Assembly (NCBI GenBank): GCA_019634305.1
Contig: JAHQVQ010000022.1
Span: 1-49,535 of the forward strand
Direction of reading: 5' to 3'
DNA length: 49,535 nucleotides
From: Flammeovirgaceae bacterium
GTDB taxonomy: Bacteria; Bacteroidota; Bacteroidia; Cytophagales; Flammeovirgaceae
The translations under genes were made by a program, and so were the position numbers. Below are positions 1-49,535 of this stretch, one piece after another. The notes beneath the pieces were generated by a model. That model was not told the DNA's origin. It saw nothing but the letters and a program-made list of their open reading frames with translations, and ran no database searches. How positions within the stretch are numbered: the stretch's first letter is position 1; every line of letters begins with the position of its first letter.

Positions 1-360
1 GGTTATTTCTTTGAGCCTACTGTACTTACAGACGTAAGCCATGATATGAGCCTAATGATAGATGAAACTTTTGGGCCATTAATTGGAATTCAAAAAGTAA
101 GCAATGATGATGAAGCTATCGGCTGGATGCAGGATACAGAATATGGATTAACTGCAGCAGTATTTTCCGATGATGGTAAACGAGCAGAAGAAATTTTGGA
201 AAAACTGGATGTAGGAACTGGCTACTGGAATTGTTCGGACAGAGTAAGTCCTAATCTTCCCTGGTCAGGCAGAAGAAAATCTGGTTTGGGCGCAACACTT
301 TCATATCAGGGAATCAGGGCTTTTGTACAGCCTAAGGCTTATCATTTGAGGGAGTGGTAA
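1..360 (+). CDS. Aldehyde dehydrogenase, C-terminal part (5' end outside window)
   Basis: The frame is open from base 1, so this is the last 119 residues of a longer protein. It begins GYFFEPTVLTDV and continues with DETFGP, the hallmark segment of NAD(P)-dependent aldehyde dehydrogenases near the C-terminal end of the catalytic domain. The tail (GYWNCSDRVSPNLPWSGRRKSGLG, as separate motifs WNCSD and PWSGRRKSG) fits the conserved region where the family normally has N-x-P-W-G-G-x-K-x-S-G. The catalytic Cys and Glu lie upstream and are not visible, so the substrate cannot be assigned. The family oxidises aldehydes to acids in the cytosol. An unknown membrane protein gene follows 28 bases later on the same strand. 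Confidence 0.9.
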   Translation, partial: GYFFEPTVLTDVSHDMSLMIDETFGPLIGIQKVSNDDEAIGWMQDTEYGLTAAVFSDDGKRAEEILEKLDVGTGYWNCSDRVSPNLPWSGRRKSGLGATLSYQGIRAFVQPKAYHLREW

Positions 361-388
361 TGTTTAGAAAAAAAACAGGTGAAAAATT

Positions 389-1054
389 TTGAATAAATTC
401 TTATTGCATTCCCTTAAACACAAGAGGTTTATAAAACAAAGGTCAATCTCCACTCTGAGTATATTTTTTACTCTTAATCTTATTCTTACTATTCTAGGTT
501 ACCTGAATAATGAAAAAGACTTTACCTATTTTATTAAAGGGGATTTTAGCATTATACTAAACCTTCTCGTATTATTCGTAATTATTTTAAGTATTGATAA
601 TTTATATAAGGATTATAAATCAAGAATTAAGATCGACCAGGCCTGGTTGGATAAATCTGATACCATTGACCTTTTAGTCAAAAAAGGTTTTCAGAAACGA
701 AAAAGCCTTAAATTTGAGGAATTATCAAGATATAATATTTATTTAGAAAAGTCTTTAAATGGCTATATTTTCAGGATTTATGATTTCCATAAAGATGAGC
801 CATTAATTACAACAGGGTGTATCCAGAAGGGAAAAATTAATGTTGATATTTTTATTAAAAAATATGGTTGTTGGTATAATGTCCTAAAAAAGTACAATGG
901 AATAAAATTAATCCGCCTAGACTATAGAACTGATTTCGAATCTATCCAATCAAAAAACATTGATTCGACTATTGATAACTTGTTGAATTTGATAAAGTCT
1001 GAGATGTTAAAGCCTGTTCCAATAGAACTTAAAGAATTTAACCTTGCCACCTAA
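389..1054 (+). CDS. Unknown protein with two N-terminal membrane segments
   Basis: I do not recognise this 221-residue protein. The start is a TTG preceded by AGGTG about eight bases upstream, an unusually good ribosome-binding site for this group. Two hydrophobic stretches at about residues 20-40 and 53-73 look like membrane spans; the rest is a Lys-rich, probably cytoplasmic domain with mixed alpha/beta character. It follows the aldehyde dehydrogenase gene by 28 bases and converges on rtcB with about 20 bases between stop codons, so it may be cotranscribed with the dehydrogenase. No catalytic motif is visible. The TTG start is the least certain part. Confidence 0.65.
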   Translation: MNKFLLHSLKHKRFIKQRSISTLSIFFTLNLILTILGYLNNEKDFTYFIKGDFSIILNLLVLFVIILSIDNLYKDYKSRIKIDQAWLDKSDTIDLLVKKGFQKRKSLKFEELSRYNIYLEKSLNGYIFRIYDFHKDEPLITTGCIQKGKINVDIFIKKYGCWYNVLKKYNGIKLIRLDYRTDFESIQSKNIDSTIDNLLNLIKSEMLKPVPIELKEFNLAT

Positions 1055-1075
1055 ATAAACAAATGAACAGGGATA

Positions 1076-2476
1076 TTAATCCCCATCCATTCTTACTACT
1101 CTTGGTGTAAATTTTCCAATCACTTCAATAAGATTTTTCTGGAAACTCATTACCTTATTAATATCCTTATAGGCAATTGGAGCCTCATCAAGCCCACCTC
1201 CTATCAAATCAATTTGATTACTTTTTAGTAACTTTTTCAACTCGCTTTTGGTGATGGATTCCCGGGCTTGCCTTCGAGACATTTGTCTTCCTGCTCCATG
1301 AGAAGCAGAGTTTATGGCATCCTCATTCCCCTTTCCCCGAACTATAAAACCAGGCGCAGTCATGGAACCGGGAATAATACCCAAAACATCCTTTTGAGCG
1401 GGAGTCGCTCCCTTCCTGTGAACAATCACTTCTTTGCCATTTAGCATTTCCTTCCAGGCAAAATTGTGATGATTTTCTACCACTGCCAATGGCTTTTCAC
1501 CTAGAGCTTTGCCCAACCTTTTATGGATCTGATCATGGCAGGCAGAAGCATAATCTCCAGCCAGATTCATGGCCAGCCAATATTCCATCCCTTCTTCTTT
1601 ATCCAGATCGAGCCAGGCCAGATGTTTGGCTTCCTTAGGTAAATGACAAATACTTATCGCTAAATCTGTAAAATGTTTGGCTATAGTTGCTCCCAGTCCT
1701 CTGGAACCAGAATGAGATAAAACTCCAACATATTTTCCAATGGGCAAATTAAATTCATTAGATTCATCCAGAATTTCAATTTCTCCAAATTCAACAAAAT
1801 GATTCCCCGATCCTGAAGATCCGATTTGCTTATAAGCTTTATCCTTCAATCCTCTCACTACTGAAATCTCATTGAATTCCTTCCGGTCCAGAATGGCATC
1901 ATCCATTGGTTTATCAAAGCCATTTCCCGCTCCAAATACCGTATTGTCACCCAAATACTTTCTTAGGATATTGGTATGTCGGTTGATGTAATTTTCAGGC
2001 ATCTGGTAAATAGACAAGCACATTCTGCACCCGATATCCACCCCTACTCCAAAAGGAATTACTGAATTTTCTGTAGCCAAAACACCACCAATTGGCAACC
2101 CATAGCCCTGGTGAGCATCTGGCATTAAAGCCCCGGCAATGGTTACAGGTAACTTCATGGCCACATCCATTTGCTTTCTCGCCCCTTCTTCAATTTGCTC
2201 ACTTCCAAAAACAGGGTAATTTTCTCCTTCTTCTTTTAAGGGAATTTCCATGTTTTTAATGGTAGGGGCAATCAAAGCCTCAGCAATTCTGCCCAAAGTT
2301 TCATTTTCCAGAAAATTTTCTGGTTTTTCTAAAATGGATTTTAATAAATCTAGTTTTTCAATTAGGGAACTTCTTTTATAGGCTTTCCCGACAAGGTTAA
2401 TCGCAAGCCCAATAACTTTTCCCTGAGGATATCCCATTTTCCTCAAATCACTTCCTCTCAATTTTAATCTTCCCAT
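1076..2476 (-). CDS. rtcB: RtcB-type RNA-splicing ligase
   Basis: This 466-residue protein carries the full set of RtcB landmarks. RtcB joins RNA 2',3'-cyclic phosphate or 3'-phosphate ends to 5'-OH ends using GTP and manganese, acting in tRNA and rRNA repair. Visible motifs are PDAHQGYG (residues 119-126), VDIGCRM with the metal-binding Asp and Cys (146-152), SGSGNHFVEF (221-230), SHSGSRGLG (254-262), VENHHNFAW (333-341), HRKGATPA (353-360) and SHGAGR (392-397), whose His393 corresponds to the residue that is guanylylated. Length is slightly below the archaeal type. No rtcA, prfH or rtcR is adjacent. The start ATG lies only 13 bases after a T-run that follows a hairpin, the second of two tandem terminator-like structures, so expression is probably set by read-through in the leader described separately. 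Confidence 0.96.
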   Translation of the reverse strand: MGRLKLRGSDLRKMGYPQGKVIGLAINLVGKAYKRSSLIEKLDLLKSILEKPENFLENETLGRIAEALIAPTIKNMEIPLKEEGENYPVFGSEQIEEGARKQMDVAMKLPVTIAGALMPDAHQGYGLPIGGVLATENSVIPFGVGVDIGCRMCLSIYQMPENYINRHTNILRKYLGDNTVFGAGNGFDKPMDDAILDRKEFNEISVVRGLKDKAYKQIGSSGSGNHFVEFGEIEILDESNEFNLPIGKYVGVLSHSGSRGLGATIAKHFTDLAISICHLPKEAKHLAWLDLDKEEGMEYWLAMNLAGDYASACHDQIHKRLGKALGEKPLAVVENHHNFAWKEMLNGKEVIVHRKGATPAQKDVLGIIPGSMTAPGFIVRGKGNEDAINSASHGAGRQMSRRQARESITKSELKKLLKSNQIDLIGGGLDEAPIAYKDINKVMSFQKNLIEVIGKFTPRVVRMDGD

Positions 2477-2489
2477 GATATTTTTGTAT

Positions 2490-2520
2490 AAAAAAAGCCC
2501 GAATAATAATTATCCAGGCT
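2490..2520 (-). terminator. Second terminator hairpin (T2) just before rtcB
   Basis: On the minus strand AGCCTGGATA pairs with TATTCGGGCT (10 pairs, two G-T wobbles, five-base loop), followed by a run of seven T. It sits 13 bases before the rtcB ATG. Its position directly in front of a gene argues for a conditional terminator. Its 5' arm can alternatively pair with the 3' arm of the preceding hairpin. Confidence 0.7.
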
Positions 2521-2537
2521 ATGAATTATTTTGAAAT

Positions 2538-2566
2538 AAAAAAGCCCGAACAGAAGGTTCAGGCTT
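2538..2566 (-). terminator. First terminator hairpin (T1) of the rtcB leader
   Basis: On the minus strand AAGCCTGAAC pairs with GTTCGGGCTT (10 pairs, one wobble) around a five-base loop, and the T-run follows directly. The 5' arm plus loop is also perfectly complementary over 13 nt to the end of the upstream leader ORF, so an alternative structure would remove this terminator. It could also simply end transcripts from the upstream hydrolase gene. Confidence 0.8.
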
Positions 2567-2611
2567 AGAATTTTATATTTTGAATAATACAAATACTACC
2601 TGAACCTTCTG
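2551..2611 (-). promoter_or_regulatory. Antiterminator pairing in the rtcB leader
   Basis: CAGAAGGTTCAGG (plus coordinates 2599-2611, read on the minus strand) and CCTGAACCTTCTG (2551-2563) are exact complements with a 35-nt loop. The first copy covers the last sense codons of the leader ORF, ending at its TAG. A ribosome at the stop codon would hide it and allow T1 to form; a ribosome stalled earlier would leave it free and block T1. With T1 blocked, its 3' arm can pair with the 5' arm of T2 (TTCGGGCT with AGCCTGGA, two wobbles), blocking T2 too. Confidence 0.6.
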
Positions 2612-2670
2612 AGTTCAAATCCAGCAAAATGCTTGCTGTTGTGGTTGATATTTATATTAAAAAGTAGCAT
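2596..2670 (-). CDS. Putative 24-residue leader peptide of rtcB
   Basis: The ORF reads MLLFNININHNSK followed by HFAGFELRRFR and a TAG stop. It is rich in Asn (4 of 24), Phe (4) and Arg (3), with two His, and the Arg codons near the end are AGA, AGG, AGG. Its final five codons contain the antiterminator strand, the usual geometry of ribosome-mediated attenuators. The same frame is open further upstream to an ATG at 2745, nine bases beyond the hydrolase stop, so a 49-residue version is possible; the short form is preferred because a candidate promoter lies in between. There is no clear Shine-Dalgarno sequence. No function is expected for the peptide other than being translated. Confidence 0.55.
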   Translation of the reverse strand: MLLFNININHNSKHFAGFELRRFR

Positions 2671-2689
2671 CTTTAGATGTGATTTGCTG

Positions 2690-2720
2690 CAAAAGAATAG
2701 TATTTTTTGAATTATCAAAG
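2690..2720 (-). promoter_or_regulatory. Candidate promoter for the rtcB leader
   Basis: On the minus strand a TTTG (-33-like) is followed 18 bases later by TTCTTTTG, which differs from the Bacteroidota -7 consensus TAnnTTTG at one defined position. Transcription would then begin about 10-15 bases before the leader ORF. This is motif matching only. Confidence 0.35.
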
Positions 2721-2753
2721 TAAAATTAAAAGTTTTTACCAGCATCCAAACCC

Positions 2754-3791
2754 TTACTTTACATCATAAGGCAATTCATCTACAGGTTGTAAATTCATTA
2801 CTTCACCTAAAAACACCATAGAAGAATCTCGTACTTCCTGCCAATTCGTTGACACATACTTAGAGGCAATTACATGTTCCCCAGCTTCCGGGAATGGCAT
2901 ATTCACTTTAAGAGAATCGGGGGTTCCCAACTGACCAAACATTTTACGCATAGCTCTTACTGAAACTACCTGATCTTGTAATTCTTCATTTTTATAATAA
3001 TATCCTAGAAAGACCGGGCATTTTACTTTGGAAAAAATTTCTGGTTTCATCAATTCGGTAACTAAAGAAGATAAAGTGACTAGCCCTTCTATTCTATATT
3101 TTGTACTCCAATAATTTTCCTGAATCTCATATTTTGGAGTAAAACCTGCATAGTCGGAACCCATCACCACTCTCCCAACTTGTAAGCCCCACTGATCAGC
3201 TAGAAGTTTTGCGTTAGGATCATAGAAATCCACTAATGGGGAATATAGTACTAAACCAGCGATTTCAGGGTTTTCAGCAGCCAAGTAAATTCCAAACATT
3301 GCTCCAGTTGAAGTCCCCATTACAATAACCTGCTCTCCTATTTCTTTGCCAATGGCTATTGCCTTTTTTGCCGATTCTAAGAAGTTTTCAGGAGTTAGGT
3401 TAAAAAAAACATCCTCCTCCTGTATGCCATGCCCTTCCAATCGGGAAAGGTATAAGTTACAACCATAATATTTGGCTACTTCCATATGAAGAGGTTCCCC
3501 TTCACCCTGAGATGCTGAAAAACCATGTAGATAAACGATACTATAAGGAGTTTTCTCCTTTTTGTTTTCATTTGCCCAGATAATCCTTGCCTGATTATTT
3601 TCCTTAATGCCCGATACCGAAGCTTCAGATTGATTTATCTTTTTTTCCAGTTCAACTAAATTTCCATTCATTTCTGGCAATTCTCCATTCATATTCTTAA
3701 TTTTTATTTTTGGTCCGAAATAATAGACCAATACCAAAATAATTATGGCCCCTCCTACCCCTCCAAATAACCATTTGAGTACTTTTAGCAT
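2754..3791 (-). CDS. Membrane-anchored alpha/beta hydrolase
   Basis: A 345-residue serine hydrolase of the alpha/beta fold, of the lysophospholipase/esterase-like type. An N-terminal hydrophobic segment (about residues 10-27) should anchor it in the inner membrane with the catalytic domain outside the cytoplasm. YLHGF near residue 88 is the oxyanion-hole motif, GTSTG near residue 160 is the nucleophile elbow with the catalytic Ser, and GEHVI near residue 307 supplies the catalytic His. The substrate is unknown. It lies upstream of rtcB on the same strand, 277 bases away, separated by the attenuator-like region; the permease terminator lies upstream of it, so it probably has its own promoter. 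Confidence 0.85.
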   Translation of the reverse strand: MLKVLKWLFGGVGGAIIILVLVYYFGPKIKIKNMNGELPEMNGNLVELEKKINQSEASVSGIKENNQARIIWANENKKEKTPYSIVYLHGFSASQGEGEPLHMEVAKYYGCNLYLSRLEGHGIQEEDVFFNLTPENFLESAKKAIAIGKEIGEQVIVMGTSTGAMFGIYLAAENPEIAGLVLYSPLVDFYDPNAKLLADQWGLQVGRVVMGSDYAGFTPKYEIQENYWSTKYRIEGLVTLSSLVTELMKPEIFSKVKCPVFLGYYYKNEELQDQVVSVRAMRKMFGQLGTPDSLKVNMPFPEAGEHVIASKYVSTNWQEVRDSSMVFLGEVMNLQPVDELPYDVK

Positions 3792-3912
3792 AGTTTAATT
3801 TTTAAATTTCCTTTTTTCCTTTTAGGAATTTAGTCTTTCCAAATAAATGTGTTTTTAGACAAAAAAACACATCATTCCAGATTTCTCCTAAAAATAATTT
3901 TTTGGAAGGAAG

Positions 3913-3939
3913 AAAAAAAGGGTTGTGGAAACAACCCTT
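3913..3939 (-). terminator. Rho-independent terminator after the permease gene
   Basis: AAGGGTTGT and ACAACCCTT form a perfect 9-bp stem with a four-base loop, and on the minus strand a seven-T run follows. It lies about 20 bases after the stop codon of the 809-residue permease gene and would end that transcript before the hydrolase gene. Confidence 0.9.
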
Positions 3940-3960
3940 AAAAATTTCTGTTTAATTATT

Positions 3961-6390
3961 CTATTCGTAACGAAGAGAATCAATTGGATTAGCCAAAGCA
4001 GCCTTTATAGTCTGATAACTTACCGTAAAAAGAGAAATTACCACCACAATTCCACCTGCCAGTAAGAAAAGTAAAAGATTAATATCAATTCTATAGGGAA
4101 AACTATTAAGCCAAAAGTCCATCAAAAGATAAGTAATGGGCGTAGCAATCAGAATTGCAATCAAAATTAGAACTACAAATTCTTTAGAAAGTAAAAACAG
4201 GATATGGAGGATACTGGAACCAAAAACTTTCCTTACTCCTATTTCCTTAGTTTTTTGCTGAGCGGTAAATGCAGAAAGGCCGAATAAACCAAGACAGGCT
4301 ATAAAAATCGCCAGAATAGAAAATATGCTAAATACCTGACCAAACCTTTCTTCAGCCTTATATTGTTTATTGAAAAAATCGTCTAAAAAGAAAAATTCAA
4401 AAGGATTGCCTGGGAAAAATGTTAACCATTCTGTACCTATTTTTTCCATTACCTCATTTACCTTTCCAGTCTGTATTTTTATTGAAAAGAAAGAATTGCT
4501 TCCTTCCGAAAGCCTGTAAACTATTGGTGTAGTAGTATTTTTTAAAGACATTTGATGATAATCGGCAATTACACCAATTACTATCCCGGTATCTCCTCCA
4601 ACAGCCACTCTTTTTTGAATGGCATCCTGTAAATTTTTAAATTGTAATAGCATTGCAGTGGATTCATTGAGAATAAACCCTTCTTTATCTGACTCAACAT
4701 CTTTGGAAAAATTTCTACCTGCCAAAACTTCAATATCAAAAGCATCGAGATAATCATAATCCATTCCAACATTATAAATTGTAGTACTACTTTCCGGTCC
4801 TCCCTGCAGTCGTCTAATTCCCCGAGTCCAATAAATTTCATCTCCAGGAACATTCGATGAGGCCGAAATATGCTTAATACCACTTTCACGAATCATTTCA
4901 TTTTTAAATACCTGCAATTTATTTTGGTAAGTTGAATCAATTACTTGTGGTCCACGAATCACCAAGGTCTGATCTATATCAAAACCGAGGTCCTGATTTA
5001 GCATAAAATTAATTTGCTGGTAAACTGCAATAGTTCCGGCAATCAATAATACAGATGCTCCAAATTGAAATACCACAAGAGATTTTCTCAAGAAAACTCC
5101 TTTACTAGAAGTACTCAGTTTTCCTTTTAAAACAGTAACTGGCTGAAATCCAGACAAAACTATTGCCGGATAAAACCCAGAAAGCAAAGCACCGATAAGA
5201 AACATAGCAGCTAAGGCAAGCCAAAACCAGGATTGCATGAAAAACAAGAACGAAACAGGTTTACCAGTTAACTCCTGAAAATAAGGCAAAGCCAAAGAAA
5301 CCATAATAATGGCTAAAATTATGGCAGCAATATTTAAGATAGCTGATTCAAACAAAAATTGCCTAATCAATTGTAACCTGTAAGCACCTAAAGTTTTTCT
5401 TACTCCTACTTCATTTGCCCTGTCCACAGCCCTGGAAGTAGATAAATTCACATAATTCACCCATGCTATTATCAAGGTGAAAAGCGCTATGATAATAAGA
5501 AAATATACTACATTACCATCTCCCTGTTCTTCAGGTTCAGATTCTTGTAATAAATCGGAATACAAGTGAATATCTAAAAGAGGTTGTAAGATAAAAGCCT
5601 GTTTAAAATTATACTTTTCCCAATCTTCTCCTCTCACTTTTTCCAAATGATTATCCCATTTTTCCTGAAATGCCAGGTAATCCACACCGTCTTTCAATAA
5701 AACATAAGTATTGAAATCGTACCAACCCCATGAGGTTTCACTTCCATTCTCTGAAAGATTATTCAAGGTTTCATAAGACAATAAAAAATCGAATTTGATA
5801 TGCGAATTTTCAGGTAAATCAGCCATTACTCCTGAAACCTCAAATTCTTCCTGGCTCCAGGCCGCCAAAGAAACTATCTTACCCATAGCATCTTCTCCTT
5901 TAAAATATTTTTTTGCAGCACTTTCCGAAATCACCAACTTATTAGGCTCTACTAAAGCTGTTTTTGCATCCCCAATTAAAAGATCATAAGAAAAAACATC
6001 GAAAGTAGAAGGTGAAGCATATTGCATCTTTTCTTCACGGAAATTGACCTGATTTCCTTGTGGATCAACATATGTAATAACTCCACTAATTGGGAACAGC
6101 CTCGTAAACTCCTCCACTTCAGGGAAATTATTTTTCAGTTCGGGTCCAACAGCGGGAACTGCCGCAGCACACTCAAACGACTTTCGTTCATTTTGCCAAT
6201 TATCATAGCGGATTCTGTATATCCTTTCAGCATTATCATGAAAGGTATCATAACTCAATTCATAATTTACATACTGGAGAATCAACAAACAAGAAGACAT
6301 CCCTATGGCGAGTCCTAAGATATTTATTGTTGAAAAAATTTTATTCTTAAAAAGTGTCCGGAAAGCTATTTTCAGGTAGTTTCGAATCAT
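3961..6390 (-). CDS. MacB/FtsX-family ABC transporter permease
   Basis: An 809-residue permease with the double MacB/FtsX architecture common in Bacteroidota. The N-terminus MIRNYLKIAFRTLFKNK and the first membrane helix (about 20-40) are typical, followed by a large periplasmic core (about 45-285), three helices (about 290-420), a second helix and core (about 435-670), and three C-terminal helices (about 685-800) ending NPIDSLRYE. The motif NLSTSRAVDRANEVGVRKTLG and its second-half counterpart TKEIGVRKVFG mark the cytoplasmic coupling helices. These proteins usually work with a separate ATPase to move lipoproteins, peptides or antimicrobials or to transmit force; no ATPase gene is adjacent. 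The gene is monocistronic, with its own terminator. Confidence 0.93.
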   Translation of the reverse strand: MIRNYLKIAFRTLFKNKIFSTINILGLAIGMSSCLLILQYVNYELSYDTFHDNAERIYRIRYDNWQNERKSFECAAAVPAVGPELKNNFPEVEEFTRLFPISGVITYVDPQGNQVNFREEKMQYASPSTFDVFSYDLLIGDAKTALVEPNKLVISESAAKKYFKGEDAMGKIVSLAAWSQEEFEVSGVMADLPENSHIKFDFLLSYETLNNLSENGSETSWGWYDFNTYVLLKDGVDYLAFQEKWDNHLEKVRGEDWEKYNFKQAFILQPLLDIHLYSDLLQESEPEEQGDGNVVYFLIIIALFTLIIAWVNYVNLSTSRAVDRANEVGVRKTLGAYRLQLIRQFLFESAILNIAAIILAIIMVSLALPYFQELTGKPVSFLFFMQSWFWLALAAMFLIGALLSGFYPAIVLSGFQPVTVLKGKLSTSSKGVFLRKSLVVFQFGASVLLIAGTIAVYQQINFMLNQDLGFDIDQTLVIRGPQVIDSTYQNKLQVFKNEMIRESGIKHISASSNVPGDEIYWTRGIRRLQGGPESSTTIYNVGMDYDYLDAFDIEVLAGRNFSKDVESDKEGFILNESTAMLLQFKNLQDAIQKRVAVGGDTGIVIGVIADYHQMSLKNTTTPIVYRLSEGSNSFFSIKIQTGKVNEVMEKIGTEWLTFFPGNPFEFFFLDDFFNKQYKAEERFGQVFSIFSILAIFIACLGLFGLSAFTAQQKTKEIGVRKVFGSSILHILFLLSKEFVVLILIAILIATPITYLLMDFWLNSFPYRIDINLLLFLLAGGIVVVISLFTVSYQTIKAALANPIDSLRYE

Positions 6391-6564
6391 GATTAGTCTG
6401 AAGTGTTATGAAAGAAATAAATTCAATCTGGTTAGAAATTCATTTTCTATTACAATTAGCAAAAGATTATGGAAACTTAAAAAGTTATTTTGGCAAATGA
6501 ATAATTTTCAGGGCTAGGTGGTAAAAAACCTGAAAGAGTGGATGGAATTAAAATAAACTAAAAG

Positions 6565-6618
6565 AAAAAAGTAGTACCTTCCCACCACCTATCAGGTAAA
6601 GATGAGGCATCGGGAAGG
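6565..6618 (-). promoter_or_regulatory. Hairpin with T-run in the permease leader
   Basis: On the minus strand CCTTCCC pairs with GGGAAGG around a 28-base segment that itself contains ACCT/AGGT; six T follow six bases after the stem. It lies about 175 bases upstream of the permease ATG, with no minus-strand gene before it. It could be a leader attenuator or the end of a small RNA. No known riboswitch consensus was recognised. Confidence 0.35.
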
Positions 6619-7094
6619 CATTAGCTTGATCAATTATTTAAATTACATTTCAAATATCACAAAAAGAATGCTAGGAAAAAATCACCATTTTTAAGGGATT
6701 TTAATCACTACTAGACTGAAAAGGAAGCAGTAAAATAAAGTACTTAAGACAATCATTTACAGGTATTTATTAAATATTTTATGGTGCGTTTTTTTTAAAA
6801 AAAAGAGTGAAATATGAATAAATTTGATTCTTATCATAAAACTTAGTAAAGTACAATTCACAGAAGATGATTACCATTGATCAAAAAATCACACCACTTA
6901 TATCCACCTAACGCCAAACAGCCCTACCTTTTAATCTTTCAATTTAGTACCATAAATTTAATATTAAGCGAAAATTACCTGGAAAATCAAAGGGCATGCC
7001 TGAGAATGGATGACTTTTACATTAAAAAATCAACCCATTTAGGGTTAATTTTTTAATGTTTTAATAGAGAATTTGTCCAAAGTAAGGGATTTTC

Positions 7095-7253
7095 ATGCGA
7101 GAAGAATTAGATTTTGATTTAGGCAATTCAATTTTGACGAGAATAGTGGAGATTATTTACGGAAAAATTGGCTGGGCAGTCACCACTGGAAGCTTAGAGC
7201 AAAATCTACCATTCGCAGCCGAAACGTTCTACTTTAGACAACTTCAGATATAG
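7095..7253 (+). CDS. Possible small ORF, 52 codons, unknown
   Basis: An ATG-to-TAG ORF beginning MREELDFDLGNS and containing IVEIIYGKIGWAVTTG. It is the only reasonable coding candidate in the 1.5-kb gap, but there is no clear ribosome-binding site and no recognisable motif. It may be chance or a remnant of a longer gene. Confidence 0.2.
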   Translation: MREELDFDLGNSILTRIVEIIYGKIGWAVTTGSLEQNLPFAAETFYFRQLQI

Positions 7254-7909
7254 ATTTTTCCAATTTCTGTCAAACAGTTTTTTTATATCCCAAAAAAGGT
7301 TTGAAAGAGGAACAAAAGCTTTTTATTAAAGGGTATTGAGAAAGTCTCCCGCTTAATTTATTCAACATTTTGAGCAATAGTTATCCAACATCAGTAAAGT
7401 TTTCTCATTTAGGGAATAGTATCATAATGAAAGTAATTTATTAAAAATTCCCAATTCACAAAAATTTTTAAATAAATCCTACCACAACTTACATCCTGCC
7501 AAACGAAGGTAAAAGATTGTTAATTATGCTTAACCAAACCGGGTAATACACCTAATTCTATATAATTTGGTACAAAATTCGGAGAATGGAATTAAATGAG
7601 GATATTTGTAACCTCAAATAAATTAAAAACAAGACTATAGTTTTTAAAAAACTTACATTGTACAGGTAATTTCAATACTTACTCTATAAAAGCTATCTAC
7701 ATAGCAACAACTCTTAGCGTAATATTGGGAAAACCTGGGATTAAAAATTTTATTTTAATAAACCTAATTATCAAAGAGTACTAACAATAAGATCTGGATT
7801 TATCTACGCCATGGTCTTTAGGATAAGCAAGTAATATTTCAAGCTTATTCCAAATAAAAAAATACTCTTTATAAGAAGTGTAAAATTTAAGTTTATTTAT
7901 TACAAACCT

Positions 7910-10900
7910 ATGAACAAACTTATTCAAATCAGCTTAATCAACTTGGTATTCTGTTTTCTATTGGCAATTTCCGCTTCAGGGCAAAATGGTTTTACAGAAA
8001 AAGCAGTCAATTACAATATCAACCTAAACGGTGAAAAAGATGGAGGTCTTTCTTTTGGCTTTTTAAATGATGACCAGCATCTTGATTTAATCGTCAATAC
8101 TTTTCAGGATGATATCAACCACCGAACCAGGGTCTATTTCTTCAATCCATCTACCAAATCATTTGATGATGTCACTGCAACAAATTGTAAGGGTTGTATA
8201 ACCCCAGGTTTACCTGGAAGTTCAGTAATGGAAAGATCCATGGTTATTGCCGACTTTAACAATGACGGTGCAAATGATTTTGTTCGAAATTCAGCAGAAA
8301 GACTTGAGGTTTACCTGAATAATGGCAGCTCAAAAGGTTTTACCTTTGGAGAAGGAATTGACCAACAGCCAAACTTTGTACTTTTCACCACAGACCTGAC
8401 CAACCCTTCCGATACACTTTTCAGAATTCCTGGAGGTATGAACACGGAAGGAATTGGAGTTTTGGATTTTGATAACGATGGTGATCTTGACCTTTTTATT
8501 GAAAACCATAACTGGGGGATGGAAATTTACCGAAACAAAGGATTTGCCAGTGGTGAATTTGAATATGTTTCTCCTCAATCAATCGGTCTACCTGTGGGAG
8601 CTTTAAATGCTGGTGATGGTGATTATGCTTCTGTTACTGACTTTAATGATGATGGTTATGTTGATATAATAGCCAGAAAAAATGAATATATAGAATATGA
8701 TTTTGCGGTAAACAACCCCAATAATCCAGGTAACTTCATTAATGCCCTGGATATTCAGGATGCTGATAATAATAATAAAGGCTCTGTTTCTTTATATGAT
8801 TTTGATAATGACGGAGACTTTGATTTGATCTGGACTGCAGCTGATTCTACAATTATTTACCAAAGAGAGAAATTCGGTTTTAATCCCCTTCCCCAAAGTA
8901 TTACAGGTATTTCTCCAGTTATTGGAAATCAAATAGATGGGCTGGCTTGTGGTGATATTGATAATGATGGTGACATTGATATTTTTCTAGCTGATGATGA
9001 AGGCGAAAGTTTTTTATTCATCAATCAAATAAATGATCCTGTTCTAGGACCTAATGCTGGTCAACCTATGCAATTTATAAGAGAGAATCGGGGAATTAAT
9101 TTGAATGGAGATGGAGAAGGTTGTGTATTTGTTGATTTTGACCAAGATGGAGACCTTGATCTGTATGTAAACATGAATGATAAAGCGAATCAGTTTTGGG
9201 AAAATGACCTTAATAATGCGACTTGGGCAAACGGAACAAGTGGGAATAATATCTCGAAATCTGAGGATTATTTATTCGTGAAAATTCTGGAAGACAGAGA
9301 TGAAAATGCGAATCATTTGGGAACTCAAAGATTGGCCTTAGGAGCTACAGTAAAATTAAAAGACTGTTGTGGTAGAGTAATAAGTGGAGTAAGAGAAGTA
9401 AATGGTGGAAATGGCCATGGAACTCAAGACCCTTCTATTGTTCACTTTGGTTTGCCAGATGGCCCACTAACTGACTATATTGTAGAAGTAAGATATCCTG
9501 CTTATTTGAAAAATGGAAAATACGACAGGGATACGGTAGAAATAAAGGTTATTCCATCAGAACTTACTAATCATTTATTAGTGGTAAAGGCAATAGATGA
9601 AACTGATGAAACATTATTCTGCAATAAACCTCCTGTTGCAGTAAATGATACTTTAACAGGATTTATTGATTCTGATGTAATAGGTAATGTGTTAGACAAT
9701 GATTCTGATCCTAACAATGACCCAATCGTTGTTGATACCATTCCTGTAATTGCCCCGGAACATGGAACATTGGAGTTAAATTCAGATGGAAGTTTTGCTT
9801 ATACACCAGATTCAACTTTTGTTGGAGAAGATCAGTTTACCTACCAAATATCAGATCCTTGTGGGGTAACTGATGAGGCAATAGCTTTTATCTCAATTTT
9901 TCCTTGTAAGATTATTGATTGTACAGCTCCAATAGCCAAAGAAGACATTTATGTATTGCCAGGCTGTACTGAAAGTTTCCAGGGCTCAGTTTTCGCCAAC
10001 GATACTACTTTCGATTGTTCTGGAAAAAGATCTTTTGAACTTCTGACAGTTCCTGATAGTACTTATGGGGAATTTGATTTTACCACCTTCGCAACCAATG
10101 GTTTATTCACTTTTAAACCTGACAGTAATTATTTTGGAACATTTGAATTCTCTTACAACCTATGCACAACTTCAGCAAAATGCGGAGATCTTTGTGATAG
10201 CACCACTGTCAAAATTACAGTTGAAGAATGTATCACTTGTTTACCTCCGGCATTAGGGAAAGATTTCTTTTCTTTCCATAGCTGCCCGGATACCTTCAAA
10301 GTAAACTTTGCCGTAAACGATACGCTTCCTACAAATTGTGATCAATTGGTATATAACCTTGTTCAGGATGGTAAATTCGGCAAATCAACATTAAATCAGG
10401 ATGGGATTTTAGAGTATGTATTAGATAATTCAGGTTATGTTGGGTTTGACACTCTGATTTATGCTGGTGCATGTATAGATTGTGAATCTGAACCAACTGC
10501 TATTGACACCACCACAATAATATTTGAATTTACAGAATGCGAAGATTGCGAAAATGACAAGCCTCAATTGGCAGATCATCAATTAGATTATGACAATTGT
10601 AGTCCTTTAATAACTGGAAACCTGGCTGACAATACTGTAATTTCTCCAAATTGTGATTCGTTGATTTTCTCAGCAGATAATTTGATAAAACCTGTAAATG
10701 GAAAAGTAGTAATTAAGGAAAATGGGAAGTTTACCTATACTTTAAATGACCCGAACTTTGTTGGTGTTGATACATTCTCCTATATAGGAGTCTGTGCAGG
10801 ATGTGAGGCAACTCCTCTTGCATTCGATACGGCAAAAGTTTATTTAAATATTACAGCCTGCCCGGATACAGTTTGTAAAGCACCATCCCTAATGGACGAC

Positions 10901-12412
10901 TATTTTGTATACATCGCATGTGATACCACTTTTGATGGAATAGCAGCAATTAATGATGTAATGCCAAATAATTGTGATAGCCTGATTTTCGAATTGGTAG
11001 GAGACGATATGGCCGTAAATGGATCCATTGATTTTAGAAATGATGGTAGTTTTACTTATACCCTAAATGACACTTCATATACCGGAGTTGAAACTTTCCA
11101 GTATAGAGCAGTTTGTTTCAGTTGTGAAGGAACTACCTCAGCATATGATACGGCTACTATAAGTATTGAAATACAGAAATGTCCTGATATTCCCCAATGT
11201 TCTCCGCCTGAATTAATTGATGATGAATTAAATTATCTAAATTGTACTTCAATCTTCTTAGGTGATGTTGGAATCAATGATATCTTCTCTGATTCCTGCA
11301 ATATGCCTACTTTCCAGGTTGTAGAAGGAATGACGGCAAATCACGGTGAATTCAAGCTTCAAAATAATGGGAAATTCGAGTATATACTTTACGACTCAAC
11401 ATTTATTGGTACAGACAGTATTCAATATATTGGAGTCTGCATGGGTTGTGAAGCCTTTAAAGCTTCCTTCGATACAGCCTGGGTAAAATTCACAATTACA
11501 GAATGTCCAATACCAACTTGCCCTAAACCTGAATTAGGTGATGATAGTTTTAAATATGATTGTGAAAGTGGTTTAACAGGGAATGCTCTTGAAAATGACC
11601 TTTTACCTCCTACATGTAAAGAGCCAAAATTTTTCTTATTGGACAATAGTGGCCCTAATTATGGGGAAATAACATTTAATGAGAATGGGACTTTCAGATA
11701 CCTTGTGAATGATACAGAATTTAAAGGTATAGATTCCCTTCAATACTTTGTAGTATGCGAAGGATGCTCTAATATAGGAACTGTCTACGATACTGCTTCC
11801 ATTTATATTGATGTATGTTGCGATATACCAATTGCCGAAAATGATGCATATGATTCGGAAGGATGTGAATCCATTGAATTCTCAGAAAGTGTTGCTGCCA
11901 ATGATTCTCTTACAGAATTTTACAGGTATGCTGTGCTGGATAATGGCATAACAAAACTTGAAGGTTATGTAGATATGGATAAAGAAGGATTCTTTACCTA
12001 TACTCCTCCAGTAGGTCAGGGAGGAACCGATGAATTTATATACTCAGTTTGTAGTGATGACTGTAATTTATGTGATACTGCAACGGTCACAATTACCAGG
12101 GCTCCGATCAAAGTATATGAATTGGTTACTCCTGATGATTCAGGTCATAATGATATCTGGTATATCGATAATATTTCCTGCTACCCTAATAGTGTGGTCA
12201 AAATATTCAATAGATGGGGAAATCTGGTTTTCGAAAAGAAGGGCTACAAAAATGATGAAGTTAATTCGTGGTATGGTCAGGTTAATAAGAATACTGGTAT
12301 TAGTGTAAAAGATAAGGTTCCGGATGGCACCTATTTCTATATCCTAGACCTTGGAGATGGTAGCGATACTATTAGCGGATATGTTGAAATAAGAGGAACA
12401 ACAACAGATTAA
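7910..12412 (+). CDS. T9SS type-B surface protein with FG-GAP, ASPIC and cadherin-like repeats
   Basis: A 1500-residue secreted protein. An N-terminal signal peptide ends near residue 24 (ISASGQN). Residues about 30-450 are FG-GAP/VCBS-type beta-propeller repeats with calcium loops such as DFDNDGDLDLF, DFNDDGYVDII, DIDNDGDIDIF and DFDQDGDLDLY. About 455-560 resemble an ASPIC/UnbV domain (LGATVKL, VHFGLPDG). Then come eight tandem units of about 100 residues (about 570-1400), related to cadherin-like/VCBS Ig domains, with shared features (ND near the start, G.F.YTLND-type strand) and many conserved cysteines. The last about 85 residues (VKIFNRWGNLVFEK ... PDGTYFYILDL ... GYVEIRG) are the gliding-motility-associated CHU_C sorting domain that sends type-B substrates through the type IX system. 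The SprF-like gene directly downstream supports this. Likely role: adhesion at the cell surface. Confidence 0.93.
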   Translation: MNKLIQISLINLVFCFLLAISASGQNGFTEKAVNYNINLNGEKDGGLSFGFLNDDQHLDLIVNTFQDDINHRTRVYFFNPSTKSFDDVTATNCKGCITPGLPGSSVMERSMVIADFNNDGANDFVRNSAERLEVYLNNGSSKGFTFGEGIDQQPNFVLFTTDLTNPSDTLFRIPGGMNTEGIGVLDFDNDGDLDLFIENHNWGMEIYRNKGFASGEFEYVSPQSIGLPVGALNAGDGDYASVTDFNDDGYVDIIARKNEYIEYDFAVNNPNNPGNFINALDIQDADNNNKGSVSLYDFDNDGDFDLIWTAADSTIIYQREKFGFNPLPQSITGISPVIGNQIDGLACGDIDNDGDIDIFLADDEGESFLFINQINDPVLGPNAGQPMQFIRENRGINLNGDGEGCVFVDFDQDGDLDLYVNMNDKANQFWENDLNNATWANGTSGNNISKSEDYLFVKILEDRDENANHLGTQRLALGATVKLKDCCGRVISGVREVNGGNGHGTQDPSIVHFGLPDGPLTDYIVEVRYPAYLKNGKYDRDTVEIKVIPSELTNHLLVVKAIDETDETLFCNKPPVAVNDTLTGFIDSDVIGNVLDNDSDPNNDPIVVDTIPVIAPEHGTLELNSDGSFAYTPDSTFVGEDQFTYQISDPCGVTDEAIAFISIFPCKIIDCTAPIAKEDIYVLPGCTESFQGSVFANDTTFDCSGKRSFELLTVPDSTYGEFDFTTFATNGLFTFKPDSNYFGTFEFSYNLCTTSAKCGDLCDSTTVKITVEECITCLPPALGKDFFSFHSCPDTFKVNFAVNDTLPTNCDQLVYNLVQDGKFGKSTLNQDGILEYVLDNSGYVGFDTLIYAGACIDCESEPTAIDTTTIIFEFTECEDCENDKPQLADHQLDYDNCSPLITGNLADNTVISPNCDSLIFSADNLIKPVNGKVVIKENGKFTYTLNDPNFVGVDTFSYIGVCAGCEATPLAFDTAKVYLNITACPDTVCKAPSLMDDYFVYIACDTTFDGIAAINDVMPNNCDSLIFELVGDDMAVNGSIDFRNDGSFTYTLNDTSYTGVETFQYRAVCFSCEGTTSAYDTATISIEIQKCPDIPQCSPPELIDDELNYLNCTSIFLGDVGINDIFSDSCNMPTFQVVEGMTANHGEFKLQNNGKFEYILYDSTFIGTDSIQYIGVCMGCEAFKASFDTAWVKFTITECPIPTCPKPELGDDSFKYDCESGLTGNALENDLLPPTCKEPKFFLLDNSGPNYGEITFNENGTFRYLVNDTEFKGIDSLQYFVVCEGCSNIGTVYDTASIYIDVCCDIPIAENDAYDSEGCESIEFSESVAANDSLTEFYRYAVLDNGITKLEGYVDMDKEGFFTYTPPVGQGGTDEFIYSVCSDDCNLCDTATVTITRAPIKVYELVTPDDSGHNDIWYIDNISCYPNSVVKIFNRWGNLVFEKKGYKNDEVNSWYGQVNKNTGISVKDKVPDGTYFYILDLGDGSDTISGYVEIRGTTTD

Positions 12413-12473
12413 AAAAAACATCAATCTCAAAACCATTCTCTTGTAAGGAATTTGTTTTGAGAATAAATAATAT

Positions 12474-12491
12474 TTTGGCAAAAAGCCAAAA
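12474..12491. repeat. Small inverted repeat after the surface-protein gene
   Basis: TTTTGGC and GCCAAAA form a 7-bp stem with a short A-rich loop. A longer, weaker pairing (CTCAAAAC with GTTTTGAG) precedes it at about 12426-12462. Neither is followed by a good T-run, so they are more likely RNA-processing or stability elements than terminators. Confidence 0.3.
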
Positions 12492-12576
12492 GGGAGGAAT
12501 TACTTTCCAAGTGTTCAAATCCCCTTAACAACAAAATGTACTTTCTCTGTGAAAAGAATCAAAGTACTTACAAACA

Positions 12577-12620
12577 AACAGGAGTCTGAAAACTTCAACC
12601 AACATTTGGACTCCTGTTTA
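12577..12620 (+). repeat. 11-bp inverted repeat in front of the PorP/SprF gene
   Basis: AAACAGGAGTC and GACTCCTGTTT are perfect inverted repeats with a 22-base loop, ending 34 bases before the PorP/SprF start codon. The following ATTAAAAC is a poor T-run, so termination would be partial at best. It may set the relative levels of the surface protein and its export partner. Confidence 0.45.
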
Positions 12621-12654
12621 TTAAAACTATTATAACTTACAAAAAGAAGATAAA

Positions 12655-13572
12655 ATGAACTATCAAATCATTCAAAAAATCTTTGTGATTGTTATGGTAT
12701 TGTGTAGTGCTACCAGCTATGGCCAACAAGACCCAATTTACACACAATATATGTTCAATGGTATGGTAATAAACCCAGCTTATGCAGGAAGCCATGAATC
12801 TATTAGTTTATCCGCCTTATCCAGAATTCAATGGACTGATACCGGGAGTGGAAAACCTTTTACTTCAACCTTTTCAGGTCATGCTCCTGTTCAACACAAT
12901 CTTGCAGTAGGTGTATCTTTTGTAAATGACCATATTGGTGTTACAGATCGGAACATGCTTATGGGAGCTTTGGCCTATAAAATACCAGTAGGTTTGGGTA
13001 AACTATCATTTGGTTTACAAGCGGGATTGTCCACTTACAAGGCAGGAACTTTGTTAGCAAAAGATCCTAATGATCCCTTAAACCAACAAATAGACCCAAC
13101 AGCAAGACCGGAATTTGGCGCTGGTGTATATTATTATACAGATAAGTTTTTCCTTGGATTCTCTGCCCCAAATTTAATGAATCAACAATTTGGAGAAAGT
13201 GATTCAGAATCTTATATTAAGTTACAAAAACATTATTTTGCATATAGTGGCTATGTTTTTACTTTTTCTGAATCATTAAAATTCAGGCCAAATGTATTGG
13301 TGAAATATGTTGAAGGTGCTCCAATTCAAATGGACTTAAATGCCAGCTTTTTATTCAATGAAACACTTTGGCTGGGTGCTTCTTACAGATCATTAGATGC
13401 ATTAAGTATAATAGCCGAAATCCAATTGAAGAATCCTATGATCAGAATTGGATACGCCTATGATTTTGCCACCACTGACTTAATGAAAGAGCAGTATGGA
13501 ACTCATGAAATTGTGTTAAATTATAGGTTTGGAATCAATAAGAATGTAATTTTAACTCCACGTTACTTCTAA
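12655..13572 (+). CDS. PorP/SprF family type IX secretion membrane protein
   Basis: A 305-residue outer-membrane beta-barrel protein with a signal peptide ending SYGQQ (about residue 24). The opening mature segment QQDPIYTQYMFNGM and the NPAYAGS motif are diagnostic of the PorP/SprF family, and the C-terminus ends in alternating aromatic strands (YRFGINKNVILTPRYF). In Flavobacterium, SprF is needed for secretion of the adhesin SprB, which carries a type-B sorting domain; similar SprF paralogues are paired with individual type-B substrates. Here the gene lies 242 bases downstream of such a substrate and four bases before an OmpA-family gene, so it is most likely the dedicated export or anchoring partner. 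Confidence 0.93.
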   Translation: MNYQIIQKIFVIVMVLCSATSYGQQDPIYTQYMFNGMVINPAYAGSHESISLSALSRIQWTDTGSGKPFTSTFSGHAPVQHNLAVGVSFVNDHIGVTDRNMLMGALAYKIPVGLGKLSFGLQAGLSTYKAGTLLAKDPNDPLNQQIDPTARPEFGAGVYYYTDKFFLGFSAPNLMNQQFGESDSESYIKLQKHYFAYSGYVFTFSESLKFRPNVLVKYVEGAPIQMDLNASFLFNETLWLGASYRSLDALSIIAEIQLKNPMIRIGYAYDFATTDLMKEQYGTHEIVLNYRFGINKNVILTPRYF

Positions 13573-13576
13573 AACC

Positions 13577-16500
13577 ATGATAAAGAATTTTACTTTTTTA
13601 ACTTTTGTACTGCTTATTTTCATTTTCCCACAATTACAAGCCCAGGAAAAAACGACATATTTAGAAATAGCAGACCAAAAATTTGAAGTTGATTCTTTTA
13701 AACTGGCAGCAAAGTATTATAAAAAACATTTAAAGAAAGTAAAAAACGATTCCCTAGTTTTGGACAAACTGGGGAATTCTTATTATCAGAGCTTTAAGCA
13801 ATATTTAGGAAGCCAGGATTTCTCTAATGCCCAGCTTTATTTCAAAAAATATATAAACACACTTAAGCAAAATAATTCACTCACTTATGGAAAAGTGAAG
13901 AATGATTATTATAACCTCACCATTGGCTTCCTCTCTGAAAAGAACTACCCTCAATCACTTCGTATTTACGAGAAAGAAATGATACCATTGGTAAAGGAAA
14001 GTGGTAACAAAGTCGATGCAATTACTTTAAAAAGGGAAATGGGTTTGTATTATGTGGATCTTGGTAATTATTCGAAAGCAAAAAAGTATTTAGAAAAGAT
14101 TTATCCGGATCAGGACAGCATATATAAAAGTGCGAATACCCTACTTTGCCAGGGAAGTGCTGGTGATGAAAAATATTCCAGTTTTATCAACATGGGCAAA
14201 CTGGATGCAGCTAGAATGTACCGTTTCTTATATAAGTATGAAAAGGATTCCACTCAGGGTCAACTTTTTAACTTACTGATAGCCAGATCATATTGGGAAA
14301 GTGGAGCTTTGTTTAAAGGATCTTCCCTTTATTGGTACGATAAAATCATTACCGATAAGGATGTTGATAATATCCTCAAGAAAACGCAAATTTTTGTAGA
14401 GCAGGATTATTGTCAGTCCTGGCGGTCTAACCCCGATGCCACATTTTCATTGGAGGAAGAAAAAAAGAACCTGGACATTATTAGATATGCAGAATTAAAC
14501 CTGAACCAGACTGGAAAATACCTGGAAGCAAAAGCATTGTTGAAAAAAGTAAGATGGGATGACCAATTAGACCCGAATGCACCAGAAATGGATCTCTTTG
14601 ATAATGTAATTGTAGTTAATCCGATTGGAACTGAATCTGTGAATTTAAGCGGATCAGAATTTGGTCCTACGATTTATAAAAATGAAACACTACTTTTTGC
14701 TTCAGATAGAAATACAGCAAATCCTGTAACTTATAACCTGGCAGATGAGGACAGAAGGCCATACGACATCCTCATGTATTCTTTGATTAAAAAGGATAGA
14801 AAGGGAATTTTACAGTTAACTCCAGAACGGGGAAAAACTGATCTTGATACTGCGTCCTTAGCCAACTCCGATGAAGGAATAGAAACTTTACCTAAATTTT
14901 TCGAAGCCGAACGAAATGTTTCCTATAATGAAGGGGCAATTGCTTTTTTTCCAGGTATTTGGAATAAAGCAATTTTTACAGGAAACTACTATTCAGATAA
15001 AAAGGACTTAAACAAAAAAGATAAATTAAGTAAAGCTAAGCTTAACCCTTTAAAATTATTCATTGCGGAAAGACCAACTGATTCTGCTTCATGGGAAATT
15101 GCTAATCAGGTAGAATTTTCGGGTGATTTGGCCTATTTACTAAATGACGAAAAGGTAAATGTCGGCCATCCAAGTTTAGTTCAGGCCAATGGAAAAACAA
15201 TGATGTTTTTCTCCTCTGATGCCAATCAAAATAATTCAGATATTTACTTTTCCGTATTTGACCAAGAAACTGAGAAATTTAGTGAGGTAAAACATCTTCC
15301 CCCAACTGTCAATACAATTGGAAATGAAGTATTCCCATTTGTTCATAAAGATAAAAATGAAAATTTAACTTTGTTTTTCTCTTCCAACAGACAAGGCGGA
15401 ATGGGAGGATTGGATATTTACGAAATACAACTTGATAAAAATGGAATACCTGTTGGGGAAATTAAAAACCTAAAGAACCCTGATAGCCAAATCAATACGC
15501 TTAATTCTGATGGAGATGATTTTGCATTGGTGATGAATGAAATGGGCAGTGGAGGATATTTCTCTTCTGACAGAAATAATAACCAGGATGATATTTACAA
15601 ATTCAGAATCTACAAAATGGAAATTGTAGTGATGGATAAAGACTCTCTAAAACCCATCTATAATGCTGACCTGAGTTTTTCGGCTACAAATGTTCCTTTT
15701 CATCAAAATGATTCTACGGACACCAATGGATTTTTGAACGTAAAACAATTTCCTTTAAATGATTACATCGATTTTCATTCAATAGCATTTGGCTATAGAC
15801 CGGGCAAGTCAGGTGTGTATACAGTTGAGGATTCCATTCCACTCAATGGAATAATCAGAGATACAATTTGGCTAGAAAAAGTTCCTGCTAAAGTAATTGT
15901 ATTGGCAAATATTGAAAGCGAACAACAGGTATTTATTGAACTTAAGAAGCCTTTTGATGGAACTACTCAAAATGGTTTGAAAGTACATATAGAACCAAAT
16001 GTTCTTTATGAATTAATTGATGAAAATGGGAGTAACAGGTTAATCAATACTGAAAGTGAAGACCCCTACTCTACTGCTATCCCTATTGGTAGTTTTTTCG
16101 AGATAAAAGATTTTGATCAGGAAGCCAAAAGGATTGCTTTTGAAGATAGCCTAAATCATCATGGGATTATAATTGAAGAACATACCCTTATTAACAATAT
16201 TCGGTATATCACTGGGAGAAATGCATTTAATAATGCTGATGGAAAAGTAAGCCCCATAAAAGAATTAAAAAATATATCAAAATTAATGATTGTTGATTAC
16301 CCCCACCTTACCGTAAAAATCAGTTCTCATACAGATAAGTGTCCCTATTCTAATTTTACGGAGGATAAAAACAATAACTATCGATTGTCCGAAAGGAGAA
16401 ATCAGGCAGCCAGGGACACTCTCCTGGACCAGTCTATTGAAGGAAATAAAATTGAAGAAAATAGAATTATAACTTGTGCTTTCGGTCAGGAATTTCCGGT

Positions 16501-16753
16501 TCACAATATCTATCCTACCGAACCTAAAGGCTATAATTTAAAACCCCGTGACAAAAGAGTGAATAAAAAAAGAGGTACTCCTTGTAAAAATATGTTCAAC
16601 CGAAGGACAGAATTTAAATTTATCTATCCAAATCGTACTAACTTTGGGGAAGATTGTGATTGTGATAAAAATAATATTTATAGTATCGAAGATTCCAGAA
16701 TAGAACCAGATTTTATTCCAGAAGAAGAAACAGAAAAATTAGGCAAACTTTAA
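13577..16753 (+). CDS. OmpA-family protein with TPR and PD40 repeats (first paralogue)
   Basis: A 1058-residue envelope protein with a signal peptide (cleavage near LQAQE, residue 22). Residues about 25-300 contain TPR-like helices, about 350-690 contain PD40/WD40-like propeller blades (FGPTIYKNETLLFASDRN, LTLFFSSNRQGGMGGLDIYE split across blades), about 695-775 look like a carboxypeptidase-regulatory or CNA-B-like beta domain, and about 870-1035 form an OmpA-like peptidoglycan-binding domain (KISSHTDKCP, LSERRNQAARD, MFNRRTEFKF). This order matches PorE-type components linked to the type IX system. It starts four bases after the SprF-like gene, so the two are surely cotranscribed. It probably links the SprF/substrate complex to the peptidoglycan. 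Confidence 0.9.
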   Translation: MIKNFTFLTFVLLIFIFPQLQAQEKTTYLEIADQKFEVDSFKLAAKYYKKHLKKVKNDSLVLDKLGNSYYQSFKQYLGSQDFSNAQLYFKKYINTLKQNNSLTYGKVKNDYYNLTIGFLSEKNYPQSLRIYEKEMIPLVKESGNKVDAITLKREMGLYYVDLGNYSKAKKYLEKIYPDQDSIYKSANTLLCQGSAGDEKYSSFINMGKLDAARMYRFLYKYEKDSTQGQLFNLLIARSYWESGALFKGSSLYWYDKIITDKDVDNILKKTQIFVEQDYCQSWRSNPDATFSLEEEKKNLDIIRYAELNLNQTGKYLEAKALLKKVRWDDQLDPNAPEMDLFDNVIVVNPIGTESVNLSGSEFGPTIYKNETLLFASDRNTANPVTYNLADEDRRPYDILMYSLIKKDRKGILQLTPERGKTDLDTASLANSDEGIETLPKFFEAERNVSYNEGAIAFFPGIWNKAIFTGNYYSDKKDLNKKDKLSKAKLNPLKLFIAERPTDSASWEIANQVEFSGDLAYLLNDEKVNVGHPSLVQANGKTMMFFSSDANQNNSDIYFSVFDQETEKFSEVKHLPPTVNTIGNEVFPFVHKDKNENLTLFFSSNRQGGMGGLDIYEIQLDKNGIPVGEIKNLKNPDSQINTLNSDGDDFALVMNEMGSGGYFSSDRNNNQDDIYKFRIYKMEIVVMDKDSLKPIYNADLSFSATNVPFHQNDSTDTNGFLNVKQFPLNDYIDFHSIAFGYRPGKSGVYTVEDSIPLNGIIRDTIWLEKVPAKVIVLANIESEQQVFIELKKPFDGTTQNGLKVHIEPNVLYELIDENGSNRLINTESEDPYSTAIPIGSFFEIKDFDQEAKRIAFEDSLNHHGIIIEEHTLINNIRYITGRNAFNNADGKVSPIKELKNISKLMIVDYPHLTVKISSHTDKCPYSNFTEDKNNNYRLSERRNQAARDTLLDQSIEGNKIEENRIITCAFGQEFPVHNIYPTEPKGYNLKPRDKRVNKKRGTPCKNMFNRRTEFKFIYPNRTNFGEDCDCDKNNIYSIEDSRIEPDFIPEEETEKLGKL

Positions 16754-16818
16754 TGACTGGCCAACAGAAAAAATATTTTCTCCACCAGCTCAACTAACAA
16801 AACTCAAAATTACTAGGA

Positions 16819-19800
16819 ATGAATAAACTCCAATTCTTAATTTTATTAATCGGTATAACCTTCGGAATTTCTCATTTTACAATTGCTCAGGAAATGAATG
16901 GGACAATCGCTTTGGCTGATAGTGCCCTAAAAATGGGAGAATTTAAAGTGGCGATAAAAAATTATGAGAAAGCTTATAGTAAGAATAAGAAAGATGAAAA
17001 CACAGCAAACAAACTGGCTGAAGGATATTTAGCGTATTCTAAAGAACTGTCTAAACAGGAAAATTACGAACCTGCCTTAATTTTTTACCAAAAATTTTTA
17101 AAGGCAAGAAAGAGGTTTAACCCAGTTTCTACAAATGAATCTGTAGAAAGCCATATTGGATTTGCAGATGGCTACCTTTACCGTAACAGGGATTATCAAA
17201 AAGCTGCCCGCCTATATAAAAAAATCCTGAAAATGGAGAAAAAGGCCGGAACTACCAAACACATTCATTCGGTTACTCAAAAACTTGCTGAGTGTTTTGT
17301 GGAACTGAATAATTTTTCTACAGCCAAAAATTATTATGGTCGAATATATGGGAAGGAAAGAGATCTTAATGAAGTAGCCGATAGTATGTATTGCCAGGCC
17401 AAAGCATACGAATCATCCGCAAGGTTATACAGAACGCTTAGGGATGGATTAAAAATTAAAGATCCATATGATATTCAGATAGCCAGATCATATTGGGGAA
17501 ATAGGGATATGGAAAAAGCATTGGAATGGTATAGCAAATTTTTGAGCGAAAAAGACATAAGAAAACTAGATTCAGTAATTACAATTAATGCCAATTTTGA
17601 CGGCTGTGAGCAAGAATTGGAAAGTAAATATGGTATGTTCCTTACCGACAATAATAAGGTGGAAGATATAGATGTATTCAGATATGCTCAGGTTTTATTA
17701 AATCTTAGCGGAAAATACTATGGAGCAAGAAGCCTTTTGGATAAATTTACCATTGTAGTAGAAGAAGATCCAAATGCACCAAAAAGTGCCTTCCAACAAC
17801 AAAAAACCTTTCTGTTAAATAAACTAAACTCTCAGTCTATCAATTCCAAAGATTCTGAATTTGGTCCAACCATTTATAAAGACAATAAATTAATTTTTGT
17901 TTCAGACAGAAATACAGATGGGACCAAAACCAAGACACTTAACGGAGAAGAAAGATCAACCCTTGATCTTTATGTTTCTAAACTAAATAAGAAAGATTTA
18001 CTTGGATTTTACCTTCCTGAAAACAATAGTGGAATAACTTCCAATTTTAAAGACACAATTAAAACCCTACCTTCAAAATTTATTAATGTAAACCGGGACA
18101 TTAATTACAATGAAGGTACAATGACCTTTTATCCTGATAATTGGAACAAACTGGTATTCACTGGAAATACTTTTAATAACCAGCAGAATTTCAAGGATAG
18201 TAAAAGCTTTGAAAAGGTAAAAATAAATACCTTAAAGCTTTTCATAGCTGAAAGGGAAAGTGATACCATTGCTTGGAAGGTAGATCAAATTAGGTTTACC
18301 GGCCCAGAAGCACATATTTTCAATGATGAAAAATATTCTATTGGTCATCCTACCCTCTCTAAAAATGGCACTAGATTATTTTTTGCTTCGGATGCTCCTA
18401 TTCGCTCAAGTTTTGGTAATTCGGACTTATACTACAGTGATTATAATGAAGAGACTAAAGAATGGCAAGGCCCTGTAAACCTGGGAAAAAACATTAACAC
18501 AAGTGGAAATGAAGTATTTCCATTTTATCATCTTGATAAAGACAGTATCGCTACTTTATATTACTCAAGTAATGCTCCTGGAGGATTTGGAGGATTGGAT
18601 ATTTATAAATCAGCTGTAACAAATGACAGCCTTTTCTCTGATCCGGTTAATATGGGAGATGAAACTGATTCCCTAAATTCCATCAACTCTTCTAAGGATG
18701 ACTTTGCCATAATTCTTAATAAAAATGGATCATGTGGTTATTTTTCTTCCGATAGAGGCGATTCAACCAAGCTTGATGATGACATCTACAAGTTTAGGAT
18801 AATGAAAATTGAAGTTTATGTGTTTGATGAAAATACAAAACTTCCTATTCCAACAGCCAAGGTTAATTTGTTTCAGGAAGGAGGAGCTCCTGTTGGAGTA
18901 CCTATGAATGTAGATATAGAAGGTAAGGCAAGCTATCACAAATTTGCGCTTAATCAAAGATTTAATGCCTTTGCAGGTGCACCAGGATACAGACCTGGTA
19001 GAAATGGCTTTTCATCAAATTTAGATTCCATTCCTGATAATGGTATCATAAGAATTGATATTTATCTGGATAGAAGCCCAAATGTGGAATTAATTATTTT
19101 AGCTAACGTGAAAGGAGAACAGCAAGTATTATTCAATTTTGATAAGGATGTATATGAACTCAACGAGCAGAATATATTACAAAAAGACAAATTATACGAA
19201 TTGTTTTTCACAAATGGAATCAACTATTTAGGAAATACAGAATTAACAGGTTCCAATGTTCAGATTTTTGATCAATCAGATCCATTTGAAATTAAAAATC
19301 TGGAAGATTCTGTAGCTCAAGCCAATTTAACTAGCCTTCTGCAATTCAATGGAATAATTGTAAAAAACATAACATTGATCAGAAATATTCGCTACAACTT
19401 TGCTACGAATGAATTCAATAAAAAGGATGATGCGAAAGTAATTCCCGAAAAAGAATTTACTAAAGTGGCACAAGTATTATACAAATACCCTCATTTGGAC
19501 CTTAAGCTAAGTTCTCATACAGACAGGTGCCCATTAGATGGTAATTATGATAATAAGGCACTCTCTGGAAGAAGGAATCAGGCCGCTGTTACCTATATTC
19601 TGGATACTTTAAATACATTTCAGATTGCTGAAAATAGAATAAAGCAATGTGCTTATACCTACGAATACCCGGTTGATGAGCATTACGGAAAAGACGGGTG
19701 TAGAAATGACTTTAATAGAAGAACAGAGTTTAAACTTGTTTACAAGGGAAGAGAAGGTTATGTTTTTGATTGTATCTGTGATCCTTCAATGTTGGAATAT

Positions 19801-19857
19801 TCGGGCAAGCCAACTCAAAAGAGAAAGAGACTTCCTAAAAATTTAGGAGGGAATTAG
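16819..19857 (+). CDS. OmpA-family protein with TPR and PD40 repeats (second paralogue)
   Basis: A 1012-residue protein with the same domain order as its upstream neighbour: signal peptide ending FTIAQE, TPR-like helices (about 25-300), PD40 blades (about 340-680; for example FGPTIYKDNKLIFVSDRN), a beta domain (about 685-760), and an OmpA-like C-terminal domain (about 840-990; KLSSHTDRCP, SGRRNQAAVTYI, DFNRRTEFKL). The two share matching stretches throughout, such as the ARSYW, EVFPF and SSHTD motifs, so they arose by tandem duplication and then diverged. It follows the first copy by 65 bases, and a strong terminator lies just after it, ending the operon. Keeping two copies may mean different anchoring partners or a hetero-oligomer. 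Confidence 0.9.
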   Translation: MNKLQFLILLIGITFGISHFTIAQEMNGTIALADSALKMGEFKVAIKNYEKAYSKNKKDENTANKLAEGYLAYSKELSKQENYEPALIFYQKFLKARKRFNPVSTNESVESHIGFADGYLYRNRDYQKAARLYKKILKMEKKAGTTKHIHSVTQKLAECFVELNNFSTAKNYYGRIYGKERDLNEVADSMYCQAKAYESSARLYRTLRDGLKIKDPYDIQIARSYWGNRDMEKALEWYSKFLSEKDIRKLDSVITINANFDGCEQELESKYGMFLTDNNKVEDIDVFRYAQVLLNLSGKYYGARSLLDKFTIVVEEDPNAPKSAFQQQKTFLLNKLNSQSINSKDSEFGPTIYKDNKLIFVSDRNTDGTKTKTLNGEERSTLDLYVSKLNKKDLLGFYLPENNSGITSNFKDTIKTLPSKFINVNRDINYNEGTMTFYPDNWNKLVFTGNTFNNQQNFKDSKSFEKVKINTLKLFIAERESDTIAWKVDQIRFTGPEAHIFNDEKYSIGHPTLSKNGTRLFFASDAPIRSSFGNSDLYYSDYNEETKEWQGPVNLGKNINTSGNEVFPFYHLDKDSIATLYYSSNAPGGFGGLDIYKSAVTNDSLFSDPVNMGDETDSLNSINSSKDDFAIILNKNGSCGYFSSDRGDSTKLDDDIYKFRIMKIEVYVFDENTKLPIPTAKVNLFQEGGAPVGVPMNVDIEGKASYHKFALNQRFNAFAGAPGYRPGRNGFSSNLDSIPDNGIIRIDIYLDRSPNVELIILANVKGEQQVLFNFDKDVYELNEQNILQKDKLYELFFTNGINYLGNTELTGSNVQIFDQSDPFEIKNLEDSVAQANLTSLLQFNGIIVKNITLIRNIRYNFATNEFNKKDDAKVIPEKEFTKVAQVLYKYPHLDLKLSSHTDRCPLDGNYDNKALSGRRNQAAVTYILDTLNTFQIAENRIKQCAYTYEYPVDEHYGKDGCRNDFNRRTEFKLVYKGREGYVFDCICDPSMLEYSGKPTQKRKRLPKNLGGN

Positions 19858-19871
19858 ATTTGAATAAAAGT

Positions 19872-19906
19872 AAAAAAAGGTCTGTTATACTGACAGACCT
19901 TTTTTT
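19872..19906 (+). terminator. Strong Rho-independent terminator ending the T9SS cluster
   Basis: A 14-bp perfect stem (core GGTCTGT/ACAGACC, extended by A7/T7) with a seven-base loop and a T-run, 15 bases after the second OmpA gene. Confidence 0.93.
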
Positions 19907-20048
19907 ATGCAATAAATGATAGAATCATCGGACAATTGCCTATTAACTTTTAATTTCGCCCTTTAGTGAAACCTATTTTTCAGATTCCGTCTTAGTGAGC
20001 GTATAAAGGCCAATCTAAGTTTGATCTCCAATAACAACAAATGAACAA

Positions 20049-21512
20049 ATGAGTCCGGTACTAGTATTTAGTGTAATTTTTGGTTATTTCCTTTTATTAA
20101 TCCTCATATCCTATTTTACTTCTCGAAAAGCCAATACAGATACCTTTTTCACAGGAAACAGGCAATCGCCCTGGTATTTAGTAGCTTTTGGGATGATTGG
20201 GGCTTCCCTTTCCGGAGTTACTTTTATTTCAGTTCCAGGAGAAGTTGGTAATTCTGATTGGACTTACTTCCAAATTGTTTTGGGGTATTTATTAGGCTAT
20301 TTGGTTATTGGAACTGTACTGATGCCACTTTACTATCGACTTAATCTGGTATCAATTTATACTTATTTGGAAGAAAGATTTGGATTTTGGTCCTACAAAA
20401 CAGGCTCATTTTTCTTTTTACTCTCACAAACCATTGGAGCTTCCTTTCGATTATTTCTTGTGGCAGGCGTACTACAAATCGCTTTTTTTGATAGTTTCGG
20501 AATTCCCTTTGAAGTTTCCGTATTAATAACCATCATCCTGATTTGGTTATATACATTTAAAGGAGGAATAAAAACAATTGTTTGGACTGATTCTCTTCAG
20601 ACATTCTTCATGTTATTATCAGTTTGTATTAGTATTTACATTATCGGGCAACAATTAGATTTATCATTTGGTGCTGTAGTAGATACGGTTCAGAATTCTG
20701 ATTACTCAAAAATATTTATATGGGACTGGAAACCTGGGAATAACTTTTTCAAACAGTTCTTTTCTGGAGCATTCATAGCCATTGTAATGACCGGCCTGGA
20801 TCAAAATATGATGCAAAAAAACCTGACATGTAAAAACATTGGTGAGGCCCAAAAGAACATGCTTTGGTTTAGTATAACTCTTGTTTTTGTTAATCTACTT
20901 TTCCTAAGCTTAGGCGTTTTACTATACGTATTTGCTCAAGACCAGGGAATCGAATTAACCATCAGTGAAGAAACAGGAAAATTGTTGAATACTGATAAGC
21001 TTTTCCCAAATCTAGCCATTAACCATTTCAATCTTTTTGCTGGGATAATATTTTTATTGGGAATAACAGCTGCAGCCTATTCCAGTGCCGACTCCTCCCT
21101 TACAGCGCTAACTACTGCATTTTGTGTAGACTTTCTGAATTTTGATAAATTACCTGAAGAGAAAAAGAAGAAAACCAGAATGATCGTTCATATAGGCTTT
21201 TCAATAATCCTATTTTTGGCAATATACATTTTTAATAAAATAAATGATGATAGCGTAATCAATTCTGTATTCCGGGCGGCAGGTTATACTTACGGACCAT
21301 TGTTGGGATTATTCTCATTTGGCCTTTTCACTAAATTTAAAATAAAAGATCAATTTGTACTTCCTCTTTGTCTTACAACTCCAATCATTTCTTATATCGT
21401 GAATGCCAATTCTGTGGAATGGTTTGGTGGCTATGTTTTTGGATTTGAAATTTTGATCGTAAATGGGGCATTAACTTTTATTGGATTGCTTCTACTAAGG
21501 AAAAAAGTATAA
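20049..21512 (+). CDS. Sodium:solute symporter (SSS family)
   Basis: A 487-residue, almost wholly hydrophobic protein with about 13 predicted helices. Features of the SSS family are the N-terminal YFLLLILISYFTSRK helix, the TFFTGNRQSPWYLVAFGMIG segment, GATLSGVTF-like SLSGVTFISVPG, and the sodium-site helix ITAAAYSSADSSLTALTTAF near residues 340-360. It uses the sodium gradient to import a small solute; Bacteroidota members include sugar, sialic-acid and amino-acid types, and the substrate cannot be read here. The chosen ATG overlaps the stop of a three-codon ORF (ATG AAC AAA TGA at 20041-20052), a possible coupling device. The gene stands alone, after a strong terminator. Confidence 0.92.
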   Translation: MSPVLVFSVIFGYFLLLILISYFTSRKANTDTFFTGNRQSPWYLVAFGMIGASLSGVTFISVPGEVGNSDWTYFQIVLGYLLGYLVIGTVLMPLYYRLNLVSIYTYLEERFGFWSYKTGSFFFLLSQTIGASFRLFLVAGVLQIAFFDSFGIPFEVSVLITIILIWLYTFKGGIKTIVWTDSLQTFFMLLSVCISIYIIGQQLDLSFGAVVDTVQNSDYSKIFIWDWKPGNNFFKQFFSGAFIAIVMTGLDQNMMQKNLTCKNIGEAQKNMLWFSITLVFVNLLFLSLGVLLYVFAQDQGIELTISEETGKLLNTDKLFPNLAINHFNLFAGIIFLLGITAAAYSSADSSLTALTTAFCVDFLNFDKLPEEKKKKTRMIVHIGFSIILFLAIYIFNKINDDSVINSVFRAAGYTYGPLLGLFSFGLFTKFKIKDQFVLPLCLTTPIISYIVNANSVEWFGGYVFGFEILIVNGALTFIGLLLLRKKV

Positions 21513-21782
21513 TAACGTGCATCAACCTGTAAAGTGATTTTTTTTTAACATGAAGAAGGTTTTAAGTTAATGAAATTTAATAACCCCAACCTACAACCAT
21601 TAAGAGCGTATTGACAAGGAGGATATTATTTGTAACATTTTTTAGGATTGTCGTAAAATATACCCGATTTTCAGTTACATACAATTAGCTTTCAATCTTA
21701 GCTCCAATTGTTTAGAATAATAAAAATTGACTAACTTGGTTTAAGAACCCAAAACCTATTTTATACCAAAAACTTCCAATTT

Positions 21783-21908
21783 ATGAATTACTTAAAAAAC
21801 GCTACCGAAAAATTATACTTAGACCAAATTAATAGAATGCCTGAAGGAGATGATAATGGTTCAGGTAATGGATCTGACGTTGAATTACCCCCTGAGGGAG
21901 ACGATTAA
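21783..21908 (+). CDS. Small acidic peptide, 41 residues, unknown
   Basis: The ORF begins MNYLKNATEKLYLDQINR and ends with the acidic Gly-rich tail whose two PEGDD motifs (MPEGDD and PPEGDD) frame a GSGNGSD linker. It is too short for most gene callers. A perfect 14-bp hairpin with a T-run starts 17 bases after its stop, which supports a real transcription unit. It converges on the TPR-CHAT gene, and its terminator lies inside the last codons of that gene. The amphipathic N-terminal half and acidic tail could be a peptide substrate, inhibitor or modified-peptide precursor, but no processing gene is adjacent and none of this is shown. Confidence 0.5.
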   Translation: MNYLKNATEKLYLDQINRMPEGDDNGSGNGSDVELPPEGDD

Positions 21909-21924
21909 ATACCCAAGTAATTTG

Positions 21925-21958
21925 AAAATTAAACAGCTTTAGAGCTGTTTAATTTTTT
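21925..21958 (+). terminator. Terminator of the small peptide gene, inside the CHAT gene end
   Basis: AAAATTAAACAGCT and AGCTGTTTAATTTT form a perfect 14-bp stem with loop TTAG and then T6 on the plus strand. On the minus strand the same bases encode the last residues (SSKAV) and stop of the CHAT protein, and the structure may also end that transcript. Confidence 0.85.
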
Positions 21959-24900
21959 ACTTATAAGAAGTCCAGCCAAAAAAACTATTCCGAAAATACC
22001 TATTGTGTAATAAACAAGCCTTAGGTTTTTACCATACTTTAAATCCTGGTTTCCCACAAAAACTAAAGGAGCCCAATATGCAGGATGGGCTGTCCTTTCA
22101 TCAGCCTTTTCCAGATATTTCATTTTTGCATTTCGCAGGGATTCATTGACAGGCTTTTGCTGATCAATATTTTTATAAAATTCATCTACAATTTCAAGGG
22201 CAAATTTATCATGTACCTGCCATAAACTCATGATGATAGAAGGACAGCCGGCATAAGCAAAACCTCTTCCCATACTCAACACCCCTTCACCTTTCTGTAC
22301 CTTCCCTACTCCCGATTCACAGGCACTTAGAAAAGTTAAACTGGCATTTAATTTTAAATTAAACAATTCATAATCATACAAAATACCATCTTCTTCACTT
22401 TCAAGGCTGTCTCTAAAAACAAGGTAAGCTTCACCCTTATTTACCCTCTCGGCAAAGCCATGGATGGCCAGGTGTATGATATCATATTCCTTTACACTTT
22501 GTTTAAAATTCTTTTCTGTAGCATTTTCTCCCATAAAATAATTCCCATCAAACATTTTGGAAATAGCCAAAATTTCCATTGGGGCACCTAAAAGCATTCC
22601 CAAATTTCTCCTATAAGCTGCAGGCTCAACATTTCCTTTCAGTTCTTTAGGGTCAGTAAAACTAAATGCTAATACTTCAGGATTTCCTTCAACTTCAACC
22701 GCTCTTTTTAGTAAAAAATCACTTGAATAAACATAACTTGTAGTGTAATCATTAATCAGATAATAAAGGTTTTTATAATCTAAATTTCTTGATACAGGCT
22801 TTTTTGAGATTAAGGATTCAAATGGAATATAAGCTAAGATCCCATCTGGAACTATTACCAAATTTTCAACTTTCTTTTTCCCCAGAGCAGGGGCAACAAG
22901 AGCATGATACAAAGCATTCGAGTTATCTGTAAATGTTTCAAAGTTTTTTTTGGCATTGGTACCATTTAAACCATTAGCCAAGGTAGACAAATACCCTAAA
23001 ATATTAAACTCAACTTTTCTTTCGATATCAAAAATTTCTACACCAGAGGCAGATATGCCCATACCATAATTATAATCCCTTCCCCAAAAATATTCAATAA
23101 TTAAGGTATTATGCTTTGCAGCATACTTTTGCAATTCATTTAAATCAACATTTATATTATTATATTTTAACTGATAATAAGGAGGATAATCTTTCTGAAA
23201 AACTGAAAGTAAATTTTCTTTTGCAATATCCAGTTGAAACAAAGAATCATAGATCCCAGCCCTTTTAGTATCATCTTTTACATTTTTTAAAAAATTCTGA
23301 TAGAAGGAAATTTCATATTCTATATTATTTTCCTTTTCAATCAATTCAATGGGTAAACCAAATTGATTTATACTTTCGGCTTTGGCAAAGGCTTTTGACA
23401 ACAATTTAGCTTTACTTTTTGCCATCATCTCCACAAATTCTTTCTTGTATTTGGGTTCTTGTGGATTTAACTTTTGCAACTCCCACAATCCGGCCAAACC
23501 ATATTCATAAATTGCTTTATTTTCCTCATTGAAGGCCAATTGATCATTTTGCCTTTGCAGATCACCACTAAGCTCAGTCAACATTTGATCTGCAATTTTT
23601 GAAAGCTCATAAGAATTATACAAATACTGGAGATTATTTTGAGGTGCTTCTTTGTAAATCCAAAAGGAGGTTCTTGACAAATTTCTTAAATACTTTAAGC
23701 ATTCCACTCCAACCTCAATATCGTTAATAGTAAAATCATTCTTTTTCAGTTCTCCTTTATTCTTTTTAAAAAAGCTAAGTGCAAAATTCGTATAATAATA
23801 GGCACTATCCAGCATATCCCAATTATAATAATAATCTCCAAGTGAGAAATAATTAGAAATTCCTTCCTGGCTACCAGAAAAATATTTGCCATGTATTCTA
23901 ATTCCTTTTCTAATATAAAAAATACTAGAATCTTTTTTCAAGACTCTTTCAGCAGGTTTATTTTTATCACTTCCATAGAGAAAAGCATTTCCTAAATATC
24001 GGTATGTGTTCCCCAATTCTTTTCTGGCATTCAAACTTTTCCCCTTAATACCTTCCAATAAATGCTGAGCTTTTTGAAACAATTTTATTGCTGCTTTATG
24101 TTGCCCAGACTTTTTATATAAGAGCCCTAAATTATTATAGTAGGTAGCCAATAAAAAATTATTTTTCTTATTTTGTGTTTGATTGATGGAAATCGCTTTA
24201 TCAAAAAATTGCTTGGAATTTTCAAAATCATTTAAATTACTATAACATAGGGCGATGAGATTGTAACAATACTCCTTATAAACTTCCCTATTATATTGTC
24301 CAGATTCTAAAATACTTAATGCTTTTTGGGCATAGATTAATGCTTTTTGATTATCAAATTTACCTTTGGTAGATTGACTTAAATTATAAAAAAGTCTAAA
24401 TTTAAAACTAGGTGTAGGTTCAAGACCTTTAGTTTCTAAAATATCAAGGGCTATTTTGTGATTTTTCTCTGCCTTATAATAATTGCCCAATACAAACTGG
24501 TAGACATTTCCTATTTCAATATAGGTTCTTGCTGTTGCTGAATTCCACTTTCCATAAGACTCTAGCCTTATGGAAAGACATTTCCTTAATTGTTCCAAAG
24601 CCATATCTTCCTCCTTCAAATACCTATAGCAGCTTCCCTTAAAAAAAATAAAAGAAGATAAATGCCCCTGATTGTTAGGTAACTTATCCATACAAAGGCT
24701 TTCCCCTTCTTCCAAAATTTCAATGGCCTTTTCAAACTTTCTTTCCTCAAAATAGGTTATCCCTATTTCCAATAAAGCATTAGTCACTCCTTCCCAATTT
24801 TTTTCTTTTTTAAATAACCTTTCAGCTTTTCTATAAGCCTTAATACTACCTTCATAATCTTTGGCTTTATTTAAGGAATCTCCTTTGGCTAAATAAGGAT

Positions 24901-25054
24901 GGGAGAATTCATAGGGTTGTGTAATTATCCTTTTTTTAGAAGGTTCAACCGATTCATTTAAAAAAGTTGAATAACTACTTATTACTCCTTCTCCTAAGGA
25001 TGGGGTACAAATAAAAATGAGGATTACAGCCACTAAATTTAATAAACTTCTCAA
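21929..25054 (-). CDS. TPR-CHAT protein (caspase-like peptidase domain)
   Basis: A 1041-residue protein with an N-terminal signal or anchor segment (about 1-22), about ten TPR-like helical pairs (about 50-560), a linker, and a C-terminal CHAT domain (about 720-1010). The caspase-type dyad is intact: His865 in HLAIHGF and Cys912 in LSACESG. A hydrophobic helix (about 1013-1033, TIGIFGIVFLAGLLIS) followed by a basic tail suggests a C-terminal membrane anchor. CHAT domains are cysteine peptidases of the separase/caspase fold; many are linked to protein-triggered cell responses, and TPR-CHAT in type III-E CRISPR is an activated protease. No CRISPR genes are present here. The only close partner is the convergent small acidic peptide gene. 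Substrate unknown. Confidence 0.9.
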   Translation of the reverse strand: MRSLLNLVAVILIFICTPSLGEGVISSYSTFLNESVEPSKKRIITQPYEFSHPYLAKGDSLNKAKDYEGSIKAYRKAERLFKKEKNWEGVTNALLEIGITYFEERKFEKAIEILEEGESLCMDKLPNNQGHLSSFIFFKGSCYRYLKEEDMALEQLRKCLSIRLESYGKWNSATARTYIEIGNVYQFVLGNYYKAEKNHKIALDILETKGLEPTPSFKFRLFYNLSQSTKGKFDNQKALIYAQKALSILESGQYNREVYKEYCYNLIALCYSNLNDFENSKQFFDKAISINQTQNKKNNFLLATYYNNLGLLYKKSGQHKAAIKLFQKAQHLLEGIKGKSLNARKELGNTYRYLGNAFLYGSDKNKPAERVLKKDSSIFYIRKGIRIHGKYFSGSQEGISNYFSLGDYYYNWDMLDSAYYYTNFALSFFKKNKGELKKNDFTINDIEVGVECLKYLRNLSRTSFWIYKEAPQNNLQYLYNSYELSKIADQMLTELSGDLQRQNDQLAFNEENKAIYEYGLAGLWELQKLNPQEPKYKKEFVEMMAKSKAKLLSKAFAKAESINQFGLPIELIEKENNIEYEISFYQNFLKNVKDDTKRAGIYDSLFQLDIAKENLLSVFQKDYPPYYQLKYNNINVDLNELQKYAAKHNTLIIEYFWGRDYNYGMGISASGVEIFDIERKVEFNILGYLSTLANGLNGTNAKKNFETFTDNSNALYHALVAPALGKKKVENLVIVPDGILAYIPFESLISKKPVSRNLDYKNLYYLINDYTTSYVYSSDFLLKRAVEVEGNPEVLAFSFTDPKELKGNVEPAAYRRNLGMLLGAPMEILAISKMFDGNYFMGENATEKNFKQSVKEYDIIHLAIHGFAERVNKGEAYLVFRDSLESEEDGILYDYELFNLKLNASLTFLSACESGVGKVQKGEGVLSMGRGFAYAGCPSIIMSLWQVHDKFALEIVDEFYKNIDQQKPVNESLRNAKMKYLEKADERTAHPAYWAPLVFVGNQDLKYGKNLRLVYYTIGIFGIVFLAGLLISKKLNSSKAV

Positions 25055-25249
25055 AATGGTTAATTTTGGTCAATGGAATATATAAACTGAATTTATAGTT
25101 TTAAAATGTTTAGTTTATGATAGTTTTCTAAAACTTAGCAATTAAAGTTAAAAATAGAAGTTTTTTTTATTTTAATACTCCTCAAATATTGGTGATTTTT
25201 TCTAAAAAAATATAAACCTCCGATTTCACCTAAAAAAGCACAGTTATTT

Positions 25250-25975
25250 ATGACAAAAAAGAATATTAAATTAACATATTCTATACCTCTATCAAAAAAA
25301 AGAAGATTTGTAACCTCTGATATCCACGGATGCTTCAATACATTGAAAGCTTTAATATCTAAAATTGAGCTTACCATATCCGATCAGTTGTTCCTTTTAG
25401 GAGATTATGTTGACAGAGGGCCAGGGAGTTCAAGAGTTATCGATTATATCCTAAAACTACAGGAAGAGAATTATCAGGTATTCCCACTACGAGGAAACCA
25501 TGAAGAAATGTACCTTGATTTTGAAGAAAAAAATGACACTAAATATTTAGCACGTTATGCCCAGGAAAACTACGCTACCGATTTGCTAAATTCCCAGGGA
25601 AGAGTAAAAGCCAGGTATTTGAATTTTATGAAAAACCTGCCTTATTATTTTGAATTGGATGATTGTTTTTTAGTTCATGCAGGTTTCGATTTTTCTGCTG
25701 AAAAACCATTTGAAAATATTTATCAAATGGTATGGATTCGTAATTTCTGGTATGACAAGCATAAGGCTAAAAATAAAAAAATTATTTATGGACACACCCC
25801 AACTTCACTTGACGAAATAAATGATGCCATTAAACAAAAAAAGCCATTGCTACCACTCGATAATGGCTGTGTTTTCGGAACTAATTTTGGTGAAAGCAGA
25901 TACCCGGAATATGGGAAATTATTATGCTTAAATTTGGATACTTTTGAATTAATTTCTCAATATAAAATTGATTGA
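25250..25975 (+). CDS. PPP-family metallophosphoesterase (Ser/Thr phosphatase type)
   Basis: A 241-residue cytosolic phosphoesterase with the complete PPP signature: SDIHGC (about residues 23-28), GDYVDRGPGS (about 47-56), LRGNHEEM (about 80-87), HAGF (about 143-146) and YGHTPT (about 178-183), followed by DNGCVFG. These supply the ligands for two metal ions. Relatives include bacterial Ser/Thr protein phosphatases and diadenosine tetraphosphatases; the short length and lack of an accessory domain do not decide between them. It is divergent from the CHAT gene and ends at a strong hairpin terminator. Confidence 0.92.
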   Translation: MTKKNIKLTYSIPLSKKRRFVTSDIHGCFNTLKALISKIELTISDQLFLLGDYVDRGPGSSRVIDYILKLQEENYQVFPLRGNHEEMYLDFEEKNDTKYLARYAQENYATDLLNSQGRVKARYLNFMKNLPYYFELDDCFLVHAGFDFSAEKPFENIYQMVWIRNFWYDKHKAKNKKIIYGHTPTSLDEINDAIKQKKPLLPLDNGCVFGTNFGESRYPEYGKLLCLNLDTFELISQYKID

Positions 25976-25985
25976 AAAAAGCAAG

Positions 25986-26029
25986 AAAAAGTTATCCACA
26001 TTTGTTGGTAACTATGTGAATAACTTTTT
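25986..26029 (+). terminator. Hairpin terminator containing two DnaA-box-like 9-mers
   Basis: AAAAAGTTAT pairs with ATAACTTTTT, then after one mismatch CACAT pairs with ATGTG; a T-run follows on either strand. The arms contain TTATCCACA (25992-26000) and, inverted, TTATTCACA (26015-26023), both matching the DnaA-box pattern. It probably serves both convergent genes. Confidence 0.75.
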
Positions 26030-26113
26030 AATAGTCGTCATTTATTGCACAATTCAAATATTTCACAGGACTTTATCCTTACAAACTACAATTTCATTAA
26101 CAAGTATTAATTT

Positions 26114-26881
26114 TTAACCCCTGGTAAACACCCACTCATTTCCCTCACTCTGCAAATCATTATAACTATATCCTTCTTCCTGAAATAATTTCAATTTTTC
26201 CGGATCATTTATCTTATTTTTTATAACATATGCAGACATAAATCCTCTCGCTTTTTTTGCAAAAAAACTAAGCACTTTATAATCTCCATTTTTAAAATCC
26301 TTAAAAACCGGAGTAATCACTTTGGCATTCAGTTTTTTAAGGTTTATAGATTTAAAATATTCCTGAGAAGCCAGATTGATCACTACTGGATTTTCTTCAT
26401 TCTCCAAAAGATTATTTAAATTTTCGGTGATTTTATCTCCCCAAAACTGATATAGATTTTTCTTTCTTCTTACTGGTAACTGAGTACCCATTTCCAGCCG
26501 GTAAGGCCTGATTAAATCAAGGGGTTTGAGCAAGCCGTGTAATCCTGATAAAATACGGAGATGTTGTTGTGCAAAATCAAATTCTTCCTGAACGAAAGTT
26601 TCCGCCTGAAGCCCAAGATAAACATCTCCTTTAAAAGCCAAAACAGCTTGTTTTGCTGCAGGTACTTCAAACTCAGGAGACCAGTTTTGGTAGCGGTCAT
26701 AATTCAGTTCAGCCAGTTGCGGACTAATATCCATTAATTGTCCGATTTTTTTTCGGGAAAGGGTACGGAGCTTTTTTATTAAAATTTCTGATTCTTCTTG
26801 AAACATCGGCTGTGAGCCCTCACTAACAAGGTTATTTTGTGTAAAATCCAGCGTCTTTGCTGGGGAAATTAATATTATCAT
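26114..26881 (-). CDS. yaaA: YaaA family peroxide-stress protein (DUF328/UPF0246)
   Basis: A 255-residue protein of the usual family length. It opens MIILISPAKTLDF, which is the family signature, and contains LRILSGLHGLLKPLDLI and PYRLEMGTQLP motifs at about residues 108-140 and the conserved C-terminal KKARGFM segment (about 209-215). In Escherichia coli YaaA lowers free intracellular iron during hydrogen peroxide stress, and its fold includes a helix-hairpin-helix element that can bind nucleic acid. It converges on the phosphoesterase gene and is divergent from fabH, with about 375 bases between. Confidence 0.93.
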   Translation of the reverse strand: MIILISPAKTLDFTQNNLVSEGSQPMFQEESEILIKKLRTLSRKKIGQLMDISPQLAELNYDRYQNWSPEFEVPAAKQAVLAFKGDVYLGLQAETFVQEEFDFAQQHLRILSGLHGLLKPLDLIRPYRLEMGTQLPVRRKKNLYQFWGDKITENLNNLLENEENPVVINLASQEYFKSINLKKLNAKVITPVFKDFKNGDYKVLSFFAKKARGFMSAYVIKNKINDPEKLKLFQEEGYSYNDLQSEGNEWVFTRG

Positions 26882-27138
26882 CTACAATTAGTTTATTAAA
26901 ATTTTATATGCCTAATTTTGCCTTTTAATCATTTATACCGAACAAATATTGGTTTGGGAAATTATAAGCAATTTGCCATTTGAAATTCAATTGCTTACAG
27001 TAAATTTTCCACTAAAATCAGTATCAGTTCGCTATAAAACTTTTTTAGATACTCAAAATAAAGCATCAGCAGGCATAATTCTATTTTATTTTGGAAAATT
27101 GTAATTCTGAAAGCAATTTTGGGGATATTTTTTTAGGC

Positions 27139-27164
27139 AAAGTGTTTTTATTTAAACACTTTTT
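27139..27164 (+). terminator. Orphan terminator-like hairpin upstream of fabH
   Basis: AAAGTGTTT and AAACACTTT form a perfect 9-bp stem with a six-base loop and a T-rich tail on the plus strand. The nearest plus-strand gene upstream is more than 1.1 kb away and has its own terminator, so this hairpin either ends a small RNA or controls read-through into fabH. Confidence 0.5.
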
Positions 27165-27210
27165 CATTTTTATTTTTTGTTGAAAATGAGTCAAAAAAAT
27201 GGAATGAATT

Positions 27211-27241
27211 GTAACAGGGCCTGGCAAATAAAAACATTTGA
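27211..27241 (+). promoter_or_regulatory. Candidate fabH promoter
   Basis: TTG followed after about 21 bases by AACATTTG, one defined position away from the Bacteroidota -7 consensus TAnnTTTG. The start site would be only about ten bases before the fabH ATG, giving a very short leader. Confidence 0.3.
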
Positions 27242-27256
27242 CAAAAATAATTTTTT

Positions 27257-28246
27257 ATGAGTAAAGTAACAGCTGCAATTACAGGAGTTCACGGCTGGGT
27301 TCCTCCCTATATTCTGGATAACAAGGAACTGGAAACCATGGTTGACACCACAGATGAATGGATTTCCTCCCGAACCGGAATTAAAGAAAGGAGAATTCTG
27401 AAAGGAGAAGGACTTGGAACTTCGGTAATGGCCGCAGAAGCAGTGAAAGGTTTGCTCGAAAAAACCGGAGTAAAACCAGAAGAGATAGATGGAGTAATTG
27501 TAGCTACTTCTACACCAGATATGCTTTTTCCCTCCACTGCCAATTTGGTTTGTGATAAAGTAGGGATAAAAAATGCTTATAGTTTTGATATGGCTGCGGC
27601 TTGTTCCGGATTTTTATATGCTATAGAAGTAGGTGCAAATTTTATTCGATCGGGCGGGAGTAAAAAGGTTATTGTGGTTGGAGCAGATAAAATGTCTTCG
27701 GTAATGGATTATACTGACAGAGCCACCTGTATTCTTTTTGGTGATGGAGCAGGAGCAGTATTGCTAGAACCTAATACCGAAGGATTTGGATTGCAAGATG
27801 CCATTTTAAAATCTGATGGTGAAGGAAAAGATTTACTAAGAGTAAAAGGCCATGGATCAATTGAACCTGTAACGCCTGAGAAGTTACTGAAACGAGAACA
27901 TTTTTTCTATCAGGAAGGAAAAGCGGTATTTAGATTTGCCGTAACAAGAATGGCTGATGCAGCAGCGGAAATAATGAAAAGAAATGACCTGAAAGGAGAT
28001 GATATTTCCTATCTTGTTCCACACCAGGCCAATAAGCGAATTATAGAAGCCACAGCCAACAGAATGGGCATTGGAATGGATAAGGTTACCATGAATATCG
28101 AAAGATATGGTAATACCACAGGTGCCACTATTCCATTGTGCTTATGGGAATGGGAGAAAGACTTTAAAAAAGGAGATAATATTGTAATAGCAGCATTTGG
28201 AGGAGGATTTACATGGGGTGCCGCCTATTTAACCTGGGCATATTAA
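27257..28246 (+). CDS. fabH: 3-oxoacyl-ACP synthase III (KAS III)
   Basis: A 329-residue enzyme that condenses an acyl-CoA primer with malonyl-ACP to start fatty acid synthesis. The catalytic triad is complete: Cys116 in AAACSGF, His256 in PHQANKR and Asn286 in RYGNTTGA. The N-terminal GVHGWVPP and EWISSRTGIKERR motifs are typical. Bacteroidota make mainly iso-branched fatty acids, for which the primers are isobutyryl-, isovaleryl- or 2-methylbutyryl-CoA. The next gene encodes the E1 component of the complex that produces these primers, which makes a branched-primer preference likely although not proven by sequence. A terminator lies about 55 bases after the stop. Confidence 0.95.
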   Translation: MSKVTAAITGVHGWVPPYILDNKELETMVDTTDEWISSRTGIKERRILKGEGLGTSVMAAEAVKGLLEKTGVKPEEIDGVIVATSTPDMLFPSTANLVCDKVGIKNAYSFDMAAACSGFLYAIEVGANFIRSGGSKKVIVVGADKMSSVMDYTDRATCILFGDGAGAVLLEPNTEGFGLQDAILKSDGEGKDLLRVKGHGSIEPVTPEKLLKREHFFYQEGKAVFRFAVTRMADAAAEIMKRNDLKGDDISYLVPHQANKRIIEATANRMGIGMDKVTMNIERYGNTTGATIPLCLWEWEKDFKKGDNIVIAAFGGGFTWGAAYLTWAY

Positions 28247-28300
28247 TAAGATAACACATTGATTATTGGTGTGAAATAATTTTTACAAAGAAATATTTAG

Positions 28301-28333
28301 AAAAATCCCGAAAGTTAAGCTTTGGGATTTTTT
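28301..28333 (+). terminator. Terminator after fabH
   Basis: AAAAATCCC and AAAG pair with CTTT and GGGATTTTT, with one bulged G and a five-base loop, followed by T6. It separates fabH from the E1 gene, so the two are not a tight operon. Confidence 0.8.
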
Positions 28334-28503
28334 GTTTTCCCACTTTTTTCCAAAATTGCCTAACTAACTTAAAATGATCGCTCACGAAAACTTTTTACCA
28401 GGCATTACAAATGCCTAATTTGTTGCGGTTTCCATAAAATTGTACCTGAGCCAGCACTAAGAACCAAAAGAATAACTAACAAAATCACCATACCAATTTT
28501 CAC

Positions 28504-30525
28504 ATGCCAGAAATCAATCAATATAATGCTATCCTTTTTGAGAGAAAGAATTATTCCGGGGAATCGCATTCCGATGAAACATTAATTGAATTCTATAAAG
28601 CCCTGATTAAGCCCCGACTTATAGAAGAAAAAATGCTTATTCTCTTAAGGCAGGGAAAAATCACCAAATGGTTTTCAGGTATTGGGCAAGAAGCAATTTC
28701 AGTTGGAGTAGGACTAGCACTCGATCTCAAGGAATACATTCTACCCATGCATCGGAACCTTGGTGCATTTACTACCAGGAACATTTCTTTAGCCAAACTT
28801 TTTGCCCAATTTCAGGGAAAAAAATCAGGATTTACCAGAGGTCGTGACAGATCATTTCACTTCGGATCAAAGGAACATCATATTGTAGGCATGATCAGTC
28901 ATCTTGGCCCGCAACTTTCCATAGCCAATGGCATTGCTTTAGCGAATAAATTAGAAAACAATCAACAAGTAACCCTGGCCTTTTCCGGAGATGGAGCCAC
29001 TTCACAGGGAGAATTTCATGAAGCACTTAATGTGGCTGCGGTTTGGGATTTGCCAGTTATCTTTTTGGTAGAAAATAATGGGTACGGACTTTCCACACCA
29101 AATAATGAACAATTCCGGTGTGCCAGTATTTCTGATAAAGCAATAGGTTATGGCATGGAAGCCATGCAGGTAGATGGCAATAATATTTTAGAGGTGATTT
29201 CCACCATAAAAAAGGCAAAGGCAAAAGCCATTTCCGAATCCCGCCCCATTCTGGTGGAAGCCTTAACTTTCCGAATGAGAGGACATGAAGAAGCTTCAGG
29301 AACTAAATATGTTCCAATAGAACTGATGAAAGAATGGCAGGCAAAAGACCCTGTTCAAAATTATGAGGCTTTCCTCCAAGGAAACCAAATCATTACCGAA
29401 AAAGAAATCACAAAACTAAAATCACAGATTAAAAAAGAAATTGACAATGCCCTTGCTATAGCATTTCAAGAAGCTTTAACTGAAAATAGTATTGAAAATG
29501 AATTGAAAGATTTATTTGCTCCTACTCATGTTTTAAAAGAAAATTCTCTTCCAGAAAAAAAATCAAAAATTAGATTTGTTGATGCCATTTCAAAAGGACT
29601 TTATCAGGCTATGGAAAAGTTTCCCAACCTGATTTTAATGGGTCAGGATATTGCTGAATATGGTGGTGTTTTCAAAATTACTGAAGGTTTTCTAAAAAAA
29701 TTCGGAAAGGAAAGAGTAAGAAATACACCACTTTGTGAATCGGCCATTATTGGAGCAGGTCTGGGACTTTCGGTAAAAGGTTACAAAACCATGGTGGAAA
29801 TGCAGTTTGCAGATTTTGTTACTTGTGGTTTTAATCAAATCATAAATAACCTGGCAAAGTCTCATTATCGATGGGGACAAAATGCGGATGTAGTGGTAAG
29901 GATGCCCACTGGAGCCGGGGTAAAAGCCGGACCTTACCATTCCCAATCAAATGAAGCCTGGTTCACCCACACTCCCGGTTTGAAGGTAGTTTATCCGTCT
30001 TCTCCTTCCAATGCCAAGGGACTTTTAACAGCTGCTTTTGAAGATCCAAACCCAGTGCTTTACTTTGAGCACAAAGCCTTGTACAGATCAATATCAGAAG
30101 AAGTTCCTGAAGAATATTATACACTTCCTATAGGCAAAGCCAGTGTGGTTACTCAGGGGAAAGATATATCCATCATTACCTATGGAATGGGGGTTCATTG
30201 GGCAAAAGAAATATTGGCAGAATTGCCGGAAATTTCCGCTGAAATTATTGATTTAAGAACATTATTACCCTGGGATAAAGATGCTGTAAAAACTTCGCTA
30301 ATGAAAACCAATAAAGTGCTAGTTTGCAATGAAGATTGCCTAACTGGAAGTCTGTCTGGGGAAATAGCAGCATGGATAGCAGAAAACTGTTTCGAATTTC
30401 TGGATGCTCCGGTGATGAGAGAAGGCAGCCTAGATACGCCAGTTCCATTTGCAGCAAAACTTGAAAATCAATTTTTACCCAAAGAAAGGATTAGGGAAAA
30501 GATTTTAAAATTAATGGCTTATTAA
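28504..30525 (+). CDS. 2-oxoacid dehydrogenase E1, fused alpha and beta subunits (branched-chain type)
   Basis: A 673-residue fusion. Residues about 25-340 are the alpha-type thiamine diphosphate domain: WFSGIGQEAISVG, MHRNLGAF, and the ThDP/Mg motif GDGATSQGEFHEALN ... ENNGYG. Residues about 350-673 are the beta-type domain: GQDIAEYGGVFKITEG, TPLCESAIIGAGLG, MQFADF and the C-terminal transketolase segment EDCLTGSLSGEIAAWI. In most bacteria these are two genes; the fused form is common in Bacteroidota. The enzyme decarboxylates branched-chain 2-oxoacids from Val, Leu and Ile and passes the acyl group to E2, giving branched acyl-CoA. E2 and E3 are not in the window. Lying next to fabH it fits branched fatty acid priming. 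The exact oxoacid preference is inferred. Confidence 0.9.
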   Translation: MPEINQYNAILFERKNYSGESHSDETLIEFYKALIKPRLIEEKMLILLRQGKITKWFSGIGQEAISVGVGLALDLKEYILPMHRNLGAFTTRNISLAKLFAQFQGKKSGFTRGRDRSFHFGSKEHHIVGMISHLGPQLSIANGIALANKLENNQQVTLAFSGDGATSQGEFHEALNVAAVWDLPVIFLVENNGYGLSTPNNEQFRCASISDKAIGYGMEAMQVDGNNILEVISTIKKAKAKAISESRPILVEALTFRMRGHEEASGTKYVPIELMKEWQAKDPVQNYEAFLQGNQIITEKEITKLKSQIKKEIDNALAIAFQEALTENSIENELKDLFAPTHVLKENSLPEKKSKIRFVDAISKGLYQAMEKFPNLILMGQDIAEYGGVFKITEGFLKKFGKERVRNTPLCESAIIGAGLGLSVKGYKTMVEMQFADFVTCGFNQIINNLAKSHYRWGQNADVVVRMPTGAGVKAGPYHSQSNEAWFTHTPGLKVVYPSSPSNAKGLLTAAFEDPNPVLYFEHKALYRSISEEVPEEYYTLPIGKASVVTQGKDISIITYGMGVHWAKEILAELPEISAEIIDLRTLLPWDKDAVKTSLMKTNKVLVCNEDCLTGSLSGEIAAWIAENCFEFLDAPVMREGSLDTPVPFAAKLENQFLPKERIREKILKLMAY

Positions 30526-30865
30526 TTCGCCTCACCATCAGTCTAAGTCTTGTTCAGTTGACCTTTTAGCTTTGGCTGACTTGGACCTTTCAACCAAACC
30601 TTCCTTCTCTCCTTACCTTTATCATTTCTGCTATTATCCAATAATCCTGATAATTTAACTTCATACTCAACTGTCCAAAGTCTCAGACTTTTGCTAAAAT
30701 CCTTCGAACCATTTTTATCACAAGTTTCGCTGTCACGAATCCTTGCGCCAGTTGCGTTTTTTTATCCCTCTACTCTATTCCTAGATTTAAAAAATGTTAA
30801 AACCGTAAATTAGATTGTGCACAATTTAATTTTGCACTATACTTGTATATAGATAACAAAATTAA
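30526..30865. other. Intergenic region before ohrR
   Basis: The first about 250 bases are pyrimidine-rich with no ORF or recognisable structure. The last 50 bases hold the ohrR promoter and a palindromic operator, listed separately. Confidence 0.5.
30814..30845 (+). promoter_or_regulatory. ohrR promoter with palindromic operator
   Basis: ATTGTGCACAAT (30814-30825) is a perfect 12-bp palindrome. It overlaps a TTG that could be the -33 element; 20 bases later TATACTTG (30838-30845) matches the -7 consensus TAnnTTTG at five of six defined positions. A MarR dimer bound to the palindrome would block the promoter, as expected for OhrR autoregulation. Confidence 0.6.
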
Positions 30866-30868
30866 GTG

Positions 30869-31297
30869 ATGTCAGACAATCTAAAATTAAGTAACCAAGT
30901 ATGTTTTCCGCTATACACTTTAGCCAAGGAAGTGATTAAAAAATACCGACCAATTTTAATAGATTTAGATTTAACCTATCCACAATATTTAGTGATGATG
31001 GTTTTATGGGAAGAAGGAATACAGAATGTTTCAGAAATAGGAAACAAGCTTAGTTTAGATAGTGGAACACTAACTCCATTATTAAAAAGATTAGAACAAA
31101 AAGAATTAATAATAAGAAAAAGAAAAACTGAAGATGAACGCATAGTAACTATTTCATTAACTGAAAATGGAAGAAAATTGGAAAATACAGCCCAATGTGT
31201 TCCAAATAAAATTGTAGAAACTTTAAATATTGATACGGAAGACCTACAGCAACTTAAAAATATAATCAATAAAATAAATTCAAAAATCACAAAATAA
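30869..31297 (+). CDS. ohrR: OhrR-type MarR family regulator
   Basis: A 142-residue winged-helix repressor. The ATG at 30869 is preferred to the GTG immediately upstream. The N-terminal NQVCFPLYTLAKE motif contains the reactive Cys characteristic of OhrR, which on oxidation by organic hydroperoxides releases DNA. LTYPQYLVMMVLWEEG and the recognition region DSGTLTPLLKRLEQKELI (about residues 65-82), with the wing RKTEDERIV, follow the family closely. A second Cys (AQCVP, near residue 111) could form a disulfide with the sensor Cys of the partner subunit. It is directly upstream of the broken ohr gene and a nitroreductase gene, and a palindrome overlaps its promoter. Confidence 0.92.
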   Translation: MSDNLKLSNQVCFPLYTLAKEVIKKYRPILIDLDLTYPQYLVMMVLWEEGIQNVSEIGNKLSLDSGTLTPLLKRLEQKELIIRKRKTEDERIVTISLTENGRKLENTAQCVPNKIVETLNIDTEDLQQLKNIINKINSKITK

Positions 31298-31302
31298 AAC
31301 AA

Positions 31303-31720
31303 ATGAAAGCGAATTACACAATTGGCGCAACTGCCACGGGTGGAAGAAATGGGCATGTAGCAAGCGAAAACGGTATTTTAGGTATTGAAGTCAGACACCC
31401 AAAAGCTTTAGGTGGTGCTAATGATGATTATGCTAACCCAGAAATGCTATTCGGGTTATGCGGCTTGTTTTGATAGTGCTTTAAACCTAGTAATCAATAA
31501 AACCAAAGCTAAAACTGGAACCACCTCTGTTAAAGCAAATGTAAGTATTGGACAAATTGAAAATGGAGGCTTTGGACTTGCAGTAAAATTAGAGGTAAAC
31601 ATTCCTGAAGTTAGTTTGGAAGAAGCAACTGCCTTAACAGAAAAAGCACACCAAGTTTGCCCCTACTCAAATGCAACAAGAGGAAATATTGAAGTGGAAT
31701 TAAATGTAACAAACAATTAA
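31303..31720 (+). pseudogene. ohr: Organic hydroperoxide resistance protein, frameshifted
   Basis: Frame one from the ATG gives MKANYTIGATATGGRNGHVA ... NPEMLF and then runs to a TGA at 31471. The next frame takes over with GYAACFDSALNLV and continues to VCPYSNATRGNIEVELNV and TAA. Both peroxidatic cysteines are present, in AACF and VCPY. Intact Ohr proteins have two residues (usually Ala-Ala) between LF and GY; here one base is left, so a 5-bp deletion near 31452-31454 best explains the break. Ohr reduces organic hydroperoxides with lipoyl-linked electrons. Unless this is a sequencing error the product is inactive although its regulator is intact. It starts five bases after ohrR. Confidence 0.85.
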
Positions 31721-31731
31721 AAAATAAAGAA

Positions 31732-32367
31732 ATGTCATTAATTGAAAATTTGAATTGGAGACATGCCGTAAAAGCATTTGATCCAAACCAAAAAGTAAGC
31801 GAAGAAAACATAGAAAAAATTATAGAAGCCACTAGGTTGACGCCTACATCCTCAGGATTACAACAATTTAGAGTGTTATTAGTAACTAACCAAGAAATAA
31901 AAGAAAAACTTTCGCGGGGAGCGTTAAACCCAGAGTGTATGAAAGAATGTTCGCACGTTTTAGTTTTTGCAGCCTGGGATACTTACACAGAAGAAAGAAT
32001 TGATAAGGTATATGATTTTACTGAAGAAGAAAGAGGTTTGCCTAAAGGAAGATTTAGCAATTACACAGATAAATTAAAAGAATTATACTTAAAATTACCT
32101 GATGAGGTAAACTTTGCACACACAGCAAGACAATCATACATTGGCTTAGGATTAGCAATGGCACAAGCTGCTGAATTAAAAGTAGATTCTTGCCCAGCAG
32201 AAGGTTTTGATAGCAAACATTTAGATGAAGTTTTAGAATTAAACAAATACGGTTTAAAGAGCGTTTCATTAATGTATATTGGAGTGGCAGATACTGCAAG
32301 AGATTGGATTAAACCAATGAAAAAGGTAAGAATACCAAGAGAAGAATTTGTTATAGAAGTAAAATAA
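31732..32367 (+). CDS. Nitroreductase-family NAD(P)H-dependent oxidoreductase
   Basis: A 211-residue flavoprotein of the nitroreductase/NfsB type. The N-terminal WRHAVKAFDP and LTPTSSGLQQFRVLLV motifs contain the FMN-phosphate-binding Arg and Ser residues, ARQSYIGLGLAMAQAAEL is the conserved dimer helix, and the C-terminal KKVRIPREEFV closes the fold. Such enzymes reduce nitroaromatics, quinones or flavins with NAD(P)H in the cytosol. It lies 11 bases after ohr, so it belongs to the ohrR operon and is probably induced by organic peroxides or reactive electrophiles. A good terminator follows. Confidence 0.9.
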   Translation: MSLIENLNWRHAVKAFDPNQKVSEENIEKIIEATRLTPTSSGLQQFRVLLVTNQEIKEKLSRGALNPECMKECSHVLVFAAWDTYTEERIDKVYDFTEEERGLPKGRFSNYTDKLKELYLKLPDEVNFAHTARQSYIGLGLAMAQAAELKVDSCPAEGFDSKHLDEVLELNKYGLKSVSLMYIGVADTARDWIKPMKKVRIPREEFVIEVK

Positions 32368-32403
32368 AAACTAATAAAACAAATGGATTAACAATCAATA
32401 CAC

Positions 32404-32445
32404 AAAAAACACCTGAAAGCTTCAAGAACCTGTCAGGTGTTTTTT
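32404..32445 (+). terminator. Terminator of the ohrR operon
   Basis: AAAAAACACCTGA pairs with TCAGGTGTTTTTT (13 bp, 16-base loop), with the T-run forming the descending arm. It lies 36 bases after the nitroreductase gene. Confidence 0.85.
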
Positions 32446-32539
32446 GTTTTGAAATATAGCTATATGTAAAATAAAAAAAAGAAAAGTAGTTGCGTCTATA
32501 GGCTAAACGCATGAAAAAAATAGAGGTTAGTTTAGTAAG

Positions 32540-32677
32540 GTGAAATTAGCAAAGATATTTGAGAGCGTACCTGATTTTCGAGTATCCGGGAAAATAGAGC
32601 ACAAATTAAGTGATATATTAGGAAGTAGTTTATGTGCCGTATTGAGTGGAGCGGATGATTGGACAAAGTTTTTTTAA
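32540..32677 (+). pseudogene. ISAs1-family transposase fragment (N-terminus)
   Basis: From a GTG the frame reads KLAKIFESVPDFRVSGKIEH and then KLSDILGSSLCAVLSGADDW, the conserved N-terminal region of ISAs1 transposases (the F-x-x-x-x-D-x-R-x-x-x-K-x-x-H-x-L-x-D-I-L pattern). It stops at a T7 tract where sequence from an unrelated IS begins. It is not the same as the ISAs1 copy near 48 kb, whose corresponding region differs clearly. Confidence 0.8.
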
Positions 32678-32831
32678 AATATTAAAATCAGAATTAATTG
32701 ACCACCAAAAATACCAACCCATCAAACAAGCTGAATTAGAAGTTTTTCAATTTATAGAAGGATGGTACAACAGAAAAAGAATTCATCAATATTTAGGGTA
32801 TTTAACCCCAGAACAATTTAGGAGAGTGTAA
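32669..32831 (+). pseudogene. IS3-family transposase fragment (OrfB C-terminus)
   Basis: The frame reads SFFKILKSELI, then FIEGWYNRKRIHQYLGYLTP and EQFRRV before TAA. This is the last about 50 residues of an IS3/IS150-type DDE integrase-like OrfB, including the conserved WYNRKRxHxxLGYLTP motif. The upstream catalytic part is missing. The fragment is joined to an ISAs1 piece at an oligo-T tract, and a T-rich stretch after the stop (to about 32888) may be the remaining IS end. Confidence 0.85.
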
Positions 32832-33176
32832 ACTGAATTCTGTCTAAATGCAGCTTAACTTTTTGTCTACTTTTTTGTTGCAATTCCAATATCTGAGTCT
32901 AGATTATCGTGGACAGTTACAAAAGAATTTTCACCTAAAATAATGTATGGAAATAAATAAAAAGAAAAAATGGAAATAAATAAAAACCATTTTAATAAGT
33001 TTTCATCATCAAGTTTCATAGAAAAATTTTATGGAAGTAGAATTAAGGTTTATAGATTGCCAAATCTAGTAAATTCATTTAGAACTAATTCTATCCCTGA
33101 TTAGCTAATTTCAGAAAAATTGCAAAATGATAACCCATTCCCAACCAAATAATCCGTAAATTAAGTATTGTACCTT
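32832..33176. other. Intergenic region between IS scar and galT
   Basis: Contains the probable end of the IS3 remnant, a 17-bp direct repeat (32946-32962 and 32970-32986, ATGGAAATAAATAAAAA), and a 44-codon ORF (32970-33104, starting MEINKNHFNKFSSSS) with no recognisable motif, which I regard as doubtful. Confidence 0.4.
32946..32986 (+). repeat. 17-bp direct repeat
   Basis: ATGGAAATAAATAAAAA occurs at 32946-32962 and 32970-32986, separated by GAAAAAA-type sequence. Low complexity makes replication slippage a sufficient explanation. Each copy begins with an ATG. Confidence 0.8.
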
Positions 33177-34229
33177 CTACCACTCTGCATTTCTGTTTTT
33201 ATAATGTGTGGCCGGTAATGCTCTCAGTTTTTCTGCTGCCTGTTCTGCTGTAATATCCCTTTGTGGGTTAGCAAACATCTCGTATCCAACCATAAACTTT
33301 TTCACTGTTGCAGATCTTAATAATGGCGGATAAAAGGACATGTGCATATGCCAGAAATCATAATTATTTTTATCCGTTGGTGCCTGATGAATTCCTGAAG
33401 AATAGGGAAATGAGCATTCGAATAAGTTGTCATAGGCTATTGTTATTCCTTGAATAGCTCTGGCAAAATTCAACTTTTCACTTTCCGTCAGTTCTGTAAT
33501 ATTGGTAACGTGCCTCCTTGGAATAATCATAGTTTCGTAAGGCCATACTGCCCAAAATGGCACTACTACTACAAAATCTTCATTTTCCAAAACAATCCTT
33601 TTTCCATGTTTCAACTCTTCCTCCAAATAAGTTTTCAACAAGCTTTTTTTATGCTTATCAAAATACTTCTTCTGATTGAATGACTTTTTTTGAACTTCTA
33701 CCGGAACAGAAGACTGCGCCCAAACCTGTCCGTGCGGGTGAGGATTGCTACAACCCATCACATCTCCCTTATTTTCAAATATCTGCACATGATCCACTCT
33801 GGAATGACTGCCTAAATCTTTGTATTGAAACTGCCATGTATCCACCACTTTTTTAATGGAATCATCATCCATTTGAGCTAAAGTCAGGGAATGATTTGGT
33901 GAAAAACAGATTACTCTGCAAATACCAGTTTCCCCGACTGCATAAAGCAATCCTTCTTCATATTCATCCTGAGAACTATCAGAAGTTAATGCGGCAAAAT
34001 CATTGGTAAAAACAAAAATATCTTTATAATCTGGGTTGGTTTCCCCATTGGCTCTTGTGTTTCCTGAACACAAGTAACAATTAGGATCGTAAGCTGGTCG
34101 CTCAGATAAATCAGGTGCTTCTGTTTTTCCCTGCCAGGGTCTTTTGGTTCTGTGGGGAGAAACTAAAATCCATTCCCCGGTTAATATATTTTTGCGGTAA
34201 TGTGAGCTTTCTTCAATAAATGATGCCAT
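33177..34229 (-). CDS. galT: Galactose-1-phosphate uridylyltransferase
   Basis: A 350-residue Leloir-pathway enzyme that exchanges UMP between UDP-glucose and galactose-1-phosphate. The active-site motif NPHPHGQVWA (about residues 161-170) contains the His that carries the uridylyl group. NCYLCSGNTR (about 51-60) supplies the zinc-binding Cys pair, and the N-terminal RKNILTGEWILVSPHRTKRPW is family-typical. The C-terminal half has the second HIT-like domain with IHQAPTD and FWHMHMSFYPP. It lies 84 bases downstream of galK on the same strand and is almost certainly cotranscribed. Confidence 0.97.
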   Translation of the reverse strand: MASFIEESSHYRKNILTGEWILVSPHRTKRPWQGKTEAPDLSERPAYDPNCYLCSGNTRANGETNPDYKDIFVFTNDFAALTSDSSQDEYEEGLLYAVGETGICRVICFSPNHSLTLAQMDDDSIKKVVDTWQFQYKDLGSHSRVDHVQIFENKGDVMGCSNPHPHGQVWAQSSVPVEVQKKSFNQKKYFDKHKKSLLKTYLEEELKHGKRIVLENEDFVVVVPFWAVWPYETMIIPRRHVTNITELTESEKLNFARAIQGITIAYDNLFECSFPYSSGIHQAPTDKNNYDFWHMHMSFYPPLLRSATVKKFMVGYEMFANPQRDITAEQAAEKLRALPATHYKNRNAEW

Positions 34230-34313
34230 TATTTAACTTTTCTTGCGATTAAAAAACAAAGTAGTTATCGGACACAGCAATATTACTAAAAATTAATATA
34301 AACAATATTTGAT

Positions 34314-35462
34314 TTAAATACGGGTAACTCCGTTACCAATATTTACATGGTAAGCTCCCAATTGAATATCAAACTTTTTTAAATAAGCTTTGCTTACTTC
34401 ATTAATAAAATGTTCTGCATCTTTCTGCTTCACCAAGTTAATCGTGCAGCCTCCAAATCCTCCACCCATCAACCGGCTTCCTAAAATACAATCTTTATCT
34501 TTGGTAAAATCAACCAAAAAATCCAGTTCTTTACAACTGATTTCATATTCTACTCTCATTCCCTCATGAGCCTGATAAAGTAAATCTCCAGCTTTTGAAA
34601 AATCTGCCATATTCAGGGCTTCACAAAAAGCCAATACTCTTGCGTTTTCCTCCACTATATATTTACATCGTCTGTAAATTACTTCCTCAAACTCACTTTT
34701 ATACTTTTGCAGTATTTCCATTTCCACATCTCGCAAAGATTTAATTTCAGGATAATATTTTTGTAATAAAGCTACTCCATCCTCACATTGTTTCCTTCTT
34801 ACATTATACGCTGAGGAGGCCAATTCATGGGCAATATTAGTGTTACATAAAACAATAGTAAAATCACCCAAATCCAAGGGAAAGTATTCATATTCCAGAG
34901 ATCGGCAATCCAAACGAATAACCTTGTTCTCCTTCCCCATCATGCTGGTAAACTGATCCATAATTCCACACTTCACTCCAACATAATTGTGTTCTGCTTT
35001 CTGGGAACATTTTACTAATTCCAAACGGGAAAGTCCTAACTCAAAAATTTCATTAAGTCCGTAACTCAATCCGCATTCCAGCGCAGCAGATGAAGAAAGG
35101 CCTGCTCCCTGCGGTAAATTTCCAGTAAAAACACAGTCAAACCCTTTTGCAATTGCCCCTATTTTTGCCATCTCTGCCACCACTCCAATCACATAATTTC
35201 TCCAACCGCCAGAAGGAATGGCTTCTAATTCGGAAAGTTTAAATTCGTATAATTCCTTTTTGTCAATGGAATAGACTCTCGCTAAACCCTCTGAACTTCC
35301 TTTATTTATGGCAAAAGAAATGTATTTATCAATAGTTGCCGGCAATACAAAACCTTCATTATAATCAGTGTGCTCACCAATAAGATTAATTCGGCCAGGA
35401 GCCTTAAACTGATATTGGGGTAATTCATCAAACTGTGCTTCAAAAGCTTTTGAAATGATCAT
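34314..35462 (-). CDS. galK: Galactokinase
   Basis: A 382-residue GHMP-family kinase that phosphorylates galactose with ATP to galactose-1-phosphate, the substrate of the downstream GalT. Signature motifs are GRINLIGEHTDYNEGFVLP (about residues 24-42, galactose binding), QGAGLSSSAALECG (about 116-129, the ATP-binding loop), and RLMGGGFGGCTINLV (about 333-347). The conserved Asp base lies in GIMDQFTSM. It is the first gene of a galKT operon; no mutarotase, epimerase or transporter lies next to it, although a decayed glycoside-hydrolase-like gene is directly upstream. Confidence 0.97.
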   Translation of the reverse strand: MIISKAFEAQFDELPQYQFKAPGRINLIGEHTDYNEGFVLPATIDKYISFAINKGSSEGLARVYSIDKKELYEFKLSELEAIPSGGWRNYVIGVVAEMAKIGAIAKGFDCVFTGNLPQGAGLSSSAALECGLSYGLNEIFELGLSRLELVKCSQKAEHNYVGVKCGIMDQFTSMMGKENKVIRLDCRSLEYEYFPLDLGDFTIVLCNTNIAHELASSAYNVRRKQCEDGVALLQKYYPEIKSLRDVEMEILQKYKSEFEEVIYRRCKYIVEENARVLAFCEALNMADFSKAGDLLYQAHEGMRVEYEISCKELDFLVDFTKDKDCILGSRLMGGGFGGCTINLVKQKDAEHFINEVSKAYLKKFDIQLGAYHVNIGNGVTRI

Positions 35463-35755
35463 AAGGAATTATTCTATAATTAATAAACGTAAAAATAACG
35501 TTTAATTTCTTACAAACAATAGAGTAAATCCAAAAATTAAGGATCTTTTTTATTAAACCAAAGACTTTAAACAACTACTTTTGAATGGCAATTTTATTGA
35601 CTCGTATTATATTCTTCCACGATTTTAAGGTAAAATATATATATTTCCTCTGTAATTTCAACATTACCCAATTTTACATTTTTCTAACTGTTTAACTCTT
35701 GATCCATAACAATTTTCCCTAAGGTATCCCGGATTTCGATTCAATACTTTCATGA

Positions 35756-36278
35756 TCATGCCAAAACTTGGTCTTTCTTTGTATCCACAATTACATACAT
35801 GGCATCTTTAGGTAGAATAATGGAAAATCCCCCTTCGATAGACGTAACCGGAATCACCTTTTCCTCATAACCAGCTTCATCCAAAATTTTGGCAGATTTT
35901 ATTTTATCATTTTTGATAGTAATAGTCATCTGAGTATTTTGAGCTCTCCATGGCATTTTTCCGGTGTTGTCAATTCGGAATCTATCAACCTCATTTTCGC
36001 CAATTTTAAAGGTAGCTTTAGTTTCTTCAGTATCCACATCCATTATATTACTATTTGCTTTTTTAGGATAAACTCCCCCATGAAAATGAAACAGGATTAC
36101 ACCCATTTTTGCCAAAAACCTGGCATAATCTCCTAAATCATTATCAGTTAAATCTTTGGCAAAGCATCCTCCGTAAATTCATCGACAGGGTAATCCAAAG
36201 ACCAGGTAATTTGGGATTGTGAATATTGAGTAAAAAAGGAAAGTAGAATGATCGTAAGAATAGTTTTTCATTTATCAT
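35756..36278 (-). pseudogene. Remnant of a secreted glycoside-hydrolase-like protein
   Basis: Three frames are needed to read one protein. An Ile/Leu-rich signal peptide (KTILTIILLSFFTQYSQSQ) starts near 36271, followed by ITWSLDYPVDEFTEDALPK, then after another shift near 36160 by DLTDNDLGDYARFLAKMG and the intact 35756-36115 part ending LPKDAMYVIVDTKKDQVLA. The start (WSLDYPVD) and end (PWRAQNTQMTITIKN ... ILPKDAMYVIV) resemble the two ends of large Bacteroidota proteins with a glycoside-hydrolase TIM barrel, so the catalytic middle seems to have been deleted. The family match is from memory of such sequences and is moderate. Two single-base frameshifts in A-rich tracts support decay. It precedes galK, hinting at a lost galactan- or galactoside-degrading function. 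Confidence 0.55.
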
Positions 36279-36619
36279 ATTTAAACTAATGTGATTAGCA
36301 TTTTCTTCCCAGAAAGGCAAAAGTATTTTAAGACTTAAAGAATAAACCTTAGAAATTATCAAAAACCACTGATAGTTGGCGCTCACAGGATAAAAAAATT
36401 TAATCACAATCTAAATATCAAAGTAATGCGAAATTTTAAACCATACTTCTTGTTTTTTATGGTATAATATTTTTTTTATTTTTAAATAAGTTTCTATATT
36501 ATTTTTCACAATAACAAAAGGGTCTAAAATTCGATCTCAAAATTTTCTTTTTTTAAATCCTAAAAACTGAATAAATAAACAGAACAAAAAAAATAGAAAT
36601 TAAACACCAGATTTAATTT

Positions 36620-37705
36620 CTATTTCTTACCCAACACCTCAAAGACAAAGATTTTTTCCTTTTTACCTTTAACAGCAACTGGTTCCCATGCTTTGGTTTC
36701 AAATTGGTGACCTACTTTTTTAAATACACTTTCACTAATTAAAATAGAATTTGGAATGTCTTTAGTTAGCATTTCAATTCTTTTCCCAGTGTTCACAGTA
36801 TCTCCAGTAACAGAATATTCGATTTTATCTTCAGAGCCCAGATTCCCGGCTACAACTTCTCCCGAATTAACTCCAATGCCTACACTTACAGGCAATTTAA
36901 GATGCTCTTCATGTGCAGCATTGATTTCCTTGAGCTTCTGCATCATTTCCAATGCACAAAGCACAGCATTCTCCTCATTGTTCGGATAGGCAACTGGAGC
37001 TCCAAAACCGGCAAAAATCTCATCTCCTACAAACTGATTCACTACTCCATTATATTTTTTTATGACCTCTGTCATCATGGAATAATAAGAGTTTAAAAAT
37101 GATACGACATGCTTCGGCATCATTTCTTCACTCATGCTGGTAAATCCCCTGATATCACAAAATAGCACAGATATATCTCTTACCTCTCCCTCAAAAATAG
37201 AATCCTCAGTATCGTTCAAAGCCTTTTGTACTACTTGCTCGGGGACAAACTTCATAAATAATTTCAGGATCCGCTCTTGTTCATTTACTTTATGCTGAAG
37301 TTCATCTACCAACTGCTTGTTTTTACTTTGTAGAAAATAAAGCGTTTTGGCATTTTCAATGGTCATTCTTAACTCATTTTCATCCCATGGTTTCGAGATA
37401 TATCGAAAAACCTTTCCCTTATTTATGGCATCGATAATGGCTTCTATATCACTAAATCCGGTTAATATCATTCGAATGGCATCCGGATAAATAGGGACAA
37501 CTTTTTCCAAAAATTGAACACCTGTCATTTCAGGCATTCTTTGATCAGTAATGATTAAATGAACGACATTATCTTTCAATAAATCCATAGCCTCATTTCC
37601 ACTTATTGCAGTCAGAACTTTAAATTCTCTTCGGAAAGCGGCCTTAAATGATATTAAGTTTTGTTGTTCATCATCTACATAAAGTATCGTAAAATTCTTG
37701 TCCAT
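36620..37705 (-). CDS. Response regulator with adenylate cyclase output domain
   Basis: A 361-residue signalling protein. Residues about 5-120 are a receiver domain with acidic pocket Asp11/Asp12, phospho-acceptor Asp54 (IITDQRMP) and Lys105 (SKPW). A coiled linker (about 120-150) leads to a class III nucleotide cyclase domain (about 170-360): metal-binding Asp184 (FCDIRGF) and Asp228 (VGDEIF), transition-state Asn305 and Arg309 (VNTGKRIE), and Lys294/Ser298 at the purine-recognising positions (KIEYSVTGD), where Lys with Thr or Asp is the adenylate-cyclase pattern. Phosphorylation should control cAMP synthesis. No sensor kinase gene is adjacent, so the partner is unlinked. It stands alone on the minus strand. 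Confidence 0.93.
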   Translation of the reverse strand: MDKNFTILYVDDEQQNLISFKAAFRREFKVLTAISGNEAMDLLKDNVVHLIITDQRMPEMTGVQFLEKVVPIYPDAIRMILTGFSDIEAIIDAINKGKVFRYISKPWDENELRMTIENAKTLYFLQSKNKQLVDELQHKVNEQERILKLFMKFVPEQVVQKALNDTEDSIFEGEVRDISVLFCDIRGFTSMSEEMMPKHVVSFLNSYYSMMTEVIKKYNGVVNQFVGDEIFAGFGAPVAYPNNEENAVLCALEMMQKLKEINAAHEEHLKLPVSVGIGVNSGEVVAGNLGSEDKIEYSVTGDTVNTGKRIEMLTKDIPNSILISESVFKKVGHQFETKAWEPVAVKGKKEKIFVFEVLGKK

Positions 37706-38024
37706 TTAATATTTTTGATAGTCAACAACACTAATAAATTTCTTTTCTAAAAAGTTAGCTAAAGGTAGTTATTAAGCACAAGTACTTGTTTTAATATTGA
37801 GGAATTCCACCTCTTTATCAATCGTTTGTAGCAAAGCTAAAAATGTTTATTTTAGTTCCCTTTCTTAAATAAGCACTTTTAAAATTAAATATACGAGTAA
37901 AGGAATATTAAAGTAAATTTTTTCAGGCAAAAAATCTAAAAAATTAAAGTAATTTTAATGGAATAATATTTTTTAACCTACTTAATTTGAGACAGTTGTA
38001 TTTAAAGTATCCTTTTCTATTTGT
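37706..38024. other. Intergenic region, no feature seen
   Basis: AT-rich spacer between the cyclase gene and the hydrolase gene. No ORF, strong hairpin or promoter consensus stands out. Confidence 0.5.
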
Positions 38025-38942
38025 CTAGTTGGAATTTTTTGTAACTCTTATATTTTCTAATTCTTCAAGACTCTTATAAATAGCTTCATAAATTAATTCT
38101 GGATTATTCCAGGGAATTAAATGTCCCATATCTTTTCTTGTCACCATTTCCAAAGGAGCATTTGTTATCATTTTTTCAGCAAAAGCAGCATTTTCGAATG
38201 GGACAAGTTTATCTTTTTCACCATGGATATGGATTGTAGGGACTTTAACCTTATTCCATAAAGGAAGCATGTTAGTAAGTTCTTCTACATGGGAAAGTTT
38301 TTCATAGTTTGAAACTCTTAAGGTAACAGGAACCATCCATCTAAATAAAAACCAATCTGCTGGATATGAAATCCAAAAAATCTTTTCATGCTCAGGATCA
38401 ATAGCGGGTGCAGCCATCACCAAAGCACCTACCTGCTCAGGAAAATCCATAGCCATTCTGGCTACAATAGGACCTCCATAAGAATGGCCAACCAAAACAG
38501 CAGGTTTACCTGATTTATTGGTTTCTAAAATAGGTTGTATCATGGCGGCTTGCTTTTTAATAGATGTTTCATGATCACCAAACCCTGAATATCCATAACC
38601 CGGTCTATCAACTGAGACCAATCTAGCTTTTGAGGCAATTGCACTATCTGAAACAAAATCAATGAAAGCATCCAAGGATCCCGGAGCTCCATGAACAAAC
38701 AACACCAATGGCAATGTATCTGCTCCTACAGAAAGGTAATTAATAGTTCTCTCCTGGACTGTGTATTGGTCTAATTCGGGCTGAACCGGTTTCCCTTCAA
38801 AATACTTATTTAGTTTTTCTTCACTCATCCTGAATTGAAGACAGCTACTGATTAGTTCAGGCATTAATACGAATAGCATAAAACCTAGTAATTTTAATTT
38901 ATGCTTTTTAATTATGTTAGTAATTTTTAGATTTGTCATCAC
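38025..38942 (-). CDS. Alpha/beta hydrolase, probable lipoprotein
   Basis: A 305-residue hydrolase. The N-terminus has a basic stretch, a hydrophobic core and ISSC (about residues 31-34), an acceptable lipobox, so the mature protein may be a lipoprotein in the periplasm or at the surface. LFVHGAPGS (about 82-90) is the oxyanion motif, GHSYGGP (about 151-157) the nucleophile elbow, GEKDKLVPF (about 240-248) carries the acid, and MGHLIPW (about 276-282) the catalytic His. The fold suits esterase, epoxide hydrolase or peptidase roles; the substrate is not evident. The gene is monocistronic; the terC gene upstream is on the same strand with about 115 bases between. Confidence 0.88.
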   Translation of the reverse strand: MMTNLKITNIIKKHKLKLLGFMLFVLMPELISSCLQFRMSEEKLNKYFEGKPVQPELDQYTVQERTINYLSVGADTLPLVLFVHGAPGSLDAFIDFVSDSAIASKARLVSVDRPGYGYSGFGDHETSIKKQAAMIQPILETNKSGKPAVLVGHSYGGPIVARMAMDFPEQVGALVMAAPAIDPEHEKIFWISYPADWFLFRWMVPVTLRVSNYEKLSHVEELTNMLPLWNKVKVPTIHIHGEKDKLVPFENAAFAEKMITNAPLEMVTRKDMGHLIPWNNPELIYEAIYKSLEELENIRVTKNSN

Positions 38943-39056
38943 AGCAATACTAACAACCAGGATAGAAATTTTAGTTCAGAGAAATATAAAAATTTAGGCA
39001 TAAAAAAGCCTTGACTTTAGAAAAAACCAGGGTATTGATAAAATGAATTAAAATTT

Positions 39057-40031
39057 TTAGGCGGCCTTATTTTCTCCATCAACTATAGGTGGAATTTCAT
39101 TTTTAATATCTAATTCTATAGGTTCAACTTTTTGTGGCAAAAGTAGTGAAATTATTACTGATAAAGTCAATATTCCCCCAACGACACCCAGTGCTATTAA
39201 AACAGGCATATGGTAATAATCAGCAATTAGTATTTTGGTCCCAATGAATGCCAGAATCGTAGCCAATCCATATTTTAAATAATGAAATAAATTCATTATC
39301 CCAGATAAAGCGAAATACAAAGACCTTAGGCCTAATATGGCAAAAATATTCGATGTAAAGACTATAAAAGGATCCTTAGAAACAGCCAGGATTGCAGGTA
39401 TAGAATCCATTGCAAAAATCACATCAGTTGTTTCAATTAAGAAAACTACCACGAAAAGCGGGGTTGCATGCAACACACTATTTATCTTTACAAAGAATTT
39501 ATCATCATGCAATTTATTGGTAATAGGGAAAAACTTTCTAATAAGTTTAATTGCAATACTTTTTTCAGGCTCAAATTCTTTCTCTTTTTGGAACATTAAT
39601 TTTAAACCTGCAAAAATCAAAAATCCTCCCAGAAAATATAAGGCAAAATGGAATTGTTCTATCAACTTCACACCTGCAAAAATGAATATTGCTCTGGAAA
39701 CTAATGCTCCTAAAACACCCCAAAAAAGCACTTTATGTTGGTATTTTCCGGGAATTCTGAAATAAGAAAAAATCACTAAAAACACGAACAGATTATCTAC
39801 ACTTAATGATTTCTCTATTAAATAACCCGTAAGAAATTCAAGAGCCATCGTCTGGCCTTTCCAAAAATAAATAAGAGCATTAAAAGCAAGGGCAAGAGCA
39901 ATCCAAAATCCACTCCAGAGCAATGCGTCCTTTACTTTTACTTCTTTTTTCTTTCTATTGAACACGAACAAATCCAGTAAAAGCATTACAAGGACAAAAC
40001 CGTTGAAAAGGATCCAATAAATTAGAGGCAT
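39057..40031 (-). CDS. TerC family membrane protein
   Basis: A 324-residue protein with about nine membrane helices. The two diagnostic acidic motifs are present: EKSLSVDNLFVF (about residues 72-83) and ETTDVIFAMDSIPA (about 200-213). TerC/Alx proteins are manganese or metal-ion exporters, some supplying metal to secreted enzymes at the membrane; others are linked to tellurite resistance. No ter genes are nearby, so a manganese-homeostasis role is more likely than tellurite resistance. The gene starts MPLIYWILFNGF and ends in a short charged tail. Confidence 0.93.
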   Translation of the reverse strand: MPLIYWILFNGFVLVMLLLDLFVFNRKKKEVKVKDALLWSGFWIALALAFNALIYFWKGQTMALEFLTGYLIEKSLSVDNLFVFLVIFSYFRIPGKYQHKVLFWGVLGALVSRAIFIFAGVKLIEQFHFALYFLGGFLIFAGLKLMFQKEKEFEPEKSIAIKLIRKFFPITNKLHDDKFFVKINSVLHATPLFVVVFLIETTDVIFAMDSIPAILAVSKDPFIVFTSNIFAILGLRSLYFALSGIMNLFHYLKYGLATILAFIGTKILIADYYHMPVLIALGVVGGILTLSVIISLLLPQKVEPIELDIKNEIPPIVDGENKAA

Positions 40032-40818
40032 TTTAATGTTTTTTGGGTGCTTGGTAATAATCTTTTAAAATTACTATCCTTTGAAAGATAATAATGGTCT
40101 TTTATTGTGCTATTCAGCGCTTAAATGAAGCTTCCCTAACCAAAACAAACCATTTAACTTACTGATTTGCAACTACTATACGAATAATATCCAAAAAGTT
40201 ACTTAGTATTCATAAAAGGGTTCAATAATTTTTAGGTTCCTTTATCAGAATATGAGTATTTATTTTTTGCCTATTCAAGATGCCATTCCGGATGAAGAAG
40301 GAGATTTATCAGCAATTCCAACCCGAGGTGAATTTGTAGCATACGAATACAACTGGAACCCAAGAGTTTATTCATCATAATTTTTGAAGGGATTCATATC
40401 AAAAACACAGAGGATCAACCAGCAAATAGTTACAGATCAAGTGAATATTCGAGTATTAATACATTTCTCCTATGCCTTCCTAACCTACAATTTAGCACTG
40501 AGGTAGTTTGGGGAAGAAGCCAAAACAAAAATAGAGCCTCTGGTCATACACAAATGTCTCAGCTCATGGCCTGATTTAGTTTTTAGACCAAAACATTCTT
40601 GGCTTTCATTCCTATAATTTTTTAAAAATTGAATAAGATACTGTAATAAAATTTAGCATTCCATTTTTTTAATTTAAAAAATGTATAAATTTGGTTACTA
40701 GAGTTTAAATCATTTATTTATTAAAATCATTAAAACACAACAAACTGATTATCAGATATAACAATCCAATTATCTGAGACTATTCATAATCAAATTTGTT
40801 TTATCTAAAAGAATTCAT
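40032..40818. other. Intergenic region between terC and phoH with a porin remnant
   Basis: The two genes diverge. The central part (40252-40574) holds a decayed outer-membrane protein fragment, listed separately. The rest is AT-rich with no ORF; the last 150 bases should contain the phoH promoter but no clear consensus was seen. Confidence 0.5.
40252..40574 (+). pseudogene. C-terminal fragment of an outer-membrane porin-like protein
   Basis: From an ATG the frame reads DEEGDLSAIPTRGEFVAYEY and NWNPRVYSS, then a stop; after a -1 shift at about 40377 it continues IIFEGIHIKNTEDQPANSYR, SINTF, LQFSTEVVWGRSQNK and NRASGHTQMS. Alternating aromatic strands and the VVWGR.QNK..ASGH pattern resemble the C-terminal strands of porin-type barrel proteins (DcaP/DUF-type trimeric porins). 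The N-terminal two thirds are absent and the last strand is broken. This is a remnant; the family name is a moderate guess. Confidence 0.55.
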
Positions 40819-41760
40819 TTGGTAGAAAAAGTAATAAAACTAGAAAACATCTCCCTTGTAGATTTTTTAGGTGTAGATAATATAAACCTTAAAGAAATAT
40901 CCTCAGCTTTCCCAAAAAGCAAAATCATTTCAAGGGGCAATGAGATCAGAATACAGGGATCAAATCCGGAAATCCTAAAAATTAATAACACTTTCAATGA
41001 CCTAATCGAACATTATAAAAAGTTCGGCAAGGTTACTACAGATAACGTGTTAAATTATGTTGAAAAAGAAGGCAAGGATTTCAGTTTATTATTACAAGAA
41101 GACACTCTGATTTATGGAGCCAAGGGATTAGCAATCCGCCCAAAAACTGAAAACCAAAGTAAATTAGTTGCCTCTTCCAGAAAAAATGATTTAATCTTTG
41201 CCATAGGTCCTGCAGGAACTGGAAAAACTTATATTGCTGTTGCTCTTGCAGTAAAAGCACTTAAAAATAAGGTTGTGAAAAAATTGATTATCACCAGACC
41301 AGCCGTAGAAGCAGGGGAAAACTTAGGTTTCCTCCCAGGTGATTTGAAAGAAAAAATCGATCCTTATCTTAGGCCTATTTACGATGCCTTATACGATATG
41401 ATTCCCTCTGAAAAACTAAAGTATTACCTGGAACATAACGTGATAGAAATTGCTCCTTTGGCTTATATGCGAGGACGGACACTTAACAATGCGTTTATTC
41501 TTTTGGACGAGGCGCAAAACACCACCACCATGCAGATGAAAATGTTCCTTACTAGAATGGGTCCAGAATCTAAAATGATTATTACTGGGGACATTTCCCA
41601 GGTAGATCTACCCAGGAACATGGCTTCTGGGTTGGTAGAATCGGTAAAAGTGCTAGATGACGTTGAAGGTATAAGTATAATTAGACTCTCCGGAAAAGAT
41701 GTCATTCGGCACCGGTTAGTTAAAAATATTATTGCAGCCTATGATAAATTACAAAAATAA
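40819..41760 (+). CDS. PhoH family ATPase
   Basis: A 313-residue P-loop protein of the PhoH/YbeZ type. Walker A is GPAGTGKT (residues 130-137), followed by ITRPAVEAGENLGFLPGD, RGRTLNNAFILLDEAQN (Walker B, about residue 232) and ITGDISQVDLPRN (about 255-267), all family-diagnostic. The N-terminal about 110 residues form the usual domain preceding the ATPase. The start is taken as a TTG, since no in-frame ATG matches the family's expected N-terminus. PhoH proteins are linked to RNA metabolism and, in many genomes, to the endonuclease YbeY; ybeY is not adjacent here. A weak terminator shared with the convergent regulator gene follows. Confidence 0.94.
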   Translation: MVEKVIKLENISLVDFLGVDNINLKEISSAFPKSKIISRGNEIRIQGSNPEILKINNTFNDLIEHYKKFGKVTTDNVLNYVEKEGKDFSLLLQEDTLIYGAKGLAIRPKTENQSKLVASSRKNDLIFAIGPAGTGKTYIAVALAVKALKNKVVKKLIITRPAVEAGENLGFLPGDLKEKIDPYLRPIYDALYDMIPSEKLKYYLEHNVIEIAPLAYMRGRTLNNAFILLDEAQNTTTMQMKMFLTRMGPESKMIITGDISQVDLPRNMASGLVESVKVLDDVEGISIIRLSGKDVIRHRLVKNIIAAYDKLQK

Positions 41761-41789
41761 AAAGCTCGAATTGTGGCTTTTTATTTTTG
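41759..41789. terminator. Weak bidirectional terminator after phoH
   Basis: AAAAAGC and GCTTTTT form a stem of 7-8 bp with a T-run on both strands. It lies directly at the phoH stop and 23 bases before the stop codon of the convergent regulator gene. Confidence 0.55.
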
Positions 41790-41811
41790 TTCACTTTCCA
41801 AATATCTAGCT

Positions 41812-43218
41812 TTAAGCTTCAATTCCATAAAGCTTCAACTTATTATATAGCGTTTTTCGATCGATATTCAATAATCGAGCGGCTTTGGACTTATTATATC
41901 TTACTTTTTCCAGTGTTTTAATAATAACTTCTTTTTCATTCTTACCAAGTACCTCCTTCAGATCAGTTTCATCTTGGGCTGGACTAATCACCTTTACTTC
42001 ATCATTTACATGATCATACAAATTGGGAGTAACAATTTCGGATGGAAGTGCTTCAATTTGAACCTCATCAGAATCAGTTAATAAAACAGCTCTTCTGATT
42101 ACATTTTTCATCTCCCTTAAATTTCCCGGCCACAAATATTCATGAATTTTATCAAAAACTTCCTTTGAAAATCCTTTCACATTCTTTTTTAACTCAGAAT
42201 TAGAAAGCCTCAGAAAATGTTTGGCAAATAGGGCAATGTCCTTATCCCTGGACCTAAGCGCAGGAACCGTAATTTTAAATTCATTCAGTCGGTGATAAAG
42301 ATCTTCTCTGAAACTCCCCTGTCGAGCCGCTTTTGCCAAATCTTCATTAGTTGCAGCAATTATTCTTACATCTACCTTTTCATCTTTATTACTTCCTATT
42401 TTTCTAACCATTCCTTCCTGAATCGCCCTTAGTAATTTTACCTGGATTTCGTAAGTTAAATTCCCAATCTCATCTAGAAAAAGAGTCCCACCATTTGCTG
42501 CTTGAAATTGCCCCAGCTTATCTTGAAGAGCTCCAGTAAAGGCTCCTTTTAAATGCCCAAACAGCTCGCTACCAGCCAATTCTTCAGAAAGAGCACCGCA
42601 ATCAATAGCCTGAAAAGGCTTATCAGCACGATCACTTTTTTGATGTATCATCCGGGAAACATATTCTTTTCCAGTTCCACTTTCTCCTTCAATTATAACT
42701 GATAAATTGGTTGGAGCAACTAAATCAATATATTTTTGAATTTCAGCAGCATGGGTACTTTCCCCTTGAATAAATTTAAAGTTCCCATTCTTGGCTAAAG
42801 TTAATGGCTTATTTTGAGTTACTTTTGATTCATTTACTAATCCAGCATTGGATTTAGATTTATCTGCAAGAGCATCTCTGATGGTAAGCAGCATCTCATC
42901 TGGGTTTATCGGCTTGGTGAGGTATTCATAAGCCCCCATTTGTATGGCCTTTATCGCAGTTCGAATATTAGCATAAGAAGTCATCAAAATTACAGGCTGA
43001 TGAGGGTTTTTCCCCTTTATTTCTTTTAAAAGGTCAATTCCAGTCATATCAGGTAGCCTAAAATCAATTAAAATAACATCAAAGCTTTCTAACTTCATCG
43101 CTTCAAGACAGGACTTACCTAATAATACTTCTTTAGCATCAAAGTTATTTTTGTTTAAAAATTTCTTTAACATCAACCCAAATGTAGGGTCATCATCAAC
43201 AATTAATATCTTTAACAT
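41812..43218 (-). CDS. Sigma-54-dependent response regulator (NtrC type)
   Basis: A 468-residue transcription activator with three domains. The receiver (about 1-120) has DDD at 8-10 and phospho-acceptor Asp52 (IDFRLPD), with Lys102 in TKPIN. The AAA+ domain (about 150-385) has Walker A GESGTGKE (178-185), the sigma-54-contacting GAFTGA loop (225-230) and Walker B GTLFLDE (244-250). The C-terminal Fis-type helix-turn-helix is KSKAARLLNIDRKTLYNKL (about 446-464). It should bind upstream sites and open sigma-54 promoters when phosphorylated. No histidine kinase gene is adjacent, and no convincing sigma-54 promoter was found in the window, so targets and signal are unknown. Confidence 0.96.
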   Translation of the reverse strand: MLKILIVDDDPTFGLMLKKFLNKNNFDAKEVLLGKSCLEAMKLESFDVILIDFRLPDMTGIDLLKEIKGKNPHQPVILMTSYANIRTAIKAIQMGAYEYLTKPINPDEMLLTIRDALADKSKSNAGLVNESKVTQNKPLTLAKNGNFKFIQGESTHAAEIQKYIDLVAPTNLSVIIEGESGTGKEYVSRMIHQKSDRADKPFQAIDCGALSEELAGSELFGHLKGAFTGALQDKLGQFQAANGGTLFLDEIGNLTYEIQVKLLRAIQEGMVRKIGSNKDEKVDVRIIAATNEDLAKAARQGSFREDLYHRLNEFKITVPALRSRDKDIALFAKHFLRLSNSELKKNVKGFSKEVFDKIHEYLWPGNLREMKNVIRRAVLLTDSDEVQIEALPSEIVTPNLYDHVNDEVKVISPAQDETDLKEVLGKNEKEVIIKTLEKVRYNKSKAARLLNIDRKTLYNKLKLYGIEA

Positions 43219-43623
43219 TTAGATTAATTTTATGCTCCTAATATTAGGGTATTTGTCCCTTGCTAGTTGATAAACCTGTTTTCTAAATTTAGATAAGATG
43301 ATTCTTTATTTATTCCACCTTTTAATTTTCAATCTATTTTACCAAGTCTTGATTTTTAAAAATTAGCATTAAAAGCTATTTCCTGGAAAGTACTTGGAAA
43401 TAAGGTTCAAGTTAATGAAAACAGTTAAAATTTCATCAAATGTAAATATAGATATTTTAAAAAAAAGAAGCCGAGATATTAAATCTCGGCTCTTTTAATC
43501 GCTGGTTGTCTGTATGGAGCTTAATCCTAAATATTTTCTAGTTGATTAGCCATGCTATGCTAAAGGCAACTTCTGATATATTATTTTTTTAGATATTAAT
43601 TAGAAGAAATAAAAAAGTATTGG
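43219..43623. other. Intergenic region with a terminator
   Basis: No ORF of note. Apart from the terminator at 43459-43491 it is AT-rich sequence that should hold the promoter of the sigma-54 regulator gene. Confidence 0.5.
43459..43491 (-). terminator. Terminator after the coiled-coil lipoprotein gene
   Basis: AGCCGAGAT and ATCTCGGCT form a perfect 9-bp stem with a five-base loop; the minus strand continues into eight T within three bases. The plus strand has CTTTTAAT, so it may work weakly in that direction as well. It lies about 130 bases after the stop codon. Confidence 0.85.
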
Positions 43624-44514
43624 TTAATCAACCATTACCACTAAATATTTTGAAGAATTCCAGAACTTTTCAGGGTCAAGAATCACTAACTTAGCAACTT
43701 CTTTTTCAGATCCCTCTATTTTATAGCTTCCCTCTGGATGTGAAGTAATTAATTCAGCTTTTTTTCCTACTAAAGGAATATCCAGTGTTTCTGTAATATC
43801 AATTTTATTAAATTGGTCTTCATCAATATTTTTACTGAGGTTCAAAGATTTACCAATTCCAATGAATCCACCTTCTTTAGCAACAATTTCCTTTTCAACT
43901 AGCTCTTTACTATTCCCCAATGCATAGAAAGCAGTATGTAATTTCTCAGTTTGTTCACTGATAATTTCTTTTTTTTCAGAAATAATACCGTCCTTTTCAA
44001 TACTTTCTTCGGATAAAGAAGTAATGCTTGAATTCAATTCTTCAATGGCATAGTTCATTTTTTCCAAGTCAGCTTTTAAGACTGAAATCTCGCCATCTTT
44101 CGTTTCAATTTGAGCCATGAAATCCTCTTTAAGTTTTTCCATCGCTTTCTTCAACTTAGAATTGGTATAATAGGACCCTTTCAGTTGCTTGTCTAACTCT
44201 TCAATCTTTGCCCGGTTCTGAGCCATTAAATCATTAATAATTTGAAGGTCTTCATTGATTAGGTCCTTTACTTTACCTGATTTATTTTCAGAGCTAAGTT
44301 CTATACTTGTTTCTTTTTCTCTGATTTCAACCAGGTTTTGACTGATCTCATTGAATGATTCCATAAAATTGGTAATGGTGGAATCTTGTTCAAAATTAGA
44401 ATTGGTTAATTTATTATTAATTTCCTTTAAGGAAGCGACCTCCTGTTCTAATTCCTTATTTTTGCAAGAAAACAATCCGAATAATATTAGAGAAATAAGT
44501 ATTGTTTTTTTCAT
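43624..44514 (-). CDS. Coiled-coil lipoprotein, unknown function
   Basis: A 296-residue protein. MKKTILISLILFGLFSC is a lipoprotein signal peptide with lipobox LFSC (Cys17). Residues about 20-200 are strongly heptad-like, with many Glu, Lys, Leu and Ile (KLKKAMEKLKEDFMAQIE and similar), so a long parallel coiled coil is expected in the periplasm. The C-terminal about 90 residues form a small beta-rich domain (VGKKAELITSHPEGSYKIEG ... SSKYLVVMVD). Similar lipoproteins are frequent in Bacteroidota and lack a known role; a spacer or scaffold between membrane and wall is possible. It is transcribed alone. Confidence 0.85.
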   Translation of the reverse strand: MKKTILISLILFGLFSCKNKELEQEVASLKEINNKLTNSNFEQDSTITNFMESFNEISQNLVEIREKETSIELSSENKSGKVKDLINEDLQIINDLMAQNRAKIEELDKQLKGSYYTNSKLKKAMEKLKEDFMAQIETKDGEISVLKADLEKMNYAIEELNSSITSLSEESIEKDGIISEKKEIISEQTEKLHTAFYALGNSKELVEKEIVAKEGGFIGIGKSLNLSKNIDEDQFNKIDITETLDIPLVGKKAELITSHPEGSYKIEGSEKEVAKLVILDPEKFWNSSKYLVVMVD

Positions 44515-44993
44515 TTTTTAGGTATTGAGTTGTATTACTAACCTTGTTAATTAGTTCCTCAGTTATACACCTTCATAAAAAATACATGCCATAGGTGTCA
44601 AAAAATCACAACACATTGATTATCAAATATTAAAACACAATACTTTCAAAATAAAATGATAATAAACCTTAATCAGATTGACGAAAGGATACCCAAGTTG
44701 TAGAAACTTTCCACAACCTACTAATAGAAATAATCATTAAAATTCACTTCGTTTCATTTCAAAAAAGGACAATTAATAAAATAGAAAGTTAGGTTTTATA
44801 AAATTGTATGAGCAGTGAGAAATCTATCTGGAATTATGTAGCTAATCTCAAATAAGATAAAAAACCTATTTACCATTCAATTCGGTTAATAGGTTTCTAA
44901 ATTTTTAAATGTCTTTACTATATGAAATTGGTTAAGTAAAATAAAAAAATACTAATTTCATTTTTTAGATTAAAGCTAACAATTGGATTTCAA
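44515..44993. other. Intergenic region between lipoprotein and parB-like genes
   Basis: AT-rich, no ORF. Contains the terminator of the partition operon (44859-44896) and presumably the lipoprotein gene's promoter. Confidence 0.5.
44859..44896 (-). terminator. Terminator of the partition operon
   Basis: AAACCTATT and AATAGGTTT pair (9 bp), and after one mismatch ACC and GGT extend the stem; the minus strand then has six T. It lies about 100 bases after the stop of the ParG-like gene. Confidence 0.7.
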
Positions 44994-45278
44994 TTATTTT
45001 TTATCAGCTTGAGATAGAAAGGATTCAAGAATCAGACTAATGAATTTACCTGGTTGATTTATGCCTTGCTTTTTTGCTACAGCCTTAATTTTTTCATACA
45101 AATCCACCCGAATTTTTACAGATGAATATTCAATGGCCTTTTTCTTTGGTCGGATTGAGTCAACATCAAGGTTTTTAAAACTGAGCATTTGCTCTTTTTT
45201 GACCACCTGTGCTAAATCGGTCGTTTCACCATCTAAAAGGGTCCCAAAAATCAATTCAGACTTACTTTTTTTTTCCAT
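44994..45278 (-). CDS. Small ribbon-helix-helix-like partner of ParA (ParG-like)
   Basis: The ATG at 45278 (MEKKSKSELIFGT) is preferred to more upstream in-frame starts, because it lies four bases after the parA stop, giving a 94-residue protein. The C-terminal part SSVKIRVDLYEKIKAVAKKQ followed by FISLILESFLS has the beta-strand/helix/helix spacing of ribbon-helix-helix DNA-binding proteins, and the N-terminal 40 residues are a charged flexible tail. Size, fold and order after a short ParA match the type Ib partition pair ParF-ParG, in which the small protein binds the centromere and stimulates the ATPase. Assignment is by context and pattern, not by detailed identity. Confidence 0.75.
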   Translation of the reverse strand: MEKKSKSELIFGTLLDGETTDLAQVVKKEQMLSFKNLDVDSIRPKKKAIEYSSVKIRVDLYEKIKAVAKKQGINQPGKFISLILESFLSQADKK

Positions 45279-45282
45279 AATT

Positions 45283-45957
45283 TTAAACTTTACATTTTTT
45301 GCGGAATTCTTCGAAGTAGGTGTTAAATTCATCCTCCCTGAGTTTTGGATCAGTAATATCATGGATGGTGGAAATACCTCTTTTGTATCTTACCAGGTTG
45401 GAAAGCGATGAATCGAAAACCTGAAGTCCACCAATTCCTGCTAATTCTACTAACCTTTGATGTTCCACTGTGTTATCTTTTTTATTAATTACTCCAAAAA
45501 CCTCAAGTGAAAAACCTTGTTTTTCTTTTACTTCTTTTACAACTGGAATGGTTCTCAAAAATCGGATAGTTGCCTTAATATCAAGGGCACTTGCCACCAA
45601 TGGAACTACAACTATATCAGAAATCAAAATACTGAAATAAACCTCCTTACCTTCCACTTTTCCAGGAGCATCCAGAAATATTAAATCAAACTTTTTTTCG
45701 GCAATAGCCAATGTTTTCTGAAAATTAACTTCAGGTTTTGGTTGATTCCAATTATAGGCAATTACATCGTAAGAATCATTTCCAGATTCCTGATTTTCAG
45801 CTTTATAAATATCCTTTACTGATTTCTGAGGATCACAATCGATTACCAATACTTTTTTACCTGTTCGGTTGTGAAATGCTGCTGCAGTAAGCATTAGCAT
45901 TGTGCTTTTCCCCGAACCACCTTTTTGCGTTGCGAATGATATAATCTTTGCACTCAT
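45283..45957 (-). CDS. parA: ParA/ParF-type partition ATPase
   Basis: A 224-residue deviant-Walker ATPase of the short ParA (ParF, MinD-like) class. QKGGSGKSTMLML (about residues 10-22) is the deviant Walker A with the signature Lys, VLVIDCDPQKS (about 36-46) is the switch I region, and FLDAPGK (about 94-100) is Walker B. There is no N-terminal DNA-binding domain, as in type Ib systems. The gene starts an operon with a ParG-like gene. ParA dimers on the nucleoid move plasmids, chromosomal centromeres or protein cargo. On a chromosome, next to small unknown genes and insertion sequences, it suggests an integrated plasmid- or element-derived segment, or an orphan cargo-positioning system. Confidence 0.93.
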   Translation of the reverse strand: MSAKIISFATQKGGSGKSTMLMLTAAAFHNRTGKKVLVIDCDPQKSVKDIYKAENQESGNDSYDVIAYNWNQPKPEVNFQKTLAIAEKKFDLIFLDAPGKVEGKEVYFSILISDIVVVPLVASALDIKATIRFLRTIPVVKEVKEKQGFSLEVFGVINKKDNTVEHQRLVELAGIGGLQVFDSSLSNLVRYKRGISTIHDITDPKLREDEFNTYFEEFRKKCKV

Positions 45958-45989
45958 ACAATTTTATTTCTTTAAGGCTAAAATAGTTA

Positions 45990-46031
45990 TTATACTTCTA
46001 TTATCCAATAATAAGTATAACTTCTACTTAC
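45990..46031. promoter_or_regulatory. Candidate partition operator/centromere upstream of parA
   Basis: TTATACTT (45990-45997) and AAGTATAA (46013-46020) are perfect inverted repeats with a 15-base spacer; ACTTCTA occurs twice in direct orientation next to them (from 45994 and 46020). ParG-type proteins bind short AT-rich direct repeats upstream of parF, so this is the expected place for the operator and perhaps the centromere. Confidence 0.5.
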
Positions 46032-46340
46032 TAAATATATTTCTTCATTATATTTTTTTGAGTTTCAATTGAGCTTAATACATTCTGAAAACTTTGAAGG
46101 CTTTTTTTCAACCTCCTAATTTGCTAGGCTATTAATCAAGAATAAATTGGTTCCATTCAGGGAAAATAGAAATCTAAATTTATTAATAGAAATGGAAAAA
46201 AATAAGAATAACTACCTATCAAAGTATTATTATTTCTCTAAGGAATTGTAACATTTTTAGAATTACTCGGAAAATTTTAAGTTTCTTTTTTAAAATCATA
46301 ACCAAATCACTAATTAATTTAACATTTTACATGTTTTCAT

Positions 46341-46348
46341 TAGATTTG
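46341..46348 (+). promoter_or_regulatory. Consensus Bacteroidota -7 element
   Basis: TAGATTTG matches TAnnTTTG exactly and lies 55 bases before the ATG of the 88-residue protein gene. The -33 region has no clear TTG, so activation by another factor is possible. Confidence 0.55.
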
Positions 46349-46403
46349 TATAAACAATTACAATTTCGATTAAACTAGTTATTCAATTTAAATTTTTTCA
46401 AGC

Positions 46404-46670
46404 ATGAATGATGTTGCAACTAATGGAAAATTAGAAAAAGTTTGTAGAGAAGCCCAAGCTAAACTACAAAAACTAGACGCAGAAAAAAACAATGATATTT
46501 CCTCAAAACTGGAGTGGTGTCTTGGAAGTTATAATAATGACAAAAATCCAGAAGGTTTAATTGAGGTAGGAGGTCAGGCCTTGACTCTTTTGAAATCGTA
46601 CAAAAAGAAAAATTCAAGACAAGTTTCTAAAAAACTGATTGAGGACTTAGAAAAAGTGACAACTGTTTAA
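46404..46670 (+). CDS. Small conserved-looking protein, unknown
   Basis: An 88-residue soluble, mostly helical and Lys-rich protein (KLEKVCREAQAKLQKLDAEK ... SKLEWCLGSYNND ... VSKKLIEDLEKVTTV). It has no signal peptide or membrane segment and no catalytic motif. A consensus -7 element upstream and a strong shared terminator downstream support a real gene. It is divergent from the partition operon. I do not recognise the family. Confidence 0.7.
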   Translation: MNDVATNGKLEKVCREAQAKLQKLDAEKNNDISSKLEWCLGSYNNDKNPEGLIEVGGQALTLLKSYKKKNSRQVSKKLIEDLEKVTTV

Positions 46671-46820
46671 GTATCTGGTCAGCTTCAAAACCTGACTTAT
46701 TCACGTAAATTTTATGCAAATTAGAGAATTCTGAATTTTCAAAAATCTGAATCGAATGATTCATAGCCTCATTTCACTTGAATTCAAGTAACTCCCTCCT
46801 AATTTTTTTCAGGTGACCAA

Positions 46821-46859
46821 AATAAAAACCCCCAGGATGACCATTCTGGGGGTTTTATT
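46821..46859. terminator. Strong bidirectional terminator
   Basis: ACCCCCAGGAT and ATTCTGGGGGT pair (with one G-T wobble) around GACC, flanked by A and T runs, so it works on both strands. It lies between two convergent small genes. Confidence 0.92.
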
Positions 46860-46903
46860 ATATCTTTTATTTCAATTATTATATCCTCTAATTTTTTGGC
46901 AGG

Positions 46904-47161
46904 TTATCTCACATTATAAACATCTGAAATATCAATCATATCTAAATAAACTTTTAAACATTTTGTGGTAGTAAATGGTAATACATTACTAATATCATCA
47001 GTATTACGATTGAACCACACTTCTGCATAGAATTTTCCTATAGAATACAAAGAAACCTTTGTTTTCGCATAAGTTCTGCTACACAATAAAACTCCATTTT
47101 CTGAAAGGTATTTTAGCTTGTTTTCAGTTGAAAGATTGCTAAATTTTTGAAAGGTTAGCAT
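46904..47161 (-). CDS. Small unknown protein
   Basis: An 85-residue protein beginning MLTFQKFSNLSTENKL and containing VSLYSIGKFYAEVWFNRNTD. The alternating hydrophobic pattern after residue 30 suggests a small beta-rich fold; there is no signal peptide. A convergent strong terminator supports transcription. Short proteins with a similar opening occur in Bacteroidota, but no function is known to me. Confidence 0.65.
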   Translation of the reverse strand: MLTFQKFSNLSTENKLKYLSENGVLLCSRTYAKTKVSLYSIGKFYAEVWFNRNTDDISNVLPFTTTKCLKVYLDMIDISDVYNVR

Positions 47162-47627
47162 AATTAATTGTCTTTATTTTTTTATTAGTGATACTTAAAT
47201 CGAATGTAAGTTATGATCAAGAAAGCTAAATATAGTAATTTTCTTGTTAACATGTTTTAAACTATACTACTTTATAGATTTTATTAAGATTCGAGCTTTT
47301 TTAATGTAAGATTTCAACAAAAAAAGAACAAAAACCTTAAGTCATTATTTAAACGAATTCAGAAACAATGGGTTTGGAATTGGAATAGTTTTCTTCAATT
47401 TAAAAAGATTAATTAACAATTAAAAACTTGGTAAATAATAAAAAAAATAACATATTTATAAACTCTATAACTTCATTATCTCATCACCATTTGAATTGTT
47501 TAAAGTTTAATCATAGGGAGGTAATGTTAAACTAACAGGTTCATTTAAGTACCTTTTTCACTATGACTAAACTATAAATAGTTGATTTTCAGTATTATAT
47601 ATTTAAAATCAACTTATGTAGATAAAT
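47162..47627. other. Intergenic region before the small membrane protein gene
   Basis: AT-rich with no ORF. It ends in the inverted repeat at 47580-47614. Nothing else stands out. Confidence 0.5.
47580..47614. repeat. 10-bp inverted repeat upstream of the small membrane protein
   Basis: AGTTGATTTT (47580-47589) and AAAATCAACT (47605-47614) are perfect inverted repeats with a 15-base AT-rich spacer, 13 bases before the start codon. It is placed like an operator or an RNA hairpin that could hide the ribosome-binding region. Confidence 0.5.
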
Positions 47628-47822
47628 ATGAAAATGATGATTAATATTGTACTATTTTGTTTACTTCTATTATTTTTGCTGCCTTTATATCACCTCTTTT
47701 CTATTACATTTTCCTTAATTCTAAAAAAGATTACTAGTGGAGTAAGCTTAAGACCTACAAACATAGAAGAAAGGAAATTAAAAGAAAAAAGTTTGAATCC
47801 CAGAATGGAAATCATACAGTAA
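47628..47822 (+). CDS. Small single-pass membrane protein, unknown
   Basis: A 64-residue protein with one hydrophobic stretch (about residues 5-34, IVLFCLLLLFLLPLYHLF) and a basic tail (KEKSLNPRMEIIQ). Three in-frame ATG codons near the 5' end leave the start open by up to four residues. A clear terminator follows 34 bases after the stop, supporting expression. It lies just upstream of IS elements. Confidence 0.55.
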   Translation: MKMMINIVLFCLLLLFLLPLYHLFSITFSLILKKITSGVSLRPTNIEERKLKEKSLNPRMEIIQ

Positions 47823-47856
47823 AGCGCTGTAAGTTATAAGTCATAAGAATCCTTAC

Positions 47857-47887
47857 AATTCCCTTTAAATCTAAAGGGAATTTTTTT
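47857..47887 (+). terminator. Terminator after the small membrane protein gene
   Basis: AATTCCCTTTA and TAAAGGGAATT form a perfect 11-bp stem with a four-base loop, followed by T7. Confidence 0.9.
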
Positions 47888-48041
47888 AGCCTACTTTTCC
47901 TACTAAGTAATAAACCTGTATTTTATCCTTTTTTTGACTAAATCTATTTATTGATTTTGAAAATGCTATTTATTTTTTCACTACTGGACAAAAAAGGTAA
48001 AAAGTGCTATGAATAAATTTGAGTTGGAAAAAACAAGAAGA

Positions 48042-48104
48042 AATGACTCAAGCACTATTGTATAAAATTAAGGAAGTTCTACCAGAGTACATGGCTTGTT
48101 CATA
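48042..48104 (+). pseudogene. Truncated ORF at the left edge of the ISAs1 element
   Basis: After a purine-rich stretch (AAGAAGAA) an ATG opens MTQALLYKIKEVLPEYMACS and stops inside the insertion element's left inverted repeat. Residues up to about position 17 belong to the flanking sequence, so this may be the beginning of a gene cut by the insertion, possibly itself a transposase. The identity is unknown. Confidence 0.35.
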
Positions 48105-48162
48105 AAAAAAAGGAACTTCCCCAAAAAGAGATAATTTTGTAGTGCTAACAAACAATTTTATC

Positions 48163-49331
48163 ATGGAAGCTCCTAAAAAAACGAAATTAGAGAATATTAC
48201 AGCTACCTCCAAGAAGAATTACAAGATGATCGAGACAACCGAGGCAAACACCATGAATTAGCATTTGTAGTTCTAAGTTTTTTAGTAGCGATCTTGCGTG
48301 GGACAGGCAAATTAAGTCTATCCAAAATCCATAGAATGATGGTAAGAGAACATGATATTTTAGCCCTGGATGTCAACAGTAAGAGTAAAAAATGTATCAG
48401 TAGAACTCAATTAATGCGTATATTGGACGATTTTGATTTAATGCGTATATTGGACGATTTTGATTCAAGACATTTCAATGAATTAAATACTGTTTATTTT
48501 GCAGGCAACCTTGAGTATGATGGTCTTTATTGGCAAGCCATTGATGGTAAAGAGTTACGTGGTAATATCGATAAAGTCAAAGGAGAGAAGCGAGCGGAAA
48601 ATGTTGTTTTTGCGACTCATCACTCAGATCGGCAAAGTAGCATCATTGGGACTTATTCAGGCAAAAAGGCTTCAGAGAAACGAGTGGTAGCAGAATATTT
48701 TGAAAACCAGCAAGACTTATCCAGTCAAGCTTATAGTTTAGATGCATTGCATAACAGTGTTAGCTTGTTGAAAGAAATTGCAGGCAAACAAGGTGTTTAT
48801 CTCACTCAAATCAAAGGCAATCAAAAAAATCTGTTGGAAGGCTTAAAAGATCTACATGATGGTTTTGCACCAACCAGCTGCTTTCATACCCAAGAAAAGG
48901 CGCACCGCAGAATTGAAAGCCGTAAGGCTTGGGTATACCCTTTACAAGTGGAAGACTTGGCTAAGCGTTGGTTAAAAACTAAAATCAGTAGTTTTCTAGT
49001 GATAGAAAGAGCGTTTTCACATGTGAAATCGGGTAAGATTTCTCATGAACGATCTTATTACATCAGTAATTTGGAAGTATCTAAACAGAATGACGAAGTG
49101 CTATTTAATGCTGTCAGAAATCACTGGCTTGTAGAAAGTAACAATAATATTAGGGATAGTAATTTTGGAGAAGATCAGATCAAAAGTTTTAAAAATGGTC
49201 TGCAAAAAAGTTGTGCCGCATTTTTGACGCTGGTTTTAAATGGGTTATCCAAAATGAATAAGGACAACAACTTGGTTGCCCTGAGGGAAGATTTGACTTA
49301 TGACAGAAATATGATGTTCCTGTTTTTCTGA
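48163..49331 (+). pseudogene. ISAs1-family transposase, frameshift near N-terminus
   Basis: ATG at 48163 gives MEAPKK and then runs out of frame at an A7 tract (48175-48181); shifting by one base gives EIREYYSYLQEELQDDRDNR, GKHHELAFVVLSFLVAILRG and on to the end. The longer frame has the ISAs1 DDE features: QAIDGKELRG, YSLDALHNSVSLL and NHWLVESNNNIRDSNFGEDQ. A 27-bp tandem duplication (48411-48464) repeats LMRILDDFD in frame. The A7 tract is also a plausible site for transcriptional slippage, which could restore full-length product, so inactivity is not certain. Confidence 0.8.
48411..48464 (+). repeat. 27-bp perfect tandem duplication inside the transposase gene
   Basis: Two adjacent copies of a 27-bp unit (48411-48437 and 48438-48464) encode LMRILDDFD twice in the segment before the first catalytic Asp. 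Other ISAs1 transposases have only one copy here, so this is a recent in-frame duplication by slippage. Confidence 0.9.
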
Positions 49332-49395
49332 AAAATTAATTTTATGAACTAGTGTAGAGATTGTTTAAAAGACGAATTAATGGTAGTTTTGTATT

Positions 49396-49535
49396 ATGGC
49401 AAGAACAGGACGAAAGTTAGCATTAAATGAAGCTGATTATAATACTTTGGTTGCTATATCCAGGGCACATAGTGCAGATTATCGAAGAGTTATACGTGCA
49501 AAAATCATTTTGATGTTACATGGTGGGCATACCTA
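49396..49535 (+). CDS. IS630-family transposase, N-terminal part (runs off the window)
   Basis: The frame from ATG reads MARTGRKLALNEADYNTL and YRRVIRAKIILMLHGGHT, open to the last base. This is the N-terminal helix-turn-helix region of IS630-type transposases, with the usual GR-x-L start and the Y-R-x-x-x-R-A-x-I-I-L motif. The catalytic DDE part lies outside. About 43 bases separate it from the right end of the ISAs1 element, which may therefore be inserted close to or inside an older IS630 copy. Confidence 0.85.
   Translation, partial: MARTGRKLALNEADYNTLVAISRAHSADYRRVIRAKIILMLHGGHT

Follow-up and report, generated by a model that had tools for sequence, protein, structure and literature searches.

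The gene for the RNA ligase RtcB in the window, as the whole stretch of 49,535 nt of DNA analysed here is called, and in many of its Bacteroidota relatives is probably controlled by a ribosome-mediated transcription attenuator. This reading is based on five computed properties: a short leader open reading frame (ORF), alternative RNA pairings, their compensatory conservation, the placement of the leader stop codon and the specificity for rtcB. The attenuator-type sequence features upstream of rtcB had been observed in an earlier note on this DNA, and they are real. If the attenuator reading is true, the cell would make more RtcB when its ribosomes falter, and a cis-acting attenuator that reads translation would tie the capacity for RNA repair to ribosome trouble with no dedicated regulator. 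The established control of rtcBA involves sigma-54 and RtcR, a CARF-domain activator which senses tRNA fragments (PMC7790460, PMC9650030). The absence of RtcR as an alternative means of rtcB control was borne out, as the protein was found in none of 18 genomes searched, i.e. the window's own genome (84.7% complete) and those of 17 relatives, and the E. coli control was positive. In the open-access literature, to which the search was confined (subscription journals not covered), no paper on rtcB attenuation or on a leader peptide before rtcB was found; apart from the Proteobacteria that possess RtcR, the control of rtcB seems not to have been described.

The features of the locus are as follows.

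3791-2754, minus strand: alpha/beta-hydrolase gene, upstream and codirectional, ending 83 nt before the leader ATG
2719-2690, minus strand: candidate Bacteroidota-type promoter read from the sequence, TTTG (2719-2716), N19 and TTCTTTTG (2697-2690), also present in the same-genus sequence
2670-2596, minus strand: leader ORF of 24 codons plus TAG (2598-2596), peptide MLLFNININHNSKHFAGFELRRFR, with orthologous ORFs in loci L002 and L003 and in other families
2651-2647, minus strand: ATATC core, some 20 nt past the leader ATG; many rtcB leaders share this nucleotide motif, in either of two reading phases
2611-2599, minus strand: segment A, putative 5' strand of the antiterminator, CAGAAGGTTCAGG, in the final leader codons, identified by duplex energy and shuffles and by compensatory changes in relatives
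2566-2542, minus strand: predicted terminator T1, 10 pairs followed by TTTTATTT, from terminator scan and folding probabilities
2563-2551, minus strand: segment A', 5' arm and loop of T1 and putative 3' strand of the antiterminator, CCTGAACCTTCTG, from sequence, duplex energy and covariation
2520-2496, minus strand: predicted terminator T2, 11 pairs followed by TTTTTTT, with the U-tract reaching to 2489, from the terminator scan; a second terminator is also present in L002 and L003
2476-1076, minus strand: rtcB, RNA ligase RtcB of 466 amino acids (Pfam PF01139, E = 2.2e-78; orthologue 93% identical in the same genus), the presumed regulated gene

Segment A comprises the 13 nt directly before the leader stop codon and is the exact reverse complement of A', which lies about 35 nt further on. 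The duplex formed by the leader and the T1 arm has a calculated energy of -25.5 kcal/mol as compared to -10.6 ± 2.7 kcal/mol for shuffled leaders, of which none among 400 was as good, in agreement with the earlier description of a 24-codon ORF carrying a 13-nt exact complement to the 5' arm and loop of T1. The second terminator hairpin that had been placed right before rtcB is T2, whose tail ends 12 nt from the rtcB ATG, and the 3' arm of T1 is indeed able to pair with the 5' arm of T2, as had been claimed (9 bp, -12.2 kcal/mol). The scanned stretch contains eight terminator-like sites, 2.7 being expected, and the region as a whole folds with a z-score of -4.55, a stability reached by none of 200 shuffled sequences. 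A further in-frame ATG is located upstream at position 2745 and would extend the ORF to 49 codons; the proposed promoter falls between the two ATGs. The leader of the window has no Shine-Dalgarno (SD) sequence. No Rfam family reached its gathering score in the window or in six related loci, the best sub-threshold matches being far under the cut-off, and a tRNA within the leader, suggested by TTCAAATCC on the plus strand, was rejected, as ARAGORN finds none. Elsewhere in the window's genome, a second, shorter RtcB-like gene with 39% identity to the RtcB of the window is present (G000:C390:2534-3634). The same genome (G000:C216; L035:1519-1457, minus strand) also contains an ORF of 20 amino acids, MLLFNLTILLSKKLFLKKYF, directly before a gene for a 4-hydroxyphenylpyruvate dioxygenase-like protein; its start context TCTAAAGATGCTACTNTTTAAT is that of the rtcB leader, which may be chance in AT-rich DNA.

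In the proposed mechanism, transcription would start just upstream of the short leader ORF. A ribosome that reaches the leader stop codon would cover A, so that A' pairs with its terminator partner A'', T1 forms and rtcB is off, and folding predictions for this state give T1 a probability of about 1.00 in the window and in its relative Flexithrix dorotheae. A ribosome that stalls before the middle of the leader would leave A free to pair with A' before A'' is made, T1 would not form and RNA polymerase would continue toward rtcB; with the ribosome placed at codon 5, the predicted probability of A:A' is 0.96 in the window and 0.94 in F. dorotheae, and that of T1 in the window is 0.00. If no ribosome is present on the leader, the window is again predicted to adopt the ON fold (A:A' 0.95), whereas in F. 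dorotheae T1 is favoured (0.99), which would lead to termination, the behaviour of classical attenuators. For an RNA that ends right after A', the probability of A:A' exceeds 0.85 in 15 of 18 leaders, indicating that this pairing can form before the terminator is complete; early pairing is weak in L119, L193 and L194. In relatives with arms of 6-7 bp (e.g. L120, L145), T1 is favoured at equilibrium in every state, and a switch there would thus rest on folding during transcription.

The earlier note had further proposed that two antiterminator stems are formed, and here the prediction is less favourable: the stem between the T1 3' arm and the T2 5' arm has a probability of 0.95 only until the 3' arm of T2 itself is made, after which T2 wins at equilibrium. 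T2 forms at equilibrium in every leader state, independently of the leader, and control of T1 alone may therefore not suffice; polymerase would have to pass T2 either because it is leaky or because of a transient block by the 3' arm of T1. The geometry, the A:A' pairing and the conservation of the frame in relatives speak for the ribosome-mediated attenuator that had been suggested; a second antiterminator that prevails at equilibrium and a specific damaged tRNA as signal are not supported.

The pairing of A with A' is conserved beyond the window. Over 14 distinct combinations of leader and terminator, with segments aligned by hand from the model alignment, 89 of 98 A:A' pairs are standard as compared to 77.9 ± 1.8 when the arms are permuted, and none of 20,000 permutations reaches 89, whole arms being exchanged among species, which does not correct for phylogeny. 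Compensatory changes are evident at pair 3 (CG in seven, TA in six) and at pair 5 (GC in eight, AT in four), as illustrated by GACCGGG:CCCGGTC in Fulvivirga, GACCAGG:CCTGGTC in L120, GATCAGG:CCTGATC in L199 and GTTCAGG:CCTGAAC in the window. The competing terminator pairing A':A'' is standard in 97 of 98 positions, and leaders pair more stably with their own T1 than in between-species mixes (-15.5 vs. -11.2 kcal/mol, permutation p below 5e-5). The reading frame of the leader, whose conservation had been named as a check along with covariation, was also found to be kept: the phase of A relative to the leader ATG is identical in 15 of 19 leaders, although in some the distance is altered by 15 to about 33 nt, with L193, L195/L197 and L199 as exceptions. 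The stop codon is located 6 nt past A in ten leaders and directly after A in three, including that of the window, positions at which A is covered by a ribosome in the act of terminating. The ORFs of L137 and L199 already end ahead of A. A third conserved pairing, C:C', of the start of the leader with the sequence preceding T1 was considered and rejected, since it is strong only in L003 (p = 0.002) and not in general (permutation p = 0.12).

The nearest relative found is F. dorotheae (contig NZ_KB903454.1), whose RtcB is 93% identical and which has retained the ORF (MLLYNINIDHYSNSFAGIELQRFR), a 9-bp core of A:A' and both terminators. L003 (RtcB 65%) likewise retains an ORF (MLRINLHIAHYYTPQLYDGVDQLPG), 6 bp of A:A' and both terminators. 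Short ORFs before rtcB occur in many families of the Cytophagales, Chitinophagaceae, Sphingobacteriaceae and Saprospiraceae, with peptides such as MMVQKIHIALLTGMLAA, MLEQNYHIVPETGLK, MTERIHISPLSPAA and MMLVFNLHIES. A sequence-only profile matches about 50 of 149 rtcB upstream regions, some of these being seed sequences; roughly two thirds of the regions inspected, mostly those of other RtcB subfamilies, show no leader of this type. A sequence-only profile built without the RtcB subfamily of the window recovered L003 (9.2 bits, equalled by 0/300 shuffles) but was not sufficient to find the window (1.3 bits, equalled by 16/300 shuffles). The homology claim for the window is therefore based on a covariance model, on synteny and on the chain leading from the window via F. 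dorotheae to L003. This model, R1, was trained on seven terminator-type rtcB leaders from other families, with the window and its genus excluded, and recovers the window leader at its exact place (2537-2675) with 27.6 bits and E = 0.006 over 283 kb, the E-values being rough because the calibration was short; F. dorotheae and L003 score 34 and 26 bits, respectively. A gene-blind scan of 395 genomes of the class with R1 gave 13 matches at a similarly rough E ≤ 0.01, of which the top four, and six altogether, lie directly upstream of rtcB; the other seven are hairpin terminators away from rtcB. The core pattern as a genome-wide element was rejected: 52 matches were obtained in 390 genomes of the order, 13 genomes having one upstream of rtcB, and the others, few of which were inspected, look scattered. 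A second model, R2, applied to order and phylum, gave only matches below 44 bits, none at rtcB, besides its training members L207 (at rtcB) and the window. Among these low-scoring matches, L209:1501-1652 and L215:1501-1600, from the same order, resemble leader attenuators with Trp codons (NNWWW and NWW), consistent with attenuation being in use in the phylum.

Two further elements accompany the related leaders. In 33 of 41 cases, a promoter box TAnnTTTG lies 34-56 nt ahead of the leader ATG (2.4 in shuffled sequences, at most 8); the exact -7 box is absent from the promoter-like element of the window (2719-2690). A strong SD sequence precedes 20 of 51 leaders, the corresponding figures being 9 of 598 for ORFs of these loci and 6 of 147 for the rtcB starts. 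In the family f19, a different leader (M...TYRFEL..SDIRFMPWFFS) is present before rtcB, with its ATG 4 nt past a TATCTTTG box, and its end pairs with the 5' side of a terminator with -25 to -29 kcal/mol (p 0.0025-0.01); judged by sequence, the attenuator logic recurs here with other letters.

Other types of rtcB upstream region were also encountered. Chitinophaga, Sphingobacterium, Mucilaginibacter and relatives (L134, L135, L138, L140, L143, L151, L153, L162, L173, L188) possess a near-constant rtcB leader of 14 amino acids, MTExIHISPLxxxA, whose stop codon falls into the loop of a GCC-GGC hairpin; a terminator is not obvious there, and regulation at these leaders may differ from that of the window type. 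In Bacteroides (L139, L149, L155, L156, L165, L172), the SD sequence lies in a hairpin and the ORF has 4-6 codons only (MLEL, MLEQL, MLEISK); downstream of it, a GGACTAA...TTAGTCC structure is conserved. Between leader and rtcB, L129 (830-1519) contains a basic ORF of about 230 amino acids without a Pfam match, which overlaps the rtcB start and whose product is possibly a partner of RtcB; in Taibaiella, Pedobacter and Mucilaginibacter (L130, L132, L133, L148, L158, L170), rtcB is likewise preceded by coding sequence of similar appearance.

With respect to the signal, the earlier note had pointed to loss of a functional tRNA or to ribosome trouble. Sensing of one particular damaged tRNA is at odds with the leader peptides, which differ widely between lineages and have neither a codon conserved in frame nor a conserved run for one amino acid. 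The motif shared by the leaders is ATATC: 43 of 51 have it some 20 nt past their ATG, with a mean of 1.7 and a maximum of 7 in shuffles. The count of 43 is inflated and partly circular as several leaders were first spotted by the motif; the motif is exact in three of the nine leaders that were found by the covariance model (L129, L094, L137, L194-L197, L199, L205; L094 was also seen by its SD sequence). As [ACT]ATATC occurs in two reading phases (20 and 23 leaders), it specifies no fixed codons, and sensing of a codon or peptide was discarded as a universal explanation. Trouble with leader translation in general would be the simplest signal and fits better than a single tRNA. A link of the rtcB leader to tRNA-cleaving stress is conceivable.

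A codon-specific attenuator, in which the leader reads the charging or integrity of particular tRNAs, e.g. those for Asn, Asp, His and Tyr (queuosine), is an improbable alternative. The queuosine-containing tRNAs are targets of colicin E5-type nucleases. In the three leaders of this clade (24-25 amino acids), these four residues make up 21 of 70 positions after Met and are crowded in codons 4-13, ahead of A, where stalling would turn rtcB on. However, this enrichment was spotted post hoc and in related sequences, it is not seen in the shorter leaders elsewhere (MFDLNTIAFR, MLEQNYHIVPETGLK, MTERIHISPLSPAA), and ATATC, the only motif conserved early in the leaders, is maintained at the nucleotide level, in either of two phases, and does not fix codons. 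The sequences of the Flexithrix clade may nevertheless leave room for a tRNA-specific input.

About equally improbable is that a protein, small RNA or metabolite binds the ATATC region or the SD hairpin and thereby causes antitermination, the ORF being secondary. The constancy of ATATC whatever the frame, for which the pairing model offers no explanation, would be accounted for in this way, as would the Bacteroides leaders, which retain the start region with an ORF of a few codons. Against a binder stand the in-frame position of A relative to the ATG and the fixed distance of the stop codon from A; furthermore, no known Rfam family is present here and no candidate binder was identified. The least probable explanation, namely that T1 and T2 are plain 3'-end terminators of the alpha/beta-hydrolase gene (2754-3791, minus strand) with an rtcB promoter between or after them and an incidental ORF and pairing, is compatible with the codirectional gene ending 83 nt before the leader ATG and with the tandem terminators common at gene ends, but the approximately 12 nt from T2 to the rtcB ATG leave no space for a promoter, a promoter-like element precedes the leader, and leader, pairing and stop placement are found again before rtcB in other families, which makes it very unlikely.

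According to the attenuator reading, then, the leader would be translated and would control read-through in cells. A more far-reaching proposal, which we regard as possible though rather doubtful, is that the leader reports on ribosome function in general, covering initiation, often via the unusual SD sequence and hence the 3' tail of 16S rRNA, and early elongation, so that malfunction of the very machinery that RtcB mends would directly induce it. In E. coli, RtcB mends damaged tRNA and rRNA. If this proposal is true, Bacteroidota would have a response to RNA damage that works without a protein regulator. Attenuation as such has long been known, but we are not aware of an earlier case in which it serves RNA repair and no codon signal is conserved; such a use would carry leader attenuation from biosynthesis and drug resistance into RNA repair.

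Compared with known systems, the putative rtcB attenuator resembles RtcR/sigma-54 control in that it would act on the same enzyme upon damage to the translation machinery, but RtcR is a protein activator, whereas the rtcB leader would act by cis RNA and the ribosome. With the leader attenuators of the trp, his, thr and phe operons, it shares a short ORF, mutually exclusive antiterminator and terminator and a masking position of the stop codon, and in these systems an untranslated leader leads to termination, as is predicted for F. dorotheae. It differs from them in its target, an RNA ligase rather than biosynthesis, in the lack of a codon run for a single amino acid, in the often strong SD sequence and in the tandem terminators of the Flexithrix clade. 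In bmrB-bmrCD (PMC4191407) and the msrD leader (PMC10314930), leader translation is likewise tied to a terminator and the target eases ribosome stress; in contrast, no drug or arrest peptide is known for the rtcB leader, its peptide varies across lineages, and its target repairs RNA instead of exporting drugs or protecting ribosomes. Finally, ribosomes of Bacteroidota hide the anti-SD sequence, and the strong SD sequence at rpsU is regulatory (PMC9976891). The rtcB leaders with a strong SD sequence (20/51) resemble rpsU in using it as a putative regulatory element, although the phylum avoids it elsewhere; they would be a further class of such sites, to be placed beside rpsU and certain other ribosomal genes. 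However, the SD sequence of rpsU governs translation of bS21 itself, whereas that of the rtcB leaders would drive the leader ORF, the leader of the window being one without it.
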